Assembly (NCBI GenBank): GCA_015057325.1
Contig: SVEQ01000005.1
Span: forward strand, 62,001-126,000
Direction: 5' to 3'
DNA length: 64,000 nt
Origin: Lachnospiraceae bacterium
GTDB lineage: Bacteria > Bacillota > Clostridia > Lachnospirales > Lachnospiraceae
Part shown: positions 1 to 64,000 of the stretch, piece by piece
How positions within the stretch are numbered: the stretch's first letter is position 1
Layout of the letters: each line of letters begins with the position of its first letter
Made by a program: the position numbers and the translations under genes
The notes under the pieces: generated by a model
The model's input: only the letters and a program-made list of their open reading frames with translations
The model's database searches: none
Told to the model about the DNA's origin: nothing

Positions 1-530
1 TCTCCCGTCGACCAAATCTCATTATCATTAGTAAAGTCTATCTTGATTACCTGAACAAGTTCACAACTAAAATGTTTATTCTCTTTTATTATCCTATATA
101 CACAACACATGCCAGGCTTTGAATCGTTCTCATTTTTGTAATTGTTATATATATTGCAATATAACAACGGAAAATCGTCATCAATAGAATATGAAATACT
201 ACCAAAGCAAACCGAATTACTATGCGGCGTTAGAATATTATTCTTGTTGAGCCTGATTTCTTGTATTAATTCATATCTACTATTGTATATAGAACAAGTC
301 CCATTCGACTTACATCTAAACAAATATCCATTATATAATATCCCGTCCTGTCCTCCACAGATAGTAGAAACCTTTTTAACTGATTCAATATGTACTTTCT
401 TAGTTGTTGTAGCTAATGCACAAATCGGGGTCAAGAATAAACACAAAAAAAAGATACTCCACAAAAGAACTAACTTCACTTTACTATTATTTATCCATTT
501 CATATAGTCTTTATAAACATCTATATACAA
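1..530 (-). CDS. Secreted or membrane-anchored hypothetical protein, 3' end cut by window edge
   Basis: The minus strand is open from 530 to the left edge without a stop, so the C-terminus lies outside the window. I place the start at TTG 530 because an AAAGGAG site (538-544) sits 7 nt upstream. An in-frame ATG at 503 has no ribosome binding site. Residues about 20-38 form a strong hydrophobic stretch followed by polar sequence, which looks like a signal peptide or single N-terminal membrane anchor. The exported part has several Cys residues (CGGQDG, RCKSNGTC, GMCCVY), suggesting disulfides. No family is recognised. It is the last visible gene of the polysaccharide operon, about 65 bp after the flippase, so it may be a surface protein of the same locus. 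Confidence 0.6.
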   Translation of the reverse strand, partial: MYIDVYKDYMKWINNSKVKLVLLWSIFFLCLFLTPICALATTTKKVHIESVKKVSTICGGQDGILYNGYLFRCKSNGTCSIYNSRYELIQEIRLNKNNILTPHSNSVCFGSISYSIDDDFPLLYCNIYNNYKNENDSKPGMCCVYRIIKENKHFSCELVQVIKIDFTNDNEIWSTG

Positions 531-595
531 ACCCAAACTCCTTTAAAAAAACACAACTGTTCGAAAACAATAACTGTAACTCTTCCATCTTCTTA

Positions 596-2119
596 TTATA
601 CTTTTTGCTTTATTACTCTTTTTAACACTCCCTTAAACACGTTTGTGTGCCAAAAAAGACCAAGCATGAATGAATTATAAATAGCAAATATAATAAACGC
701 ATACATTATTAATCCTATTATTCCCGATATATTCCAACATCCAACCAAATTGTTACATATAAAATAAATAATAATATTAATTATTGTATACGAAACTAGT
801 TTAAAGAAATACTCATACGGTTTTTGTTTAAAACATCTACTATATACTAAATATGGGTCAACAATTCCTATAGTCAAAAAACGTGAAATAGGGGTTGCAA
901 TAAAAATACCAGGTAGACCAATATAATAATATAGAATCACCGAAAGTATAATGTTTAAAAAAGCCGCAATAATAGGCGCTAATCTACCATATCTAAACAA
1001 ACCTAAGGTATTCCTGTATGTACTGCATGCAAAATTCATATTTTCTAAATAAAAAGCAAAAACAATAGCCGAATGACTCATATTGTCAAGTAAATACTCT
1101 TCACCAATCCATATTGGTATTAATTTCTTTGTTAAAATAAGTAACATAATCGAGACAAGCCCGTATAACCATGCTGAAATAAACATCATTTCATCAAATA
1201 CTTTTTTTTGTTTATTTTCTTCTGAAATTGCGTTTAAATTGCCCACACTTGCAGTGAAAGAATCATTTATTTTCTTCATCAATGCATTGACTGACGAGTT
1301 TATCAGAACATAATTAGAGAGAGTCCCAACTGTCTTAATACTATCAAGAACAGAAACTAATATACTATCGGTACCATCAAGAATTACATTTCCAAATTTA
1401 TAGGCTGCCAAAGATTTAACATTTACAAATATTTCTCTCTTTTCATCTGACGATAGTTTCGTATGCTCTTCCTTTATAAATGGATACATCCTATTTGCAA
1501 CACATGAAGAAATAATATTTATCAATACTGTCCCTAATATTTCTAGTATAAGGTATGTTATATAGTTATGCGTTGTTACCAAAAAAAATATTTGTATAGA
1601 TTTTTGTATTATTTTTACTATCTCATTTATCAAAAGAACTATATAATTTTTTTGATCCGCAATAATAATTGATTTCTTATATGTCAAAACATAGGACATA
1701 ATGGTGTTAAATAAAACCAACACGTATAGTAAAACAATACTCTCTGGAATATCTGGCGTTTCATGAATAATATATCCTAAAAAGGGTATGACTAACAAAC
1801 CGCAACAAGAAATTACTATTGCAATATATTTATATACTGTCCTATATAAATCCACTAGGGATCCTATTTTTTTTGTATCCCCTACTGCTAAAGGTTTATA
1901 CATGCTATATACTAATGCATTTCCTATTCCTAACTCCGCAAACGAAAGAACTGATAAAATATTACTAAAAAGTCCATTAACACCTAGATAAGCCTTTCCC
2001 AAGGTCATTATATATACTGTCCTAACAATAAAGTTGACTCCAAGGGTAAGACACTGGCATACTAATCCAACCAACATATTCATCTTTACATTTTTAGTTC
2101 TCGAATTTTTATTTAGCAT
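596..2119 (-). CDS. Polysaccharide flippase, Wzx/oligosaccharide transporter type
   Basis: The 507-residue protein is almost entirely hydrophobic, with about 12-14 predicted membrane helices, the usual size and layout of MOP-superfamily O-antigen/capsule flippases. The family moves undecaprenyl-diphosphate-linked repeat units across the membrane. The N-terminal region (conserved Arg-Thr-x-Tyr, then a GLFSNILS-type stretch) resembles other Lachnospiraceae flippases. The start at 2119 overlaps the end of the upstream gene by 11 nt, and its AGGGG ribosome binding site lies inside that gene, so the two are translationally linked. With the EpsG-type polymerase upstream it completes a Wzx/Wzy assembly route. 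The function follows from the family; the substrate is unknown. Confidence 0.85.
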   Translation of the reverse strand: MLNKNSRTKNVKMNMLVGLVCQCLTLGVNFIVRTVYIMTLGKAYLGVNGLFSNILSVLSFAELGIGNALVYSMYKPLAVGDTKKIGSLVDLYRTVYKYIAIVISCCGLLVIPFLGYIIHETPDIPESIVLLYVLVLFNTIMSYVLTYKKSIIIADQKNYIVLLINEIVKIIQKSIQIFFLVTTHNYITYLILEILGTVLINIISSCVANRMYPFIKEEHTKLSSDEKREIFVNVKSLAAYKFGNVILDGTDSILVSVLDSIKTVGTLSNYVLINSSVNALMKKINDSFTASVGNLNAISEENKQKKVFDEMMFISAWLYGLVSIMLLILTKKLIPIWIGEEYLLDNMSHSAIVFAFYLENMNFACSTYRNTLGLFRYGRLAPIIAAFLNIILSVILYYYIGLPGIFIATPISRFLTIGIVDPYLVYSRCFKQKPYEYFFKLVSYTIINIIIYFICNNLVGCWNISGIIGLIMYAFIIFAIYNSFMLGLFWHTNVFKGVLKRVIKQKV

Positions 2120-2978
2120 TCTTAACCCCTAACCCTTTTAAATGCATAGCAACTTTTAGCAATGGTCGAGTATAATACTGAAAACCATCCACAATAATAT
2201 ATCCATTATTTGTCAAATTAAAAGTATGCATTCCAATATTATATTTGTTTTGATTTTTTACCGAAACACTAAAAAGATGTTCCTCACTATATTCTGGCTC
2301 AAAGCTAGTAACCTTTTCGAAACTTAATCCCCCACCATATATTCTTGTACAATCTTGACCAACTCGAATAATAGCCCCTTCATATTCTATAATTTTCCCA
2401 GCACATCTTGCACATGATATATTATTTACTATGGGATTAGGATACAATAAATCATATTTCCCTTCACTGTTCCTTTTAAACAAATATAGCGTCTGATTTG
2501 GGTCTGATATATTATCGCTGGGTAATGTGGAGAATAGATAACTGTTCCCCCTGTAATTATAAAAAACCGGATCAATTAGAGGATATTTGCAAACTTCCTC
2601 AACTTTTCCATTATTATACGCATATGCTTTACCACTTTTGCTCTGCTCAGGAACAATATATTCACCTAGCGTAAATGGAAATGATAGATGATAATTTGTT
2701 TCAAGAAAATCTTCTCTTTTTATAAGACGCATTGTTTTTTTATCAACAGTTAATTTCACTATTGTGCCTTTTCCCTTTATATATTTATACTCTTCTGCTA
2801 ATATATAATAATAATGATTATCCTCATTCAGAGGAAATGGATCTGCAAAAAACCTATCTCTATAACCATGTTTCATCCATCTTATCTTAATTGTATCTGG
2901 CGAAGAAAAAAAATCATCTAAATTTTTTTCAATAATTCCTACATTCCAAAATCCAAGTTGTAATAGTCTGTTCAACAT
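2109..2978 (-). CDS. Beta-propeller protein resembling the N-terminal domain of glucosamine inositolphosphorylceramide transferase
   Basis: The protein has 289 residues and no membrane segment. The sequence has an N-terminal WNVGIIE, a F-ADPF motif, a SFPF-EY-VPEQ region, an IDPVFY repeat and a late GQDC-YGGG stretch. This is the pattern I associate with the five-bladed beta-propeller found N-terminal to GT64 in plant glucosamine inositolphosphorylceramide transferases and alone in bacterial polysaccharide loci. Its activity in bacteria is not established, so it may be a sugar-modifying enzyme or an inactive sugar-binding propeller. An AGAGG ribosome binding site precedes ATG 2978. It is tightly packed between a GT4 (16 bp) and the flippase (11-nt overlap), which supports a role in the same glycan. 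The family call is from pattern recognition only. Confidence 0.55.
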   Translation of the reverse strand: MLNRLLQLGFWNVGIIEKNLDDFFSSPDTIKIRWMKHGYRDRFFADPFPLNEDNHYYYILAEEYKYIKGKGTIVKLTVDKKTMRLIKREDFLETNYHLSFPFTLGEYIVPEQSKSGKAYAYNNGKVEEVCKYPLIDPVFYNYRGNSYLFSTLPSDNISDPNQTLYLFKRNSEGKYDLLYPNPIVNNISCARCAGKIIEYEGAIIRVGQDCTRIYGGGLSFEKVTSFEPEYSEEHLFSVSVKNQNKYNIGMHTFNLTNNGYIIVDGFQYYTRPLLKVAMHLKGLGVKNAK

Positions 2979-2993
2979 CTAAAAACCTCTTCA

Positions 2994-4088
2994 TTATTCT
3001 AAGTACAAGTCGCGTACATATCCAGCAAACCTTTGAATATCATAATTATCTATGCCTTCCGGAGCCATTCTATCGACGATTTGCGCATAACATATATATT
3101 CTTTAATTTCTCGTACCCAATCATCTACACAAAAACCATCAACAAATCTGCATTCTTTAAATTCCTTAATTTCCTTTGGAATTGCATGCATTTCAGCAAA
3201 ACAAGTTAACCCATTTGCCAGTGCTTCCATTATTACTAACGAAAAGCCCTCATGACGAGATGTTAAAACGAATAAGTCAAGACTATTCAAAATAACGTTT
3301 ACATCATTTCTATTTCCCAAAAAGAGTACTCTTTCTTCCAATAGCAGATCATTTACCTTTTTTTCCACTTCTTTATGTTTACTACCATCACCAATAAAAG
3401 CAATCTTAATGTGTGGGTTTTCTATTTTTTTTAAAACATCAACTAAAAATGATTGGTTTTTATCCTCTTCAAATCTACTTACCATACCAATTAGAAATAT
3501 GTCCTCACCAATCCCTAGTCTATTTCTAACTTGAGTTCTTGTTTTTTTGTCAAATTTGAACTTCTCCACATCAATACAGTTGGGCATAAAGAATCCCTTT
3601 TTATTATATAATCGCTCACCAAACACATATCGTCCTGACGCTTCTGAACATGCGCACGCCTTAGTGACTGCACAGCAAATTAGTATTCTGCAAAGAGAAT
3701 AATATATCTTCCTGTATACCGGAAGTTTATTGCTTCTTTTCATGCTGTGAGCATGTGCGATTCGAACCGGAATCTTGTTTATTTTAGAAATCATAAGGAC
3801 GGGTCCTGATGTCATGAAGATATGTGAATGAACGATATCATAATTTGTATTTTTTATTATCTGAGAGAACTCCTTTAAAAAAGACCAAACATTTATATTA
3901 GGACTCGTAATATGATAAACTTTAGCACGATACTCTAATTCTAGGTTTTTTTCAAATTGACTAACTTTATCACCAAACACGACATAATCAAAGCAAAAAT
4001 CTTGTGGTGCATACTTCATGCAATTAATCGCAACAGTTTGTAATCCCCCCGTATTCAAGGAGCCAATTACGCTAAGTATTTTTTTCAT
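2994..4088 (-). CDS. Glycosyltransferase family 4 (EpsF-like)
   Basis: This 364-residue GT-B fold glycosyltransferase has an N-terminal GSLNTGGLQT loop typical of acceptor-side GT4 domains. The C-terminal EGFSLVIMEAL segment is the E-x7-E motif that binds the nucleotide-sugar donor. The SRFEEDKNQ stretch (about residue 200) is the usual start of the donor domain. I take ATG 4088 as the start because AGAGG lies 6 nt upstream; an upstream TTG two codons earlier is less likely. It probably adds one sugar of the repeat unit at the cytoplasmic membrane face. Linkage and sugar cannot be read from the sequence. Confidence 0.85.
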   Translation of the reverse strand: MKKILSVIGSLNTGGLQTVAINCMKYAPQDFCFDYVVFGDKVSQFEKNLELEYRAKVYHITSPNINVWSFLKEFSQIIKNTNYDIVHSHIFMTSGPVLMISKINKIPVRIAHAHSMKRSNKLPVYRKIYYSLCRILICCAVTKACACSEASGRYVFGERLYNKKGFFMPNCIDVEKFKFDKKTRTQVRNRLGIGEDIFLIGMVSRFEEDKNQSFLVDVLKKIENPHIKIAFIGDGSKHKEVEKKVNDLLLEERVLFLGNRNDVNVILNSLDLFVLTSRHEGFSLVIMEALANGLTCFAEMHAIPKEIKEFKECRFVDGFCVDDWVREIKEYICYAQIVDRMAPEGIDNYDIQRFAGYVRDLYLE

Positions 4089-4150
4089 AATCAACCTCTA
4101 AAAAAATAGCATTTCCAAGGTACCATTCTCGATACAACCACTTTTATTCA

Positions 4151-5242
4151 TTATTGGTATGTATACGGAATCATTCCAGATTGTTTTAATACTACATAAT
4201 CCAGTATAAAAAAAGTTAACACATATAATATAATCACAAATTTCATTAACAATTTAGTTTTATTTGTATTCATTACTTCTGGAATCTGAGCCAATAAAAA
4301 AAATTGGGGAAAAGTATAATACAAGCCTATTCTTTTAAGATAAACATTCCAAAAACCCACAAAATAAAGTATCACTCCAATCGCCTGCATGAATATCAAT
4401 AAGTCATTCCTCGCATCAGCCTCTACTAGTCTTTTTCGAAGAACTAGAAAAACCACCAAATAAAAAAGGTTTAAGTAGAAAGATAAATTCGAGGAACCCA
4501 TTCCTTCAGAATAATTCACCCATCTTCCACCCATTTTTGTGGCAATAACGTCTATGTAGTATAAAAAAACAATTGCTCCAATAATCACAGCTGTTTTTTT
4601 CCATCCTCGTATCACTTCACTTTTACTCTCGCGCAAAAAATAGATAGGAAGCGCAACGATTACACTAATATGAAATAGTGCAGCGATAACTATCACCAAA
4701 CAAAACTTAATAGGTTTTCTTTCAAATACATATTTTAACGACCATATTAATATAGCCACCGCTACTGACTGCTTAATTATATTTCCTGAACTCAAATAAC
4801 TTAAACAATAATAGCAAAACAGCATTAACCCAATATCATGGTTATCCCATTGTTTTGCCAACGCATTTACGATTGGAATTAACGTCAGAGCATTTAATAA
4901 TCCAAAAAACAGATGCGTATTTCCAACTATTGATGATATCTTTCCTATTATAACCAACCCTGGAACAGTACCTTTTAATAATTCAAAATGATGTATCCAT
5001 TCTTTCAAATCTAAAACTGACACTTTACTGTAGGTATTATAATAAGTAAAATAATCCGTACCTATTCCGTATCGAAATGACATAACAAAAATAGGTATTA
5101 ATGATGCAATAAAAATTGGCATTATATAATTCGCATTTCCATTAATGCGAATTGTATCTTTTCTCTTTAAAACAAAAATAGAAAACAAAAAACAAAACAA
5201 ATATAAAATTGTACTAGAAAAGACCGAGAGTGACGTAACCAT
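4151..5242 (-). CDS. EpsG-family polysaccharide polymerase (Wzy-like)
   Basis: The protein has 363 residues with about 10-11 hydrophobic helices. An early FRYGIGTDYFTYY segment (about residues 56-68) matches the conserved R-x-G-T-D-Y region of EpsG/Wzy polymerases. The family joins lipid-linked repeat units on the outer membrane face into a polymer. An AAGGA site precedes ATG 5242. It lies between two glycosyltransferase genes in the operon and, with the flippase at 596-2119, makes a Wzx/Wzy pathway. EpsG proteins diverge strongly, so the family call is firm but the linkage made is unknown. Confidence 0.8.
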   Translation of the reverse strand: MVTSLSVFSSTILYLFCFLFSIFVLKRKDTIRINGNANYIMPIFIASLIPIFVMSFRYGIGTDYFTYYNTYSKVSVLDLKEWIHHFELLKGTVPGLVIIGKISSIVGNTHLFFGLLNALTLIPIVNALAKQWDNHDIGLMLFCYYCLSYLSSGNIIKQSVAVAILIWSLKYVFERKPIKFCLVIVIAALFHISVIVALPIYFLRESKSEVIRGWKKTAVIIGAIVFLYYIDVIATKMGGRWVNYSEGMGSSNLSFYLNLFYLVVFLVLRKRLVEADARNDLLIFMQAIGVILYFVGFWNVYLKRIGLYYTFPQFFLLAQIPEVMNTNKTKLLMKFVIILYVLTFFILDYVVLKQSGMIPYTYQ

Positions 5243-5290
5243 AATGATTCTTCCTTCTTATTATTACAAATATGTATGATTCAGTTAATA

Positions 5291-6340
5291 TTATTTAAGT
5301 AATAAAGCTAATAATTTATACATTTTTAGTCTCATAAACATCAAAATAGTGGCTCTTTTTATATCCACTCCAAATATACTAAACCCCTCAACAAAATAAT
5401 CATCCTCGCCTATATCACGCAAATATTTAACCTTCTCCTCGAATAAATCACGTTCCATTAATCTAACCTTATAAATAGCAGTTGAAATCTTCCTCATTCT
5501 AACTACAGTTAATTTCTTATCAAGATTTTCAACATTATCAAAATATTTATGAGCAAATTTTTCTAATCTTATTTGATTCTTTTTTGCAGTAAGATAAGAC
5601 TGAGGTTTGAATTTATGAACAATACTTTCATTATTTCCTTGAAATCTATAATGATATAGGCACTCTTTTATATACACAATCCTGTGCGCTCTACAAATAA
5701 GTGGTATTGTCTGATAAAAGTCTGTCCCATATATTATAGAATCGTAGTCGTCATAATCATGTTCATAATCTACAAGAGATTTTTTAAACACTTTATTCCA
5801 TAGTGGGTAAAGTTTTGTTGAGGCAAGCAATTCGTCGTAAATCATAGACAACCCTTTTCCCTCTATCACTTCACCTGATTCTATAGGCAAAGATGTAATT
5901 TTATTATTGTCTGTCTCACTATCAAATATCAACAAATCCGTATCTGTTCTTTTGATTGCATCTGCAATTATATTAAAAGCATTTGCACTTATTAGATAAT
6001 CATCCGCATCTAATATATACAAATATTCATATTTAGATTCTTTAATACACCTTTTTCTTGTCAGTAGAGAGCCTGTATTATCTTTTTCTAATATCCTAAT
6101 TATATTAGGATATTGATTCCTCCACTTTTCACATATTGCCAAGCTATTATCTGTCGACCCATCATCTACCAGTATTAATTCGTATTTATTATATTTTTGT
6201 GTTATTATCGATTCTATGCATTGATCTAAATACTTATCAGCATTGTAAATAGGTATTGAAACAGATATCCAAACGTCGTCTCTTGCTTTACTGTTTTCTT
6301 CTTCTATATTAATAGAATCGCGTCCTATGTCTGCATTCAT
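5291..6340 (-). CDS. Glycosyltransferase family 2
   Basis: This is a GT-A fold enzyme. The segment VSIPIYNADKYLDQCI, the LVDDGSTDNS motif and the YILDADDY (DxD-type) motif in the first 120 residues are classic GT2 features. The GTDFY segment near residue 205 is the usual ED/TDF catalytic region. The reading frame is open up to a GTG at 6397, but the upstream 19 residues have no ribosome binding site. ATG 6340 follows a GG-rich AAGGTGGGAG stretch and gives a normal N-terminus, so I prefer it (349 residues). It likely adds a sugar to the repeat unit. It sits between the cytidylyltransferase and the polymerase. Confidence 0.85.
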   Translation of the reverse strand: MNADIGRDSINIEEENSKARDDVWISVSIPIYNADKYLDQCIESIITQKYNKYELILVDDGSTDNSLAICEKWRNQYPNIIRILEKDNTGSLLTRKRCIKESKYEYLYILDADDYLISANAFNIIADAIKRTDTDLLIFDSETDNNKITSLPIESGEVIEGKGLSMIYDELLASTKLYPLWNKVFKKSLVDYEHDYDDYDSIIYGTDFYQTIPLICRAHRIVYIKECLYHYRFQGNNESIVHKFKPQSYLTAKKNQIRLEKFAHKYFDNVENLDKKLTVVRMRKISTAIYKVRLMERDLFEEKVKYLRDIGEDDYFVEGFSIFGVDIKRATILMFMRLKMYKLLALLLK

Positions 6341-6438
6341 AAGCTCCCACCTTCCATTTCTTTCTGTTCGACAGGAAATGAACGAAACTAATTTCACCGA
6401 AGCATTGAAGTTCTTTTACACCCTGAAAAACATAAGTG

Positions 6439-6849
6439 TCAATGGAGAGACTCCAAAGCCTTAGCTATTTTTGTACTAGATACACCTTTTGTATACGGAA
6501 AATAGATAATTTTTATCCCTTCTCTAGCAAATTCTTCTTCGTAATTATTCCATTTTTCTGTTCCATACCAGTCATCACCCACGAACATCATCGATGCACC
6601 AAGTTCTTTACATACTTTCAATTTATCCATATCATACTGTGGAACTACTGCGTCAACATATTTGCAAGACCTGACTATCTCAAGCCTTTCTTCAAATGGA
6701 ATTATTGCTTTTTTCCCTTTATAATTCACCAACTCATCAACACTTACTCCAACCACAAGCTTATCACACATACTTTTTGCATTTTTTAGTAAATTAAGAT
6801 GACCAATATGAAAAAGATCATAAACCCCTGCTGTATATCCAATAATCAC
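6439..6849 (-). CDS. tagD: Glycerol-3-phosphate cytidylyltransferase (TagD-like)
   Basis: This 136-residue protein is the normal length for the TagD/Gct family. It has the GYTAGVYDLFHIGHLNLL nucleotide-binding signature with HIGH, and a TKGVSSTKI segment corresponding to the family's RTxGISTT motif. It should make CDP-glycerol, or a related CDP-polyol, from CTP in the cytoplasm. The start is GTG 6849, with AAAGGAAA upstream. The LicD gene ends only 5 bp before it, so the pair probably makes and transfers a CDP-activated group (phosphoglycerol) to the polysaccharide. CDP-ethanolamine or CDP-choline cytidylyltransferase is possible but less likely from this signature. Confidence 0.85.
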   Translation of the reverse strand: MIIGYTAGVYDLFHIGHLNLLKNAKSMCDKLVVGVSVDELVNYKGKKAIIPFEERLEIVRSCKYVDAVVPQYDMDKLKVCKELGASMMFVGDDWYGTEKWNNYEEEFAREGIKIIYFPYTKGVSSTKIAKALESLH

Positions 6850-6854
6850 TTTTT

Positions 6855-7688
6855 CTATTTCCTTTCTTTCTTTATTTCTTCATAACTACTGTTCATATCA
6901 ACCATTTTAGGATGATGTTTCCACACTCGTTCCTCTTGTGGTGGCATTTTCATATAGTCACCATACCAAATAGTCAGTAATTCATCCCATTTAGAAATGC
7001 ACATAAATTCTTTTCCTTCGAACGGAATCCCTATATACGAGTCAAAAAAATCCGGAGGGAATGGATGAGATATATGCCGAGGAGATTCTAATACCGCCAA
7101 TCTAAGACTATTATTATTGTTAAAACGCGTTATTTTTTTATATAATTGAGCCCTTTTTTTCATCACTTGTGTATGAGTTTTTGTATTTAATAATACAAAT
7201 GTTATTACTTTGGTGATTATGTTAACTTTGGGCGGAATAAACTCTCTAGTATATAATTGATATCTAAGACAATCCCAAAGAAATGGATAAAAACCAATCC
7301 CTCTATTAGGGATTCTATCTACAGGAAATATATCTATAAACACACCTGTATGTATTGTCTCTGGATCTTCTCCTTCTTGTAAAAATAGAGTATGCTCTTT
7401 GCGTATCTTAGCAAACGCTCTCGTATAATTCTCTTCAACCTCTTTTGTTTGTAAAAAATAACCATCTGGTCTATTTCTTATCCAAGCACAAATAAAAGCG
7501 TCATAATTTTCCCGTGTCATAATAATGTCAAGATCATCATCCCATGGGATGAAACCCTTATGTCTGACCGCACCCAAAAGAGTTCCACCATGTAGTGAAT
7601 ACTGAATATTGTTTTCTCTGCAAATATTATCAAAAACCATAAGTATTTTCATCATATCCGACTGTATTAACTTTAATAATTCATCCAT
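6855..7688 (-). CDS. LicD-family phosphotransferase
   Basis: The 277-residue protein has the LicD signature [25 protein letters not shown] (residues about 31-55), in which the W-D-D-D-D acidic cluster binds metal and nucleotide. LicD proteins move a phospho-alcohol (phosphocholine, phosphoglycerol or phosphoribitol) from a CDP donor to a glycan. The TagD-like gene directly downstream makes CDP-glycerol the most likely donor, which is inference from context. The start is ATG 7688, with a weak GGGG site. The gene is 23 bp after the PglA-like glycosyltransferase. The expected result is a zwitterionic or negatively charged surface polymer. Confidence 0.85.
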
Positions 7689-7711
7689 CTATTTTTCCCC
7701 ATACTACTTTT

Positions 7712-8785
7712 CTATAAAAAACTAATTGTATCGTCTATAACCTTTTTCTTGTCGAAAACATCTATCATATAATCTCGTCCAGCCTTCCCCATTTTTTCTC
7801 TGTCCTCTCTTCTTAATTCTGTCATTTTTTTCATGGCTTTATATAAACTTTCAGAATTCTTCGGTTCGCACAGCAAACCTGATTCTTTGACTACCGCTTC
7901 CATGCAACCGTGTATAGCACTTGTGATAATAGGCCTCCCCGAACTAGCACATTCCAAATTAGTATTTGCCATTCCCTCATGATAAGACGGTAATACAAAA
8001 CAATCACAAGCTGCAATAAAGGGCATTACATTCTCCTGATATCCATGATATTTGAGCCATCCCTCCCTCTCATAGCGTTCAAGTTTTTCTTTATAATCTT
8101 CCTCAAAAGGACCTACAACATCAAGAAAACATTTAATATTTTCTTTTATTAGCATTTTCATGGATTCTATCAATTCATCAATACCTTTTTCTTTCATTAC
8201 ACGTCCAATAAAAAGAAACCTTATTGTATCATTATATGGATATTGTTGGTAAGTATATATTTCAGTATTTACACCTGCACCATGAAGAACAACTGTTTTA
8301 TCCTTTGCACAACATCCATACGAAACCAAATCATCTCTATTGCTGCTATTCTCAAAGAATATAACCTTTGCTTTTTTTAGAGCGTGCTTATAAAGTTTAA
8401 TAACTATCATCTTTATTATTCCTGATTTTTCAAATGCTGAACCTAATCCAGTAATATTAACAGCGTATTGTTTTTTTACATGACGCGCAGCAATCCCCCC
8501 ATATATATTGGGTTTGATTGTATATGTAAGAACAAAATCCGGATTAACATCCATCATTATTTTCTTGTATAGCTTTAGCAAGCCATAGTCTTTTTGGGGA
8601 TTAATTCCTCTTCTGTCTATAGGTGTGTTAATAAAAACGCATCCCATTTTTTCAAAATGTTTGACCAAATCTCCATCTGGCAAAGAAATATATACTTCAT
8701 TTCCTCGTTTTAATAGTTCCTCAATTAGTTCTTTCCTAAACTTGTATAATCCCAAGTCGAAGTTTGTAAGTATCAGAATTCTCAT
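7712..8785 (-). CDS. Glycosyltransferase family 4, PglA-like
   Basis: The 357-residue GT-B enzyme begins MRILILTNFDLGLYKFR and carries GRVMKEKGIDE at the start of the donor domain and HEGMANTNLE (E-x7-E type) near residue 270. This arrangement is typical of PglA-type enzymes, which add GalNAc to undecaprenyl-diphosphate-diNAcBac. The gene follows pglC and pglD, so the second sugar transfer is the logical role. It overlaps pglD by ATGA, so translation is coupled. The family is clear; the PglA role is inferred from gene order. Confidence 0.8.
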   Translation of the reverse strand: MRILILTNFDLGLYKFRKELIEELLKRGNEVYISLPDGDLVKHFEKMGCVFINTPIDRRGINPQKDYGLLKLYKKIMMDVNPDFVLTYTIKPNIYGGIAARHVKKQYAVNITGLGSAFEKSGIIKMIVIKLYKHALKKAKVIFFENSSNRDDLVSYGCCAKDKTVVLHGAGVNTEIYTYQQYPYNDTIRFLFIGRVMKEKGIDELIESMKMLIKENIKCFLDVVGPFEEDYKEKLERYEREGWLKYHGYQENVMPFIAACDCFVLPSYHEGMANTNLECASSGRPIITSAIHGCMEAVVKESGLLCEPKNSESLYKAMKKMTELRREDREKMGKAGRDYMIDVFDKKKVIDDTISFL

Positions 8786-9384
8786 TTTTTCATCCTCGCC
8801 GGAATACCAATATATGTGCCCATTTCATATATATCCTTAATTATCACGGCACCTACGCCTATGGTGCAGTCCCCACAAATATTAATATTATTACTTACTG
8901 TTGCTCCCGCTCCAATCCATGTACTGTCCTCAACCTTCACTGTTCCACATAAACGCGCTCCCACTGATATATGACAATAATCTCCAATCAAACAATCATG
9001 ATCAACGGAACTTGATGTATTTATAATCACACCACTTCCAATCCTCACCCCTGGATTAATTACTGTTCCCGCCATAATAACTGTTCCACATCCAATTTCT
9101 ACGTCGTCAGCCACAACTGCATTTGGATGAATTAGAACCGGAAAGTTCCTTTCAATATTTCTTTCCATCAGTTTCTTTCTGACTTCTGCATTTCCAATAG
9201 CAATGAAGACATCGCCATCCAGCGCAGCAACCATTGCATCCGCGCCTAAAACAGGAAAGCCCGCACATTCTTTTATACTCAAGTCATTATCAAGAAACAC
9301 AATATCCTTATAACCATTCTTCTTTGCTATATCAGCCACAACTTTCCCATGACCGGAAGCACCTATAATTATCAGTCTATTCAT
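8782..9384 (-). CDS. pglD: PglD-like sugar O/N-acetyltransferase
   Basis: The 200-residue protein has an N-terminal Rossmann-like part (LIIIGASGHGKVVADI) and a C-terminal left-handed beta-helix of hexapeptide repeats, the two-domain layout of PglD/NeuD acetyltransferases. The SVDHDCLIGDYCHISVGA segment contains the catalytic His seen in PglD. The family transfers acetyl from acetyl-CoA to the 4-amino group of a UDP-4-amino-sugar, giving UDP-diNAcBac. It overlaps pglC by ATGA at its start and the next glycosyltransferase by ATGA at its end. The matching aminotransferase is at 15761-17032, beyond the defence island; the 4,6-dehydratase is not in this window. Confidence 0.85.
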   Translation of the reverse strand: MNRLIIIGASGHGKVVADIAKKNGYKDIVFLDNDLSIKECAGFPVLGADAMVAALDGDVFIAIGNAEVRKKLMERNIERNFPVLIHPNAVVADDVEIGCGTVIMAGTVINPGVRIGSGVIINTSSSVDHDCLIGDYCHISVGARLCGTVKVEDSTWIGAGATVSNNINICGDCTIGVGAVIIKDIYEMGTYIGIPARMKK

Positions 9385-10142
9385 TTATCTGCACTCCCCA
9401 TAAATTCACTCATAGTTATTGCATTATCATTATTAATTCCATTTCTTTCCAATACCGTTTTTACTGTTTTAAATATTATCTTCCAATCACCCCTGAAAGT
9501 GATTTGATCAACATACTTAACGTCCCAATCAAACTTCTCTTCCCAGCTGATAGAGTTTCGTCCATTTACCTGCGCAAGTCCAGTAAAGCCGGGGCTTATC
9601 TCATGTCGTCTTGCTTGATGTTCATCATACCGATTCAGATACTGTACTAATAACGGTCTAGGCCCCACAATACTCATATCACCCTTAATAATATTTATTA
9701 ACTCAGGCAATTCATCTAAAGATGTGGCTCTAAGTTTCTTTCCGAACTCAGTTAGACGGATTTCATCCGGCATAAGGTTACCATTTTCATCTCTTTTATC
9801 TGTCATACTTCTGAATTTATATAATTTGAAGATTTTTTCTTTGCCGGTAGTATGGTCAATCTTTCCTGGTCTTTCCTGAGTGAATATAACCGGACTACCT
9901 AGCTTAGTTCTAACTAGAATTGCTGTAACGAGCAGAACCGGGCTGAGCACTATCAATGCACCTGTCGCAAGAAATGCGTCCATTGGACGCTTTAGATATT
10001 TCTCATATGGGCCATATGGTTTGTGGATGCGTTGCTCTGGTTTTATACGACTATTATCAAGTTGTTCCTTGATTCCGGCAATCAAACCAACGCCTGCACT
10101 TATTGCTATTATTATTTTAATAATCTTCCACATTTTACTCAT
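9381..10142 (-). CDS. pglC: PglC-type phosphoglycosyltransferase (initiating sugar-phosphate transferase)
   Basis: The bacterial sugar transferase domain lies at about residues 50-230. It is preceded by an N-terminal hydrophobic helix (residues 5-24) and a re-entrant hydrophobic segment near residues 56-78. Signature blocks are KFRSM, TSLDELPEL (Asp-Glu catalytic dyad) and GPRPLL. The enzyme loads the first sugar phosphate (probably diNAcBac-1-P) onto undecaprenyl phosphate. At 253 residues it is slightly longer than minimal PglC (about 200) because of the extra N-terminal helix. The promoter is at 10213-10241, about 65 nt upstream of ATG 10142. An AGAGG site precedes the start. It is the first gene of the leftward operon. 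Confidence 0.85.
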   Translation of the reverse strand: MSKMWKIIKIIIAISAGVGLIAGIKEQLDNSRIKPEQRIHKPYGPYEKYLKRPMDAFLATGALIVLSPVLLVTAILVRTKLGSPVIFTQERPGKIDHTTGKEKIFKLYKFRSMTDKRDENGNLMPDEIRLTEFGKKLRATSLDELPELINIIKGDMSIVGPRPLLVQYLNRYDEHQARRHEISPGFTGLAQVNGRNSISWEEKFDWDVKYVDQITFRGDWKIIFKTVKTVLERNGINNDNAITMSEFMGSADK

Positions 10143-10212
10143 ATGCCCAGACCTCTATACACCTAATATAAGCAATACACTTATAGTTTTAGATAATAAT
10201 ACACACCAACGA

Positions 10213-10241
10213 ATTTTATCACTCTATATGCGTTTCGTCAA
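10213..10241 (-). promoter_or_regulatory. Sigma-A-like promoter of the polysaccharide operon
   Basis: On the minus strand, TTGACG (10236-10241) is followed after 17 bp by TAAAAT (10213-10218). The bases around it (TTGACGAAA before the spacer, GAGTGATAAAATTCGT at the -10) are nearly the same as at 17070-17098 ahead of the aminotransferase gene, so the two units probably respond together. A 7-bp inverted repeat (CCCAAAT/ATTTGGG, 10254-10274) lies just upstream of the -35 and could be a regulator site. Confidence 0.75.
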
Positions 10242-10340
10242 CCGACGATTATGCCCAAATTATTACCATTTGGGGGATTTTAGTGTGCAATGTGTACTAC
10301 TCAAACTATTTGGGGAGCACGTTAACTTCCGTTTAAAACG

Positions 10341-10383
10341 TTAAAAAAGAGGGCCGTCTGCCTAATGCAAGCACCCCTCCTAG
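10341..10383 (-). terminator. Intrinsic terminator of the retron operon
   Basis: On the minus strand a GAGGG...CCCTC stem with an inner TGC/GCA extension is followed directly by a run of six T. It lies about 55 bp after the reverse transcriptase stop codon and before the polysaccharide operon promoter, separating the two leftward units. The rest of 10143-10436 holds the pglC promoter and the small inverted repeat; I see no gene there. Confidence 0.7.
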
Positions 10384-10436
10384 TTCTACGTATATGCAAT
10401 GATATATTTTGTCTATCCATACTCATTCAATAATTA

Positions 10437-11348
10437 CTAGTCTGTAAAAAACTTTTTCTTCTTATCGTACCTTTTATATGTTTTTTTCAGTTGTTTGTAC
10501 TGTTCTATATTTAAATCTTTAATAAACGATAGATATCCTTTTATATATCCTTCATCTCCCTCGCCTTTCACCAAATAATTGTATAGTTTTCTTTGAAATC
10601 CCTTGTATTTTTTATTCCCTATTGTCATTTTACAACTGTTGTTATCCAGTACAACCCCTGTGATTCTTCGTCTGCTTTTTTTATTCGAAAAATGCGTTTT
10701 TTGATTATTTATTGAAAAACCCATTTTTTTCAACTCAGATTCTACAATATCTCTTATAGTTACACTTATATAATTTTTTGAAGAAATCGCGATATCATCA
10801 GCATACCTTGTATATATATATTTTCCTTCTTTTAAAAGTTTTTTATTTAGTTCATTGTCAAATTTATACATAATTAGGTTTGAAATGCATGGCGAAGCAC
10901 AACTGCCAACCACAAGATATTCTCCCTTATACAAGCATACATCTAAAATAAAATCAATATCTTCATCGGTAAGACCTAATTTATCAACGATGAATTTGTT
11001 CTCGTCAAAATATGTCTCCAATTTAGCCCTATCTATCGACGGAAAAAAATTAGATATATCCGCCTGAAAAATATAATTAGAATAGCAATGCTCTTTAGCA
11101 TTATTTTTTATCGAATTTCCTTTTGAGTATGCGTAACTATATTCAGAAACCGGAAACTCGTCGAAAATATTTTTAACTAACCATATTTGTATTATTTTCA
11201 ACTCCTTAGATGGATGTAAAATTTCTCTAAGTTTACCATTTCTTTTCTTTATGTAAAATTTTCTATACAAGTCATTTCTTTTTGAGATATTAATAATATA
11301 CTGTGGATCCAAGCCAAGATTATTTGCAATTCTATTTTCTATTCCCAT
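10437..11348 (-). CDS. Retron reverse transcriptase
   Basis: The protein has 303 residues, the normal length for a free-standing retron RT and without the maturase domain of group II intron RTs. The catalytic aspartates are in QADISNFF (Asp97) and YADD (182-185). It also has the two motifs that mark retron RTs: NAxxH (NAKEH, 83-87) and the VTG-type motif (ITG, 229-231). It should copy the msd part of the adjacent ncRNA into branched multicopy single-stranded DNA. It overlaps the effector gene by 10 nt, so the two are made together. Codon usage is very AT-rich compared with the central part of the window. Role: sensor/scaffold half of an anti-phage retron. Confidence 0.93.
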   Translation of the reverse strand: MGIENRIANNLGLDPQYIINISKRNDLYRKFYIKKRNGKLREILHPSKELKIIQIWLVKNIFDEFPVSEYSYAYSKGNSIKNNAKEHCYSNYIFQADISNFFPSIDRAKLETYFDENKFIVDKLGLTDEDIDFILDVCLYKGEYLVVGSCASPCISNLIMYKFDNELNKKLLKEGKYIYTRYADDIAISSKNYISVTIRDIVESELKKMGFSINNQKTHFSNKKSRRRITGVVLDNNSCKMTIGNKKYKGFQRKLYNYLVKGEGDEGYIKGYLSFIKDLNIEQYKQLKKTYKRYDKKKKFFTD

Positions 11349-12334
11349 GTTACCCCTAGCCTTTCAGCATCATATTTACTAACCCTATTAAGATACCTTA
11401 TTCTTATTTCGTTATACTCCTTTCTATTAATACTAGAAACAATGTTATAACAGGATAAATTAGGATTTAGCAAATAAAATCCTTGTTTCTTTTTGACAAT
11501 ATTCATTCTTTCCATAAGAAATAATACATTTTTAAAAGTTTTAATTCTATGGCAATCACCATTACTAATTTTATAGTTTCCATTAAAATTCATAATTATC
11601 TCATATATAGTTTTTAATTCTTCTATTTCAATTGGTTGAAACAACTCTACCAAGTTTGAAAACTCATATATTAAACTTCTTAAGTTTAAATTGTCATACT
11701 TTTTATTTATTGATATTTCTATATCTTCATTTGCAACCATTTTTATTAAGTCTTGAAATGTTCTGCTTTTCTTTATTCGCTCTATACCATTATGATATAA
11801 TACTCTTTTTTCGTCTTTATTTTCTATCATTTTAATGGGACCCTTTGTAATAAACGAATTCTTGAATTCATCCCTATCTTCGTTTATTATTGTTACTTTT
11901 TCCAAACAGTCTGTATCCATACAAAACGCGCCCAATTCACAAAATGTCCCTGGACTCTCTGTAACAATGATTATTTTTTGGCTTATTTCAGCTAGCATTT
12001 TTTCAAAAGAAAAAATGTCCTCTGCTATATCTTGTGTATATAGTTTTTCAGATATTACTGGCAATACAGAATACGTAGATTTATCATAATCATTTTGTAT
12101 TGTATATTTATTAAATTTATTTACTATAAGTTCTCTAACCGTCTCTTCAATTTCTGTTTGGTCAATTGCATTATCACTTGTTTCATCCTTTTTTTCAATC
12201 TCCTTACCACAAATAAATACAAATCTAGGAGCAAGAATATTATGATCTTTTATACTCGAAGCCTTATTTTTTCGATGTCGATTTTTTAGCAATTTCAATA
12301 TTTTAATTATTTCTTCATCTTCCCAAAGCATCAT
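11339..12334 (-). CDS. Retron effector: nucleoside deoxyribosyltransferase-like/N-glycosidase with C-terminal winged helix (type II-A-like)
   Basis: The N-terminal half (about residues 30-190) contains IIIVTESPGTFCELGAF, the nucleoside-deoxyribosyltransferase-like signature of the effectors next to retrons Ec86 and St85; the catalytic Glu would be in ESPGT or ELGAF (about 126-136). The C-terminal 110 residues fit a winged-helix DNA-binding domain. In Ec86 the effector is held inactive by the RT-msDNA complex and degrades NAD when released; extending that here is inference. The frame is open from a TTG at 12349, but ATG 12334 (or 12331) follows GGGGATGG and is preferred. It lies about 20 nt after the a2 repeat of the ncRNA and overlaps the RT by 10 nt. 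Confidence 0.85.
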   Translation of the reverse strand: MMLWEDEEIIKILKLLKNRHRKNKASSIKDHNILAPRFVFICGKEIEKKDETSDNAIDQTEIEETVRELIVNKFNKYTIQNDYDKSTYSVLPVISEKLYTQDIAEDIFSFEKMLAEISQKIIIVTESPGTFCELGAFCMDTDCLEKVTIINEDRDEFKNSFITKGPIKMIENKDEKRVLYHNGIERIKKSRTFQDLIKMVANEDIEISINKKYDNLNLRSLIYEFSNLVELFQPIEIEELKTIYEIIMNFNGNYKISNGDCHRIKTFKNVLFLMERMNIVKKKQGFYLLNPNLSCYNIVSSINRKEYNEIRIRYLNRVSKYDAERLGVTWE

Positions 12335-12353
12335 TCCATCCCCATACAAATAA

Positions 12354-12518
12354 AATAAGGGATTCTACATTAAAGCGCAAGCGAGATTTATTGCTTGCAA
12401 GAATACTGGTATTCTTGCGAGTGATAAATCTCGCCCGAATACCAACAATAAAACTTTCTCTGAACTCAACTCAGAGAAAAAGAGCAAAACTCTTATATTA
12501 AAACTAGAATCCCTTATT
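12354..12518 (-). ncRNA. Retron msr-msd RNA
   Basis: This is a 165-nt minus-strand element bounded by perfect 14-nt inverted repeats, a1 (12505-12518) and a2 (12354-12367). A G at 12504 directly after a1 is the expected branching guanosine. Next come two msr hairpins: AAGAG/CTCTT (12480-12494) and a 9-bp stem (12455-12463 with 12471-12479). A TTGTTGG stretch precedes a long msd hairpin: an 11-bp outer stem (12381-12391 with 12424-12434), an asymmetric internal loop and a 10-bp inner stem (12397-12406 with 12409-12418) with a 2-nt loop. The layout matches Ec86-type retrons, ending about 20 nt before the effector start. Confidence 0.92.
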
Positions 12519-12521
12519 GTT

Positions 12522-12549
12522 ATAATACCACATATTATATTTTTTTCAA
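12522..12549 (-). promoter_or_regulatory. Promoter of the retron
   Basis: On the minus strand, TTGAAA (12544-12549) and TATTAT (12522-12527) are 16 bp apart. The expected start point falls at 12515-12518, that is, at the first bases of the a1 repeat, as needed for a retron RNA. Positions 12550-12718 hold no gene I can support; a consensus-like TTGACA lies there on the minus strand but without a convincing -10. Confidence 0.75.
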
Positions 12550-12718
12550 CTTTTACACAAAAAGAGTCACACTTTCTCTCATCCACATCTATGTTAGAAA
12601 TTTAATCATTACAATAATATACCCAGTCATAAGTATAGTCATGATAACTGATGTCAACTCTTTTTATGTAAGTGTATGAAACATCTTTGCAATTACCCTA
12701 TTTGTATCGTTTTTTCTC

Positions 12719-13402
12719 TTAATTATGTGAATTGGTTGAAGTTTTTTTTCGTTCATCCTGCTTGTTTTGATTTGTTTTATTAATACTCGCAAATAATTGT
12801 GTACGTTCCGCTCTATTAATGTACCACTCTTTCATGAGCAATTCAATCAACTTGATTAAATTATCAGCCTCATCCTCATCAATATCAACAATCATATTAA
12901 TATCTTTCTCCATATGCGCACCGATGTTACCAAGTTGACGAAGAGAATCTATTGCCTCCCAAAGATCAGGTTGAATTTTCCCCTTTAATGAATTTATTTC
13001 TTCGTACAGATTTTTTTCACTTATTTCCCAATAATCACGTATCATGCCCTGTAAACATCTACGAGAAAGTGTAGCCGACGCCTTTGGACTTAGTTTAACA
13101 ATTGCACACGCCTCTTCATAATCTTGGCGAATTGATTTCGGAATATATTCCGGATATTGCTTTGCCGCGGATAATGGTCGAATCGGAACATCAACATCTT
13201 CCACTTTAGATCCAATACCCTTAGCATTTATTATGTACTCCCCACAATTCGGGCACTTATAAAAATAGATATTTATAGCAGATTCCTCTATATTGTCTTT
13301 TGCAGGATAGGATATATTCCTAAAATTTGACTCATAATATCTAAATGTATCATTTGAAATAGACATAATCCTGTTACAGTATGGACATTGAAATCCGCCC
13401 AT
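12719..13402 (-). CDS. DUF4145 domain protein with N-terminal zinc-ribbon-like Cys pairs
   Basis: The 227-residue protein has two CxxC pairs (CPYCNR near the start and CPNCGEY about residue 50) that could hold zinc. They are followed by a helical domain with PKASATLSRRCLQGMIRDYW and LRQLGNIGAH, the conserved core of DUF4145. This domain often occurs near or fused to restriction and other defence genes; its activity is not known to me. The C-terminal 20 residues are Asn/Lys/Thr-rich and probably disordered. I use ATG 13402 rather than the longer frame to 13420 because AGGAAG (13410-13415) lies 7 nt upstream. It sits between the retron and the ATPase/TOPRIM pair. Confidence 0.7.
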   Translation of the reverse strand: MGGFQCPYCNRIMSISNDTFRYYESNFRNISYPAKDNIEESAINIYFYKCPNCGEYIINAKGIGSKVEDVDVPIRPLSAAKQYPEYIPKSIRQDYEEACAIVKLSPKASATLSRRCLQGMIRDYWEISEKNLYEEINSLKGKIQPDLWEAIDSLRQLGNIGAHMEKDINMIVDIDEDEADNLIKLIELLMKEWYINRAERTQLFASINKTNQNKQDERKKTSTNSHN

Positions 13403-13488
13403 ATAATCACTTCCTTTCATTTATATGTATTTGTTCTAATCTGCAATTTTCACACAATAATATAAAATACACCAACTAAAGATTACAA

Positions 13489-14112
13489 CTATAACCCCTT
13501 ATTAATCTCATCAATCCAATCTGCATCCCCTTCTAGATAACTCATGAATCTATCAAAATTAGTACTACCAATTTCCGTATCATCGTCGTCCACTTTTTCC
13601 ACACGACAACGCATATTTTTATAATTATCTTTTGTAATAGTATCCATAACTTTTTTAAGCTGATCGGCTCTTCCTTTATAATTCTCCACCCTTGTATACT
13701 TCTCTATAAGGGGTGCATTTACCTTCTTTGCCGGTGATTTAATATTCTCATCAGTCCAATGTTTTGAAATTATTTGCATGGTACATGGATTACCGAAAAT
13801 AACAACTTGAGATGCTGCATCATCTACACCATGAAATTCATTAATCTTACGTTTTATATCCTCATATTGTTCATGTGGTTTCTTTTCGGTATCGCAAAAT
13901 ACTAGCACAACTTCATATGTTCCATTTTGATAACGATCTTGATATCTTGCCGGAATATTCCCGTTTCCTTCGGCATTTACCAATGAAACATCGTATTGTT
14001 TATCCCATACATCAATTTCTTTCAAGCGATTTAAGTAAGCATACTCTTCATCGCCCTCACAAATAACACATATTTTGTGATTGTCAAAAATCCTAGGGAG
14101 ATTATTTGTCAT
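13489..14112 (-). CDS. RloB/AbiLii-like TOPRIM-type protein
   Basis: The protein has 207 residues from ATG 14112, which follows an AGGGGG site; the frame is open to a GTG at 14139. An early VICEGDEEYAYLNRL segment has the invariant Glu of TOPRIM-like nucleases, and VVLVFCDTEKK provides the following acidic motif. This fits RloB/AbiLii proteins. These are paired with an AAA ATPase in abortive-infection and RloAB modules, in which the TOPRIM partner is thought to cut or bind nucleic acid. The start overlaps the ATPase gene by 11 nt, so the two subunits are co-translated. Nuclease activity is inferred, not shown. Confidence 0.65.
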   Translation of the reverse strand: MTNNLPRIFDNHKICVICEGDEEYAYLNRLKEIDVWDKQYDVSLVNAEGNGNIPARYQDRYQNGTYEVVLVFCDTEKKPHEQYEDIKRKINEFHGVDDAASQVVIFGNPCTMQIISKHWTDENIKSPAKKVNAPLIEKYTRVENYKGRADQLKKVMDTITKDNYKNMRCRVEKVDDDDTEIGSTNFDRFMSYLEGDADWIDEINKGL

Positions 14113-15376
14113 AGGCATCATCCCCCTTAGCATTTCCACTAATACTTATCAATGAATTAATCAAATCCGGATCCGGCAAAGCCCCCAGTGCTCCTTTTCT
14201 GTATTTTTCCATAATATCCGATGTATCTCTAACTCCTTTTTGTGCTGTAAAATCGGCAAGTGAATACACATAAACACGTTCTACATCTTTGTGTACAAAC
14301 CAAATCTGCTCTTTTCTAAACATCCGCTTGCAATCCATCAGGTTAATATCGTGTACGGTGAATATCATCTGTGCATTCATATTAAGTTCATTATTAAACA
14401 ATGCAACAATTGCTCTTGTAAGTTTGAAATGTATACTACTATCCAACTCATCAACCACCAAGATTCGTCCTTGCTGAAGTGCCTCTATAACATAACTTGC
14501 AATTGCCGCTATCTTTTTAGTTCCTGTGGAATCAAACAACATACTTGGTACATGTACTCCCTTATATGTGGACACAAGTCTTATTTGATCCATGATATTT
14601 TCCGGAAGATCAAGTACATTTTCCTCCGGTTTTTCATCGTCAGCGGATTTTATTCGAATCTTATCCATATCTACATATTCAAAATTATCCATGTATAAAT
14701 CTGCATTCTTAATAAAGTCTACAACCTTCTGTTGTAACTGGTTTTTATTCTTCATTAACTCGATAGTATGACCCATCGGAATGTTATTCATGTTGATAAC
14801 ATCTATCTTTTCTGCAAATCCCACAAGGATTTCCTTCATTTCATCAATACGTTCAAATTTACTAGTATCAATTATATAGCATAACAGGTTATTCTTAGAA
14901 ACAACCGAAATCATCGGAAGTATTCCATCATCTACACATTCATAATCCTCGTTTTCAATATCCCTTTTCAACCAACAGACTTCTTTTTCATTGTTGTACT
15001 TATCCTTTAATATCTCAGAGAACGCTTCATATACAAACTCTTCTTTTTTTGTATCATACTTAAAATCATAGGAAAACTTTCTTCCCAATGCCATAAACGT
15101 TATACCCAGCTCACAAACCGGATTATTTGCAAAAATATTAGACATCAAGCCACTCTTATTATTAAGAAGAACAGCTTTAATTGCTCTTATACACTTAATT
15201 AAACATGTCTTTCCTGCATTATTCGGACCGTAAACTCCCGCCGTTTTTAACACGTTAAAATTGTTTTCTGTATATACATTTGTACCAAATTTCTTATTAC
15301 GCATATCCGCTTTCATCGAAAATGCTATTTCTTCTTGAAACACATAACAATTTTTTGCCCTTACTTCTATAATCAT
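14102..15376 (-). CDS. AAA15/AbiLi-like ATPase (RloA-type)
   Basis: The 424-residue ABC/SMC-like ATPase has Walker A GPNNAGKT (residues 50-57), a signature-like STGT (283-286), Walker B ILVVDELDSS (305-314) and a switch His in TVHDINL (342). The order and spacing are those of the COG1106/AAA15 group seen in AbiL, RloA and retron-associated ATPases. It probably binds and hydrolyses ATP to control its TOPRIM partner at 13489-14112. A sigma-A-like promoter is at 15412-15439 and GGAGGA lies 7 nt before ATG 15376, so it is the first gene of its unit. It acts in the cytoplasm. The defence role comes from family and neighbours. Confidence 0.75.
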   Translation of the reverse strand: MIIEVRAKNCYVFQEEIAFSMKADMRNKKFGTNVYTENNFNVLKTAGVYGPNNAGKTCLIKCIRAIKAVLLNNKSGLMSNIFANNPVCELGITFMALGRKFSYDFKYDTKKEEFVYEAFSEILKDKYNNEKEVCWLKRDIENEDYECVDDGILPMISVVSKNNLLCYIIDTSKFERIDEMKEILVGFAEKIDVINMNNIPMGHTIELMKNKNQLQQKVVDFIKNADLYMDNFEYVDMDKIRIKSADDEKPEENVLDLPENIMDQIRLVSTYKGVHVPSMLFDSTGTKKIAAIASYVIEALQQGRILVVDELDSSIHFKLTRAIVALFNNELNMNAQMIFTVHDINLMDCKRMFRKEQIWFVHKDVERVYVYSLADFTAQKGVRDTSDIMEKYRKGALGALPDPDLINSLISISGNAKGDDAYDK

Positions 15377-15411
15377 AGCCTAATCCTCCATAAATTTACT
15401 CCCGTGCATAT

Positions 15412-15439
15412 ATTATATCACATTTTATTTTTTATGCAA
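15412..15439 (-). promoter_or_regulatory. Promoter of the ATPase/TOPRIM defence pair
   Basis: On the minus strand, TTGCAT (15434-15439) and a perfect TATAAT (15412-15417) are separated by 16 bp. Transcription would start about 30 nt before ATG 15376, which has a strong GGAGGA site. Confidence 0.75.
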
Positions 15440-15480
15440 TATTTTTACACAAATTATCTCCGACACTTTTCACTCTTGCG

Positions 15481-15740
15481 TTGTCGAATTATTTCGAACG
15501 GTTTTTCTTGCAATTATTTACATAGTTGTTATAATAAAACTTCCAAATTTTCAACCGACTAATGACCGCGGGCACAAATGTTTCCTTGCGTACTATTCAT
15601 TTTCATCTGTGCCTGCGGTCAACATCACAGACATCCTGCTTTTTTACGAGTATTCGTAAAGTGTCATGTGATTTGGTAGTAAAAATTTGTGTGGATCATA
15701 TCAATTTAAAAACCCAGTCATCCGTAAGGTTGACTGGGTT
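15481..15740 (+). ncRNA. Candidate structured RNA, copy 1 (260-bp direct repeat)
   Basis: This segment is repeated at 17121-17377. On the plus strand it has its own promoter (TTGCAA 15508-15513, TATAAT 15530-15535, 16-bp spacer). The predicted RNA from about 15542 has a closing helix (CAAATTTT with AAAATTTG, 15544-15551/15682-15689). Inside is a 17-bp hairpin with one mismatch (15564-15580/15604-15620), then a second hairpin ATCACAGACA/TGTC-A-TGTGAT (15624-15633/15662-15672) with an inner TTACGA/TCGTAA stem. It ends at a stem-loop (15711-15740). G-U pairs occur mainly if the plus strand is the RNA. The minus strand of the final stem-loop, followed by TTTTT, also ends the aminotransferase transcript. 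No known RNA family is recognised. Confidence 0.55.
15711..15740 (-). terminator. Intrinsic terminator after the aminotransferase gene
   Basis: On the minus strand an AACCCAGTCA...TGACTGGGTT stem-loop lies about 20 nt after the aminotransferase stop and is followed by five T. It also forms the last hairpin of the opposite-strand structured RNA, where the following T run is poor (CCTCGTTTT). Confidence 0.8.
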
Positions 15741-15760
15741 CCTCGTTTTACGATATTCAA

Positions 15761-17032
15761 TTATTCAAAACAACTCTTTACAATCTCAATGATTATTTCC
15801 TGCTGTTCTTTTGTCATATTAATATCACTCGGCAAACACAAACCTCTTGCAAAGATGTCCATTCCGATATCTGCACAACCACCTTCAATATATGCGTTGG
15901 TTCGCGCTCTTCCATTTCCGTCTGTTGTTATAAATGGATTCAATCTGTATATCGGCTGCATATGCATCGGTTTCCATACCGGTCTGCCTTCAGCATTGTA
16001 TTTTGCGAGCGTTTCAAGGATTTCTGTCGGACAACTCTTACCGGGTTCCGTAATGTATAGTGCTTCATTTTCACTTCTGACCTGCTTACACATTGCTTCT
16101 TTGTCAACAACCATGCAACTAAGCCAATAGTTTGGTGTAGCATCCTTATCATTAAAAGGATTCATACTTACAGGTAAGCCCGCAAAGCCTTCCTTATATC
16201 TGTTATAAATCTCTTTCTTCCTTGCTATATGCTCATCAATGTATTCATACTGACCTCGCACAACTCCGGCAATGATGTTACTCATTCTGTAATTGTAACC
16301 AAGCTCCTCATGCTGATACCACGGTGCTGCTTCTCTTGCCTGCGTGGACCATTTCCTCGCCTTGTCAGCATCCTCTTTGGTATGTACTAAAAGTGCGCCA
16401 CCGCTACTTCCTGTTATAATCTTATTACCGTTAAAGCTTATAATGGAATAATCGCCAAATGAACCGGTCATCGTTCCCTTATATGCTGCGCCAAGCGACT
16501 CGGCTGCATCCTCTATTAAAAGTGCGTTATGCTTCTTGCATATTTCTTTGATTTCATCAAGTTTGGCTGGTGTTCCATACAAGTTGACAAGCACCACAAG
16601 CCCAACCTCAGGATAAATGTCAAACGCCTTTTCAAGTGCCTGCGGTGACATATTCCACGTATCATATTCCGTATCTATAAACACAGGCGTTCCGCCCTCG
16701 TACACTATCGGATTAACTGTTGCGTCAAATGTCATATCCGAGCAAAGCACTTTCTTGCCTTCCAACACGCCATGCCCCACATCCGGTTTGCCATAAAGAC
16801 GCTCACCTGCAAGTTTAACCGCAAGATGAAGTGCCGCTGTACCACACGAAAGAGCTACCGCTTCTTCTACACCAACATACTTTGCGGAGATTTTCTCGAC
16901 CTCATTAACGTTCTCACCAGCAGTTGTAATCCAGTTCTTTGCAAAAGCATCATTTATATACGAAAGTTCTTTTCCCTCATGCATTGTGGGACTTGCAAGC
17001 CATACTTTCTTTTCAAATGGTCTGATATCCAC
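15761..17032 (-). CDS. DegT/PglE-like PLP aminotransferase (nucleotide-sugar 4-aminotransferase)
   Basis: This is a fold-type I PLP enzyme of the DegT/DnrJ/EryC1 family. It has CGTAALHLAV (cofactor phosphate site), IEDAAESLGA (Asp contacting the PLP ring) and ISFNGNKIITGSSGG with the Schiff-base Lys near residue 200. The nearest role is PglE/LegC-type amination of a UDP-4-keto-6-deoxy sugar, the step before PglD at 8782-9384. The frame is open to GTG 17083, but a promoter (17070-17098) overlaps that GTG. GTG 17032 has AGAGGA 8 nt upstream and gives a normal family N-terminus, so I use it (423 residues). It is flanked on both sides by 260-bp direct repeats. Confidence 0.85.
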   Translation of the reverse strand: MDIRPFEKKVWLASPTMHEGKELSYINDAFAKNWITTAGENVNEVEKISAKYVGVEEAVALSCGTAALHLAVKLAGERLYGKPDVGHGVLEGKKVLCSDMTFDATVNPIVYEGGTPVFIDTEYDTWNMSPQALEKAFDIYPEVGLVVLVNLYGTPAKLDEIKEICKKHNALLIEDAAESLGAAYKGTMTGSFGDYSIISFNGNKIITGSSGGALLVHTKEDADKARKWSTQAREAAPWYQHEELGYNYRMSNIIAGVVRGQYEYIDEHIARKKEIYNRYKEGFAGLPVSMNPFNDKDATPNYWLSCMVVDKEAMCKQVRSENEALYITEPGKSCPTEILETLAKYNAEGRPVWKPMHMQPIYRLNPFITTDGNGRARTNAYIEGGCADIGMDIFARGLCLPSDINMTKEQQEIIIEIVKSCFE

Positions 17033-17069
17033 TTCTCCAATCCTCTTTTCTTTGTAGTCATATGCACGA

Positions 17070-17098
17070 ATTTTATCACTCACATGTCATTTCGTCAA
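17070..17098 (-). promoter_or_regulatory. Promoter of the aminotransferase gene
   Basis: TTGACG (17093-17098), a 17-bp spacer and TAAAAT (17070-17075) on the minus strand. The same sequence context precedes pglC (10213-10241). The promoter overlaps the first codons of the longest frame, which argues for the GTG start at 17032. Confidence 0.75.
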
Positions 17099-17120
17099 CT
17101 TTGATGATTTTATGAATCAT

Positions 17121-17377
17121 TTGTCGAATTATGTCGAACGGTTTTTCTTGCAATTATTTAAATAGTTGTTATAATAAACCTTGCAAATTTTCAACCGACT
17201 AGGCTGCAGGCACAAATGTTTCTTTTAGCACACTTTTCATTTTCATCTGTGCCTGTGGCCAATATCACAGACAGGCCTGCTTTTTTACGATTATCCGTAA
17301 TATGTCTTGTGATTTGTAAGAAAAATTTGTGGATCATATCAATACAAAACCCGATCATCCGTATGGTTGACCGGGTT
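17121..17377 (+). ncRNA. Candidate structured RNA, copy 2 (257-bp direct repeat)
   Basis: This is the second copy of the element at 15481-15740, with the same order of parts: promoter TTGCAA (17148-17153)/TATAAT (17170-17175), closing helix CAAATTTTC with GAAAAATTTG, long hairpin (17202-17218/17244-17260), second hairpin ATCACAGACA/TGTC-T-TGTGAT, and final stem-loop (17348-17377). In the long hairpin one pair changes from A-U to G-C and three others change between Watson-Crick and G-U, with no new mismatch. This supports a folded plus-strand RNA. It has no gene on its own strand downstream before 19069, so it looks like a stand-alone RNA rather than a leader. Confidence 0.55.
17348..17377 (-). 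terminator. Terminator after the CAP/LRR protein gene
   Basis: An AACCCGGTCA...TGATCGGGTT stem-loop (one mismatch) on the minus strand, followed by TTTTGTATT, lies just after the stop at 17387. The plus strand also has a short T run (GGGTTTTCC), so it may act in both directions. Confidence 0.65.
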
Positions 17378-17386
17378 TTCCTCTAT

Positions 17387-18916
17387 CTATCTTCTTACTA
17401 TCTTTTTGTATTTATCTGCAAGTCCTGATGGAGTTTTGATTTTTATCTTTTTGTTACCACCTTTTCCGGCTTTGGAGAATGCGTTCTTTGCAACGTTCTT
17501 TTGGGTAAGTTTCTTCGTTTTGAATACTACCTTCTTAAGACTTGATGTATTTGAGAATGCCTTTGCTCCAATCTTGGATACGTTAGATCCGATGGTGATT
17601 GTTTTGACTTTTTTACAATTATTTAATGCCTTATTTCCTATCTCTGTAACTTTATATTTTGTGCCTGCATAAGTAACCGTTGCAGAGATTTTAACACTGG
17701 TTATCTTATTGTCTGTTGGCGCAACATATATAACAGCACCCGAGTTCTTAATTTTATATTTAGCTTTGTCAACTACGAATATAGTTGCAGCTGCTTCCTG
17801 CTGTGATGACTCATCCGTTGTTTGTGTTGTTGTTTTGTCTGAAGTTTTTTGTGTAGTTTTGCTGCTATCTGTTTTTCCGGAACTATTTTTCCATTTTTCA
17901 TAAGCTGCTTTTGCCGTCTCGCACTCATTTACAGCCGTATCATAAGCTGTCTTGGCAGTTGTAAGCGCTGCTTGCGCGGTATCATTTTCTGCAACAGCAG
18001 CATTGTAGGAAGTTATTGTATTGTTCATAGTTGTTATATAATTGTTAAACAAACTCTCATACTGATTAACCGTATATGTGGTTTCTGAAGAACTGAAATA
18101 GAATACTTGTGTATAGGTATTCCAGCTATTCATGCTTCCTCTTGTTGTTACAGAAAAACCAGTGACCGTGTAGTCGGTATTAATGTCATTTAAATAATGA
18201 CCAATTTTGCCGTAACCACCGGCCTTTGCTTCAATTTCAGTTTGGTTGTTGGAATAATATTCATATGCTGTCGCACCTGTTAGCGGTGTCGTTTGACCAA
18301 GTTCTGCTGCCGCCTTGTCAAATATTACTTTCTCTTCATCATACCATTGAAGATATGGATCACTGCCGTAGTTCCATGCAATATTCTCGCCAACATTAAA
18401 CTGCTTTGCATGAGCAACAACAGTGTCAGAATAATCTCCATCCGCCTGGGCATATGCCATCAGGGTGCTTGTGACCTTCAACTCATTAAGGCCGACACTC
18501 TTTCTTATTTCGTTTAATCGTTTCATCCATTTAAATGAAGCAGCCATGTTGGTAAGTGATGTCGCATCCTTCTCATCCCCGAGTTTGATGTAATCCTTGT
18601 ATTTACATGTCGTAAGGGCATTTGTCGCATTTGTCGCCCCTATCGACTCAAAGAAACCGTAGCTTCCTTTGCTCTTTCTGGCAACTGCGGTATCGTAGTC
18701 TGCCTTGAGGTTTGTTACTGCCGCACTCTTTGTGTTGGCTGTTGCAAGTGCACTATCATAAGCTACCTTTGTGGTTGTGACCTTTTGTTGGGCAGCATCA
18801 TAGGCGGCTTTAAGAGCAGTTCCGTCGCTATTTGCAGTTACGCTTGCCGGGCTTAATGCTGTGGATATTACTACGGCAAGGGCTGTTACTATTGCGAGTT
18901 TTCTACATTTGAACAT
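17387..18916 (-). CDS. Secreted CAP-domain protein with coiled coils and BspA-like leucine-rich repeats
   Basis: The 509-residue precursor has a signal peptide (residues 1-29, ending near SVTAN). An Ala-rich coiled coil follows (about 32-85), then a CAP/SCP domain (about 125-280) with its AHAKQFNVGENIAW core. A second coiled coil (about 300-345) and a Ser/Thr/Gln-rich linker come next, and the C-terminal 100 residues are BspA-type leucine-rich repeats (IGNKAL, TIGSNVSKIGAKAFSN). CAP domains and BspA repeats are common in secreted surface proteins of gut Firmicutes; the precise role is unknown. No sorting signal is seen, so the protein may be released or held by the repeats. An AGGAGG site precedes ATG 18916. 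Confidence 0.8.
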   Translation of the reverse strand: MFKCRKLAIVTALAVVISTALSPASVTANSDGTALKAAYDAAQQKVTTTKVAYDSALATANTKSAAVTNLKADYDTAVARKSKGSYGFFESIGATNATNALTTCKYKDYIKLGDEKDATSLTNMAASFKWMKRLNEIRKSVGLNELKVTSTLMAYAQADGDYSDTVVAHAKQFNVGENIAWNYGSDPYLQWYDEEKVIFDKAAAELGQTTPLTGATAYEYYSNNQTEIEAKAGGYGKIGHYLNDINTDYTVTGFSVTTRGSMNSWNTYTQVFYFSSSETTYTVNQYESLFNNYITTMNNTITSYNAAVAENDTAQAALTTAKTAYDTAVNECETAKAAYEKWKNSSGKTDSSKTTQKTSDKTTTQTTDESSQQEAAATIFVVDKAKYKIKNSGAVIYVAPTDNKITSVKISATVTYAGTKYKVTEIGNKALNNCKKVKTITIGSNVSKIGAKAFSNTSSLKKVVFKTKKLTQKNVAKNAFSKAGKGGNKKIKIKTPSGLADKYKKIVRR

Positions 18917-18983
18917 GGCGAGACCTCCTTAATCTTATATAGATAAATTACTTCAATGAAAAAATAAAGTCAACTTCAAATTA

Positions 18984-19038
18984 ATGCACTTGACCTACAC
19001 TGCTTTTTAAGTTATAATAAAGTGCATAAGAGGTGCAT
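18984..19038 (+). promoter_or_regulatory. Promoter and operator of the dinJ-yafQ-like operon
   Basis: TTGACC (18990-18995), a 17-bp spacer and TATAAT (19013-19018). Three copies of GTGCAT surround it: an inverted one in ATGCACTT (18984-18991), its 8-bp complement AAGTGCAT (19020-19027), and a direct copy at 19033-19038, 11 bp on. One-turn spacing fits cooperative binding by an RHH antitoxin, so autoregulation is likely. Confidence 0.75.
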
Positions 19039-19068
19039 ATTATGTATATTTGTAAAGGAGGTGTTATT

Positions 19069-19341
19069 ATGGCAAACACATCAAACTATACCTACAGAAT
19101 GGACTCAGAGCTTAGAGCACAAAGCGAAGCACTTTTTAGTGCATTAGGAATGAATTTAGGAACTGCAATTAACGTTTTTTTAAGAAAAGCTGTCAGAGTT
19201 GGAGGATTCCCATTTGATGTGACTTTGGATACGCCTAACAAAGAAACTGTAGCAGCAATGCTTGAGGCAGAACGAATTGCCAAAGATACCAAAACAAAGA
19301 AATACAATGTTAGTGAAGCATTTGAGGAGTTGAACAAATGA
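19069..19341 (+). CDS. dinJ: RelB/DinJ-family antitoxin
   Basis: The protein has 90 residues from ATG 19069, preceded by a strong AAAGGAGGTG; the frame is open to 19033 but without a ribosome binding site there. The N-terminus YTYRMDSELRAQSEALFSALGMNLGTAINVFL is the ribbon-helix-helix domain of DinJ/RelB antitoxins; the C-terminus should wrap and neutralise the toxin. It overlaps the toxin gene by ATGA, so the two are translationally coupled. It binds its own operator in this family. It is the first plus-strand gene of the window and lies a few kb from the retron and Abi-like genes. Confidence 0.9.
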   Translation: MANTSNYTYRMDSELRAQSEALFSALGMNLGTAINVFLRKAVRVGGFPFDVTLDTPNKETVAAMLEAERIAKDTKTKKYNVSEAFEELNK

Positions 19342-19640
19342 ATAATGACGAAAAATACCAAGTTGCATGGACGACGCGGTTTAAGAAAGACTACAAACTC
19401 GCTAAAAAGCGAGGTTTTGATGTAGGGCTTCTTGAAAGCGTCGTCCACCTATTAGCAACAGGAACTAATCAACAAAAACTTATCGAAGAATATGGCGACC
19501 ACCCTTTATCTGGGAACTGGAAAAATCACAGAGAACTACATCTACAGCCTGATTGGCTACTATTATACTACATAGCTGATGACACACTAGTACTTACACT
19601 CTCTAGAACAGGAACTCACAGCGATATTTTCAATAAATAA
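19338..19640 (+). CDS. yafQ: YafQ-family mRNA interferase toxin
   Basis: The 100-residue RelE-superfamily protein carries the YafQ pattern: EYGDHPLSGNWKNHRELHLQPDWLLLYYI, then LSRTGTHSDIF at the end. The residues matching E. coli YafQ's catalytic His, Asp and the C-terminal His/Phe (H in DHPL, H and D in HLQPDW, H in THSD, final F) are all present, so it is probably active. The family cuts mRNA in the ribosome A site when free of antitoxin. It overlaps the antitoxin by 4 nt. Confidence 0.92.
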   Translation: MNNDEKYQVAWTTRFKKDYKLAKKRGFDVGLLESVVHLLATGTNQQKLIEEYGDHPLSGNWKNHRELHLQPDWLLLYYIADDTLVLTLSRTGTHSDIFNK

Positions 19641-19677
19641 TCTTTTATCTTATTACTATCCACCCATTATTTTAATC

Positions 19678-19706
19678 TTGTACATTCCCTTTATATAAGG
19701 TATAAT
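19678..19706 (+). promoter_or_regulatory. Promoter of iorAB
   Basis: TTGTAC (19678-19683), a 17-bp spacer and TATAAT (19701-19706), with an AGGAGG site at 19728-19733 ahead of ATG 19742. Confidence 0.75.
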
Positions 19707-19741
19707 ATCCCTTAATCGTGTTTAATTAGGAGGAAGCTTTC

Positions 19742-21508
19742 ATGAACGATAAGAAAGTTATGCTTGGTAACGAGGCGATTGCCCGCGGAGCTTACGAAGC
19801 AGGAGTTAAAGTGTCTTCTGCATATCCCGGCACGCCAAGTACGGAAATAAGCGAAAATCTTGTAAAATATCCGGAGATCTACTGCGAGTGGGCTCCCAAT
19901 GAGAAGGTTGCAATGGAGGTTGCTGTTGGTGCATCAATAAGTGGTGTACGTTCAATGGCTTCAATGAAGCACGTTGGTTTCAACGTTGCAGCAGACCCTA
20001 TGTACACTGTTTCTTATATCGGTGCAACCGGCGGACTTGTTGCTGTTGTTGCCGATGACCCGGGAATGTACAGTTCACAGAACGAGCAGGACACAAGACA
20101 GATTTGTCGTGCTGCACAGGTTCCTGTACTTGAGCCTTCTGACTCACAGGAAGCAAAAGACTTTATGAAGCTTGCATTTGATCTTTCAGAGAAATACGAC
20201 ACCCCTATGGTGCTTCGTACAACTACTCGTCTTGCACATTCACAGGGACTTGTTGTATTGGAAGACCGTGTAGTTCCTGAGGATAAGCCTTACGAGCGCA
20301 ACATTGCCAAGAACGTAATGATGCCCGGTAACGCAATTAAGCGCCACTTAGTTGTCGAGAAGCGAATCAAGGATATGGCAAATGATGCCGCAACAATCAA
20401 GTACACATCAGACGGCAAAGAGATTGCTCTTAACCGCATGGAAATAAATGATACCAAAATCGGATTCATCACAAGTGGAATCCCTTATACATATGTTAAG
20501 GAGGCATGCCCTAACGCATCTGTTCTTAAGTTAGGTCTTGTACATCCGCTTCCAAAGAAATTAATCGAAGAGTTTGCTTCTAAAGTTGAAACTCTTTACA
20601 TCTTCGAAGAATTAGAGCCTGTTATCGAAGAGCAGGTTAAGGCAATGGGAATCAAATGCATCGGTAAAGAAGCATTTACACTCCAGGGCGAATACAGTGC
20701 TAACATGTTAAGACGTGTCGTTCTTAAGGAGGACCTTAAGCTTAATAAGCCTGCTGAGGTTCCTGCAAGACCACCGCTTCTCTGTCCGGGATGCCCACAC
20801 AGAAGCGTATACACTGTACTTAACAAGCTTAAGATTCACGCTGCCGGCGATATCGGCTGCTACACTTTGGGCGCGGTTGCCCCGCTTTCGGTTGTTGATA
20901 CTACCGTCTGCATGGGTGCTTCTATTTCATCCCTTCACGGTATGGAGAAGGCCAAAGGCAAAGATTACATCAAGAATTGGGTTGCCGTAATCGGTGATTC
21001 AACATTTATGCATACAGGTGTTAACTCGCTTATCAACATGGTGTACAACCAGAGTAGCGGAACAGTTATCATTCTTGACAACTCAACAACAGGAATGACA
21101 GGTCATCAGGACCACGCTGCAACCGGTAAGACTCTCATGGGCGAGGTTGTTCCTGCTATCAACATCATGGGACTTTGCAAGTCTTTGGGCATCGAGCATG
21201 TTCAGGAAGTTAACGCTTTCGACATCAAGAAGCTTGAGGAAGTTATCAAGGAAGAAGTCGCACGCGACGCGGTTTCGGTAATCATTACCAAGTCACCATG
21301 TGCATTGTTAAAGGAAGTTCATTTCCCTAATAAATGTGTACCCGTACCTGAGAAATGTAAGAAGTGCGGCATGTGCTTAAAGCCGGGCTGCCCTGCACTT
21401 ACCAAGAACGAAGACGGTACAATCTCAATCGACCCTACAATGTGTAACGGCTGCGGTTTGTGTAAGAACTTATGTCCGTTTGACGCAATCGAGACAGTTG
21501 AGAAATAA
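19742..21508 (+). CDS. iorA: Indolepyruvate ferredoxin oxidoreductase, alpha subunit
   Basis: The 588-residue protein is the normal length for IorA. The N-terminal pyrimidine-binding domain has SSAYPGTPSTEI. The thiamine-diphosphate domain has GCYTLG, GDSTFMHTGVNSL and DNSTTGMTGHQDH. The C-terminus holds two [4Fe-4S] sites (CKKCGMCLKPGC and CNGCGLCKNLC). With IorB it oxidatively decarboxylates aryl-pyruvates to acyl-CoA and reduces ferredoxin, an oxygen-sensitive reaction typical of anaerobes using aromatic amino acids. It is followed 23 bp later by iorB. The start is ATG 19742 after a strong ribosome binding site. Confidence 0.95.
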   Translation: MNDKKVMLGNEAIARGAYEAGVKVSSAYPGTPSTEISENLVKYPEIYCEWAPNEKVAMEVAVGASISGVRSMASMKHVGFNVAADPMYTVSYIGATGGLVAVVADDPGMYSSQNEQDTRQICRAAQVPVLEPSDSQEAKDFMKLAFDLSEKYDTPMVLRTTTRLAHSQGLVVLEDRVVPEDKPYERNIAKNVMMPGNAIKRHLVVEKRIKDMANDAATIKYTSDGKEIALNRMEINDTKIGFITSGIPYTYVKEACPNASVLKLGLVHPLPKKLIEEFASKVETLYIFEELEPVIEEQVKAMGIKCIGKEAFTLQGEYSANMLRRVVLKEDLKLNKPAEVPARPPLLCPGCPHRSVYTVLNKLKIHAAGDIGCYTLGAVAPLSVVDTTVCMGASISSLHGMEKAKGKDYIKNWVAVIGDSTFMHTGVNSLINMVYNQSSGTVIILDNSTTGMTGHQDHAATGKTLMGEVVPAINIMGLCKSLGIEHVQEVNAFDIKKLEEVIKEEVARDAVSVIITKSPCALLKEVHFPNKCVPVPEKCKKCGMCLKPGCPALTKNEDGTISIDPTMCNGCGLCKNLCPFDAIETVEK

Positions 21509-21531
21509 GGGATACAGAAAGGAATAAGCAA

Positions 21532-22104
21532 ATGAGTGAAACAAAAAATATTATGATAGTCGGCGTAGGCGGACAGGGAACTTTGCTTACAAGCCGAATC
21601 CTTGGTGGAATAATACTTACCGCAGGTTATGATGTTAAGCTTTCAGAGGTTCACGGAATGGCTCAGCGTGGCGGTTCCGTTGTAACATACGTGCGTTACG
21701 GCGAGAAGGTTGCAGAACCTATCGTTGAGGAAGGACAGGCAGATGTTTTAATCGCATTCGAGAGACTTGAGGCATTACGCTACGCACATTACTTAAAGCC
21801 GGATGGAGCTCTTATTATAAATGATCAGCGTATGGACCCGATTACTGTTGTGACCGGTGCTGCCAAGTATCCTGAGAACATTATCGAGGAGCTTTCAAAG
21901 ACATATAAGGTATACTCCATCGATGCATCTGCAGAGGCATTAAAGCTTGGCAATCCTAGAGTATTTAACAACATCGTGCTCGGTCTTGCTGCTCAGCATA
22001 TGGACTTTGCAAAGGAAGACTGGCTTAAAGTTATTGAGAATACAGTACCGCCCAAAACAATCGAGATTAACCAGAAAGCATTTCTTGTTGGACTGGAATT
22101 TTAG
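21532..22104 (+). CDS. iorB: Indolepyruvate ferredoxin oxidoreductase, beta subunit
   Basis: The 190-residue gamma/POR-type domain protein has IMIVGVGGQGTLLTSRILG, the loop that contacts the TPP-containing subunit, and SEVHGMAQRGGSVVTYVRYG, both conserved in IorB. It forms the heterodimeric oxidoreductase with IorA just upstream. AAAGGAA precedes ATG 21532. Length and order match other Clostridia. No sign of damage. Confidence 0.93.
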   Translation: MSETKNIMIVGVGGQGTLLTSRILGGIILTAGYDVKLSEVHGMAQRGGSVVTYVRYGEKVAEPIVEEGQADVLIAFERLEALRYAHYLKPDGALIINDQRMDPITVVTGAAKYPENIIEELSKTYKVYSIDASAEALKLGNPRVFNNIVLGLAAQHMDFAKEDWLKVIENTVPPKTIEINQKAFLVGLEF

Positions 22105-22180
22105 AGCAAATTATGCTATAATTTTTACATGATTATTCCGATACATATAGTATGAGACTTGCTATGGGGAGGTTTGTATT

Positions 22181-22522
22181 ATGGCTAAGAATTTCATTGA
22201 AATAGAAGACGTATCTAAGGGATACGAGAAACGTGTCAAACAGAGCTTAAGTTTCAAAACAGGCAACTTCGTATGGCGATGCCGTTTTACCACAGCTCTT
22301 GATCCCGCAACAGTTAACTCGGATAATCTTTATGTCGAGAATGAATCCGGAGTGAAGATGGATACCAAGTTCACATACAATGACTCAACTATGGAGATTG
22401 AGCTTGAGCCGTTAGAGCCTTATGCACAGGATACAGACTACTTCCTGCATATAACAACTAAGGTTAAATCTAAAGGCGGACAGAGCCTTAAAGAACCTAT
22501 TCAGGTTAAGTTCAGATTGTAA
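22181..22522 (+). CDS. Small Ig-like-domain protein (SbsA-type/Big_5)
   Basis: The 113-residue protein has no signal peptide. The sequence FTTALDPATVNSDNLYV followed by alternating beta-type segments and an ITTKVKSKGGQSLKEPIQVKF ending is the pattern of bacterial Ig-like SbsA domains (Big_5). These normally form part of surface proteins, so a free single domain without a signal peptide is unusual. A GGGGAGG site precedes ATG 22181, and a TATAAT lies about 60 nt upstream at the end of iorB. It is followed by a strong two-way terminator (22544-22574). The function is unknown. Confidence 0.6.
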   Translation: MAKNFIEIEDVSKGYEKRVKQSLSFKTGNFVWRCRFTTALDPATVNSDNLYVENESGVKMDTKFTYNDSTMEIELEPLEPYAQDTDYFLHITTKVKSKGGQSLKEPIQVKFRL

Positions 22523-22543
22523 TTATATCAAATTTTATCAAAC

Positions 22544-22574
22544 AACAAGGGATGTCTAATCGACATCCCTTGTT
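22544..22574. terminator. Two-way intrinsic terminator
   Basis: A perfect 13-bp inverted repeat (22544-22556 with 22562-22574, 5-nt loop) sits between two convergent genes that stop at 22522 and 22587. T-containing stretches follow on both strands. Confidence 0.85.
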
Positions 22575-22586
22575 CTATGTTTATCT

Positions 22587-23531
22587 TTAATATGTTTTTA
22601 TCGCATGCCAATAACTTTGAGCACCTGCTGTCGTCAACATTTTATCTCCAAGTTGTACTGATACGATATTGTAATTGCCTGAAACATCTCGTGAGAAAAC
22701 CAAAGCAGTATTAACATTATATTCACCGATTTCAAAAACTCCTTCATCTGCCATGGAAACATTTCCTTTTCCGGTCAATGCAATAAGTGTTTGTCCTCCA
22801 CTCTCATTCATCGCAGCATCTTCTATCTGCAAATATTTGGTAATCAGTTTACCATATGTGTTACCATTATCCATAGTCTGATTAAACATCACAACAATAT
22901 CTCTTCTTACTGTCGGATCCTCAACCCTAATAACATTTCCATAAGTTGATACCCCTTTAAACACAGCTCCAATCATCGCAATGATTCCTACAATATATGC
23001 AAGCGTTACCAATCCTCCGATTCCTGCATAACCATTTATGACCTTATTTCTCTGAAGCGGATAAAATGGTTGTAATATTACTGCAAATATTATGAGAGAA
23101 ACTCTCTTTTCAACCATAACAAAAACTAAAATAGAATCTATAATTGCATATAAGCTTAGAAAACTAAACAAAGGTTGAAACTTCTTAATATTAAAATAAA
23201 TATCAACCGGCTTTCCCGAAACAGTCATCCAAGCAAATGCCGCAACCGCTAACGCAATCAAAACATATAATATAATACCTGAAATTGTAACAATGATATT
23301 TTTATCACCGGATATCTTTCCGGAAGTAGCGGTATTGGAAGTACTATAAACATCATTATCCAATGTATCAGCAATACTTCTTACCTTTTTAACCCCTTCA
23401 TACTCCCACGGATCATCCGCAATCTTATTAACATTTGTCCCCCCATCAGTATTACTTGTAAAAGTATCATTCTGGGCAGAATGTGTATTATTTGCAGAGT
23501 TATCACTCTGACCTGCCAGCTTTAAAGCCAT
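22587..23531 (-). CDS. Membrane protein of unknown function
   Basis: The protein has 314 residues. The first 75 are polar and Asn/Thr/Ser-rich. Four hydrophobic helices follow (about 78-104, 122-139, 143-158 and 168-190), and the C-terminal 120 residues form a mixed alpha/beta domain that I do not recognise. The last part (TMDNGNTYGKLITKYLQI..., IVSVQLGDKMLTTAGAQSY) could be a small soluble domain outside or inside the membrane. AGGGAG precedes ATG 23531. It lies 29 bp after upp and may share its transcript. Confidence 0.65.
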   Translation of the reverse strand: MALKLAGQSDNSANNTHSAQNDTFTSNTDGGTNVNKIADDPWEYEGVKKVRSIADTLDNDVYSTSNTATSGKISGDKNIIVTISGIILYVLIALAVAAFAWMTVSGKPVDIYFNIKKFQPLFSFLSLYAIIDSILVFVMVEKRVSLIIFAVILQPFYPLQRNKVINGYAGIGGLVTLAYIVGIIAMIGAVFKGVSTYGNVIRVEDPTVRRDIVVMFNQTMDNGNTYGKLITKYLQIEDAAMNESGGQTLIALTGKGNVSMADEGVFEIGEYNVNTALVFSRDVSGNYNIVSVQLGDKMLTTAGAQSYWHAIKTY

Positions 23532-23560
23532 TATCTTTCTCCCTCTTTAATTATAGAGTA

Positions 23561-24196
23561 CTACTTAGTTCCGAAGATTCGATCTCCTGCATCACCAAGA
23601 CCAGGACAAATATAAGCGTCTTCATTTAAGCATCTGTCAAGGTGTCCGACATAAAGTTGAATGTCAGGATGTGCATCCATAAGACGGTTAATTCCTTCAG
23701 GTGCAGCAATGATACACATGAACTTGATATTCTTACCATGTCTTTCCTTGATGAAATCTACTGCTGCTACTGCAGAACCACCTGTTGCAAGCATAGGATC
23801 GCAAACAACGATTGTTCTCTGCTCAATAGGATTAGGTAACTTGCAGTAATACTCCTCCGGCTCATGAGTCTCTTCATTTCTGCAAAGACCGATATGTCCA
23901 ACTTTAGCAGTAGGTACAAGCGATGTTATACCGTTAACCATACCAAGGCCTGCACGAAGAATCGGAACAATCGCAAGCTTCTTACCTGCAATCATCGGTG
24001 TCATACATGTCTCAATCGGAGTCTTAACCTCAACATCCTCAAGTGGCAAATCACGAAGTGCCTCATAACCCATAAGGGTTGCTATCTCCTCAACTAACTT
24101 ACGAAACTCATTTGTTCCCGTATTTTCATCCCTCAACATAGAAATCTTATGCTGTATTAACGGATGATCCAAAAATGTAACATTCTCTCTTTCCAT
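23561..24196 (-). CDS. upp: Uracil phosphoribosyltransferase
   Basis: The 211-residue protein is the standard length. It has [15 protein letters not shown] at the N-terminus, ILRAGLGM, and the PRPP-binding motif [11 protein letters not shown]; the end ([26 protein letters not shown]) forms the uracil site. It makes UMP from uracil and PRPP in pyrimidine salvage. GGAGGA precedes ATG 24196. The uracil permease lies 79 bp upstream on the same strand, giving a salvage pair. Confidence 0.97.
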
Positions 24197-24274
24197 TTTT
24201 TATTCCTCCCATATTATTATTTTTTTATATTCTTCATCCCACATAGTCGGTGCAATTCGTATGCTTAATATCGT

Positions 24275-25603
24275 CTATTTTAGTGGTTTGGGATTGTCTC
24301 CCTCTTTTACATCTTCCGTAGAAAAATCCGGAAGAAGCGCATTAAGCAAGATTCCAACAAGTGCACCGACTGCAAGTCCTGAAAGTCCGATTGTGATGTC
24401 TCCAACTTTAATATTGATTGCTCCCGCTGCACTATACTTAACACCGATTGAAAGCACCATTATAAGTGCCGCAATAATAACATTTCTAGACTCCTTAAAG
24501 TCTACCTGATTCTCAACAACATTTCTAACACCTACTGCTGATATCATACCATAAAGTACTATAGATATACCACCACAAGTTGCTGCCGGCATCGAACTGA
24601 TTACTGCCGCAAACTTAGGTGAAAATGAGAACACGATTGCGATACAAGCTGCAATTCTGATTACTCTTGGGTCATACACTCTTGAAAGTGTAAGCACACC
24701 TGTGTTCTCGCCGTAAGTAGTGTTAGCAGGTGCTCCGAAAAGTGATGCAACAAATGTTGCAAGTCCGTCACCTGTAAGTGTTCTGTGAAGTCCCGGATCC
24801 TCGAAGAAGTTGCGGTCAACTGTTGATGAAATAGCCGCGATATCTCCGATGTGCTCCATCATTGTTGCGATTGCAATCGGCATTATTGTTACAACTGCTG
24901 TTATAAGAAGTGATGTGTCCGGGTTTTTGAATATTGCAAATACTGTATCTTCCATTTTCACAGGAAGTCCGAACCATGCAGCATCCTTAATAATAGAGAA
25001 ATCAACATCTCCCATAATTGCCGCAACGATGTATGAACCGAGTGCTCCGAGAATAATAGGTATTACTCTTATCATTCCCTTACCCCAGATGTTACATACA
25101 ACAACAATGACAATTGCCACAAGTGCTACAATCCAGTTGGCGCTGCAGTTATCAACTGCCGACTGTGAAAGTGTAAGTCCGATTGCAATGATAATCGGTC
25201 CCGTAACTACCGGCGGGAAGAACTTCATTACACGCTTGACGCCAAACGCTTTGATAAGTGCCGCCAGCACAAAATATAAGAGAGACGCCGCCGCCACACC
25301 AAAACATGCATATGGCAAAAGCTCTCTCTCTCCGTTAGGTGCTATTGCACCGTATCCTGCAAGAAATGCAAATGACGAACCAAGAAATGCAGGTACTTTA
25401 CCCTTTGCCAAAAAATGGAAAAGTAAAGTTCCGATTCCGGCAAATAACAATGTAGCCGAAACGCTAAGTCCGGTAAGCTGAGGTACCAATACGGTCGCAC
25501 CAAACATTGCGAACATATGCTGGATACCTAGCACCATCATTCTCGGTGCGCCAAGTTCTCTCGCATCATAAATTGCTTCTTTGTTAATAGATGATTTCTT
25601 CAT
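24275..25603 (-). CDS. uraA: Uracil/xanthine permease (UraA, NCS2 family)
   Basis: The 442-residue membrane protein has about 14 helices. The conserved early GIQHMFAMFGATVLVP and the ATMMEHIGDI segment (Glu of the substrate site) are characteristic of UraA-type uracil:proton symporters. A leftward promoter is at 25638-25666. Paired with upp downstream, it feeds uracil salvage. The short leader holds a CACAA-AATA-TTGTG inverted repeat (about 25678-25691) upstream of the promoter, possibly an operator; no PyrR-type leader is evident. Confidence 0.93.
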   Translation of the reverse strand: MKKSSINKEAIYDARELGAPRMMVLGIQHMFAMFGATVLVPQLTGLSVSATLLFAGIGTLLFHFLAKGKVPAFLGSSFAFLAGYGAIAPNGERELLPYACFGVAAASLLYFVLAALIKAFGVKRVMKFFPPVVTGPIIIAIGLTLSQSAVDNCSANWIVALVAIVIVVVCNIWGKGMIRVIPIILGALGSYIVAAIMGDVDFSIIKDAAWFGLPVKMEDTVFAIFKNPDTSLLITAVVTIMPIAIATMMEHIGDIAAISSTVDRNFFEDPGLHRTLTGDGLATFVASLFGAPANTTYGENTGVLTLSRVYDPRVIRIAACIAIVFSFSPKFAAVISSMPAATCGGISIVLYGMISAVGVRNVVENQVDFKESRNVIIAALIMVLSIGVKYSAAGAINIKVGDITIGLSGLAVGALVGILLNALLPDFSTEDVKEGDNPKPLK

Positions 25604-25637
25604 GACCTCTCCTTAGTAGTAAGATTTTCTATGCACT

Positions 25638-25666
25638 ATCTTACTATCTTGTAAATGATATTTCAA
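25638..25666 (-). promoter_or_regulatory. Promoter of uraA-upp
   Basis: On the minus strand, TTGAAA (25661-25666), a 17-bp spacer and TAAGAT (25638-25643). It lies about 40 bp before the uraA start. Confidence 0.65.
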
Positions 25667-25716
25667 GGTATGAAACCACAAAATATTGTGAAACTTTTTG
25701 TATCATTTAACAACAT

Positions 25717-26217
25717 CTATTTATCGGCAAGCAACTCATTTAATTTGTCTACAACCAAATCCGCTACTGCCATTTTGTAGGCAAGACGGTTTTCCATCGG
25801 AAGAAGTTCTTCATAATAAGAAGTAATCTCTCCATCATAACTTATCGCAAAATACACCTGACCCGGAACCGAGCTTGCTGCATTTGCAGGGTCAACGTTA
25901 CCCATTGTTCCGGTAACACCGACTCCAATATTTGCGTGATACTTCTTTCTGCACACCTCTGCCATGGCGCGAGCTGTCTCTTCCGAATATACGGAATATT
26001 TATGGATAGTTTCTGCAGGTACTCCTTCTAATATTTTTGCTTCATTAGAATAAGTAATGCATGCACCCTTAATTATTGCTGATGATCCCTCGGTGTCTGT
26101 GATAAGGCTTGCAATCTGTCCTGCAGTTGCACTTTCCATGGTTGTGATTGTGAGTTTCTTTTCGATCAAAGCACAAGTCAAATCCTCATACTTCTTTCTG
26201 ATTTCTGTAAAATCCAT
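25717..26217 (-). CDS. pncC: CinA-type nicotinamide-nucleotide amidohydrolase (PncC-like)
   Basis: The protein has 166 residues from ATG 26217 (AAGGAG 8 nt upstream; the frame is open to 26253). It is the C-terminal CinA domain alone: TMESATAGQIASLITDTEGSS with the catalytic Ser-Ala-Thr core, YSNEAK, and VGVTGTMGNVDP. The family deamidates NMN to NaMN, a NAD-recycling step. The usual TESCTGG core motif is altered here to MESATAG but the Ser is kept. Its Gly-rich end and length match stand-alone PncC proteins. It is upstream of uraA on the same strand. Confidence 0.8.
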   Translation of the reverse strand: MDFTEIRKKYEDLTCALIEKKLTITTMESATAGQIASLITDTEGSSAIIKGACITYSNEAKILEGVPAETIHKYSVYSEETARAMAEVCRKKYHANIGVGVTGTMGNVDPANAASSVPGQVYFAISYDGEITSYYEELLPMENRLAYKMAVADLVVDKLNELLADK

Positions 26218-26300
26218 AATCATCTCTCCTTCTGGGCATAAAAATAAGGGCACTGTCCCATACTAAAATGTGACCATGCCCCTCATCAAACATGTTAAAA

Positions 26301-26375
26301 TCGGAATGACAGGACTTGAACCTGCGACCTCCACATCCCTAATGTGGCGCTCTAGCCAAACTGAGCCACATCCCG
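26301..26375 (-). tRNA. tRNA-Pro (anticodon AGG)
   Basis: A 75-nt minus-strand cloverleaf: 7-bp acceptor (CGGGATG/CATTCCG, one G-U), D stem GCTC/GAGC, anticodon stem CCACA/TGTGG with loop TTAGGGA, T stem GCAGG/CCTGT with loop TTCAAGT, and discriminator A. The anticodon at loop positions 3-5 is AGG, for Pro codon CCU. The C1-G72 first pair and A73 are bacterial tRNA-Pro identity features and agree. CCA is not encoded. An A34 Pro anticodon is uncommon in bacteria. Confidence 0.93.
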
Positions 26376-26506
26376 ATTCATGCTGTTTCTGCGCTTTTCA
26401 TAACATTCCCTCGCAGTCAGCATGATGTATTGTACATCATTTCTTTATAAATGTCACGAAAAATTTTTAATTTTTTTCAAATGTGGCCTGAAAGCACCAT
26501 TTTCCC

Positions 26507-26535
26507 TTGTGGATTTTCATTAAATATAGTATGAT
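26507..26535 (+). promoter_or_regulatory. Promoter of the HD-domain gene
   Basis: TTGTGG (26507-26512), a 17-bp spacer and TATGAT (26530-26535), about 40 bp before ATG 26577. Confidence 0.6.
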
Positions 26536-26576
26536 TATTGCTGTGCGAAAGCAAAAAACTTACGAGGAGAAATCTC

Positions 26577-27020
26577 ATGTTAGAAAAAGCCATCGAAATC
26601 GCTGTGGAAGCTCACAGAGGTCAGATTGATAAGGCAGGCAAGATTTATATACTCCACCCAATCAGGGTTATGCTCCGTGGCAGAAATGAAACAGAGCAGA
26701 TTGTGGGTATTCTTCATGATGTAGTTGAGGACACTCCTGTCACATTAGATATGCTCCGTAAGGAAGGATTTTCCGAGGAGATTCTTGATGCACTTTCTTG
26801 TGTTACCAAGAACGAGGGCGAGGATTATGGCGACTTCATTAACAGAGTAATCACCAATCCGCTTGCTACACGCATCAAACTCTATGACCTTGAGGATAAC
26901 ATGAATCGCGACCGCATTCCTTATCCGACAGAGCATGATGAGGCACGCTTTGCCAAGTATGAGAAATACCACAAAGTAGTTGCTGCCAAGGTCAAAGAAT
27001 TGGACAAACAGAATCTATAA
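26577..27020 (+). CDS. HD-domain phosphohydrolase, small ppGpp hydrolase-like
   Basis: The protein has 147 residues from ATG 26577, preceded by AGGAG; the longer frame to 26538 lacks a site. The motifs AHRGQIDKAG, ILHPIRVM and LHDVVEDT give the metal-binding His/His-Asp set of RelA/SpoT N-terminal HD domains. KLYDLEDNMNRDRI corresponds to the later RLxDxxxN motif. There is no synthetase domain, so it resembles single-domain small alarmone hydrolases (Mesh1/SAH). Hydrolysis of (p)ppGpp is inferred; another nucleotide is possible. It is followed 54 bp later by an aldose epimerase gene. Confidence 0.75.
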   Translation: MLEKAIEIAVEAHRGQIDKAGKIYILHPIRVMLRGRNETEQIVGILHDVVEDTPVTLDMLRKEGFSEEILDALSCVTKNEGEDYGDFINRVITNPLATRIKLYDLEDNMNRDRIPYPTEHDEARFAKYEKYHKVVAAKVKELDKQNL

Positions 27021-27074
27021 TATCGGATTAATCATGTAATCCGATACGTAATAAATTATCAGGAGGCGACACCA

Positions 27075-28085
27075 GTGAAAACAAGCTGCAAAGAAATAAT
27101 GTTAGACGGAGCACCCGTCATTGAAATGAAAGCAGGCGGTTATCTTGCAATAATCGCACCGACAGTCGGAAGTAACGTTGCAAGACTTCGCGACTGCAAC
27201 AACAAGATTGAGATACTTAGATATCACAAGAAAAAACCAATTACTAAGCTTACTGCAAATCCTTGTACTTACGGTATGCCAACCTTATATCTTCCTAACA
27301 GATTAAGTCATGGTGTACTTAAAGTAAGCGATGCTACATATCAGTTCCCTGTTAATGAGGGAATGTTCCAGAACTTCATTCACGGTTTCCTTCACACGAG
27401 AAATTATGAAGTTGTTGAAGCCAAAACCGAAGGTGACAAGGCAATCGTTAAGACTTGTTATGAATATAATGATAAGGATTTGTTCTTTGAATACTATCCT
27501 GTTTCATTCAAATCTGAGCTTGAGTTTGTGTTAGATGAAAAAGGACTTCATTATTCATTTACACTTACCAATACTTCCGATAAGCAGATGCCTTATGGTG
27601 TATGTAACCATACATCCTTTGCGGCACCTAATGTCAAAGGAAGTCCTGCAAAGGATATCCGTCTTAAGCTTCCTGTAGTTAAGCGTCTTCCTGTTAACTT
27701 CCGTCAGTTGCCGGTTACTCCTTTTAAGAAGGACTTATCTGCTTATGACGAGAACTACGCTAACGGAACTGCTCACATGATTAAGTTCCCAATTAACAAC
27801 GACATGTATGAGATTGCATCAATGGATGTTGACGGCAAGGATTTCCACGGTGCACTTATTACAGATGTTAACACAGGCAAAAGAATCTGCTACGAGGTTG
27901 ATGAGGCATTTAAGTTCTTCATCGTATGGAATGACAGAGGAACAAAGGACTACTACTGTCCTGAACCTATGAGCTGGATGATTGATGCTCCTAACCTTGA
28001 CCTTCCGGCAGAAGAGACAGGCTACGTTGAGCTTAATCCCGGACAAAGCAAGACCGTAACCGAGCGAATCTATACACTCGTATAA
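27075..28085 (+). CDS. Aldose 1-epimerase family protein
   Basis: The 336-residue beta-supersandwich protein of the GalM/COG2017 group has NRLSHG, FIHGFLHTRNYEV (first catalytic-region His), and GVCNHTSF (second His). A late cluster (CPEPMSWMIDAPN) corresponds to the Glu-containing end of the active site. It should interconvert sugar anomers. Its place just before cellobiose phosphorylase fits processing of released sugars. GTG 27075 is the start, with AGGAGG 7 nt upstream. A strong terminator follows at 28109-28142. Confidence 0.85.
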   Translation: MKTSCKEIMLDGAPVIEMKAGGYLAIIAPTVGSNVARLRDCNNKIEILRYHKKKPITKLTANPCTYGMPTLYLPNRLSHGVLKVSDATYQFPVNEGMFQNFIHGFLHTRNYEVVEAKTEGDKAIVKTCYEYNDKDLFFEYYPVSFKSELEFVLDEKGLHYSFTLTNTSDKQMPYGVCNHTSFAAPNVKGSPAKDIRLKLPVVKRLPVNFRQLPVTPFKKDLSAYDENYANGTAHMIKFPINNDMYEIASMDVDGKDFHGALITDVNTGKRICYEVDEAFKFFIVWNDRGTKDYYCPEPMSWMIDAPNLDLPAEETGYVELNPGQSKTVTERIYTLV

Positions 28086-28108
28086 CATAACTTTTTTCAT
28101 GATTTTTC

Positions 28109-28143
28109 ACCACAGTTATTCCACCCGGATAACTGTGGTTTTT
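28109..28143 (+). terminator. Intrinsic terminator after the epimerase gene
   Basis: An 11-bp perfect stem (ACCACAGTTAT/ATAACTGTGGT, 28109-28119 with 28129-28139) followed by TTTTTC. Confidence 0.9.
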
Positions 28144-28179
28144 CTTTGCAAAAAACTTCACAAAACGCAAGTCTTTTCC

Positions 28180-28208
28180 TTGTGTTTTTAAGTCATTTAT
28201 AATATAAT
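28180..28208 (+). promoter_or_regulatory. Promoter of cellobiose phosphorylase
   Basis: TTGTGT (28180-28185), a 17-bp spacer and TATAAT (28203-28208). A small stem capped by a CTTCGG loop (about 28219-28238) lies in the leader before ATG 28265. Confidence 0.65.
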
Positions 28209-28264
28209 ATATCCATGTGTTTGCCCTTCGGGGACAACTAACAATGAAAGCGAGGTATTATTAC

Positions 28265-30724
28265 ATGAAATTTGGTTTTTTTGATGATGCCAACAAAGAG
28301 TATGTCATCACATCTCCCAAGACTCCATATCCATGGATCAACTACTTGGGAACACAGGATTTCTTTTCATTGATTTCCAACACTGCAGGAGGTTACAGCT
28401 TCTATAAGGATGCCAGACTTCGTAGAATAACACGTTATCGTTACAACAATGTTCCTGTTGATATGGGCGGACGTTATTTCTATATCAAAGATGGCGAGAC
28501 TGTATGGAGTCCGGGATGGTCTCCTGTTAAAACTACTCTTGATGAGTATGAGTGTCGTCATGGTATGGGATATACTAAGATCACAGGTAAAAAGAACGAT
28601 GTTAAGACTGAAGTTACTTTCTTCGTTCCTCAGAACTATACAGGTGAGGTTCAGAACTTTGTAATCACAAACGAAGGTAGTGCTGCTAAGACAATCAAGT
28701 TGTTCTCATTCGTTGAGTGGTGTCTCTGGGATGCACAGGATGATACAACTAACTTCCAGAGAAACTTCAACACAGGACGTGTTGAGATTGAAGGTTCTAC
28801 AATCTACCACAGAACAGAGTACAATGAGCGTCGTAATCACTACGCTTTCTATACAGTTAATACAGATATCGATGGATTTGATACAGACCGTGAGACATTC
28901 TTAGGTCTCTACAACGGTTTCGGTGAGCCACAGGTAGTTGAGGCAGGCAAGTCTTCTAACTCGGTTGCAGACGGCTGGTCACCAATCGCTTCTCACTACA
29001 AAGAGATTACATTACAGCCCGGCGAGAGCAAGAACTTAATCTTCATCCTTGGTTACGCTGAGAATCCTGTTGATAAGAAGTTCGAGGCAGACGGCAAGAC
29101 TCTTAACAAAGAGGTTGCTCATGCTATGATCGAGAAGTTCAACACACCTGAAAAGGTAGCTGATGGTCTTGCAGAGCTTAAGGCTACTTGGGACAAGCTT
29201 CTTGGTATCTACACAGTTAATACTCCTGATGAGAAGGTTAACCGTATGGTTAATATCTGGAACCAGTATCAGTGTATGGTAACATTTAACCTTTCTCGTT
29301 CAGCTTCATATTTCGAGTCAGGTATCGGACGTGGAATGGGATTCCGTGATTCTAACCAGGATCTTTTGGGATTCGTTCATCAGATTCCGGACAGAGCAAG
29401 AGAAAGACTTATCGACCTTGCTTCTACTCAGCTTCCTGACGGTGGATGCTACCATCAGTATCAGCCACTTACTAAGAAGGGTAACTCCGATATCGGTGGT
29501 GACTTCTCAGACGATCCATTATGGATGATCCTTTCAGTAGCTGCTTACATCAAGGAGACAGGTGATTACTCAATCCTTGACGAGATGGTTCCTTATGACA
29601 ATGATGAGTCTAAGGCTAAGCCAATGCTTGATCACCTTATGGTTTCATTCTACCATGTATGCAACAACGTTGGTCCTCACGGATTACCTCTTGCAATGCG
29701 TGCTGACTGGAATGACTGTATCAACCTTTCATGTTACTCTGAGCAGCCTGGTGAAAGCTTCCAGACATATACTTCACCGATGTTCAAGGCAGAGGGTGGA
29801 TATTCTAAGACAGCTGAGTCTGTAATGGTTGCTACATTATTTACATACACAGGTCCTGCATTCGTTGATATCCTTAAATATAAGGGAATGGACGATGAGG
29901 CTGCTAAGGCTCAGGCTGAGATTGATAAGATGAAGAAGAACGTAATGGACAGCGCATTCGATGGCGACTGGTTCTTACGTGCATACGATAACGAAGGACA
30001 GAAGATGGGTTCTAAGGAATGTGAAGAAGGTAAGATCTTCATTGAGCCTCAGGGATTCGCTGTTATGTCTGAGATCGGTAAGGATCAGGGAGCTGATATC
30101 AAGACTCTTGATTCTATCGACAAATACCTTAATACAAAGCACGGACTTGTTCTTAACAATCCTGCATTTACTAAGTACTATGTTAAGTACGGTGAGATTT
30201 CTACATATCCTGGTGGATACAAGGAGAATGCCGGAATCTTCTGTCACAACAATGCATGGATCATCTGTGCAGAGGCTTATGCAGGTCGTGGAGACAAGGC
30301 ATTTGAGTACTACTCAAAGATTGCTCCTGCATTTAACGAGGAGATTTCAGACCTCCACAGAACAGAGCCTTATGTATATGGTCAGATGATCGCAGGTAAG
30401 GACGCTGGACGTTTCGGTGAAGGTAAGAACTCATGGCTTACAGGTACTGCTGCTTGGAACTTTGTAGCTATTTCACAGTACATCTTAGGTGTACAGCCTG
30501 ATTGGAATGGATTAAAGATTGATCCTTCAATTCCTAAGGAGTGGGATGGTCTTACAGCTACTCGTCAGTTCCGTGGTGACACATTCGAGATTAAGGTAAC
30601 AAACCCTGATCACGTTAATAAGGGTGTTAAGAGCATGACTGTTGACGGCAAGGCTGTTGAGGGTAATGTAATCCCTGTATTTGGCGATGGTGCTACACAC
30701 AATGTTGAGGTTGTTATGGGTTAA
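28265..30724 (+). CDS. cbp: Cellobiose phosphorylase (GH94)
   Basis: The protein has 819 residues from ATG 28265 with GAGGT upstream; the frame is open to 28217, but those 16 residues have no site. Layout: N-terminal beta-sandwich (about 1-280), helical linker, (alpha/alpha)6 barrel (about 320-730), C-terminal beta layer. The RADWNDCIN motif (residues 479-487) contains the catalytic Asp of GH94. The N-terminus ([23 protein letters not shown]) matches cellobiose phosphorylases rather than chitobiose or cellodextrin enzymes. It splits cellobiose with phosphate into glucose-1-phosphate and glucose in the cytoplasm. Codon use is strongly biased, suggesting high expression. Confidence 0.92.
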
Positions 30725-30767
30725 TCCCCTAAGATTTCCTAATAATATGAATATATATTAGAAGCAT

Positions 30768-30800
30768 ATAGGAATCGCTATATCACGTGGCGATTCCTAT
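30768..30800 (+). terminator. Hairpin between cbp and the next gene (probable terminator)
   Basis: An 11-bp perfect stem (30768-30778 with 30790-30800) followed by AATTTAATA. The T tract is weak, so it may be a partial terminator or an mRNA-stability hairpin. Confidence 0.5.
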
Positions 30801-30821
30801 AATTTAATAGGGAGGAATAAT

Positions 30822-32432
30822 ATGAAAGTAAAACGAATATTACTCACACTTTTATTTATATTTGCAGTTTTTACATGCTTCAAACCTGTTAATGCCGAAG
30901 AACCTGACAAACGTGCCTCGGCCACTCCACTTGCTCTTAAACAAGTGGTAAAAGGATCATTTACAGGTGAAGGTAACGAAACTGCTTATTATAAGATTGA
31001 CATAACCGAAAAAACCGGTATAACCATATACGGATATAATAGCGGTGAACGCGGATTAGGTTTAGAACTTCGTAATTCAAAAGACAAATATGTTAGCCAT
31101 CAATCACAGGCTATATTAGCTAATTCAAACTACGGTTGGAGAACAAATGTGCTTGAACCCGGAATTTATTATATTGTTGTAAGTTCAAGTTACTGCGCAA
31201 TTGACTATGATTTGGCTTATTCAACCGAACCATATCCTGTATATACCGAACTTGCAAAGGATACAAAATCCAATGTGGCAACGGGAGCTAACGTATTTAA
31301 AATCAATCTTGCCTCTTCAACTGCTATAACAATATGTGGCAATCACGACAGCACACAGTATATTGACATAGATGTATACGATTACAACGGAAAATCCGTA
31401 ACCTGCGACAAAGGTTACAGATCGAACGTATTCAGTTTCAGATATAGAACCAAAATATTAAATCCGGGTATATATTACATAACCGCAGACAGCAAATCAA
31501 ACTATACGCTCTCTTACACCGGAGAGATATATCCTGAAGCAGAACAAATGGAGCGCGGCACCACATTATCTGGAACTATTACTTCTATGGATCATTCGAA
31601 TTTCTATAAGGTTGTTATTACAGAAACACAAAACATCACTTTCCATGTGACAAAAGACACCGAAACTTATTTGGGTTTAACCTTATTGACTAGCGATTCG
31701 ACAAGAGTGGATTTTTTGGGACAATTCAAACGTACAAAATCACTTACATGGTCACCTGACAAGAAAGTTAGCCCCGGAACTTACTATCTTAAAGTTGACG
31801 AGGAGGAAACCGAAAATATCAACTATAGTATTTATTGGCAAATTAGCGGACCTTCCGAGATTAAGAACCCACAAGTTTCAAAGGCAACTCAAAAAACAAT
31901 TACTTTAAAGTGGACCGCCCCCGCAAATGCTACAAAATATAAAGTATTCAAATATAATTCTGCTAAAAATGATTATTCTTTATATAAGACAACTACAAGC
32001 ACTTCTTGCAAAATCAGTGGTTTAAAGGCCGGCACGATTTACACTTTTAAAGTAATTCCTATCATGGTTAAAAACGGCGAAGATATTGAAGGAACCGAAA
32101 ATATTTTTAATGCTGCAACAGCACCGAACAAAGTAAAACTTAATGCCATCAAAAAAATCGGTTCAGGCAGCATATCAGGTGTTGCAGTTAATTATTACAA
32201 AGTAAGTTGGAAGAAAGTTAAACATGCTACCGGTTATCAGGTATATGTCAAAACGAAAGGTTCCGGTTGGAAACGTATTAGCAGTACCACGTCCAGAAAA
32301 TGCCAAATATATATCGTAAAAGGCTTTTCCGGTCAAATTAAAGTACGTGCCTATATTACTGCTAATTCAAAGTCTTCTTCATCTTCGTCATACGGAGCAT
32401 TTTCAAAAGTTAAAAAAGTTAAAAGCAAATAA
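30822..32432 (+). CDS. Secreted protein with PPC-like and fibronectin type III domains
   Basis: The 536-residue protein has a clear signal peptide (1-25, ending PVNAEE). It is followed by three to four beta-rich repeats of about 105 residues with the pattern GSFTGEGNETAYYKIDI and ILNPGIYYI, resembling pre-peptidase C-terminal (PPC) domains. Two fibronectin type III-like domains follow (about 348-435 and 440-530: TLKWTAPANATKYKVFKY; YKVSWKKVKHATGYQVYVK). No enzyme motif is seen, so it may bind glycans or proteins at the surface. AGGGAGGA precedes ATG 30822. It is 30 bp ahead of a lipoprotein gene. Confidence 0.75.
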   Translation: MKVKRILLTLLFIFAVFTCFKPVNAEEPDKRASATPLALKQVVKGSFTGEGNETAYYKIDITEKTGITIYGYNSGERGLGLELRNSKDKYVSHQSQAILANSNYGWRTNVLEPGIYYIVVSSSYCAIDYDLAYSTEPYPVYTELAKDTKSNVATGANVFKINLASSTAITICGNHDSTQYIDIDVYDYNGKSVTCDKGYRSNVFSFRYRTKILNPGIYYITADSKSNYTLSYTGEIYPEAEQMERGTTLSGTITSMDHSNFYKVVITETQNITFHVTKDTETYLGLTLLTSDSTRVDFLGQFKRTKSLTWSPDKKVSPGTYYLKVDEEETENINYSIYWQISGPSEIKNPQVSKATQKTITLKWTAPANATKYKVFKYNSAKNDYSLYKTTTSTSCKISGLKAGTIYTFKVIPIMVKNGEDIEGTENIFNAATAPNKVKLNAIKKIGSGSISGVAVNYYKVSWKKVKHATGYQVYVKTKGSGWKRISSTTSRKCQIYIVKGFSGQIKVRAYITANSKSSSSSSYGAFSKVKKVKSK

Positions 32433-32462
32433 TTTTTTCATATATGAATAAGGAGGAAAAAT

Positions 32463-33110
32463 ATGAAAACAAAAAAAACAAGTTTATTTTTAAGTATCAT
32501 TATGATCGCATGCCTCGTTACAGGTTGTGCATTCGGAGGATTTGATGCAAGTGCATACGTTAAATCTTGCCTTGACGCAAACCTTCACGGAGAGTTTGAG
32601 GAATACGCAAAGATTACCAATTCAGAAGTATCTGAAGTAGAGGATCTCTACAACAGTTTCCTTGACACAGACCTTTCATTCCTTTCAGTTTACAAAGCTG
32701 ATGATGAAACAAAGGCAAAGTTCCGCGAGCTTTTCATCAAACTTTACAAGAATACAAAGTATGAAGTTGGTGAGGCTACAAAGGATAGCGATGGCAATTA
32801 CACAGTACCTGTTAAGGTATATAAGATGGATGTTTTCAAGAACGTAATGGCAAATATCGAATCAGATATGCAGACATGGGCTGAAGCTCAGGTTGCAACA
32901 GGTACTACACCTTCAACTGATGATATTTATGCATACGTATTAGATTATATGTATGATGCAATTTCAAAAGAGGTTGATGCTCCTCAGTATGAAGATCCTA
33001 CTGACCATACAATCAAGGTTAGCAAGAACTCTTCAAACGCATATGAAATCAACCAGACCGAACTTCAGAATCTTCTTGAATCAATGATTGATCTTGAGAA
33101 TGCACAGTAA
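32463..33110 (+). CDS. Lipoprotein of unknown function
   Basis: The 215-residue protein has a positively charged N-terminus, hydrophobic stretch and lipobox LVTGC (Cys about residue 22), so it is anchored to the outer membrane face. The mature part is acidic and mostly helical (YVKSCLDANLHGEFEEYAKIT...), a pattern seen in many Lachnospiraceae lipoproteins of unknown role. AAGGAGG precedes ATG 32463. It probably shares a transcript with the upstream secreted protein and ends at a strong terminator. Confidence 0.75.
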   Translation: MKTKKTSLFLSIIMIACLVTGCAFGGFDASAYVKSCLDANLHGEFEEYAKITNSEVSEVEDLYNSFLDTDLSFLSVYKADDETKAKFRELFIKLYKNTKYEVGEATKDSDGNYTVPVKVYKMDVFKNVMANIESDMQTWAEAQVATGTTPSTDDIYAYVLDYMYDAISKEVDAPQYEDPTDHTIKVSKNSSNAYEINQTELQNLLESMIDLENAQ

Positions 33111-33126
33111 AGATTTGCAAAATAAC

Positions 33127-33153
33127 AAAAGCCATTCGTAATGAATGGCTTTT
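33127..33153. terminator. Two-way intrinsic terminator
   Basis: Stem AAAAGCCATTC/GAATGGCTTTT (33127-33137 with 33143-33153, 5-nt loop), with T runs on both sides. It lies between convergent genes ending at 33110 and 33181. Confidence 0.9.
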
Positions 33154-33180
33154 TGTTATATTCAAAACTAATTAAAGAGC

Positions 33181-33414
33181 TTATGCCTCAACACCGTGAG
33201 CCTTCAAGTACTCAATAACATCCTCAACAGTAGCGATGTTCTCTAACTCCTCTGAAGGAATCTCAACGTCATACTCTTCCTCAAGAGCCATAACTAACTC
33301 AAACAAATCCAATGAGTCTGCACCAAGATCCTCCTTGAAATTAGAAGCTAAATCGATCTCACTCTCGTCTACGCTAAGCTGCTCTGCAATAATCTCTTTT
33401 AATTTCTCTAACAT
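33181..33414 (-). CDS. acpP: Acyl carrier protein
   Basis: The 77-residue acidic protein is the standard ACP length. [18 protein letters not shown] carries the phosphopantetheine-attachment Ser34. ATG 33414 is preceded by AAGGAG; the frame extends to 33450 without a site. It carries acyl chains in fatty acid synthesis. Here it stands alone rather than with fab genes, so it could be a second ACP with a special partner; that cannot be decided from this window. Confidence 0.93.
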
Positions 33415-33567
33415 AATACTTCTCCTTATTAACAAATATTCGGCACACACTTTCGAATCTCGCCGTTAACAACATTGACTATACAACATGATATATATAC
33501 TGTCAAGACACAAGATAAAAAAAAGGTAAAATATTTGTCGGCAAAAGGCGAAATATCATACTTTGTA

Positions 33568-34416
33568 TTAACCCATGAATGTCATCGGATCAACAGGAGT
33601 ATCACCCTTTAACATCTGGAAGAATAAATGATTCCCCTCATCGGCAAAACTGTCTGTCGGCTTACCGATAGTACCTACCGATTCACCCGCTTTGACGTAG
33701 TCGCCTTCCTTGACATACACCGCGTCTAACTGACCATATACTATGCTGTAATCATTACCTATATACATTGTAACCATGTTTCCATAGGTATTATCACTTG
33801 TAACCTTTGTTACTTTACCAAGATACGCATTCTTAACCGTAGAGCCGCTTCCCGACGCAATTAAAACTGCAGGGTTGCATTTATACTGATCCAGCGTCTT
33901 AAAATACACCGTAGTTTCCATGCTAAACGGAAGAATAACTGCACCCTCCACAGGCCATGTAAGAGTCTTGTCACTGGTGAAATTAAGTTCTCCCACATCT
34001 GCTGTTACAGGAAGTTCTGTGTTATCAACAATCGGCACCTCAGGCTCGGCTGCATTATCATTTGTCTTAACCTCTTCCTCCGAATCATCAGGGACTTGGA
34101 TATTCTTTTTCTCAAGTTCATTTGTAGCATTAGTATCCGGAACATTGGAAAGATCTTCTTCCTTATCTATATTGTAGCCGTACTTCTTCTCGGTAGTTCT
34201 CTTACTTACAGAATAATCGCTCGTTGTGTAGTCGTTGCCGTCAGTCACATCATATGAGTAATCAGAAATACCCATATCGTTTGTGTCGGTTGTTGTACCC
34301 TTTCTCATAGTGTATATTGCTACAAGCGTCACAACCGCAAGCAATCCTACGCCCAGTGCGATGTAAAATGCATTATCCTTAATCTTTTGTAATAATGTTG
34401 TATCATTGTTATTCAT
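33568..34416 (-). CDS. spoIIQ: SpoIIQ-like membrane-anchored M23 domain protein
   Basis: The protein has 282 residues from ATG 34416 (AGAGG 8 nt upstream). It has a short cytoplasmic tail, one membrane helix (about residues 15-37), an acidic Asp/Thr/Ser linker to about 145, and a C-terminal LytM/M23 domain (LTWPVEGAVILPFS ... HLFFQMLKGDTPVDPMTF). The metal ligands of active M23 peptidases appear lost: the HxxxD position reads N-x-x-V and the HxH position reads HLF. Thus it is probably a structural protein, as for SpoIIQ in the engulfment SpoIIQ-SpoIIIAH channel. It sits downstream of spoIID, as spoIIQ often does in Clostridia, with an L,D-transpeptidase gene in between. Confidence 0.75.
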   Translation of the reverse strand: MNNNDTTLLQKIKDNAFYIALGVGLLAVVTLVAIYTMRKGTTTDTNDMGISDYSYDVTDGNDYTTSDYSVSKRTTEKKYGYNIDKEEDLSNVPDTNATNELEKKNIQVPDDSEEEVKTNDNAAEPEVPIVDNTELPVTADVGELNFTSDKTLTWPVEGAVILPFSMETTVYFKTLDQYKCNPAVLIASGSGSTVKNAYLGKVTKVTSDNTYGNMVTMYIGNDYSIVYGQLDAVYVKEGDYVKAGESVGTIGKPTDSFADEGNHLFFQMLKGDTPVDPMTFMG

Positions 34417-34472
34417 ATTCATCACCTCTTTTTATATGATTGCCATAGAAGTGATAAAATATTCAACAATAA

Positions 34473-35936
34473 TTATTTTAATTGAAATGTTACACTAAGT
34501 GATGCAATATTTCCTGCAGGATCTTTCGCATAATACATTACTTTGTATGGTTCATCTTTTTTGTAAGTTAATGGTCTGCTAAGCGACAACTCAACCTCGC
34601 CGCTGTTATCCGTCGCCTCAACCATAGATAACAAAAACTTGTCATCTAACGCATTGTTGGTTTTTAACTCGCGTTGGAACTTATTATTCAAACTTATAAT
34701 CGGTGCATGCATATCGACCTCTACGTCCAATACAACAACATCAGATTTATTTCCTTTATCATCAGTCGCAACGTATTTGACATGACACTTACCGAAATCT
34801 TTATCTTTAAGTTCCGAGTAATCAACCAAAATATACTCCGGAGGCAGTTCCTCTGCGCCGTCATACGCCTTAACATTTTGGCGAAGAAGACTTAATAAAT
34901 GATCATCATTGCTTGCGTCATCAACACCGATTCTATCAATCTTTTGATCAACAGAAATAATCGGCGAATCGTTATCCTTAACAACAACATTAATCGTAAC
35001 GCTGTTTTGCTTATTATCTTTGTCAGTAACCGAATATGTCACAGGGTAAACGCCGCATTTATCGGTATCGACTTCGCCCGTAATCTTTAAAAGACCTGTT
35101 ATGTTGTCGCCATTTTTATCTACAACAGACACACCGGCAGAAATATCATAGTCCTCATCAATCTCAATTTCTCTGTCAAATGCTCCAAGAATTACAGGTG
35201 CATCCTCCATATATGGATTAGCGGTGTCAGGGTCTGTCGGATCCCAATTACAGTACTTTTCATCCTCATTAATCTTAGGTGCCATCGGCTTGCCCATCGG
35301 TCCTTCATAATCGCTTGAGAATATCTCAACCAATGTTTTCTGGTCACAGTAATCATATATCCACTTGGAATCTATTACCGAAAGACGAACACAACCTGCC
35401 GATACGCTTTCTCCGAGCTTGTTGTACTCTTCTACTTCCAAATCCGACTTACTCTGTGAAAAATAAGGCACAGAATGGAACAAAATGTTACCTGTGATTT
35501 TCGTTCCGTACTGTCCGTACACATCGCCTTGCAATGCCAGCCACGACGAGCGTTCACCAAGTGCAAATATTCCTTCAGGTGTGTTGCCCTTTTCACCAAC
35601 AGAGCACACCATTGCTTTAACCGGAATATCGTAGCAACCGCTTTTTCCAAGCTTATATATCGTCACAACATTTTTCTTCTTATTAACTTTGATTGCATAA
35701 GGCATTCCATTGTCAATAAGATTAGTTCCGTTGTAACCGTTCTTCGAGGTCTCATCCTTGTCGGAACGAAGTTCTCCCTCGTCAATTTCACTGCCAAGAT
35801 ATATTCCCTGTTCAGTTTTCTCATTAACGTAACTTACCAAATACGCCTTGTCATCAAATCGTCCTGCAAGCCATATCACAAAAACAGATACGGCTATCAT
35901 CAAAGGCACATATGATAAGAAAAACTTATATTTCAT
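34473..35936 (-). CDS. L,D-transpeptidase (YkuD) with Ig-like C-terminal domains
   Basis: The 487-residue protein has one N-terminal membrane helix (about 5-25). A YkuD domain follows (about 75-215), including FHSVPYF and the catalytic SVSAGCVRLS (His, Ser, Cys, Arg). Then come two to three DUF5011/Ig-like domains (starting near PVILGAFDREI, DNDSPIISVDQ and DMHAPIISLNN). It should make 3-3 cross-links or attach proteins to peptidoglycan outside the membrane. AGGGGAG precedes ATG 35936. Its place between spoIID and the spoIIQ-like gene suggests a role in cell-wall remodelling during engulfment or cortex formation, which is inference. Confidence 0.85.
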   Translation of the reverse strand: MKYKFFLSYVPLMIAVSVFVIWLAGRFDDKAYLVSYVNEKTEQGIYLGSEIDEGELRSDKDETSKNGYNGTNLIDNGMPYAIKVNKKKNVVTIYKLGKSGCYDIPVKAMVCSVGEKGNTPEGIFALGERSSWLALQGDVYGQYGTKITGNILFHSVPYFSQSKSDLEVEEYNKLGESVSAGCVRLSVIDSKWIYDYCDQKTLVEIFSSDYEGPMGKPMAPKINEDEKYCNWDPTDPDTANPYMEDAPVILGAFDREIEIDEDYDISAGVSVVDKNGDNITGLLKITGEVDTDKCGVYPVTYSVTDKDNKQNSVTINVVVKDNDSPIISVDQKIDRIGVDDASNDDHLLSLLRQNVKAYDGAEELPPEYILVDYSELKDKDFGKCHVKYVATDDKGNKSDVVVLDVEVDMHAPIISLNNKFQRELKTNNALDDKFLLSMVEATDNSGEVELSLSRPLTYKKDEPYKVMYYAKDPAGNIASLSVTFQLK

Positions 35937-35990
35937 AAGGCTCCCCTCTTACGTATGCTACACATAATATATCAATGTAACCGCTGATTG

Positions 35991-36923
35991 TCAATGCGAG
36001 AATGCAGGCTCTATACTAACATCTTTGTAATAATATTTAAGTATCTCTTCCATCTTTTTCCCTTCGATTGCCATTCGATTGCAACCGTATTGCGACATCC
36101 CCAACGGGACACCTTTTCCAAGACACACAAAACGCACGCCCTCATCTCCGCTTTCTATATAGAAATTAGCCGAAGCCAGTCCAAAAATCTTTGCGAAATC
36201 CTCTCCCGTATAATTCGTGCCACTGGCGGTAACACTTTTTACGAACCCATTTTCCGTTACATCATCGACATTTATATCCGGATTTTCCTCACCGTTAAAT
36301 GACAAGAGCCCCTTAACTTCATCCCAAGTGTATTCCACCACATTCATGTAATCCTTTGCCTCTACGTCCTCATTACTTTCAACCGAGACAAGATATGAGA
36401 TGTCCTCGCCAAGCACTTCGTCAGCACCAAGAGTTTTTCCGATACTCACCTCATGATACATGGCAAGTATATAGTTATCTTCCTTCTTTATTACAAGACC
36501 TGCCGTATCGGAAACCGCTTTTTCGAGTTTTCGATTGCAACTGTCAAACCGGCCTCGCCCCCACATTTCTTTTCGCTCTTCCTCTGTCATATAATGATAA
36601 TCTATATCCGCTGCATCTTTAGTACCCTTCTCCTCCATTTGCCGTAACACATTAGTACGAATCACAACCGCTTGTGCCTTAAGCGCTTCCTTATCATAAT
36701 CTGCAGGTATAACACCCGCAAGCACTCCCCAAACATATTCCTCAACATCCATATTCTTATAGAGCCCATTAATCTCAATCAAAATATCCTTACCGAGCCG
36801 ATGACTTTCTATAGAAGAATCACCGATACCTAATCGATAATCAGGATTTATTAAATGATACACCGTTAATATAATCGCCGGAAGCGTCATAAACAAAACT
36901 ATGTAAATGATTAGTTTTTTCAT
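35991..36923 (-). CDS. spoIID: Stage II sporulation protein D (SpoIID/LytB domain)
   Basis: The protein has 310 residues from ATG 36923; the frame extends to 36941 but GGGGGAGG lies 8 nt before 36923. It has an N-terminal membrane helix (about 2-22), then the SpoIID domain: VEEYVWGVLAGVIPADYDKEALKAQAV with the catalytic-region Glu, AVSDTAGLV, and the final GKGVPLGMSQYGCNRMA. SpoIID is the lytic transglycosylase that drives engulfment in the mother cell. Its ribosome binding site lies inside the terminator hairpin of glgP. It heads a cluster with the transpeptidase and the spoIIQ-like gene. Confidence 0.92.
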   Translation of the reverse strand: MKKLIIYIVLFMTLPAIILTVYHLINPDYRLGIGDSSIESHRLGKDILIEINGLYKNMDVEEYVWGVLAGVIPADYDKEALKAQAVVIRTNVLRQMEEKGTKDAADIDYHYMTEEERKEMWGRGRFDSCNRKLEKAVSDTAGLVIKKEDNYILAMYHEVSIGKTLGADEVLGEDISYLVSVESNEDVEAKDYMNVVEYTWDEVKGLLSFNGEENPDINVDDVTENGFVKSVTASGTNYTGEDFAKIFGLASANFYIESGDEGVRFVCLGKGVPLGMSQYGCNRMAIEGKKMEEILKYYYKDVSIEPAFSH

Positions 36924-36929
36924 TAAAAA

Positions 36930-36961
36930 AACCTCCCCCACAATTATATGCGGGGAAGGTT
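36930..36961 (-). terminator. Terminator of glgP whose 3' arm holds the spoIID ribosome binding site
   Basis: On the minus strand AACCTTCCCC...GGGGGAGGTT (9 of 10 pairs) is followed by T7. The 3' arm GGGGGAGG is also the only ribosome binding site for spoIID ATG 36923. Read-through RNA from glgP would hide this site in the stem. Confidence 0.8.
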
Positions 36962-36978
36962 ATTCTTATTCTGTAAAA

Positions 36979-39453
36979 TTATTTTGAAGTTTTCTTCTTT
37001 GTTGTAGTAGCCTTAGGCATCTTAACTGTTACCTTCTCAAGGTGCCAGATTTCCTTAGCATACTGCTCTATTGTACGGTCAGAAGAGAACTTACCTGAGC
37101 AAGCTGTGTTAAGCATCGCCATCTTAGCCCAACGCTTCTCGTCTCTGTATGCCTCATCAATCTTCTTATGAGCCTCACAGTAAGAATCGAAATCCTTAAG
37201 TGTGAAGTATACATCCTGCTCAATAAGTGAATCGTATATATCACGGAAGAGCTCTGTATCCTCATTGTATGTTCCATTGATAAGCTGTGTAAGAACACGT
37301 CTTACGTTAGCATTGCTGTTGTAGATATCTCTTGGCTTGTAGCTGTGATCTCTCTCGTAAGCCATAACCTCATCAGCTGAAAGACCGAAGATAAATGCAT
37401 TCTCAGCACCAACTTCTTCAACAATCTCTACGTTAGCACCATCCATTGTTCCAAGAGTAGGAGCACCATTTAACATGAACTTCATGTTACCTGTACCTGA
37501 TGCCTCACGTGAAGCAGTTGAGATCTGCTCTGAAACATCTGCTGCAGCGAAGATAAGCTCAGCGTTAGATACACGGTAGTTCTCTATGAATACAACCTTA
37601 ATCTTGCCCTTGATAGACTCGTCGTTGTTGATAACGTCTGCTACAGAGTTGATAAGCTTGATTGTAAGCTTAGCTCTCTTGTATCCGGCAGCTGCTTTAG
37701 CACCGAAGATAAATGTACGAGGAACGATATCCATCTCAGGATGCTCTTTGATCTCTGTGTAGAGATGCATTACATGAAGGATGTTAAGAAGCTGTCTCTT
37801 GTACTCGTGAAGACGCTTAACCTGTACATCGAATATTGAACGAGGATCAACCTCGATTCCGTTATGCTCTTTGATGTATGCTGCAAGACGAACCTTGTTC
37901 TGATACTTGATGTTCATGAACTCCTGCTGGCACTTCTCATCATCAACATATACTTTAAGTTTTGCAAGATGAGGAAGATCTGTAATCCACTCATCACCAA
38001 TCTTAGAAGTAATCCAATCTGCAAGAAGCGGATTACCATGAAGAAGGAAACGTCTCTGTGTAATACCGTTAGTCTTGTTATTGAACTGCTCAGGTCTCAT
38101 CTCATAGAAGTCCTTAAGCTCACGCTTCTTAAGAATCTCTGTATGAAGAGCCGCAACACCGTTAACTGAATAAGAACCTGCGATAGCAAGATGAGCCATC
38201 TTAACCTGTCCGTCGTAAAGGATTGCCATGCTCTTAACCTTATCCGGATTATCAGGATACTTCTCACGAATCATGTTAACGTATCTTCTGTCAATCTCTT
38301 CAATAATCTGATATACACGAGGGAGAAGTCTTGAGAAAAGCTCGATTGGCCATTTCTCCAAAGCTTCTGCCATGATTGTATGGTTAGTATATGCACATGT
38401 ATGAGTTGTAATCTCCCATGCATCATCCCACTCAAGACCCTCTTCATCAACGAGGATTCTCATAAGCTCTGCAACCGTTACTGTAGGATGTGTATCATTT
38501 AACTGGAATGTGATCTTCTTAGGAATATCCTTAAGATCATCATTGTTCTCCTTAAACTTCTTAAGTGCAGTCTGGATAGAAGCTGAAATAAAGAAGTACT
38601 GCTGCTTTAATCTAAGCTCCTTACCTGCGTAGTGGTTATCATTAGGATAAAGAACCTCAACGATTGTTCTTGCAAGGTTCTGCTGCTCAACAGCCTTCTG
38701 ATACTCACCTTTATCAAACGAATCAAGGTTGAAGTCGGAAATTGCTTCAGCATCCCAGATTCTTAATGTATTAACTATATTATTACCGTATCCGATAACA
38801 GGAAGGTCATATGGTACCGCACGAATCGAAGAATAATTCTCCTGTACAAAACGGTTACGTCCATCTACATACTCAACCTTAACGTTACCACCGAACTTAA
38901 CCTCACATGCGTACTCGTTACGACGTACTTCAAATGGGTTACCATCCTTTAACCAATCATCCGGCTTCTCAATCTGATATCCATCCTGAATCTTCTGACG
39001 GAACATACCGTAACGATAACGAATACCACATCCGTAAGCAGGATATCCGAGAGTTGATAATGAATCAAGGAAACATGCTGCAAGTCTTCCGAGACCACCG
39101 TTACCAAGTGCTGCATCCGGCTCCTGATCTTCGATTACGTTAAGATCAAAACCAAGCTCATCAAGTGCCTCTTTAACCTCTTTGTAATATGTGAGGTTAA
39201 TAAGGTTGTTACCAAGTGCTCTACCCATCAAGAACTCCATTGAGAGATAGTAAACTGTCTTGGCATTCCTCTTCTCATACTCCTTATGTGTGGCAATCCA
39301 CTGATCAATAATAGTGTCTTTGATTGCGTAGGAAACAGCCTGGAATACCTGCTGCTGGGTTGCCTCATCGATTGTTTTACGATAAAGAGCTTTGACGTTG
39401 CTGACTACTTCTTTCTTGAAAGCTTCTTTATCAAAATCCAACTTTCTTGCCAT
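36979..39453 (-). CDS. glgP: Glycogen/starch/alpha-glucan phosphorylase
   Basis: The protein has 824 residues from ATG 39453, with AAGGAGGAG upstream; the frame is open to 39492 without need. GT35 features: EPDAALGNGGLGRLAACFLDS, YGIRYRYG, TNHT and EASGTGNMKFMLNGA with the PLP-binding Lys. It releases glucose-1-phosphate from glycogen or maltodextrins in the cytoplasm. A promoter is at 39517-39545. The 5' leader has a 9-bp hairpin (39476-39497). The C-terminal tail is Lys/Thr-rich. With cellobiose phosphorylase it shows that the host relies on phosphorolysis to save ATP. Confidence 0.97.
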   Translation of the reverse strand: MARKLDFDKEAFKKEVVSNVKALYRKTIDEATQQQVFQAVSYAIKDTIIDQWIATHKEYEKRNAKTVYYLSMEFLMGRALGNNLINLTYYKEVKEALDELGFDLNVIEDQEPDAALGNGGLGRLAACFLDSLSTLGYPAYGCGIRYRYGMFRQKIQDGYQIEKPDDWLKDGNPFEVRRNEYACEVKFGGNVKVEYVDGRNRFVQENYSSIRAVPYDLPVIGYGNNIVNTLRIWDAEAISDFNLDSFDKGEYQKAVEQQNLARTIVEVLYPNDNHYAGKELRLKQQYFFISASIQTALKKFKENNDDLKDIPKKITFQLNDTHPTVTVAELMRILVDEEGLEWDDAWEITTHTCAYTNHTIMAEALEKWPIELFSRLLPRVYQIIEEIDRRYVNMIREKYPDNPDKVKSMAILYDGQVKMAHLAIAGSYSVNGVAALHTEILKKRELKDFYEMRPEQFNNKTNGITQRRFLLHGNPLLADWITSKIGDEWITDLPHLAKLKVYVDDEKCQQEFMNIKYQNKVRLAAYIKEHNGIEVDPRSIFDVQVKRLHEYKRQLLNILHVMHLYTEIKEHPEMDIVPRTFIFGAKAAAGYKRAKLTIKLINSVADVINNDESIKGKIKVVFIENYRVSNAELIFAAADVSEQISTASREASGTGNMKFMLNGAPTLGTMDGANVEIVEEVGAENAFIFGLSADEVMAYERDHSYKPRDIYNSNANVRRVLTQLINGTYNEDTELFRDIYDSLIEQDVYFTLKDFDSYCEAHKKIDEAYRDEKRWAKMAMLNTACSGKFSSDRTIEQYAKEIWHLEKVTVKMPKATTTKKKTSK

Positions 39454-39475
39454 GTGTTTCTCCTCCTTATAAACG

Positions 39476-39545
39476 TTACGGTGCATACGCACCGTAAACT
39501 CTCAAACTCGCCTTCTATTTTACCAAAAAATCGCTATTTTCACAA
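39476..39545 (-). promoter_or_regulatory. glgP promoter and leader hairpin
   Basis: On the minus strand, TTGTGA (39540-39545), a 17-bp spacer and TAAAAT (39517-39522). In the leader a perfect 9-bp inverted repeat TTACGGTGC/GCACCGTAA (39476-39484 with 39489-39497) with a 4-nt loop lies just before the ribosome binding site. It could be an mRNA-stabilising hairpin or an operator. Confidence 0.65.
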
Positions 39546-39552
39546 GTGTTTA

Positions 39553-41106
39553 TTACTTCTTTTTGGTACGTACACCCTTTTTATTAACGTAATATTTGCC
39601 AATCCACTTACTTTTTGCCATTTTGCCTGTTTCTTCGTCAAAATAGTAGTATTTTCCTTTGATTTTCTTCCATCCGGTAACCATAGAATAGTCGGATTTT
39701 GAGAAATAATACTTATCTCCCTTATATTTGATTAAACCGCTTTCAAGATAGCCCTTCTTACCGTAGTAATAGAACTCATCATCATCCATTTTCAAAATGG
39801 TGTTTTTAACCGCTTTACCCGTATCAGGATTGAAATAGTAATACTTAGAACCAATCTGTGTATCACCGTATAACATCTTACCTGTATTTGAATCAAAACC
39901 ATAGTAATCGGAACCGATCTTTTGTGCACCAAATGCTACATGTTTTGAATCCTTTACGTAATATGTGCTGTCTCCAAGTGTGTGGAATCCTTTTGACATC
40001 TTGGCACAATCATATCCGAAAAGGTATGTACCCATACTGTCATTAAACACCTCACCGTTAACGAGTGTTCCGTTACCTTTTGCAAGATAACTCTTGCCGT
40101 CAACATTAATCCAGCCAACACTCATCTTACCCGTTGTAGGATTTAAGTAAAATGTATTCTCTCCCTGAACAAGAAATCCTGTGTGTCTTTTGCCGGTACC
40201 TTCATCAAAATAGTACCATGCACCATCGTCCTTAACCCAACCTGTAACTTTTCTGCCATCAGAAAGTTTGTAGCAATCGATACCGTTTTCATTTATAAAT
40301 GAGCCCTCAAATGTTTTCTTGCTCAAGTTGAAATATTTGATAGCAGCATTAGCATTAGCCTTACCAACCTTGTTGCGTTTTGCTTTTGTTTTGAAAAACT
40401 TATTACAATCCGAAGCACTTGTTATATAACCGTTTTCCATAATAACGGCCGGTATGCGGTCAATTACACCATGTCGTACAAGCGCATAGTAATCTGCAAG
40501 TCTTCCATTCTTATACTTATCTCCACACTCGGACTTTCTAAGCAAAAATCCTCTATTGGCAATACCTATACTCTTAAGTTCTTTAAGAGCAATTCGACCG
40601 TAGTCCTGTGTCTGTTGTCTGATTTCATCATGATAACCTGATTTGTATGCACATAATGCGTTAGCACCGCTGTGGCGACCCGCATTAATATGGATGCTGA
40701 CAAGAAAATCCGCATTTAACTTCTTTGCATAGTTGCTTCTTGCCGTAAGACAATCTCCAAGATGAAGATTACGGCAACATTTACCTGATGTTCTTGTCAT
40801 ATATACGGTAATATCTCCGTAATTTAATAACTCATCATAAAACGCATTGGAAATATCCAACACAACATCCTCTTCACGAAGTCCGTTTCCTGCGGCTCCC
40901 GGGTGCAATTTACAATGGCCCGGATCTATGACGAGCACCTTGGCTTCGGCCGGATTAAGATCCGATACAAAAATATTGGGGTCTGTTGTCGTCTCCTGCG
41001 TGGTAGTATTTTCCGTAGCATACACCTTATTTGTGTTTACAAAAACGCAGCATGTCAAAACCATTACACACGCAAGTATTATTGCTGCACATTTTCTTAT
41101 CTTCAA
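39553..41106 (-). CDS. N-acetylmuramoyl-L-alanine amidase (Amidase_3) with cell-wall-binding repeats
   Basis: The 517-residue secreted protein has a signal peptide (1-30, KVYATE). The Amidase_3 domain (about 57-255) has VIDPGHCK (Zn His), VSIHINAG (Zn His) and IMENGYITS (catalytic Glu). About ten choline/glucan-binding type repeats follow to the C-terminus (GWVKDDGAWYYFDEGTGK, GWKKIKGKYYYFDEETGK). It cuts the amide bond between MurNAc and the stem peptide. The start is TTG 41106, with GGAGGA 6 nt upstream. Leftward promoter at 41176-41205. The repeats should bind teichoic acid or glycan. Confidence 0.9.
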   Translation of the reverse strand: MKIRKCAAIILACVMVLTCCVFVNTNKVYATENTTTQETTTDPNIFVSDLNPAEAKVLVIDPGHCKLHPGAAGNGLREEDVVLDISNAFYDELLNYGDITVYMTRTSGKCCRNLHLGDCLTARSNYAKKLNADFLVSIHINAGRHSGANALCAYKSGYHDEIRQQTQDYGRIALKELKSIGIANRGFLLRKSECGDKYKNGRLADYYALVRHGVIDRIPAVIMENGYITSASDCNKFFKTKAKRNKVGKANANAAIKYFNLSKKTFEGSFINENGIDCYKLSDGRKVTGWVKDDGAWYYFDEGTGKRHTGFLVQGENTFYLNPTTGKMSVGWINVDGKSYLAKGNGTLVNGEVFNDSMGTYLFGYDCAKMSKGFHTLGDSTYYVKDSKHVAFGAQKIGSDYYGFDSNTGKMLYGDTQIGSKYYYFNPDTGKAVKNTILKMDDDEFYYYGKKGYLESGLIKYKGDKYYFSKSDYSMVTGWKKIKGKYYYFDEETGKMAKSKWIGKYYVNKKGVRTKKK

Positions 41107-41175
41107 GATTATTCCTCCGTTTCTTTATGCATATATCTGAAAGTATTATAAAATCTGCTTTTAAGCGTACATCAC

Positions 41176-41205
41176 ATTATACCCCATTACTGTGCCTTAT
41201 ATCAA
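41176..41205 (-). promoter_or_regulatory. Promoter of the amidase gene
   Basis: On the minus strand, TTGATA (41200-41205), an 18-bp spacer and TATAAT (41176-41181), in the divergent region between the amidase and the PH-domain gene. Confidence 0.65.
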
Positions 41206-41249
41206 TGTACAAATTGTGGATATTTCGGCCTCTTAATTTGTTGTTATAG

Positions 41250-41278
41250 TTGAATTTACACTCAAAAAAGTGTAATAT
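41250..41278 (+). promoter_or_regulatory. Promoter with an operator-like palindrome, PH-domain gene
   Basis: TTGAAT (41250-41255), a 17-bp spacer and TAATAT (41273-41278). The spacer holds a perfect 7-bp inverted repeat TTACACT/AGTGTAA (41256-41262 with 41269-41275) placed exactly between -35 and -10, where a bound repressor would block polymerase. Confidence 0.65.
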
Positions 41279-41341
41279 ATCATTCAGAGACAAAAATACG
41301 TGCATCGGCCACATGATGCAATGTTTTATATGGAGGTTTTT

Positions 41342-41728
41342 ATGGATTATTTATGGACTGACAAGAAAAGAACATTATTTGGATTACCGCTCTCTTTTAC
41401 AAGGTACAGTTTAAGCAATGAAAGACTTTTCATCGAGCAGGGTTTCCTCAACAAGAAAGAAGACGAAGTAAGATTATACAGAATCATGGATGTTTCTTTA
41501 AGCAGAACATTCGGTCAGAGAATATTCGGTCTTGGAACAATTCACTGTTGTTCTGCAGATAAGTCAATGAAGGACTTCGACATCTTAAGCATCAAGCATC
41601 CAAAAGAGGTCAAAGAACAGCTTTCAGAATTAGTTGAGAAACAGCGTGATTCAAAGAGAGTTACTAATAGAGAATATATGAGCGATATGCATGACATGGA
41701 TGACGACTACGATGATGACGATCACTAA
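41342..41728 (+). CDS. Bacterial PH domain protein
   Basis: The protein has 128 residues from ATG 41342 (TGGAGG upstream; the longer frame to 41300 is not needed). The segment YSLSNERLFIEQGFLNKKEDEVRLYRIMDVSLSRTFGQRIFGLGTIHCCSADKS is the core of the YdbS/bPH_2 family. The C-terminus is a run of acidic residues with few others (MHDMDDDYDDDDH). There is no membrane helix, unlike YdbS/YdbT proteins. The function is unknown; a role at the membrane or in stress response is possible. The palindrome in its promoter suggests repression. Confidence 0.75.
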   Translation: MDYLWTDKKRTLFGLPLSFTRYSLSNERLFIEQGFLNKKEDEVRLYRIMDVSLSRTFGQRIFGLGTIHCCSADKSMKDFDILSIKHPKEVKEQLSELVEKQRDSKRVTNREYMSDMHDMDDDYDDDDH

Positions 41729-41797
41729 TCATTACTGTCAGTAATATATCAATTACTATACCAATCACTCGTGATACACATTATTAACACAAACAAC

Positions 41798-41830
41798 AAA
41801 TCGGCGATATCAATTTGATACCGCCGATTT
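41798..41830. terminator. Two-way intrinsic terminator
   Basis: AAATCGGCG/CGCCGATTT outer stem (41798-41806 with 41822-41830) plus an inner TATCA/TGATA stem, between convergent genes ending at 41728 and 41855. Confidence 0.85.
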
Positions 41831-41854
41831 CTTATTATCTTTGTAATTTCTTAA

Positions 41855-44800
41855 TCAGTTCTTGGTTACACCAAGGTCAACCTTCTCACCATTGATGTTC
41901 CAGTTCTTTGTATATCCCTTAGCACCATCATACTCAATAGCTGTTGCAAGCACATCTGTAAAGATTGTATCCTGATTGTTCTTAAGGATTTCTGCAATCT
42001 TGTCATTGCCGGATACAGATATTGTAATCTTATCCATAACCTCAAATCCTGCTTCCTTACGCATTGTCTGAACCTTAGAAATGATCTCTCTTACAAATCC
42101 TTCCTCAATAAGTTCAGGTGTAAGCTTCTTATCAAGAACAACAGTAACAACATTGTCAGCCTGTGTCTCGTAATCAGGAGACTGTGCAAGTTCTATAAGA
42201 AGATCCTCTTCTGCAAGAGATACTTCTGTTCCATCTACATCAAACTTGATTGCACCATCACTCTTAAGTGTTGCCATTGCAGCATTGCCATCAACGTTAG
42301 TAAGGTATTCTCTGATACCGTTAAGCTGCTTACCGTACTTAGGACCAACTGTCTTAAGCTGTGGCTTGAATGAGTATGAAGAAAACTCTGATACATCATC
42401 CTTAAATGTTACAGCCTTAACATTAAGCTCGTCTTCAATAATCTCTTTGTAGAAATCAGAAAGTACTTTTTCAGCCTTAACGTACATATTAGCGATAGGC
42501 TGACGGTTCTTAATGTTAGCGGCATTTCTTCCTGCACGACCCATTACTACGATGTGAAGAACCTCATCCATATCAGCCTCAAGTTCAGCATCAACGAACT
42601 TCTCATCACATACAGGGTAGTCACAAAGGTGAATACTCTTAGGTGCGTTCTTATCTACATTTATTACAAGGTTCTGATAAATGTCTTCTGTCATGAACGG
42701 AATCATAGGTGCTGCAGCCTTACAAATTGTAACAAGCGCTGTGTATAAAGTCATATAAGCATTAATCTTATCCTGCTCCATACCCTTAGCCCAGAAACGT
42801 TCACGACTACGACGTACATACCAGTTACTCATATCATCTACGAACTCTGAAAGTGCTCTTGCAGCTTCAGGAATTCTGTATGAACCAAGATTCTCATCAC
42901 TGATTCTTACTGCAGTATTAAGCTTTGAAAGAAGCCATTTATCCATTACAGAAAGCTTGTCATAATCAAGGCTATACTTTGAAGGATCAAACTCATCAAT
43001 ATTTGCGTAAAGTACATAGAACGCATATGTGTTCCAAAGTGTACCCATGAACTTTCTCTGTCCTTCAACAACGGCATCCTCATGGAAACGGTTTGGAAGC
43101 CATGGTGCTGAGTTAGTATAAAAATACCAACGAATAGCATCTGCTCCGTACTTGTTAAGTGCCTCCATAGGATCTACTGCATTACCCTTAGACTTACTCA
43201 TCTTCTGACCGTCCTTGTCCTGAACGTGACCTAAAACGATAACGTTCTTGTAAGGCGCCTCATTAAATATAAGTGTTGATATAGCCATCAATGAATAGAA
43301 CCAACCTCTTGTCTGGTCAACAGCCTCTGAAATGAAGTCTGCAGGGTAGTTCTCTTTGAAAATATCCTCGTTCTCAAATGGATAATGCCACTGTGCGAAA
43401 GGCATTGCTCCTGAATCGAACCAGCAGTCGATAACTTCAGGAACTCTGTGCATTTCCTTACCACAATCAGGACACTTGATTGTAACCGCATCGATATATG
43501 GTCTGTGGAGCTCAATCTCATCAGGGCAGTTGTCACTCATTTCCTTAAGCTCTGCGATAGAACCGATTGCGTGACGCTTGCCACACTCACACTCCCAGAT
43601 ATTAAGCGGAGTACCCCAGTAACGGTTTCTTGAAAGACCCCAGTCCTGAACATTCTCAAGCCAGTCACCGAAACGTCCCTTACCAATCGACTCAGGTATC
43701 CAGTTAACTTTGTTGTTATTCTTAACAAGGTCATCACGAACAGCTGTCATCTTGATGAACCATGTATCTCTAGCGTAGTAAATAAGCGGTGTATCACATC
43801 TCCAACAGAATGGATAATCATGCTCGAACTTAGGAGCATCGTACAAAAGTCCACGATTATCAAGGTCAACAAGAACCTTAGGATCTGCATCCTTAACGAA
43901 GAGTCCTGCAAAAGGAGTCTCCTCTGTCATGTTACCCTTGCCGTCAACAAACTGTACGAAAGGAAGGTCATACTTTCTTCCTACGTTAGCATCGTCCTCA
44001 CCAAATGCAGGTGCGATATGAACAATACCAGTACCGTCTGTCATTGTTACATATGAATCACATGTAATGAAGTGTCCCTTCTTATTCTGCTTTGCAGCAA
44101 CCTTAGCTGCGCAGTCAAATAACGGCTCGTACTCTTTGTGCTCAAGGTCAGTACCTACATATGTCTCAAGAATCTCATATGCCTTACCGTCAGCCATTGG
44201 CTTAAGTGCCTTGTCCTCTTCACCCTTTTTAACCTCAGTTAATTTTCCAAGAACAGTCTCAAGCAAAGCTTCAGCCATGTAATATGTATATCCGTCAACT
44301 GCCTTAACCTTGCAGTATCTCTCATCAGGGTTAACACAAAGTGCAACGTTAGATGGAAGTGTCCAAGGTGTAGTTGTCCATGCAAGGAAGTATGCATCTT
44401 CTCCAACAACCTTAAAACGAACTATTGCAGAACGCTCCTTAACTGACTTATATCCTTGAGCAACCTCGTGAGATGAAAGCGGAGTTCCGCAACGAGGACA
44501 ATAAGGAACAATCTTAAATCCCTTATAAAGAAGGTCTCTGTCCCAAATCTTCTTAAGTGCCCACCACTCAGACTCGATAAAGTCATTGTGATAAGTAACA
44601 TAAGGATCATCCATATCAGCCCAGAAACCAACCTTGCCGGAAAACTCTTCCCACATTCCTTTGTATTTCCATACTGATTCCTTACACTTTGTAATGAACG
44701 GATCAAGTCCGTATTCCTCGATCTGCTCCTTACCATCTATTCCAAGTAACTTCTCAACCTCTAACTCAACAGGAAGTCCGTGTGTATCCCATCCGGCCTT

Positions 44801-45043
44801 ACGTATTATCTTATGACCCTTCATTGTCTGATATCTTGGAATCATATCCTTAATAACACGTGTAAGCACGTGACCAATATGAGGCTTACCGTTAGCAGTC
44901 GGCGGACCGTCATAGAAGGTATATACAGGTTGTCCCTCCTTCTCCTTGACAGACTCTTCAAAAATCTGATTCTTTTTCCAGAAATCAAGAGTCTTCTCTT
45001 CTCTCTCAACAAAGTTAAGATTGGTAGATACTTTCTCGTACAT
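41855..45043 (-). CDS. ileS: Isoleucyl-tRNA synthetase, type 2-like
   Basis: The protein has 1062 residues, longer than type 1 bacterial IleRS (about 920) and close to type 2 enzymes. Motifs: [11 protein letters not shown] (HIGH), [15 protein letters not shown], the editing-domain [20 protein letters not shown] and [14 protein letters not shown] (KMSKS). The [10 protein letters not shown] and [22 protein letters not shown] segments are typical of type 2. It charges tRNA-Ile in the cytoplasm. Upstream only about 130 bp separate it from the divergent DUF4234 gene, and no T-box leader is seen. Type 2 enzymes are known to be less sensitive to mupirocin; this follows from the class, not from a test here. 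Confidence 0.93.
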   Translation of the reverse strand: [1062 protein letters not shown]

Positions 45044-45154
45044 AGTTTTGTTCCTTTCTACATATCTTTCTACTATAAATAAATGTTATTTTTGAGCAAA
45101 GTTTTTCACAGTAAACTTCATATTAACACAAATAACATTACATTTCAATCAATC

Positions 45155-45183
45155 TTTACTAAATTATAGAAATGTGTTACACT
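45155..45183 (+). promoter_or_regulatory. Promoter of the DUF4234 gene
   Basis: TTTACT (45155-45160), a 17-bp spacer and TACACT (45178-45183), about 30 bp ahead of ATG 45217. Confidence 0.5.
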
Positions 45184-45216
45184 AGGAATTGTCTTCAAAA
45201 AGGGAGGAGATTAATA

Positions 45217-45627
45217 ATGATTCAGGAAGATAGAAAGTTTTGGAAACTTTTACTATTCACAATACCGACTTTGGGAATATACAGTATATACTTCTGGTTC
45301 CGCTTTACACAGGACCTTAACGAAATGAACAGAGAAGAGAAGAAACTTAAGAATTACATACTTGTTCTCTTCTTATCAATAATAACTTTAGGTATCTATC
45401 GTTGGGTATGGTTCTTCTATGTAGTTGACAGGATTCAGGTTACCGGCGAAGAATTAGGCGTGAAGATTAATCCGGGACCAAGCATAACTCTTATATGGAA
45501 GCTTTTCGGTTCCTTCATACTTATAGGACCATTTGTAGCAAACTACGTAACGATTCGTAATATGAACAAAGTCGCAAGACAGTATAACAAATATTTCAAG
45601 AAGAAAACAAAAGTAATAGCACAATAA
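45217..45627 (+). CDS. DUF4234 membrane protein
   Basis: The protein has 136 residues from ATG 45217 (GGGAGGAG upstream). Three hydrophobic helices (about 8-25, 45-70 and 88-112) carry two copies of a TLGIY-(S/R)-(I/W)YFW-like pattern (TIPTLGIYSIYFWFRF, SIITLGIYRWVWFF), the DUF4234 signature. The C-terminus is strongly basic. The function of the family is unknown. It is a single-gene unit with its own promoter and terminator, divergent from ileS. Confidence 0.75.
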   Translation: MIQEDRKFWKLLLFTIPTLGIYSIYFWFRFTQDLNEMNREEKKLKNYILVLFLSIITLGIYRWVWFFYVVDRIQVTGEELGVKINPGPSITLIWKLFGSFILIGPFVANYVTIRNMNKVARQYNKYFKKKTKVIAQ

Positions 45628-45637
45628 TAGCAAAAAT

Positions 45638-45664
45638 ACCCGGCAGGAAATGCCGGGTTTTTTT
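45638..45664. terminator. Two-way intrinsic terminator
   Basis: ACCCGGCA/TGCCGGGT stem (45638-45645 with 45651-45658, GGAAA loop) followed by T7 on the plus strand; the minus strand also gives a T-rich tail for spoIIID, whose stop codon touches it. Confidence 0.85.
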
Positions 45665-45924
45665 CATGCAGATTCGTTCCGGTGAAGGTACTTTTCCCTT
45701 GTCGCCAGTCCTCCTCTGATATGTCGTTCAGCCTTATTGACATCCAAAACCTTTCTGACCTGTGCAGCCAAAACAGGATTAATATATGTCAGACGCTCTG
45801 AGACATCCTTGTGAACCGTACTCTTACTTACTCCGAACTTACCGGCAGTTTGTCTTACCGTGGCATTAGCCTCTATAATATATAGGCCAATCTCTGTCGC
45901 CCGTTCTTCGATATACTCCTTCAA
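45664..45924 (-). CDS. spoIIID: Sporulation transcription factor SpoIIID
   Basis: The protein has 86 residues. MKEYIEERATEIGLYIIE, then the helix-turn-helix GKFGVSKSTVHKDVSERL and the basic tail KAERHIRGGLATREKYL are all hallmark SpoIIID segments. It is the mother-cell DNA-binding regulator acting after sigma-E. The start is TTG 45924 with GAGGA 6 nt upstream; no in-frame ATG would leave the N-terminus intact. It follows trxA at a distance from spoIID, unlike the common spoIID-spoIIQ-spoIIID order. This is strong evidence for a spore-forming host. Confidence 0.95.
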   Translation of the reverse strand: MKEYIEERATEIGLYIIEANATVRQTAGKFGVSKSTVHKDVSERLTYINPVLAAQVRKVLDVNKAERHIRGGLATREKYLHRNESA

Positions 45925-45977
45925 GGTAATCCTCGATACACTTGTTGTTACAGTGTATGCGAAAATCAGTTGTCGTA

Positions 45978-46283
45978 TTACAGCATAGCCAAAATATCTT
46001 CTTTGCTTACAACACCAACACTACGCTTAACTTCCTTGCCATCCTTAAATACAATAAGTGTAGGTATAGACATTACCTTATACTCTACTGCAATATCAGA
46101 TACGTCATCCACATTAAGCTTACATACTTTGAAAGCATCAGACTCTTGTGCAACCTGGTCAACAACAGGTGAAAGCATCTTACATGGTCCACACCATGCA
46201 GCCCAAAAATCCACTAATACAGGCTTATCGCTTTCAAGTACTTCTTTAGAAAAATTGTCTTGTGTTAAAATAATTGGTTCCAT
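45978..46283 (-). CDS. trxA: Thioredoxin
   Basis: The 101-residue protein has the canonical WCGPCKM active site and VDFWAAWCGPC context, a cis-Pro in SIPTLIVF and GVVSKEDI at the end. It is a cytoplasmic protein-disulfide reductant. GGAGG precedes ATG 46283. It lies 19 bp after the PARG-like gene on the same strand, so they may be co-transcribed; spoIIID follows 53 bp later. Confidence 0.95.
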   Translation of the reverse strand: MEPIILTQDNFSKEVLESDKPVLVDFWAAWCGPCKMLSPVVDQVAQESDAFKVCKLNVDDVSDIAVEYKVMSIPTLIVFKDGKEVKRSVGVVSKEDILAML

Positions 46284-46302
46284 AGCTACCTCCTTAATTA
46301 AA

Positions 46303-46851
46303 TCAATAGTCAGTTACTAAAAGCTTATCTAATCCCTTCTCCTTTGCAACCTCTTTCGCTGATGTAAGCTTGTCCGATGTGTCATCAATATATCCAATTA
46401 TATCAACCTTAACAGCGTTGCTATAATCAGGCTTACGGTTCTTAAACATTAACACATCAGGCACAAAAATTAAACTGTCCTTGTTGCCTTCATAGAAGTT
46501 CTTTGCTCCTTGCAGGCAAAAATACAATGTTGAACACCTGCAAAGATTAGCTTCTGTATTGACCGCGCCTCTAACTACTCCGTCACCGGGATGCACTCCC
46601 GACAACTTAAGAACTATTCCTATATTGCCCCCACAATATATACGTTCGTCATCTTCCCATGAAATACCTTCATCAAGGTTGATAACGTTAACGTCAGCCT
46701 CTGATAGTCCCTTAATATCACTACGGGTATATATAACGGTATTCTTAATTGAATACTCAACACCCTGTAAGATATCATGTGATCTTTCGCATTCATTGCG
46801 AAAATCTTCGAATGAATCAATCAATAATTCTTTGTCTTGTCGTATACCCAT
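46303..46851 (-). CDS. PARG/macro-domain-like protein (TIGR02452-type)
   Basis: The protein has 182 residues from ATG 46851; the frame is open to TTG 46911 but the -10 box (46888-46893) lies inside that extension. The core GDGVVRGAVNTEANLCRCSTLYFCL resembles the catalytic GAxxQEExLCRxSxL block of microbial poly(ADP-ribose) glycohydrolases (TIGR02452/DUF2263). VNLDEG and SLIFVPDVLMFKN also fit. Only one Glu of the QEE pair is kept (NTEA), so activity may be changed or lost. An inverted repeat is at 46902-46925. It is paired with trxA downstream. Confidence 0.55.
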   Translation of the reverse strand: MGIRQDKELLIDSFEDFRNECERSHDILQGVEYSIKNTVIYTRSDIKGLSEADVNVINLDEGISWEDDERIYCGGNIGIVLKLSGVHPGDGVVRGAVNTEANLCRCSTLYFCLQGAKNFYEGNKDSLIFVPDVLMFKNRKPDYSNAVKVDIIGYIDDTSDKLTSAKEVAKEKGLDKLLVTDY

Positions 46852-46887
46852 AGCATCTACATCCTTATCTTTTATTTTTGTAGTTCT

Positions 46888-46925
46888 ATTATACCACAAC
46901 CTATAGTACAAGGTTATGTACTATA
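46888..46925 (-). promoter_or_regulatory. Promoter region with 9-bp palindrome, PARG-like gene
   Basis: A minus-strand TATAAT (46888-46893) is preceded by a perfect inverted repeat TATAGTACA/TGTACTATA (46902-46910 with 46917-46925) that covers the -35 position. No good -35 hexamer is present, so the site may bind an activator or a repressor. Confidence 0.55.
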
Positions 46926-46960
46926 GCAACAATTTTTCCATTAAATTGTAAAATATTAGG

Positions 46961-48634
46961 TTAACGATTCCAAGACGACATATTTTTGATAACAACTTTT
47001 GGACCGAGCATAACAAATCTGATTGTCGCAGCCAAAAGAATCAAAAACATAACAATATAGTATGCCTTTACAGGAAGTTTCAATACTTCGTATAACACCA
47101 AACCAAGCACAATTACAAGCAACGACACAAACATCATAACCGCCATATTGAAAAACGCATTGAGGTTACCACGAAGAGCACTATACTCATCACTCCATTC
47201 AACATACGGTGATGCACTGTCTAATATCATTCCGGCAATAAGTGCAATTATGTGAGCAAAAAGCATGAAAATCGAAAGCACTAAACATCTGCCTATGCCC
47301 GCATCAATATAAATACAAACAATAATATTTGTAATAAGAAGTGCAGGATATGTGAAGATAAAACTTACCGCTGCCTTAGCATACATTTGAGTCTTATACG
47401 GCACCGGAATGAACTTGATAAGTTCAAGATGCTGGCCCTCTCTTGTAAATGAAGTAGAAGCCAGACTGTTAAGCGCACTTGCCACAAACGCAATCGATAC
47501 CATAAGCATGATAAGTATCATATCCGCTCTCTCCTTGCCTGACGAATACATTTCTACAAACATCGCAAGTGCACCCTTGTCTTTTGCAAAATGGAAAAGA
47601 CAAAATGCACCGACAGGCCAGAGAAGATTAATATACGCGGTATTGTTGGCAAACGCTCTTGTTCGAAGTATCACACGAAACTCCTTCTTAAGACTTGCCA
47701 TAAACTGTGACTCAACAACGATATCATTTTTCTTAAGGCCTTCCTTCTTATCTGAACCAAGTGACGCTGCCGTATATAAACCCTCCTGATAAAGTGCCTT
47801 GCCAACAAAATAAAGAATTGCCAAAAGAACAACGTTAGCTACTATATACAGCAAAAGATAACCAATATTACCTCTTGATACCGCCTCTGAAAGCCACACT
47901 ACCGGGAAGAATATAATATTGAGTGTTCTAAGGAACGAATTGTCTCCGTTACCGAGCGACTCAACATAATTCTCAATATTAATATCCCCAAGTCCTCTCA
48001 AAGAATACACAAAAATTAATGTAAATACCAAGAGGAACACAGAAGACATTTTGTAGAATACATTTACATTCTTAACTCCTTTAAGAACTGCCATAAGCAC
48101 GATTGCAAAAAGTGCACAGTAAATCATCGGCACAAGAGGTATTGCAAATGTTCCCAAAATTGAAGCAATAACCGACACGGGATTAAGTGCCTTAATCACA
48201 CCAAGTTCCATTGACGCCGCAATAAAGTAGCCCACAAAAACCGCACCGAGTACCATAAACTCCATAATACTTTCAGCCAGATATGAGAATATAAATCGAG
48301 CCATCATTAAATGATGAGCGGGAATCGGTAACGTCACAAAATGCTCCCTGTCCGAAGAAAAAAACAGCACAGAAAAAATCACAAGAATTCCGAATATCAT
48401 GGAAAAGGCCGACAGTATCTGCATTTCAAAAAGTATACCGTTACCCGGATTGTTGACCTCAATAAGTGCCTCGGTCATAACAAAACTGATAAAGCCGACA
48501 ATTAAAACACATGGAATCATAATGGCGAATACCGCAATAAACGCAAGTGCCTTGTATAAGGCCTTCTGCGGCATACGCATTTCAGCATTTTTACTTAATA
48601 TTTTTACGATTGATCTTATACCGGAAATATCCAT
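46961..48634 (-). CDS. ABC-2-type transporter permease
   Basis: The 557-residue protein has about 12 hydrophobic helices, a size typical of large permeases of the YtrC/ABC-2 exporter group. It lies 1 bp after its ATPase gene, so the two form one exporter. No substrate can be read. The central region RAFANNTAYINLLWPVGAF followed by a long loop and SLASTSFTREGQHLELIKFIPVP is conserved among such permeases in Clostridia. ATG 48634 is used. Confidence 0.8.
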   Translation of the reverse strand: MDISGIRSIVKILSKNAEMRMPQKALYKALAFIAVFAIMIPCVLIVGFISFVMTEALIEVNNPGNGILFEMQILSAFSMIFGILVIFSVLFFSSDREHFVTLPIPAHHLMMARFIFSYLAESIMEFMVLGAVFVGYFIAASMELGVIKALNPVSVIASILGTFAIPLVPMIYCALFAIVLMAVLKGVKNVNVFYKMSSVFLLVFTLIFVYSLRGLGDINIENYVESLGNGDNSFLRTLNIIFFPVVWLSEAVSRGNIGYLLLYIVANVVLLAILYFVGKALYQEGLYTAASLGSDKKEGLKKNDIVVESQFMASLKKEFRVILRTRAFANNTAYINLLWPVGAFCLFHFAKDKGALAMFVEMYSSGKERADMILIMLMVSIAFVASALNSLASTSFTREGQHLELIKFIPVPYKTQMYAKAAVSFIFTYPALLITNIIVCIYIDAGIGRCLVLSIFMLFAHIIALIAGMILDSASPYVEWSDEYSALRGNLNAFFNMAVMMFVSLLVIVLGLVLYEVLKLPVKAYYIVMFLILLAATIRFVMLGPKVVIKNMSSWNR

Positions 48635-48635
48635 A

Positions 48636-49364
48636 TTAATCCTCTTTCTTTCCTACCATCTCAATAAATATTGCTTCCAAATCCTTGCCCGGATGAGCGG
48701 CTTCCAAATCCTCAACAGTTCCCTGATAAAGATTTTGACCATGGTTAATTATCATAATCCTGTCACAAAGTTTTTCAGCAACCTCAAGTACGTGTGTCGA
48801 GAACAGCACGGCATTTCCCGCTGCCGCATGTTCCTTCATCATCTGTTTAAGTTCAAATGCAGCTGTCGGATCAAGTCCCGTCATCGGCTCGTCAAGTATC
48901 CATGCCGGTGGATTATGCACAAGCGCTGCAATAACCATTGTCTTTTGTCTCATACCGTGAGAGTACTCTCGCATCGGTATTCCAAGGCTTTCCTTAATTC
49001 CGAAACGCTTGGCCAAATCATCGATACGTTTGTATCTTTCCTCTTCAGGAACTTTATAAAGATTGGCAATATAGTTGATATACTCAATTCCCGTAAGCTG
49101 TAATAAAATGTCCGGATTATCTGCCACATAAGCAAAACTTTCCTTTGCTTTAATCGGATCTTTAACAATATCAAATCCGTTAATTTCCGCTGTACCCTCA
49201 ACAGGTTTAAGTATTCCCGTAAGCATCTTGATTGCGGTTGTTTTGCCTGCACCGTTAGGGCCTGCAAATCCTACAATCTCTCCCGGTTTAATCTCAAACG
49301 AAAGATTGTCCACCGCCTTAAAATCATTTCCGTAAATCATCGACAGGTTCTTTGCTTTTATCAT
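48636..49364 (-). CDS. ABC transporter ATP-binding protein
   Basis: The 242-residue protein has Walker A GPNGAGKTT, Q-loop VADNPD, the signature YSHGMRQK (a variant of LSGGQ), Walker B AWILDEPMTGLD and the H-loop FSTHVLE. It is a cytoplasmic ATPase of a two-gene exporter with 46961-48634. AAGGAGG lies inside the end of the fused kinase gene, 3 bp upstream. It belongs to the metY-kinase-ABC operon. The variant signature (YSHGMRQK) is common in ABC-2 exporters for peptides or antibiotics. Confidence 0.9.
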   Translation of the reverse strand: MIKAKNLSMIYGNDFKAVDNLSFEIKPGEIVGFAGPNGAGKTTAIKMLTGILKPVEGTAEINGFDIVKDPIKAKESFAYVADNPDILLQLTGIEYINYIANLYKVPEEERYKRIDDLAKRFGIKESLGIPMREYSHGMRQKTMVIAALVHNPPAWILDEPMTGLDPTAAFELKQMMKEHAAAGNAVLFSTHVLEVAEKLCDRIMIINHGQNLYQGTVEDLEAAHPGKDLEAIFIEMVGKKED

Positions 49365-49367
49365 GAG

Positions 49368-52289
49368 TTAAGCCTCCTTATTTCCCAGAACTTCATTTAG
49401 TGTTATCAACAGTTTATCTACTTCAATCGGTTTTGCTATATGACCATCCATTCCGGCCTCAATAGCTTCCTTGACGTCAACCGAAAAAGCGTTAGCAGTC
49501 ATTGCAATAATCGGAATACTTGCAAGTTCTTTGTTGGACAAACTCCTTATTGCCCTTGCAGCGTCGTAACCATTCATTATCGGCATCTGGATATCCATAA
49601 AGATTACTCCAAAATGTCCTGTTCCTGACAGAACAACCTTCTCGACAGCCTCTTTACCGTTCTCGGCATACTCAAGAACAAAACCGTACTGATTAAGAAT
49701 CATCGTCGCAATCTCTCGGTTAATCGACTGATCCTCAACAAGCAGTGCTCTCATACCGGTAAAATCAACATCTTCAGAGGAAATATCAACCTGCTGGTTT
49801 TTGATTGCCTTATCATCTGCAATTTCTAAGTCAACATTTATAATAAACTCTGTGCCTACACCTTTTGTGCTGTTGACTGTAATTAATCCACCCATAAGGT
49901 CAATTATACTTTTGGTAATTGCCATTCCAAGTCCGGTTCCCTGCACCTCGCTTGCCGTATCCTCACGTTCAAACGCTTCGAAAACTTTGGCTGCAAACTC
50001 CTTACTCATACCAACACCGGTGTCTTTAACTCTGATTTCATAGCTTGCAATACCATTATTCCTATCCGTCTGCTTAAGTTTAACATCAATGCTACCGCCC
50101 GATGCCGTAAACTTGTGTGCATTACTTACGAGATTGATAAGCACGCGATTGATACGATTGGCATCACACATAACGTATTTGTCGATTACCTCATCAACAT
50201 TTACTGTGTACTTAATGTCCTTAAGATTCATCATCGTATCGAACAAATCATATACGTTTCTTATTACTTCCGTAAGATCCGCACATTGAATGTCAAGTTC
50301 CATTTTGCCGCTCTCAATTCGGCTCATATCAAGCACGTCATTGATAAGCGCAAGTAAATGATGCCCTGACGCCTCAATCTTATCAAGGTATTCCAATTCC
50401 TTCTCTGGTATATTACCAACCTTTTTTGCAATTTCTGTGTAACCGATAATTGCATTTAACGGAGTACGTATATCATGGCTCATATTGGAAAGAAAAGTGC
50501 TCTTTGCACGGTTGCTCTCCTCCGCCTTAATCTTCTCCACCTCAATTTCACGCTGACGTTTGTGAATGAGGTTATATATACGAAACATTACAAAAAGCGC
50601 AATCATTATTACAATCATTTCCCTGATGCTGTTTCTCTGCATGAGGCGGTCTGACTGATTAATCATTTCACTAAGATAATCTTTCGTATTCTTAAGCGCT
50701 GCGTATTCTATTGTAATTCCATTATCTACAAGTTCTCTTACATGGTAATTGTTAAGTTTCTCAAGCACCTGTTTAGAAACATCGAGTGACACTTCCCTAA
50801 ACCATAGCATCGCTATAAAAATCACGTGAAAAAGCAACACCAAAAGTGCTACTGTAGACCTTCCGAAACGTCTCATTTCGTCATGTTTCAAAATATAATA
50901 GAAGAACGCAAATCCAAGTATGCCCCATGCCAAAAGAATAAAGTATGATTCAGATGCCAGATTACCTTCGGCACAAATGTTTGGAATAAGGAAATAAAGT
51001 GTTAAAAAAATCGAAATGATAAAACCACTTATTCCCGTCGCCTTGTAAAAATCCCGTTTATCACGTCTTGCGGCAAGATAAGCACCGAGTGAAGTATATG
51101 CAAAAGCAATGGTTGCTCCTATCGTATTGACATCTATGATCCATCCAATCGCTGTTCTTCCCAAAAACGGAATCGGCAATGAAAGCAACACTACAAATAT
51201 AATCGCATTGGTTGGAACATTTCTGCGACCAAGTTTTCCAAACCATTTCGGCACCATATCATCTCTTGTAAAAGCGTAGATTAACCTGCTTGCAGCAACC
51301 ATGTTGCCGATAAGTCCTGTAAAAATACCTGCAATCGTCATTACACCCAAAAGAACAATTCCCGTTTTGCCTGTATAGGTATACACGGCATTAAATACCG
51401 GCAATGCCTCAATTCCTCTTATATCGTCGAGGTTTTCAATATATGTTGTCCAGTTTTCATAGCCTGCAGGTACAGCCGATACGGCAATAAATGATAATAT
51501 GCCGTATGCACACACTCCCGCAAGCAGTGCAAAAAACATTATTCCGATAACTCTTGTTCTATGGAAACGAAACTCTTCTGTAGAATGTGATATGGATTCA
51601 AATCCAATAAACGCCCACGGTGCAAGCGCAACGACACGCATCACCTGATGCGCATGACTTATATCATCAGTAGCAAATCCAGGTGACACTCCAAAGGGAT
51701 TAAATGCATCCGCAAAGAAAATAGCACTGGCACAGAGAAATATGCCGCCAAATAATATCAGCGCGCAGCTTATCTGAATTGTCGATGTCACCCTTCCGCC
51801 GCAGGCACATACAAATCCCGCAAACGCAAGCGCCGCCACCGACACCAATGCTTCCAAAAGATAGACGTCATAGCCCGCCACCGAGTAATGTGGTCCGTGC
51901 TCAAAAATGCCGCCCAAAAGATATCTGCTAATAAGAGGAATTGCGGTGGCATTTGCCCAAATAATTGCCATATACACAAGGCATAAAAACCATGCACTTA
52001 AGAATCCATGGTCATAGCCAAGTTCGTATTTGGCGAAGGTAAATGTTCCACCGCAATCCTTATAAATATTCATCATGAAATGATAGTTACATCCGATAAG
52101 CAACATTAAAAATCCGCCTATCAATATTCCCAAAACAGTACCAAGCGGTCCTGCCAATGGAAGAAAGGTAGTTCCGGGCATAACAAACGCACCCCAGCCA
52201 ACGCTGCAGCCAAAAGCGAGTGCCCACGCACCCATTGGTGTCAAATATGGTCTAAGACCCTGACGGCCGTCGTGCTCTGTATTCCCCAC
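49368..52289 (-). CDS. Amino-acid permease fused to a hybrid histidine kinase
   Basis: The protein has 973 residues in three parts. First, an APC-superfamily transporter (about 15-470, 12 or more helices: GCSVGWGAFVMPG near helix 1, GFESISHSTEEFR, GNMVAASRLIYAF). Second, a helix (480-497), about 55 external residues and another helix (557-575). Third, a kinase: HisKA MSHDIRTPLNAIIGY (His605), HATPase N-box (Asn723), GTGLGMA, and a receiver domain with VEDQS and FMDIQMP (Asp899). All phosphotransfer residues are present. It could sense or take up an amino acid and signal by phosphotransfer, like CbrA but with another transporter fold. It is 26 bp after metY and 3 bp before an ABC exporter. Confidence 0.9.
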   Translation of the reverse strand: MGNTEHDGRQGLRPYLTPMGAWALAFGCSVGWGAFVMPGTTFLPLAGPLGTVLGILIGGFLMLLIGCNYHFMMNIYKDCGGTFTFAKYELGYDHGFLSAWFLCLVYMAIIWANATAIPLISRYLLGGIFEHGPHYSVAGYDVYLLEALVSVAALAFAGFVCACGGRVTSTIQISCALILFGGIFLCASAIFFADAFNPFGVSPGFATDDISHAHQVMRVVALAPWAFIGFESISHSTEEFRFHRTRVIGIMFFALLAGVCAYGILSFIAVSAVPAGYENWTTYIENLDDIRGIEALPVFNAVYTYTGKTGIVLLGVMTIAGIFTGLIGNMVAASRLIYAFTRDDMVPKWFGKLGRRNVPTNAIIFVVLLSLPIPFLGRTAIGWIIDVNTIGATIAFAYTSLGAYLAARRDKRDFYKATGISGFIISIFLTLYFLIPNICAEGNLASESYFILLAWGILGFAFFYYILKHDEMRRFGRSTVALLVLLFHVIFIAMLWFREVSLDVSKQVLEKLNNYHVRELVDNGITIEYAALKNTKDYLSEMINQSDRLMQRNSIREMIVIMIALFVMFRIYNLIHKRQREIEVEKIKAEESNRAKSTFLSNMSHDIRTPLNAIIGYTEIAKKVGNIPEKELEYLDKIEASGHHLLALINDVLDMSRIESGKMELDIQCADLTEVIRNVYDLFDTMMNLKDIKYTVNVDEVIDKYVMCDANRINRVLINLVSNAHKFTASGGSIDVKLKQTDRNNGIASYEIRVKDTGVGMSKEFAAKVFEAFEREDTASEVQGTGLGMAITKSIIDLMGGLITVNSTKGVGTEFIINVDLEIADDKAIKNQQVDISSEDVDFTGMRALLVEDQSINREIATMILNQYGFVLEYAENGKEAVEKVVLSGTGHFGVIFMDIQMPIMNGYDAARAIRSLSNKELASIPIIAMTANAFSVDVKEAIEAGMDGHIAKPIEVDKLLITLNEVLGNKEA

Positions 52290-52315
52290 AAATACTCCCT
52301 CTTTCGTTCTACCCC

Positions 52316-53596
52316 TTACTCTAATGCCTGCTTAAGATCTGCGATAAGATCCTCCTTGTCCTCAAGTCCGCATGACATACGTACAAGACCTGCAGGAATT
52401 CCTGCCGCCTCTAACTGCTCATCTGTAAGCTGACGGTGTGTTGAAGTTGCCGGATTAAGACAACAAGTTCTTGCATCTGCAACATGAGTCTCAATAGCTG
52501 CAAGCTTAAGCTTCTTCATAAAGCTCTCTGCAGCCGCACGTCCACCCTCTATCTCGAAGGAAACAACGCCGCATCCACCCTTTGGAAGATACTTCTTGGC
52601 AAGCTCATAATACGGATCGCCGGGAAGTCCCGAATAATTAACCTTCTTAATCTTAGGATGTCCTGAAAGGAACTCTGCTACCGCCTGGCCATTCTCCACA
52701 TGTTTAGGCATTCTTACATGAAGTGACTCAAGACCCAAGTTAAGGATAAATGCATGCTGAGGTGACTGAATACAACCGAAGTCTCTCATAAGCTGAGCAG
52801 TACATTTGGTAATAAATGCACCCTCTTTGCCGAACTTCTCGGCATATACAATTCCGTGATATGACTCATCCGGTGTAGTAAGTCCCGGGAATTTATCAGC
52901 GTGAGCCATCCAGTCAAACTTACCTGAATCTACGATTACTCCACCGACTGCTGCACCGTGTCCATCCATATACTTAGTTGTTGAATGAGTAACAATATCT
53001 GCTCCCCACTCAATCGGACGACAGTTAACAGGTGTCGGGAATGTATTATCAACAATAAGCGGCACACCATGTGCATGTGCTGCCTTGGCAAATCTCTCGA
53101 TATCAAATACTGTAAGCGCAGGGTTAGCGATTGTCTCACCAAACACAAGCTTTGTATTATCTCTAAATGCTGCCTCTAACTCTTCATCTGAGCAATCAGG
53201 CGAAACGAAAGTTACGTCGATTCCCATTTTCGCCATTGTAACTGCAATAAGGTTAAATGTTCCTCCGTATATTGAAGCAGAAGACACGATGTGTCCGCCA
53301 TTCTCGCAAATATTAAACATTGCAAAGAAGTTAGCTGCCTGTCCTGAAGATGTAAGCATTGCTGCTGTACCACCCTCCAAATCAGCAATCTTTGCTGCAA
53401 CATAATCATTGGTCGGGTTCTGTAATCTTGTATAGAAGTAGCCGCTTGCCTCAAGGTCAAAAAGCTTACCCATATCCTCACTTGTATCATACTTAAATGT
53501 TGTAGACTGCACGATAGGAATCTGTCTCGGTTCTCCGTTACCCGGTCTGTATCCTGCCTGTACACATGCGGTACCTTTTCCGTAATCTTTCATCAT
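52316..53596 (-). CDS. metY: O-acetylhomoserine sulfhydrylase
   Basis: The 426-residue PLP enzyme of the Cys/Met metabolism family has SGQAANFFA, FGETIANPAL, VDNTFPTPV, THSTTKYMDGHGA (PLP Lys) and the later NPATSTHRQL. It makes homocysteine (or methionine from methanethiol) from O-acetylhomoserine. Length and motifs favour MetY over MetB/MetZ. AAGGAG precedes ATG 53596. It is the first gene of a likely operon with the fused permease-kinase, suggesting that sulfur amino acids are the signal. No SAM riboswitch fits in the 59-bp upstream gap. Confidence 0.93.
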   Translation of the reverse strand: MMKDYGKGTACVQAGYRPGNGEPRQIPIVQSTTFKYDTSEDMGKLFDLEASGYFYTRLQNPTNDYVAAKIADLEGGTAAMLTSSGQAANFFAMFNICENGGHIVSSASIYGGTFNLIAVTMAKMGIDVTFVSPDCSDEELEAAFRDNTKLVFGETIANPALTVFDIERFAKAAHAHGVPLIVDNTFPTPVNCRPIEWGADIVTHSTTKYMDGHGAAVGGVIVDSGKFDWMAHADKFPGLTTPDESYHGIVYAEKFGKEGAFITKCTAQLMRDFGCIQSPQHAFILNLGLESLHVRMPKHVENGQAVAEFLSGHPKIKKVNYSGLPGDPYYELAKKYLPKGGCGVVSFEIEGGRAAAESFMKKLKLAAIETHVADARTCCLNPATSTHRQLTDEQLEAAGIPAGLVRMSCGLEDKEDLIADLKQALE

Positions 53597-53655
53597 ATGT
53601 CTCCTTCATAATTGTAATTATATAAGAAAAATAATAACATAATTGAATGTTAATT

Positions 53656-54582
53656 TCAATTATTAACCCACTCTTTAATCTTCTCAAAAAACAAGGATTT
53701 ACCCTTTATCTTCACCTCATCATTATTAAAAAGTGCTTCATAATCTTCGGGCGATAAGTTCTTCTTTAATATCTCTTTTCCTTTGCCGTCAACAACCGCA
53801 GTTGTCTCATCAATAAAGCAAAGCGGTGGGTACATCACGCACCACCAGTTATGCCCCTGCGCATTTCCGATATCAATGCGCAAGGCTTGATATTTACCCG
53901 CCGGAAATGTTACATCACCATAAGTTTTTTCAGGAAACTCCTCCACCGTCACGTACACCTTAACGGGATAATCATAACCCTGTTCAACGATTGTATTGAC
54001 TGCTGTCGTGTGTATGTTTTGCAAATTATTGATAATAATTCTCTTACTCTCCGATACACTGTCGCAATCAGAAACAAGCGGTTCCAAAAGTGCAATCACA
54101 TCATCTCTTACTGCAAGCTTAAGTTCCTGATCTTCTTCACTGTCACTGTTTGCTCTTACATGAAATCTTAAAATATCTCCATACGGATTATCTTCCAAAG
54201 TGTCATCATTTACCTTAATCAAATCCGAATCCTTCTGATTGAATACACTTCCAACCTTCGCCGATATACCATTTTCAGAATACAATCCTGCAAATGCAGC
54301 CAAAACGGAATTATCAAGAGTTGGTGTGTTGTCGATAAACTCACCACCTGTAGAAGTAATTCTTCCTCCTGACAACAATTCCGGGTTCATTTTCCATCCA
54401 TTAGAGTTACTTACCGCTCCTTCGTATGCTGAACTTATCCTATTGGCACTGTCCGCAACCGCAGACAGAGTTTGTATAATTCCACCTTCTCTATGAGTAA
54501 AATAATAAGATATAATTGATACGGCAAGTCCACCGATTACGCCAATACATAATGCAAGTGCCATAGTTTTTAAATGTCTCAT
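53656..54582 (-). CDS. spoIIR: Stage II sporulation protein R
   Basis: The 308-residue protein has an N-terminal signal/anchor helix (about 5-26). A low-complexity insert of about 90 residues separates it from the SpoIIR domain, which has RFHVRANSDSEEDQELKLAVRD and GNAQGHNWWCVMYPPLCF. SpoIIR is the forespore signal that triggers SpoIIGA to process pro-sigma-E. The protein is longer than usual (about 220) because of the insert. AAGGAAGG precedes ATG 54582. It is a late member of the sporulation genes in this region; gerA genes follow upstream. Confidence 0.93.
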   Translation of the reverse strand: MRHLKTMALALCIGVIGGLAVSIISYYFTHREGGIIQTLSAVADSANRISSAYEGAVSNSNGWKMNPELLSGGRITSTGGEFIDNTPTLDNSVLAAFAGLYSENGISAKVGSVFNQKDSDLIKVNDDTLEDNPYGDILRFHVRANSDSEEDQELKLAVRDDVIALLEPLVSDCDSVSESKRIIINNLQNIHTTAVNTIVEQGYDYPVKVYVTVEEFPEKTYGDVTFPAGKYQALRIDIGNAQGHNWWCVMYPPLCFIDETTAVVDGKGKEILKKNLSPEDYEALFNNDEVKIKGKSLFFEKIKEWVNN

Positions 54583-54681
54583 TCCAATACCTTCCTTTAA
54601 TTAATTATAAGGAAAGTATTACCGAAACACTCTCAGATTATTCATTTTTTCATGCATGGTAAAACAAAGTCCAATTCAATA

Positions 54682-56292
54682 TTATACTATTTGCAGATAT
54701 TGATTCTTCTTAACAAGGCTGTATTCTCCTATATCCTTACCGTCCCTAATATGCTTAATATAGTCCATAACTCTTGGAATCTTTTTATCATTCTTTTCGG
54801 AAGTCTTTATAAGATTATCTATATATGTTGCCGTCGGTTCATCAGAGTTTTTCATATATTGGGTAATTGCATCTGTATCCTCCGATATCAAAACAGGACA
54901 GGTTTTTGCAATCTCCATACTCTCATCTAATTCAACTATTCCATCATCTTCTTCAATAACAATTACCTTCAAATGTGATAGTGACAGTTCCTTTCCTCTT
55001 TCGTCTGCATAAATATCATAAAGTTTTTCCAGTTTATCGGCGTTTGCTTCAAATACTGTCTCCGCTCCGATTGTCTCACCCACTCTATGTTCCTTTGCAA
55101 TGCCTAACGCAAATTTATCCTCGGTTAAATTCGCAATCATCACCGTTGCATAATCCCGCTGCTCAATATTTTCTATTCTTCCACCACAAGCTGTCAGACT
55201 TGTTGAAACCATTATCACTAATCCAACGGCACATATGCGTTTTATAAAACGACTGTTATTAATCAAGGGCAGTATTATCGATAAAGGCACTTCAACAAAC
55301 GCACCATACACCAGGAACAACCCGAGTGCAGCTTTGTAATCTCCAATCATATATGCAAGGATTACTCCCGCTGCCAGCATAACCACCGTTAGAATAAAAC
55401 CCGGATCCTTCCCACAGTTTTCTGTCGCAATATCATTTATTCTATGCAAAAGCCCTGTCACAAGTCCAAAGCATCCTGTCGCAAAAAACCACACCATAAC
55501 CACATCCATTCGTTGTAAGACTCCAAACGGAAGTTCAATATACCGCATTATGGATATGGACATCATCGACTCCTTTACAGCTGTAGCAATTCCCATTATA
55601 CAAATTAAAACATACGAACCGGCCGTAACAAACGCGATAACACACGCTGTTTTTGCAAAGAGTTTTCTACCCGATTTCTCTTTGCTGTTAAGCCTCTCTT
55701 TAAGCCTTCCATAATACTCAACAGGTGTAATCAGCGAAAGCAATCCAACACTTTTTAACAACAGCCTTGCAATATCCATATCACTGTTAATGGGAATTGC
55801 ATCCATATTTTTAATTCCCAGAACAAGCATTGTTATATACGGAAGTAACACACTACCAAAGATTATTTCATACAGTCTGCCCTGCCGTTCCACCTTGTGG
55901 GCACACGCATATAACGAGACAAGCAAAAGAGGAATCAGAACGACAAGGTTACTTATATTACCCACCTCATGCGCGATTGTAAACGGAACTCTGCCCTCAA
56001 TAATCACGGCACTGCAAAGCAGTATATAAAATATAAGACGTATCTCACATCTTACAAGATTAATAACTGATGTCATCTTCGTCTTTTCATATTCCACACG
56101 ACTGTTTATTGCAATTAATATGGCCGCATACACTAACCCGACAACCACATATACAAGCATTCCCGCAATCAAATCCTTACCAAAAAGTCTTGCATACAGA
56201 TACGGCATAACAAGAATACTGCCCGCAAACACAGGCAGTAACAACATAAGACTTATTTGCTTTTCCGATATCATTCCGTTTTCGCCAAACAT
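54682..56292 (-). CDS. Spore germination permease GerAB fused to a short GerAC-like domain
   Basis: The protein has 536 residues. Residues 1-350 form the ten-helix GerAB-type permease (EKQISLMLLLPVFAGSIL; RVPFTIAHEVGN). A further hydrophobic segment with a lipobox-like STSLTACGG (Cys369) follows. The last 165 residues look like the N-terminal domain of GerAC lipoproteins (RIENIEQRDYATVMIANL). Normally gerAB and gerAC are separate genes and GerAC has about 370 residues, so this is a fusion with a short GerAC part. It acts in the spore inner membrane in nutrient germinant sensing. AAGGAG precedes ATG 56292. The partner gerAA is 80 bp upstream. Confidence 0.8.
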   Translation of the reverse strand: MFGENGMISEKQISLMLLLPVFAGSILVMPYLYARLFGKDLIAGMLVYVVVGLVYAAILIAINSRVEYEKTKMTSVINLVRCEIRLIFYILLCSAVIIEGRVPFTIAHEVGNISNLVVLIPLLLVSLYACAHKVERQGRLYEIIFGSVLLPYITMLVLGIKNMDAIPINSDMDIARLLLKSVGLLSLITPVEYYGRLKERLNSKEKSGRKLFAKTACVIAFVTAGSYVLICIMGIATAVKESMMSISIMRYIELPFGVLQRMDVVMVWFFATGCFGLVTGLLHRINDIATENCGKDPGFILTVVMLAAGVILAYMIGDYKAALGLFLVYGAFVEVPLSIILPLINNSRFIKRICAVGLVIMVSTSLTACGGRIENIEQRDYATVMIANLTEDKFALGIAKEHRVGETIGAETVFEANADKLEKLYDIYADERGKELSLSHLKVIVIEEDDGIVELDESMEIAKTCPVLISEDTDAITQYMKNSDEPTATYIDNLIKTSEKNDKKIPRVMDYIKHIRDGKDIGEYSLVKKNQYLQIV

Positions 56293-56372
56293 GAATTCTC
56301 TCCTTCATTTCTTTCATTCTGTTATCCTATATATTCCTGTATTTGACACATTTTCTCCATAACATTGTTACC

Positions 56373-57884
56373 CTATCTCTTTCTCTCGTATCTTCTCCGC
56401 CTTCCTGCCCTTGCATAAATCGGTCTGTTCTTCATTGTAAAAATTGGTGCTCTTACAACAAAATCCTGATACTCGATATTGTCATCAGCACTGCCTGCTG
56501 CAAGCGGCATCATATACGGTATTCCAAAACTTTCAAGACTTGCCAGATGAATCTCGATTACCAAAATCCCCAAAAGTATTCCATATAGACCAAGGCCCGC
56601 TCCCAATATAATCATCACAAACTTAAGCAAGCGAAATGTTGATGCGAACTCCTCATTGGGTATGGCAAATGAGCATATAGCGGTAAGTGCAACAACAATG
56701 ACAACTACGGTGCTTACAAGTGCTGCCTCAACCGCCGCCTGCCCAACTATAAGTCCTCCTACAACCCCTATCGTGTTGCCCATTTGTCCCGGAAGCCGTA
56801 TTCCCGCCTCCCTTAACAGTTCAAATAGAAGTTCCATAATAAGAACTTCTATCACAACCGGAAATGTAACATCATTTCTTGCCGCCACTATCGCGAGAAG
56901 AAAATCCGTCGGCAACACCTGTGGATAGTAGCAGGTTATCGCAATATAAAGTCCCGGCAAAAGCACACTCAAATATGCCGCCATATACCTTATAATTCTT
57001 GCAAATGTTCCCACGGCAAATCGATTGTAATAGTCATCAGCCGCCTGAAAAAATGTATTAAAAGTAGTCGGAAGAATTATTACCTCCGGCGAATTGTCAA
57101 TTACCAAAACAACTCTTCCCTCAAGCAGTGCAGACGCTGCTTTATCGGGGCGTTCGGTTGTTTGAACCTGCGGAAACGGCGAGTACCATTTATCCTCTAT
57201 AAGATGCACAAGCATACCGCTGTCAAAAATGGCGTCAATGTCAAAGCTGTTAAGCTTCTCCTTGATACGCTCTAAAAGATAAGGTCTTGCTAGATCCTCC
57301 ATATACATAAGACCATACGTAGTTTTTGAGCGTTGACCAAGTGTACCTTGAATAAGCTTTAGTTTTGGATCTTTAACACGTCGCCTTATAAGTGCCGTTG
57401 ATGTTCGAAAGTTCTCCGTAAATGAATCCCTTGGGCCTTTTAATCCTGATTCCTTTTCCGGTTTGTCAACCGACCTTACGGGATATTGCTTTGTGGATAA
57501 AAGCATTGCTTTTTCATAGTCTTTTACAAGTATCGCAGTATCGCCGCAAAGCAGTGCATCAACAATATCATTTACATCCGCAGTCTCTTTCATATCAACC
57601 GCTTCCGTCTCTGAAGAAAAGATACTATTTACGTTTGCGGTTTCATTTTTCCATTCATAAAGGAGAGGTCTTGTTATCGTCCTCTCCACCATTTCATTAT
57701 CTGCAAGTCCGTCTATATAAAGTATAAATATATCAACATAACCATCCGCCCTCTTAAGTTCAAATCGCTTCTTAACAAGATCGCCCCAGTTTTCAAAGAT
57801 ACTTTCAAAGACTTCGATATTTACATCAAGACTTGCAGACAACGTCATCTCTATCTGGTTGTTTTCGTTATATTCTATATTCAT
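56373..57884 (-). CDS. gerAA: Spore germination protein GerAA
   Basis: The protein has 503 residues from ATG 57884 (GGAG 6 nt upstream; the frame is open to 57923). The N-terminal soluble domain carries DGLADNEMVERTI and TKTTYGLMYMEDLARPYLLERIKEKL. The C-terminal part has about five helices with GRVVLVIDNSPEVIILPTTF and the conserved GNTIGVVGGLIVGQAAVEAALVS and PYMMPLA. This is the GerA/SpoVAF family. With the fused GerAB-GerAC protein it should form the inner-membrane germinant receptor. Confidence 0.93.
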   Translation of the reverse strand: MNIEYNENNQIEMTLSASLDVNIEVFESIFENWGDLVKKRFELKRADGYVDIFILYIDGLADNEMVERTITRPLLYEWKNETANVNSIFSSETEAVDMKETADVNDIVDALLCGDTAILVKDYEKAMLLSTKQYPVRSVDKPEKESGLKGPRDSFTENFRTSTALIRRRVKDPKLKLIQGTLGQRSKTTYGLMYMEDLARPYLLERIKEKLNSFDIDAIFDSGMLVHLIEDKWYSPFPQVQTTERPDKAASALLEGRVVLVIDNSPEVIILPTTFNTFFQAADDYYNRFAVGTFARIIRYMAAYLSVLLPGLYIAITCYYPQVLPTDFLLAIVAARNDVTFPVVIEVLIMELLFELLREAGIRLPGQMGNTIGVVGGLIVGQAAVEAALVSTVVVIVVALTAICSFAIPNEEFASTFRLLKFVMIILGAGLGLYGILLGILVIEIHLASLESFGIPYMMPLAAGSADDNIEYQDFVVRAPIFTMKNRPIYARAGRRRRYERKR

Positions 57885-57975
57885 GACCGTCTCCGTTTTT
57901 TTCATATCTGTTTTTGAAAACAAAACTTTCTCGTTTCTTATTTGGTCTTAATCCAATCATTAGGACACAAAAAAA

Positions 57976-57996
57976 GACACATACCAAGTATGTGCC
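57976..57996 (-). terminator. Intrinsic terminator after the GGDEF gene
   Basis: GGCACATAC-TTG-GTATGTGTC stem (57976-57984 with 57988-57996) followed on the minus strand by T7, about 20 bp after the GGDEF stop and before gerAA. Confidence 0.8.
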
Positions 57997-58016
57997 TTTT
58001 TGACTTATAATATGTA

Positions 58017-59444
58017 TTATCTTCTGCTTAACATTTGTTCATATCGTTTATCAGGATGCTCATTGTAATACTTCTCTTTGTCTGCGTACATGTTCTCGTC
58101 TGCACTTCGAAGTGCCTGTCGAACATTCTTACTGTCATCAACAACACTGCCTCCGAGTGCAAATGATACCTTATCATAATTATTACATGCTTTTCTAATG
58201 GCTTCTATTCTGTTATCAAGTTCTTCTTTCGTAATTCCTGTTACGATAATCGAGAACTCGTCACCACCGGCTCTGTATATGTTCTTCTCCTCAAATACTT
58301 CGCGCAATGCATTAGCAGCGTCCTTAAGAAGAATATCACCTGCGTTATGTCCCTCTTTATCATTGACTACCTTAAGACCGTTAAGATCTGCAAAAATAAC
58401 ACCTGCTGTACGTACCGGACCTTCAGTATCAGCACATAGAGAATCAACATAATTGTTCATCTCATTACGGTTCATAACACCTGTTAACATATCTTTTGAA
58501 CTTAATATCTTCAGGCGATCAAGAAGCAAATAATTACCAAGTTCAGAACCTAATATAAATGTTGTAAGTTCCAAAGTTTCCTTAATCTTAACCGTATTCT
58601 CGGCATTGAAATTAATCGCCCAAATATATCCCAATAGTTGATTTCTTGATTTTAACGGGAATAATACTATATTCTTGCCACCGGCTGATGTAATAGATTC
58701 ATACCAGATTGGATTCCTCTCTTTGACAACCTCCATATCCTGCTCATTCTTCGCAATCAAGCAGTTACTTCCTGCAATAGTCTCATCCCATGACTCTGCA
58801 ATATCATAAAACTTATCATCAACATAATTGCCCATAGGAAGCAACTTAGTATTCTCTGACAAGTGTTCACAAAGGACGGAACATTTTCTCTCATATTCGT
58901 CCATCTGCAATATACAACAATGTTCAGCATCGCATATCTCACCAATATCTGCAATTACATCTTTCATTGTTTCTTTGAAATTATCTGTTCCACGAAGCTT
59001 AATACAAGTCTCTAAAACTTTCGATGCGACGTCGCCCGATATACTAGACATGTTCTCTGAGTTGGGTTCAAAGTTAATCTCCATAATATAAAGGCAATAA
59101 CAAAGATTACCTTCATCAGGACATAACGGAAGAAAACTCATATTAAACCATACCGGTATTCTGTCCGGATGCGCATATGAGTGAAGACACTTCTTCTCCA
59201 CAGCAGCTCTGTAGCAGAAGTCCTCAAAATTAAGATCTCTTGTAAGATAATTGGTGTACTCCGTATTCGGAATAAACTTATCTGTAAGCATCTCTGTTCC
59301 GGGAGCAGGATTCTCAATAGAATCAATATATGCCCTATTACCGGTTACAATACGATACTTACCCACCCTATTATTGTCCAGCTTCTCGACAGAAACAACG
59401 CAAGTCATTGCCGACATGCTGTCGCAAATCGTTTGAAAATCCAT
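58017..59444 (-). CDS. Diguanylate cyclase with PAS-like and GAF domains
   Basis: The 475-residue soluble protein has a PAS-like N-terminal part (about 1-125), a GAF-like domain (about 145-300, CDAEHCCILQMDEYERKCSVL) and a C-terminal GGDEF domain (about 310-470) with DMLTGVMNRNEM, GVIFADLNGLKVVND and RAGGDEFSII. The intact GGDEF suggests active c-di-GMP synthesis. There is no membrane segment, so it responds to a cytoplasmic signal. No inhibitory-site RxxD is evident. GGGGAG precedes ATG 59444. It is bounded by its own terminator. Confidence 0.9.
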   Translation of the reverse strand: MDFQTICDSMSAMTCVVSVEKLDNNRVGKYRIVTGNRAYIDSIENPAPGTEMLTDKFIPNTEYTNYLTRDLNFEDFCYRAAVEKKCLHSYAHPDRIPVWFNMSFLPLCPDEGNLCYCLYIMEINFEPNSENMSSISGDVASKVLETCIKLRGTDNFKETMKDVIADIGEICDAEHCCILQMDEYERKCSVLCEHLSENTKLLPMGNYVDDKFYDIAESWDETIAGSNCLIAKNEQDMEVVKERNPIWYESITSAGGKNIVLFPLKSRNQLLGYIWAINFNAENTVKIKETLELTTFILGSELGNYLLLDRLKILSSKDMLTGVMNRNEMNNYVDSLCADTEGPVRTAGVIFADLNGLKVVNDKEGHNAGDILLKDAANALREVFEEKNIYRAGGDEFSIIVTGITKEELDNRIEAIRKACNNYDKVSFALGGSVVDDSKNVRQALRSADENMYADKEKYYNEHPDKRYEQMLSRR

Positions 59445-59530
59445 TCAAGCACTCCCCTTCTCCAACACAAACCGAATGAATCACTATATTCTATAATTTT
59501 ACCATAATTTATTAAAATTATCTAGTAAAA

Positions 59531-60202
59531 TTATAGGGTATCTTTAAGATTTTTGATAACGATAAGTTCCTGATTAGTAAGGTGCTTTCTCATAATCTCT
59601 TTCGCCTTATCTACATCATTGGTAAGAATCGCGTTAGTTATCTCATAATGCTCCGTAACAAGTACGTCATGATAAGAAAAATCCTTAACATATTCAACCC
59701 TATATCTATATACCTGCTCTCTAAGATTCTGCGCAATACTTATAAGTCTCGGATTCCTTGTCATTTCAAAAATAACATCATGGAACTTCACGTCTCCGTC
59801 CACAATATTCTGTACATGCTTTGTTCCGATTGCATCTTTGAACTCATTACACGCTCTCTTGAGTCTCTCCTTGCCTTCCTCATCTATTCGCTCGCAGGCA
59901 AGTTCTACAGACAATTCTTCGATAGCTGTACGAACCTCAAGCGCATCTCTTAAGTCTTTCTCTGTGATTCTTGCAACCTCCGCCCCACGTCTTGGAATCA
60001 TCACAACAAGACCTTCAAGTTCAAGCATTCGAATCGCCTCTCTTACAGGTGTACGTGACACGCCAAGCTTGTTGGCAATCTTAATCTCCATAAGTCGCTC
60101 ACCCGGAGAAAACTCACCTGTAATTATTGCCTGACGAAGCGCCTGAAACACAAGATCTCTTAGTGGAAGATATTCATTATCGCCATCGTATTTTATCTCC
60201 AT
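59531..60202 (-). CDS. GntR-family transcriptional regulator (FadR/FCD subfamily)
   Basis: The 223-residue protein has an N-terminal winged helix with GERLMEIKIANKLGVSRTPVREAIRMLELEGLV, the classic GntR motif. A C-terminal all-helical FCD ligand-binding domain contains D-x3-H (DVKFHDVIFEM) and later His residues for metal. GGAGGG precedes ATG 60202. It lies 20 bp after ispE and probably shares its mRNA, an order I recall from other Lachnospiraceae. The ligand is probably a small organic acid; the target genes are unknown. Confidence 0.9.
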   Translation of the reverse strand: MEIKYDGDNEYLPLRDLVFQALRQAIITGEFSPGERLMEIKIANKLGVSRTPVREAIRMLELEGLVVMIPRRGAEVARITEKDLRDALEVRTAIEELSVELACERIDEEGKERLKRACNEFKDAIGTKHVQNIVDGDVKFHDVIFEMTRNPRLISIAQNLREQVYRYRVEYVKDFSYHDVLVTEHYEITNAILTNDVDKAKEIMRKHLTNQELIVIKNLKDTL

Positions 60203-60222
60203 AACACACCCTCCATTTGAAG

Positions 60223-61098
60223 TTAGTTGCCAATGTTATACGGCTTTACGACAAATGCATTCTTCGCAAGTTTGCTGTCTAACAATGCATTTTTAGCAGC
60301 GGTTGCCTCGTCCTCATTTTCGTATATTCCAAAAACAGTAGGACCCGAACCGCTCATAAGAGCATTTAACGCACCATGCTCTTTCATGTATGTTTTGATA
60401 TCATCAATAACCGGATATTCCGGTACCGTAACCGTTTCAAGTACGTTGCCAAGTCTGTCGGCAATGCCCTGCAAATCTCCGCTGTTAATTGCGCCAATCA
60501 TTCCGTCTATATCAGGATGCTCATAAGACTCCTTGGCATCCAAATGCTCATACACAAACTTTGTCGATACTGAAATTGAAGGCTTTGCAACCAAAATATT
60601 ACAGTCAGGCATAGGAGAAAGCGGTGTTAAAATCTCACCGATTCCTTCCGATAAAGCCGTTCCTCTCATAACACAATAAGGCACATCCGCACCAAGTTTA
60701 ACACCAAGATCCATTAACTCCTGCTTGGAAAGATTAAGTCCGAAAAGCTTCGAAGCACCATATAACGCAGCAGCACAGTCCGTACTTCCGCCTGCCATTC
60801 CCGCTGCTACAGGAATGCATTTGAAGAGGTCAACCTCCATACCCTGCTTAATTCCATGCGTATCCTTGATAAGCTTAATAGCTTTGTACACCAGATTATT
60901 CTCACCGGGACTTAAGAAGCTGAGATTCGTAGATATCCTTATCTCATCTTCCTCTATCACCTTAAATGTTAACTTATCAAACAAAGTTATTGTCTGCATA
61001 ATCATTCTAACATCATGGTATCCGTTCTCGCGTCGTCCCACAACATCCAAACCCAGGTTAATCTTTGCATACGCTTTTAATTGTAAACTCTCTGACAT
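60223..61098 (-). CDS. ispE: 4-diphosphocytidyl-2-C-methyl-D-erythritol kinase
   Basis: The 291-residue GHMP kinase has AYAKINLGLDVVGRRENGYHDV at the N-terminus and the ATP-binding PVAAGMAGGSTDCAAAL motif, and LMSGSGPTVFGI near the end. It phosphorylates CDP-methylerythritol in the MEP isoprenoid pathway. GAGGGG precedes ATG 61098. The intergenic region upstream holds the large nested inverted-repeat element, whose left edge lies about 30 bp before the start. Confidence 0.96.
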   Translation of the reverse strand: MSESLQLKAYAKINLGLDVVGRRENGYHDVRMIMQTITLFDKLTFKVIEEDEIRISTNLSFLSPGENNLVYKAIKLIKDTHGIKQGMEVDLFKCIPVAAGMAGGSTDCAAALYGASKLFGLNLSKQELMDLGVKLGADVPYCVMRGTALSEGIGEILTPLSPMPDCNILVAKPSISVSTKFVYEHLDAKESYEHPDIDGMIGAINSGDLQGIADRLGNVLETVTVPEYPVIDDIKTYMKEHGALNALMSGSGPTVFGIYENEDEATAAKNALLDSKLAKNAFVVKPYNIGN

Positions 61099-61125
61099 TC
61101 GTTCTTTCCCCTCGCATAAAACGTA

Positions 61126-61632
61126 CGCTGTAACTTTGTTGTATGTCCTTCAATCGGACACGCTCTCGCTCGGTTATTCACGCAGCGGTACGTAAGGCAC
61201 CAAAGTACGGTGCCTAAGTACCGGCGGTCATAAACGGTCCTCTTTAAAGGACATAGCAACATAAGTTACAGCTGTTTATTTGTATATTGCACGACATCGA
61301 AGGAATTGCATACATATCACACGAAAGGTATGTATTATCCACTCGATGCGACGCAAGCAACGTTATCGCTCTTTACCGGAACATATACGCTGTAATCTTT
61401 TCCAATGAATAGCAACGGGTGTTGCTGTATGTTCTTTTGTTCGGACCGTTTATGACCGCCGGTACTTCCAATGACACTCAACGAACATCGTGAGTTATAG
61501 TGTCATGCACCTACTTGGTAACGAATGCCATGCATGAGTTTAGTACCGTTGCGTGAATAACCGAGCGAAAGCGTGTCCGACACAAAGGACATACAACTCA
61601 CCCGTAGCGTCCGTCTTGAACTAATTACAGCG
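61126..61632. ncRNA. Candidate large structured RNA or palindromic mobile element (nested inverted repeats)
   Basis: Almost the whole intergenic region folds on itself. Nested arms: CGCTGTAA/TTACAGCG (61126-61133/61625-61632); 13 of 13 (61138-61150/61585-61597); 35 of 37 (61155-61191/61543-61579); 25 of 25 (61216-61240/61443-61467); and an AAAGGACATAGCAAC arm near 61245-61260 with its partner near 61421-61438. Side hairpins sit at 61195-61215 and 61471-61506, and smaller stems fill the tip. No long open frame is convincing. The outermost arm includes the stop codon of the carboxyltransferase. The strand is uncertain. Either a large ncRNA (the GOLLD/ROOL/OLE size class, none recognised) or a non-autonomous transposable element could explain it. 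Confidence 0.6.
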
Positions 61633-63169
61633 GAATATTTCCGTGTTTTTTAAATGGACGGCTCATGCGCTTACTCTTGAGCGCGTCAAGTGCACTTACG
61701 ATACGCTGCCTTGTTTCTTCAGGTTTGATAACCTCATCTACAAAGCCACGCTTTGCAGCCGTATATGGATTGAGGAACTTGTCCTCATACTGTTTAATAA
61801 GCTCTGCTCTTGCAGCTTCAGGATCTTGCGCTGCAGCAATCTGGCGTCGTCCGATAATGTTAACCGCACCTTCAGCACCCATAACCGCAATCTCTGCTAT
61901 AGGCCATGCGTACACAACATCCGCACCCATATGCTTTGAATTCATTGCAATATAAGCACCGCCGTACGCCTTTCTCATAATAAGCGTAATCTTTGGAACT
62001 GTAGCCTCTGCATAAGCAAAAAGTATCTTTGCACCGTGGCGGATAATTCCGTTATGCTCCTGTTCGGAACCCGGAAGAAATGCCGGCACATCTACCAATG
62101 ATACAATAGGTATATTAAAGCAGTCGCAGAAACGAATAAATCTTGCAATCTTATCAGATGCATCAATATCAAGTGAACCACCCATAAAGTTAGGCTGGTT
62201 GCAAACAAAACCTACAGTGTGTCCATCGATTCGTCCAAATCCTACAACAGCATTTTTAGCCCAGTGCTTCTGAACCTCGAAGAAACTGTCCTTATCTATA
62301 ATCGCATTAACAACATCGTGGACATCATAAGATTTCTTCTTATTATCCGGCACAATATTAACTATATTTGCACAATTATCTACAGGCTTACCAACCTTAA
62401 CCGGCATAGGATCCTTGTTGCTTTGAGGAAGATAAGAAAGAAGTTCTCTTACTCCGCCTAAGCAGTTCTTCTCACTCTTATAGTAGAAATGAGCCACACC
62501 CGATTTCTCTGCGTGTGTCTTGGCGCCACCAAGCTCGTCCGCCGTAAGTTCCTCACCGATAACAGTCTTAACAACCTGAGGTCCTGTTATAAACATTTTA
62601 CTTATATCCTCAACTACAAATATGTAATCACATATTGCAGGCGAGTAACATGCACCACCCGAACATGGGCCGAGTATTACCGCAATCTGCGGAATAACTC
62701 CTGATGCAATTGTATTTCTCTCAAATATTCCCGAATATCCGCTAAGTGAATCGATTCCCTCTTCAATTCGGGCTCCGCCACTATCGTTGATACAAACAAT
62801 CGGGCATCGCATCTTAAGCGCCATATCCTGAATGTGTATAATCTTTCTTGAATGATATTCTCCAAGGCTTCCTCCTATAACAGTGAAATCCTCAGAACAT
62901 GCGAATACGGTCCTCCCATTAATCTTTCCGTATCCTGTAACAACTCCATCTCCCGGAACTCTCTTCTTATCAAGTCCGAAATCATCGATCCTTGATTCAA
63001 CAAGGTCATTAATCTCCACAAATGTTCCCTCATCAAAAAGAATTTCCAAACGCTCTCTGGCAGTTAATTTGCCTTTTTCATGCTGTTTGGCAATAGCCGT
63101 TTCCCCTCCGCCTAATTTGGCTTGTTCTCTACGACTTTCCAAATCGCTTATAGCATCATTCCAATTCAT
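61625..63169 (-). CDS. Acyl-CoA carboxylase carboxyltransferase subunit (PccB/MmdA type)
   Basis: The 514-residue crotonase-fold protein is the normal length for propionyl/methylmalonyl-CoA carboxyltransferase subunits. It has EKGKLTARERLEILFDEGTF, FTVIGGSLGEYH, CINDSGGARIEEG, GPCSGGACYSPA and RKAYGGAYIAM. It transfers carboxyl between biotin and an acyl-CoA. No biotin carboxylase, biotin carrier or membrane subunit is nearby, so it may work in methylmalonyl-CoA decarboxylase (MmdA) or an acyl-CoA carboxylase whose other parts lie outside. AAGGAGG precedes ATG 63169. Its stop codon is part of the outer arm of the downstream inverted-repeat element. Confidence 0.88.
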   Translation of the reverse strand: MNWNDAISDLESRREQAKLGGGETAIAKQHEKGKLTARERLEILFDEGTFVEINDLVESRIDDFGLDKKRVPGDGVVTGYGKINGRTVFACSEDFTVIGGSLGEYHSRKIIHIQDMALKMRCPIVCINDSGGARIEEGIDSLSGYSGIFERNTIASGVIPQIAVILGPCSGGACYSPAICDYIFVVEDISKMFITGPQVVKTVIGEELTADELGGAKTHAEKSGVAHFYYKSEKNCLGGVRELLSYLPQSNKDPMPVKVGKPVDNCANIVNIVPDNKKKSYDVHDVVNAIIDKDSFFEVQKHWAKNAVVGFGRIDGHTVGFVCNQPNFMGGSLDIDASDKIARFIRFCDCFNIPIVSLVDVPAFLPGSEQEHNGIIRHGAKILFAYAEATVPKITLIMRKAYGGAYIAMNSKHMGADVVYAWPIAEIAVMGAEGAVNIIGRRQIAAAQDPEAARAELIKQYEDKFLNPYTAAKRGFVDEVIKPEETRQRIVSALDALKSKRMSRPFKKHGNIPL

Positions 63170-63253
63170 TATGAAAACCTCCTTGACAAAACACTCTATC
63201 TTCTACATTTTGCCATTTTAAAGTTGATTTGTCAAATAGACCGTAACACGCCA

Positions 63254-63290
63254 AAAGGACCTGATGTATACCGTACCCATCAGATCCTTT
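63254..63290 (-). terminator. Terminator after the sugar ABC permease gene
   Basis: AAAGGA-CTGATG...CATCAG-TCCTTT stem (63254-63266 with 63278-63290), about 30 bp after the permease stop, with a short T run on the minus strand. Confidence 0.65.
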
Positions 63291-63321
63291 CGCATGTTTT
63301 ATGTGCAGAAAACTTACCGGC

Positions 63322-64000
63322 TTATTTTGTGAGAAGTTTCTTCTTTTTAGCCATAACCACACTCTGGATTACGAGGAATAAACAAAGCATTGCAGCTATT
63401 GTAATTCCTGTCCACCATGCCTGATCAAGACCTGCCGAAGAAACAATATTCTGAATAGTTGCGAGTGACAACACACCAAAGAGGGTTCCTATGATATTAC
63501 CAACACCACCTGTAAGCATTGTTCCACCGATAATAGATGAAGCAATCGCGTTCATTTCCATACCACTTGCATGTGAAGCAGAACCGGAACCTACGTGCAT
63601 GAAATACACAAATCCCGCAACACCTGCAAGAAGTCCGCATATAAGATGCGAAATGAACTTAGTTCTCTTCACATTAATTCCCAACATAAGTGCGCTCTGA
63701 CTGTTACCACCGACTGCATAAAAACTTCTTCCAAGTTTTGTCCAGCGCAACGTTACAAAGAGAATTATTACAACAAGAATTGCAACGACAACACCGATTT
63801 CTACGTAAGCATTTACGTAGTTGCCTAACTTGTTAACCGAACCGAAGCCCGGAACAACAACTCTTGTGTCTTTTAATTTAACAAATGATTCATTCTCAAC
63901 ATTAAATGGTGCCGTATGAACAATCGTTGTCATACCTCTTGCAAAGAACATTCCTGCAAGCGTTACGATAAACGGCTGAATGTCAAGATATGCTACCAAA
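63322..64000 (-). CDS. Sugar ABC transporter permease (YjfF/RbsC family), 5' end cut by window edge
   Basis: At least 225 residues are visible; the frame is still open at the right edge, so about 90-100 N-terminal residues are missing. The segment DIQPFIVTLAGMFFARGMTTI followed by several helices, YAVGGNSQSALMLGINV (the conserved EAA-like loop) and GGTMLTGGVGNIIGTLFGVL is typical of BPD_transp_2 permeases. It most resembles YjfF of the galactofuranose importer. It imports a monosaccharide together with an ATPase and binding protein that must lie to the right. The C-terminus is basic (KKKKLLTK). Confidence 0.85.
   Translation of the reverse strand, partial: LVAYLDIQPFIVTLAGMFFARGMTTIVHTAPFNVENESFVKLKDTRVVVPGFGSVNKLGNYVNAYVEIGVVVAILVVIILFVTLRWTKLGRSFYAVGGNSQSALMLGINVKRTKFISHLICGLLAGVAGFVYFMHVGSGSASHASGMEMNAIASSIIGGTMLTGGVGNIIGTLFGVLSLATIQNIVSSAGLDQAWWTGITIAAMLCLFLVIQSVVMAKKKKLLTK

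What the first reader, a model, noticed from the sequence alone, without database searches (positions are those of the whole stretch)
61126..61632. A ~500-bp element of nested, near-perfect inverted repeats between accB-type carboxyltransferase and ispE
Five successive arms of 8, 13, 37 (35 match), 25 (25 match) and about 15 nt pair across a ~230-nt interior, with extra side hairpins. No known gene explains this and ordinary intergenic DNA does not look so. The outer arm uses the CCGCTGTAA end of the upstream gene. In the arms a few G-U compatible differences occur (two favour the plus strand, one the minus), so it may be an RNA under selection. Alternatively it is a recently moved MITE-like palindrome. 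It is large enough to compare with OLE, GOLLD or ROOL RNAs.
Basis: partly seen in the sequence, partly recalled or inferred. Interest (0 to 1): 0.85.

Follow-up and report, generated by a model that had tools for sequence, protein, structure and literature searches.

The report
Twin outward-facing hairpin repeat element
The palindrome is two inverted copies of a small, strongly folded, scattered repeat that spreads like a miniature transposon through gut and rumen bacteria, rather than a new giant RNA gene.

Summary
The palindrome is real (RNA fold z = -18; main arms 95% and 85% complementary), but it is not one large RNA. It is an outward-facing pair of copies of a dispersed ~90-nt structured core, each on its own long stem, with a small hairpin between. 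A covariance model finds 27 copies in this genome, copies in 25 of 25 other same-genus genomes and 160 of 397 same-family genomes. A class-wide sample hits only that family, 11 of 391. The core covaries (40 of 48 pairs) and has a GNRA loop in 71 of 83 rows. A relative lacks the element here. In another relative the core rides in miniature transposons with 10-13-bp target duplications (18 of 22 copies examined); their ends match an IS1182-like element of this genome. All 25 close module pairs tallied face outward; in 7 the partner is Rfam's orphan TwoAYGGAY RNA. Best reading: a mobile twin-hairpin element built from interchangeable folded modules. The mobiliser of the window copy and the modules' function are unproven.

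The parts
61124..61632 (.). whole twin-hairpin element between mmdA-type carboxyltransferase (61625-63169, minus) and ispE (60223-61098, minus); its right end overlaps the last codons of the carboxyltransferase gene
   Evidence: closest relative G004 has the same pair, G012 has a 40-nt core-less intergenic region
61124..61272 (-). hairpin A: locus-specific stem (CGCTGTAAC...TTGTATGTCC / GGACATAGCAAC...GTTACAGC) around core A
   Evidence: (I6, I8)
61157..61245 (-). core A, copy of the dispersed structured module; the R1 model match spans 61129-61265
   Evidence: 104.9 bits, E 6e-27
61164..61167 (-). GNRA tetraloop of core A (GAGA on the minus strand)
   Evidence: GNRA in 71 of 83 distinct rows of relatives
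61273..61385 (.). middle segment with its own hairpin (ATACATA/TATGTAT and CATCGA/TCGATG arms)
   Evidence: sequence; fold
61386..61632 (+). hairpin B: stem GGGTG..TGTATGTTCTTTTGT / ACAAAGGACATACA..CACCC around core B, ends CGCTGTAAT / ATTACAGCG
   Evidence: (I4, I5, I9)
61444..61577 (+). core B, second copy of the module; the R1 model match spans 61421-61604
   Evidence: 90.4 bits, E 7e-23
61468..61519 (+). 52-nt extra hairpin in the P3 arm of core B; absent from the orthologous copy in G004, a similar one at the same place in two other elements of this genome (L002, L003)
61567..61570 (+). GNRA tetraloop of core B (GAAA)
61377..61396 (+). sequence resembling an inverted copy of the carboxyltransferase 3' end (pairs with 61624-61643, 75%)
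   Evidence: I5

Best explanation
The element is a non-autonomous, MITE-like twin-hairpin repeat. Two structured modules of one family sit on long self-complementary arms, face outward, and flank a small central hairpin. Shown: the module is dispersed, has covarying helices, and at this site is present in two sister species and absent from a third. Shown in another species: core-bearing elements are flanked by 10-13-bp target duplications and share ends with an IS1182-like element. Inferred: the window element arose by insertion between mmdA and ispE, either as a twin element or as one hairpin later copied in inverse orientation, since A and B share their stem sequence; it has since been inherited vertically. 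Inferred: the core is kept folded because it acts as single-stranded nucleic acid, more likely RNA than DNA, for example as a protein-bound or RNase-shaping hairpin in whatever transcript runs through it. The window copy need not have a function of its own.
For: Dispersed: 27 copies in this genome. In one search, 25 of 25 other same-genus genomes have it, 4 of 10 genomes of other genera of the family, 0 of 24 genomes of other families of the order. Wider samples: 160 of 397 family genomes; 11 of 391 class genomes, all 11 in the same family. Presence/absence: the window site is filled in G000 and G004 and core-less in G012. At each of the 6 sites where I read an orthologous region in more distant relatives (window, L041, L043, L044, L047, L053) at least one relative lacks a model match. 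Transposition: in 20 stretches fetched from G015 (which has 49 model matches) 18 of 22 copies are flanked by exact 10-13-bp repeats, 19 of 22 allowing one mismatch, against 1 of 462 flank pairs from different copies. The ends TAGGYRATTGCGAAACTC match an IS in this genome with a 491-aa DUF772/IS1182-like transposase. Fold: 40 of 48 pairs have changes on both sides and 955 cells are compensated, against 291 on average in shuffles and at most 177 in slid controls. GNRA in 71 of 76 four-nt P4 loops, 83 rows in all. Architecture: 25 of 25 close module pairs tallied are outward.
Against: The window element carries no IS1182-like end, and no such end (up to 3 mismatches) occurs anywhere in the window. 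No target duplication was demonstrated for it, so its own mobiliser is unknown. The four IS copies examined do not carry the core; G015 itself gave no match to the transposase, and neither did 17 of the 26 genus genomes in all. No whole-element copy was found elsewhere in the genome: other places match only the modules or their arms. In 5 of 12 shared G000/G004 copies the stems are unrelated (26-59% identity) although site and orientation of the core agree, which simple vertical inheritance does not predict. Orientation relative to genes is not significantly biased (24 sense, 16 antisense, p = 0.27) and no sigma-70-like promoter was found, which gives no support for a transcript-specific role.
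Confidence: 0.78

Rival explanations
1. One large structured noncoding RNA gene of ~500 nt, comparable to OLE, GOLLD or ROOL, under selection as a unit.
For: Very stable long-range fold on both strands, mean long-range pairing probability of the core-A arm 0.97.
Against: No Rfam match. Only the ~90-nt modules recur; the whole was seen in G000 and G004 only and is missing in G012. The long-range pairing follows from two inverted copies. In the twin elements of other genomes that I folded the two hairpins have different stems, by eye, so no common long-range fold is expected.
Confidence: 0.05
2. The modules are conserved as single-stranded DNA hairpins (at replication or transposition), not as RNA.
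For: Outward, mirror-like arrangement in 25 of 25 close pairs tallied resembles transposon ends; no significant orientation bias to genes. One frequent non-standard pair (C.A at alignment columns 61/93, 29 of 83 rows) would be a wobble on the opposite strand.
Against: GNRA loops and a net G-T over A-C bias on one strand (24 pairs against 7) fit RNA better, though a folded single DNA strand could show both. In G015 the shared ends lie outside the core.
Confidence: 0.3
3. A functionless, recently made palindrome: a local inverted duplication with no selection on structure.
For: A and B share stem sequence not found at the other places matched in this genome; the carboxyltransferase end seems copied in inverse; stem changes between orthologous copies both keep and break pairs (where stems are alignable, 7 one-sided and 2 two-sided changes keep a pair, 5 leave it paired in one genome only).
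Against: The cores belong to a family with extensive compensatory change across genera; twin outward pairs recur in other genomes with different stems.
Confidence: 0.2
4. The hairpins serve the neighbouring genes, for example as a 3'-end or processing element between mmdA and ispE.
For: Three terminator-like sites in 61000-61800 against 0.6 expected; MITE hairpins elsewhere are reported as RNase targets (review PMC10969869, passages seen).
Against: All three terminator-like sites lie on the plus strand, opposite to both genes, and one of them is inside the carboxyltransferase gene; G012 does without the element; copies occur in all gene orientations.
Confidence: 0.12

Closest known systems
IS-derived MITEs of prokaryotes (here: ends of an IS1182-like IS)
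   Same: Short, noncoding, intergenic, palindromic; in G015 shares its ends with an IS and has 10-13-bp target duplications.
   Different: Carries a covarying three-way-junction core with GNRA loop; window copy lacks the IS ends; the core is shared by elements with different ends.
TwoAYGGAY RNA (Rfam RF01731)
   Same: Structured module on a long, poorly conserved outer stem; tandem G-A pairs reported for it (PMC4333381, passages); 25 copies in this genome, outward pairs, partner of the core in 7 pairs.
   Different: A separate Rfam model; the window element does not match it.
Small dispersed palindromic repeats (BOX, ERIC, Correia/nemis, REP), recalled and from review passages
   Same: Intergenic, multi-copy, hairpin-forming, non-autonomous.
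   Different: No sequence comparison with them was run here; the twin outward architecture is not described in the passages I saw.

Membership tests
MITE | noncoding, under ~800 bp, multi-copy | tested here: met
   27 core copies in this genome; ~210-bp elements in G015. The window element as a whole is single-copy.
MITE | terminal inverted repeats shared with an autonomous element | tested here: inconclusive
   Met for core-bearing elements of G015 against the IS in L280; not met for the window element, which has no such end.
MITE | target-site duplication | tested here: inconclusive
   Met in G015, 18 of 22 exact, control 1 of 462; not established for the window element.
IS1182 family transposase (as mobiliser) | NCBIfam IS1182 model at its cut-off | tested here: not met
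   77.5 bits against cut-off 270; Pfam DUF772 above cut-off, DDE_Tnp_1_6 22.3 bits against 25.1. Hence called IS1182-like only.
Large ornate bacterial RNAs (OLE, GOLLD, ROOL) | match to the Rfam model | tested here: not met
   Whole window at gathering scores: only a tRNA; 61000-61800 at E up to 5: three hits far below their gathering scores, none of these families.
TwoAYGGAY RNA RF01731 | match to the Rfam model at 43 bits | tested here: not met
   No hit in the window; hits of 82-106 bits in other elements of the same genome.

The most novel reading that the evidence does not exclude
Lachnospiraceae genomes harbour a class of twin-hairpin mobile elements with two slots that are filled outward by interchangeable structured modules: the new core described here, or the orphan TwoAYGGAY RNA. 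The modules act as RNA, for instance binding a host protein such as CsrA or a transposase. Some orphan RNA families would then be cargo of mobile palindromes rather than host regulators.
Probability: 0.35. Interest if true: 0.72.

Novelty: new variant of a known kind. Interest (0 to 1): 0.52.

Why it matters
It turns a single odd palindrome into a family-wide repeat with a conserved, covarying core that Rfam 15 did not recognise in the loci scanned. It also shows that a curated orphan RNA, TwoAYGGAY, occupies the same kind of slot in multi-copy elements of this genome. That makes testable whether such RNAs are host regulators or parts of selfish DNA, and it warns that a stable fold plus covariation need not mean a stand-alone RNA gene.

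Tried and rejected
Rejected: a single large RNA (no Rfam match; only the modules recur). Rejected: orientation bias to genes as a sign of cis regulation. Tried without result: the window element against plasmid and phage records by DNA similarity (no match); an autonomous partner of the TTGCTGTTTAG-ended 650-800-bp elements (no end pair at IS-like spacing recognised, though many ends lie at contig ends); a target duplication for those elements by eye (none clear). Considered and left open: stems made by inverted copying of the target. Only the window hints at it (the carboxyltransferase end); the core-less alleles at L041 and L043 showed me no such copy, by eye.

Literature: 852 papers hold two of three terms, 15 listed; 256, 12 listed; 7 papers with TwoAYGGAY, 5 listed; 2, 0 and 7 papers. 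PMC2864571, PMC4333381, PMC8040213 and PMC10969869 were seen as passages only. None of those passages describes this core, or TwoAYGGAY as mobile. This is not an exhaustive statement about print.

Limits of counts: genome scans score a limited number of first-look candidates (150, 55 per genome, 8), so copy numbers are lower bounds. The R1 model was built from 12 of the 18 copies extracted; L002, L003, L016, L028, L029 and L030 (extra hairpins or near-identical) were left out. A2 keeps all 89 matches, among them truncated ones and a few weak ones on the strand opposite to a stronger match. A2 was aligned to the model it was searched with, which favours its structure; its loci were found by an exact pattern covering the P3 arm, so P3 invariance is partly built in. 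Covariation in P1 across copies partly reflects that every stem is self-complementary, whatever made it. The gene-orientation counts use 24 of 27 own copies (26 loci tried, those shorter for being at contig ends skipped, L063 not tried) and 57 of 84 copies elsewhere (27 dropped as incomplete). For G000 it holds all 27 cores and all 25 TwoAYGGAY hits. For relatives only the best ~150 rows were printed and I entered the close pairs plus two wider ones, so it is a sample; the G004 pair orthologous to the window and two mixed G004 pairs that I saw, all outward, were not entered. Many G000 pairs are copies of one element and not independent.

Full report
OBSERVATION. The palindrome exists at the stated place. 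One search lists the arms: 61154-61191 with 61543-61580 (38 nt, 95%), 61216-61255 with 61428-61467 (40 nt, 85%), and shorter ones outside and inside. Folded as RNA the 521 nt reach -239.7 kcal/mol against -135.9 +/- 5.8 for 100 shuffles, z = -18. The flanking genes are ispE and an mmdA-type carboxyltransferase (the latter below its family cut-off), both on the minus strand.

WHAT IT IS MADE OF. A DNA search of the window's own genome (G000, 3.05 Mb, 24 contigs) with 61100-61660 gives 30 matches. The matches away from the window lie within the two module copies or their arms; no other place matches the whole element. Reading those places shows a conserved core, oriented here as GCAGACCG-TTTATGACCG-CC-GGTACTTA...TTAGTACCGCTGCGTGAATAACCGAGCGAGAGCGTGTCTGC. 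It is embedded in long stems that pair within a copy; in the single copies they differ in sequence from locus to locus. The window holds two such cores facing outward: A on the minus strand and B on the plus strand (E 6e-27 and 7e-23; no other match at E up to 1 in 64 kb). The long-range palindrome follows from that arrangement plus stem sequence shared by A and B.

THE CORE. I aligned 12 of 18 extracted copies and built a covariance model (R1: 136 positions, 48 pairs). Its parts, in order: an outer stem P1; an internal loop (usually TAA or AAA on one side, GT on the other); P2 (GCAGAC/GTCTGC); a three-way junction with P3, a long arm whose tip has a GA-rich internal loop; and P4, a short hairpin closed by a GNRA loop. 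On 89 matches in 80 loci from named genomes (83 distinct rows) 91.3% of cells pair, 40 of 48 pairs show changes on both sides, and 955 cells are compensated. Shuffles give a mean of 291 and slid controls at most 177. P4 has a GNRA loop in 71 of 76 four-base loops, 71 of 83 rows. Among well-paired columns G-T exceeds A-C 43 to 21 in P1 and 75 to 54 in the core; pair by pair 24 lean to G-T and 7 to A-C. One frequent C.A pair (29 rows) goes the other way. These facts favour a fold of this strand as a single strand, RNA more than DNA, but do not prove it.

DISTRIBUTION. There are 27 copies in this genome at E below 1e-7; the 14 further rows are opposite-strand matches at the same sites. Of 60 genomes, 30 have it: the own genome, 25 of 25 others of the genus, 4 of 10 of other genera of the family, 0 of 24 of other families of the order. 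In a wider sample 160 of 397 family genomes have it, 141 of 334 genera. In a class-wide sample 11 of 391 have it, all 11 in the same family. A few titles say Clostridium, Clostridiales, Clostridia or Bacteroides; these are labels of MAGs and were not checked.

MOBILITY. G015 (contig lengths coincide with records CAMEFI01; an inference) has many near-identical core-bearing elements of ~210 bp with ends TAGGYRATTGCGAAACTC. In the 20 stretches fetched, 18 of 22 copies have exact 10-13-bp target duplications, 19 with one mismatch allowed, against 1 of 462 flank pairs from different copies. This genome carries one IS with the same ends, spanning 1753 bp, and a 491-aa transposase. Pfam DUF772 is above cut-off, and the NCBIfam IS1182 model scores 77.5 bits against a cut-off of 270, so I call it IS1182-like. 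Its relatives in G007 and on Butyrivibrio proteoclasticus pCY360 have similar ends and matching flanking repeats; the own copy's flanks match at 9 of 10 bases, and the Roseburia copy shows no such repeat. None of these four IS copies contains the core, and G015 gave no match to the transposase. The window contains no such end, so what moved the window element is not shown.

THE SITE. In G012 the two genes are 40 nt apart with no core. Core B of G004 lacks the 52-nt P3 hairpin that copy B of the window carries; a similar hairpin sits at the same place in two other elements of this genome. At five other sites (L041, L043, L044, L047, L053) at least one relative has no model match. At L044 G013 has the core, G003 a degenerate match (E 5e-5) and G012 a partial one. 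So these elements come and go, and hairpin sub-modules differ between alleles.

STEM TURNOVER. Of 12 orthologous G000/G004 copies (10 loci plus A and B of the window), P1 is 88-100% identical in seven and 26-59% in five (L039, L042, L043, L054, L056), yet site and orientation agree in all five. In L040 and L047 P1 is 94% and 91% identical while five core pairs each changed on both sides with at most one single-sided change, as if a hairpin tip had been exchanged en bloc. Whether the five are new insertions at preferred sites or replaced stems is unexplained.

TWIN ARCHITECTURE AND TwoAYGGAY. A second family in this genome (about 650-800 bp, ends TTGCTGTTTAG...TAAACAGCAA) has the same plan: hairpin with module, small hairpin, hairpin with module. 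One module is often the Rfam family TwoAYGGAY: 82-102 bits in four of six such elements scanned, 25 copies in G000, and hits in 10 of 36 genomes searched, all 10 among the 22 of the genus. Every close pair (gap under 600 bp) that I tallied is outward: in G000 1 core/core, 5 TwoAYGGAY pairs and 7 mixed pairs; elsewhere 7 core/core and 5 TwoAYGGAY pairs; 25 of 25 in all (sampling limits under Tried and rejected). The seven twin core elements of other genomes that I folded have different stems on their two hairpins, by eye. TwoAYGGAY was listed as a probable RNA, not cis-regulatory (table entry in PMC2864571), while Rfam types it as cis-reg; later it was proposed as a CsrA-binding RNA with a poorly conserved outer stem (PMC4333381). 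This genome has one csrA gene.

MECHANISM. Most likely the element is a twin-hairpin, non-autonomous mobile repeat whose modules are kept as folded units. Transposition of core-bearing elements is well supported in a relative; for the window it is inferred from presence and absence. RNA function is inferred from the covariation, the GNRA loops and the strand bias. Against a transcript-specific role: no significant bias in gene orientation (24 sense, 16 antisense, 10 divergent, 7 convergent, p = 0.27; own genome 11, 6, 4, 3) and no promoter-like site.

VERDICT. It is a new variant of a known kind, of moderate interest. The regular outward arrangement and the link to TwoAYGGAY are the surprising parts.

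Noticed in passing
L031:3303-3466, L032:6170-6333, L033:4920-5083, L036:7650-7813 (own genome); 25 copies in G000: Rfam TwoAYGGAY RNA lies inside 650-800-bp multi-copy palindromic elements, often as an outward pair or paired with the new core; a hairpin in L031 reads ACATGGATGT, which resembles the CsrA consensus as I recall it.
   Followed up: partly
L280:324-2076 (own genome, C9): Full-length IS1182-like element with 491-aa transposase and the ends used by core-bearing MITEs of G015; the only match of its transposase in this genome.
   Followed up: yes
L054 and L060 (own genome): A ~58-nt hairpin is inserted directly after the GNRA loop of P4 in two otherwise different cores; like the P3 insert it carries the GA-rich tip motif.
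   Followed up: partly
L040 against L218:1012-1147; L047 against L227:1017-1153: P3 tips exchanged en bloc between sister species while the stems stay 91-94% identical.
   Followed up: partly
L039, L042, L043, L054, L056 and their G004 counterparts: Same site and same orientation of the core but unrelated stems in two sister species.
   Followed up: partly
window 61377-61396 and 61624-61643: Possible inverted copy of the carboxyltransferase 3' end inside the element.
   Followed up: partly
L198:1843-1966 (G015): Rfam RT-5 RNA hit of 67.3 bits near a core-bearing MITE.
   Followed up: no
L342 (G309:C28), units starting at 799, 906 and 1014: A unit of about 107 bp repeated in tandem inside the gap of a twin element, running into the arm of the second core.
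   Followed up: no
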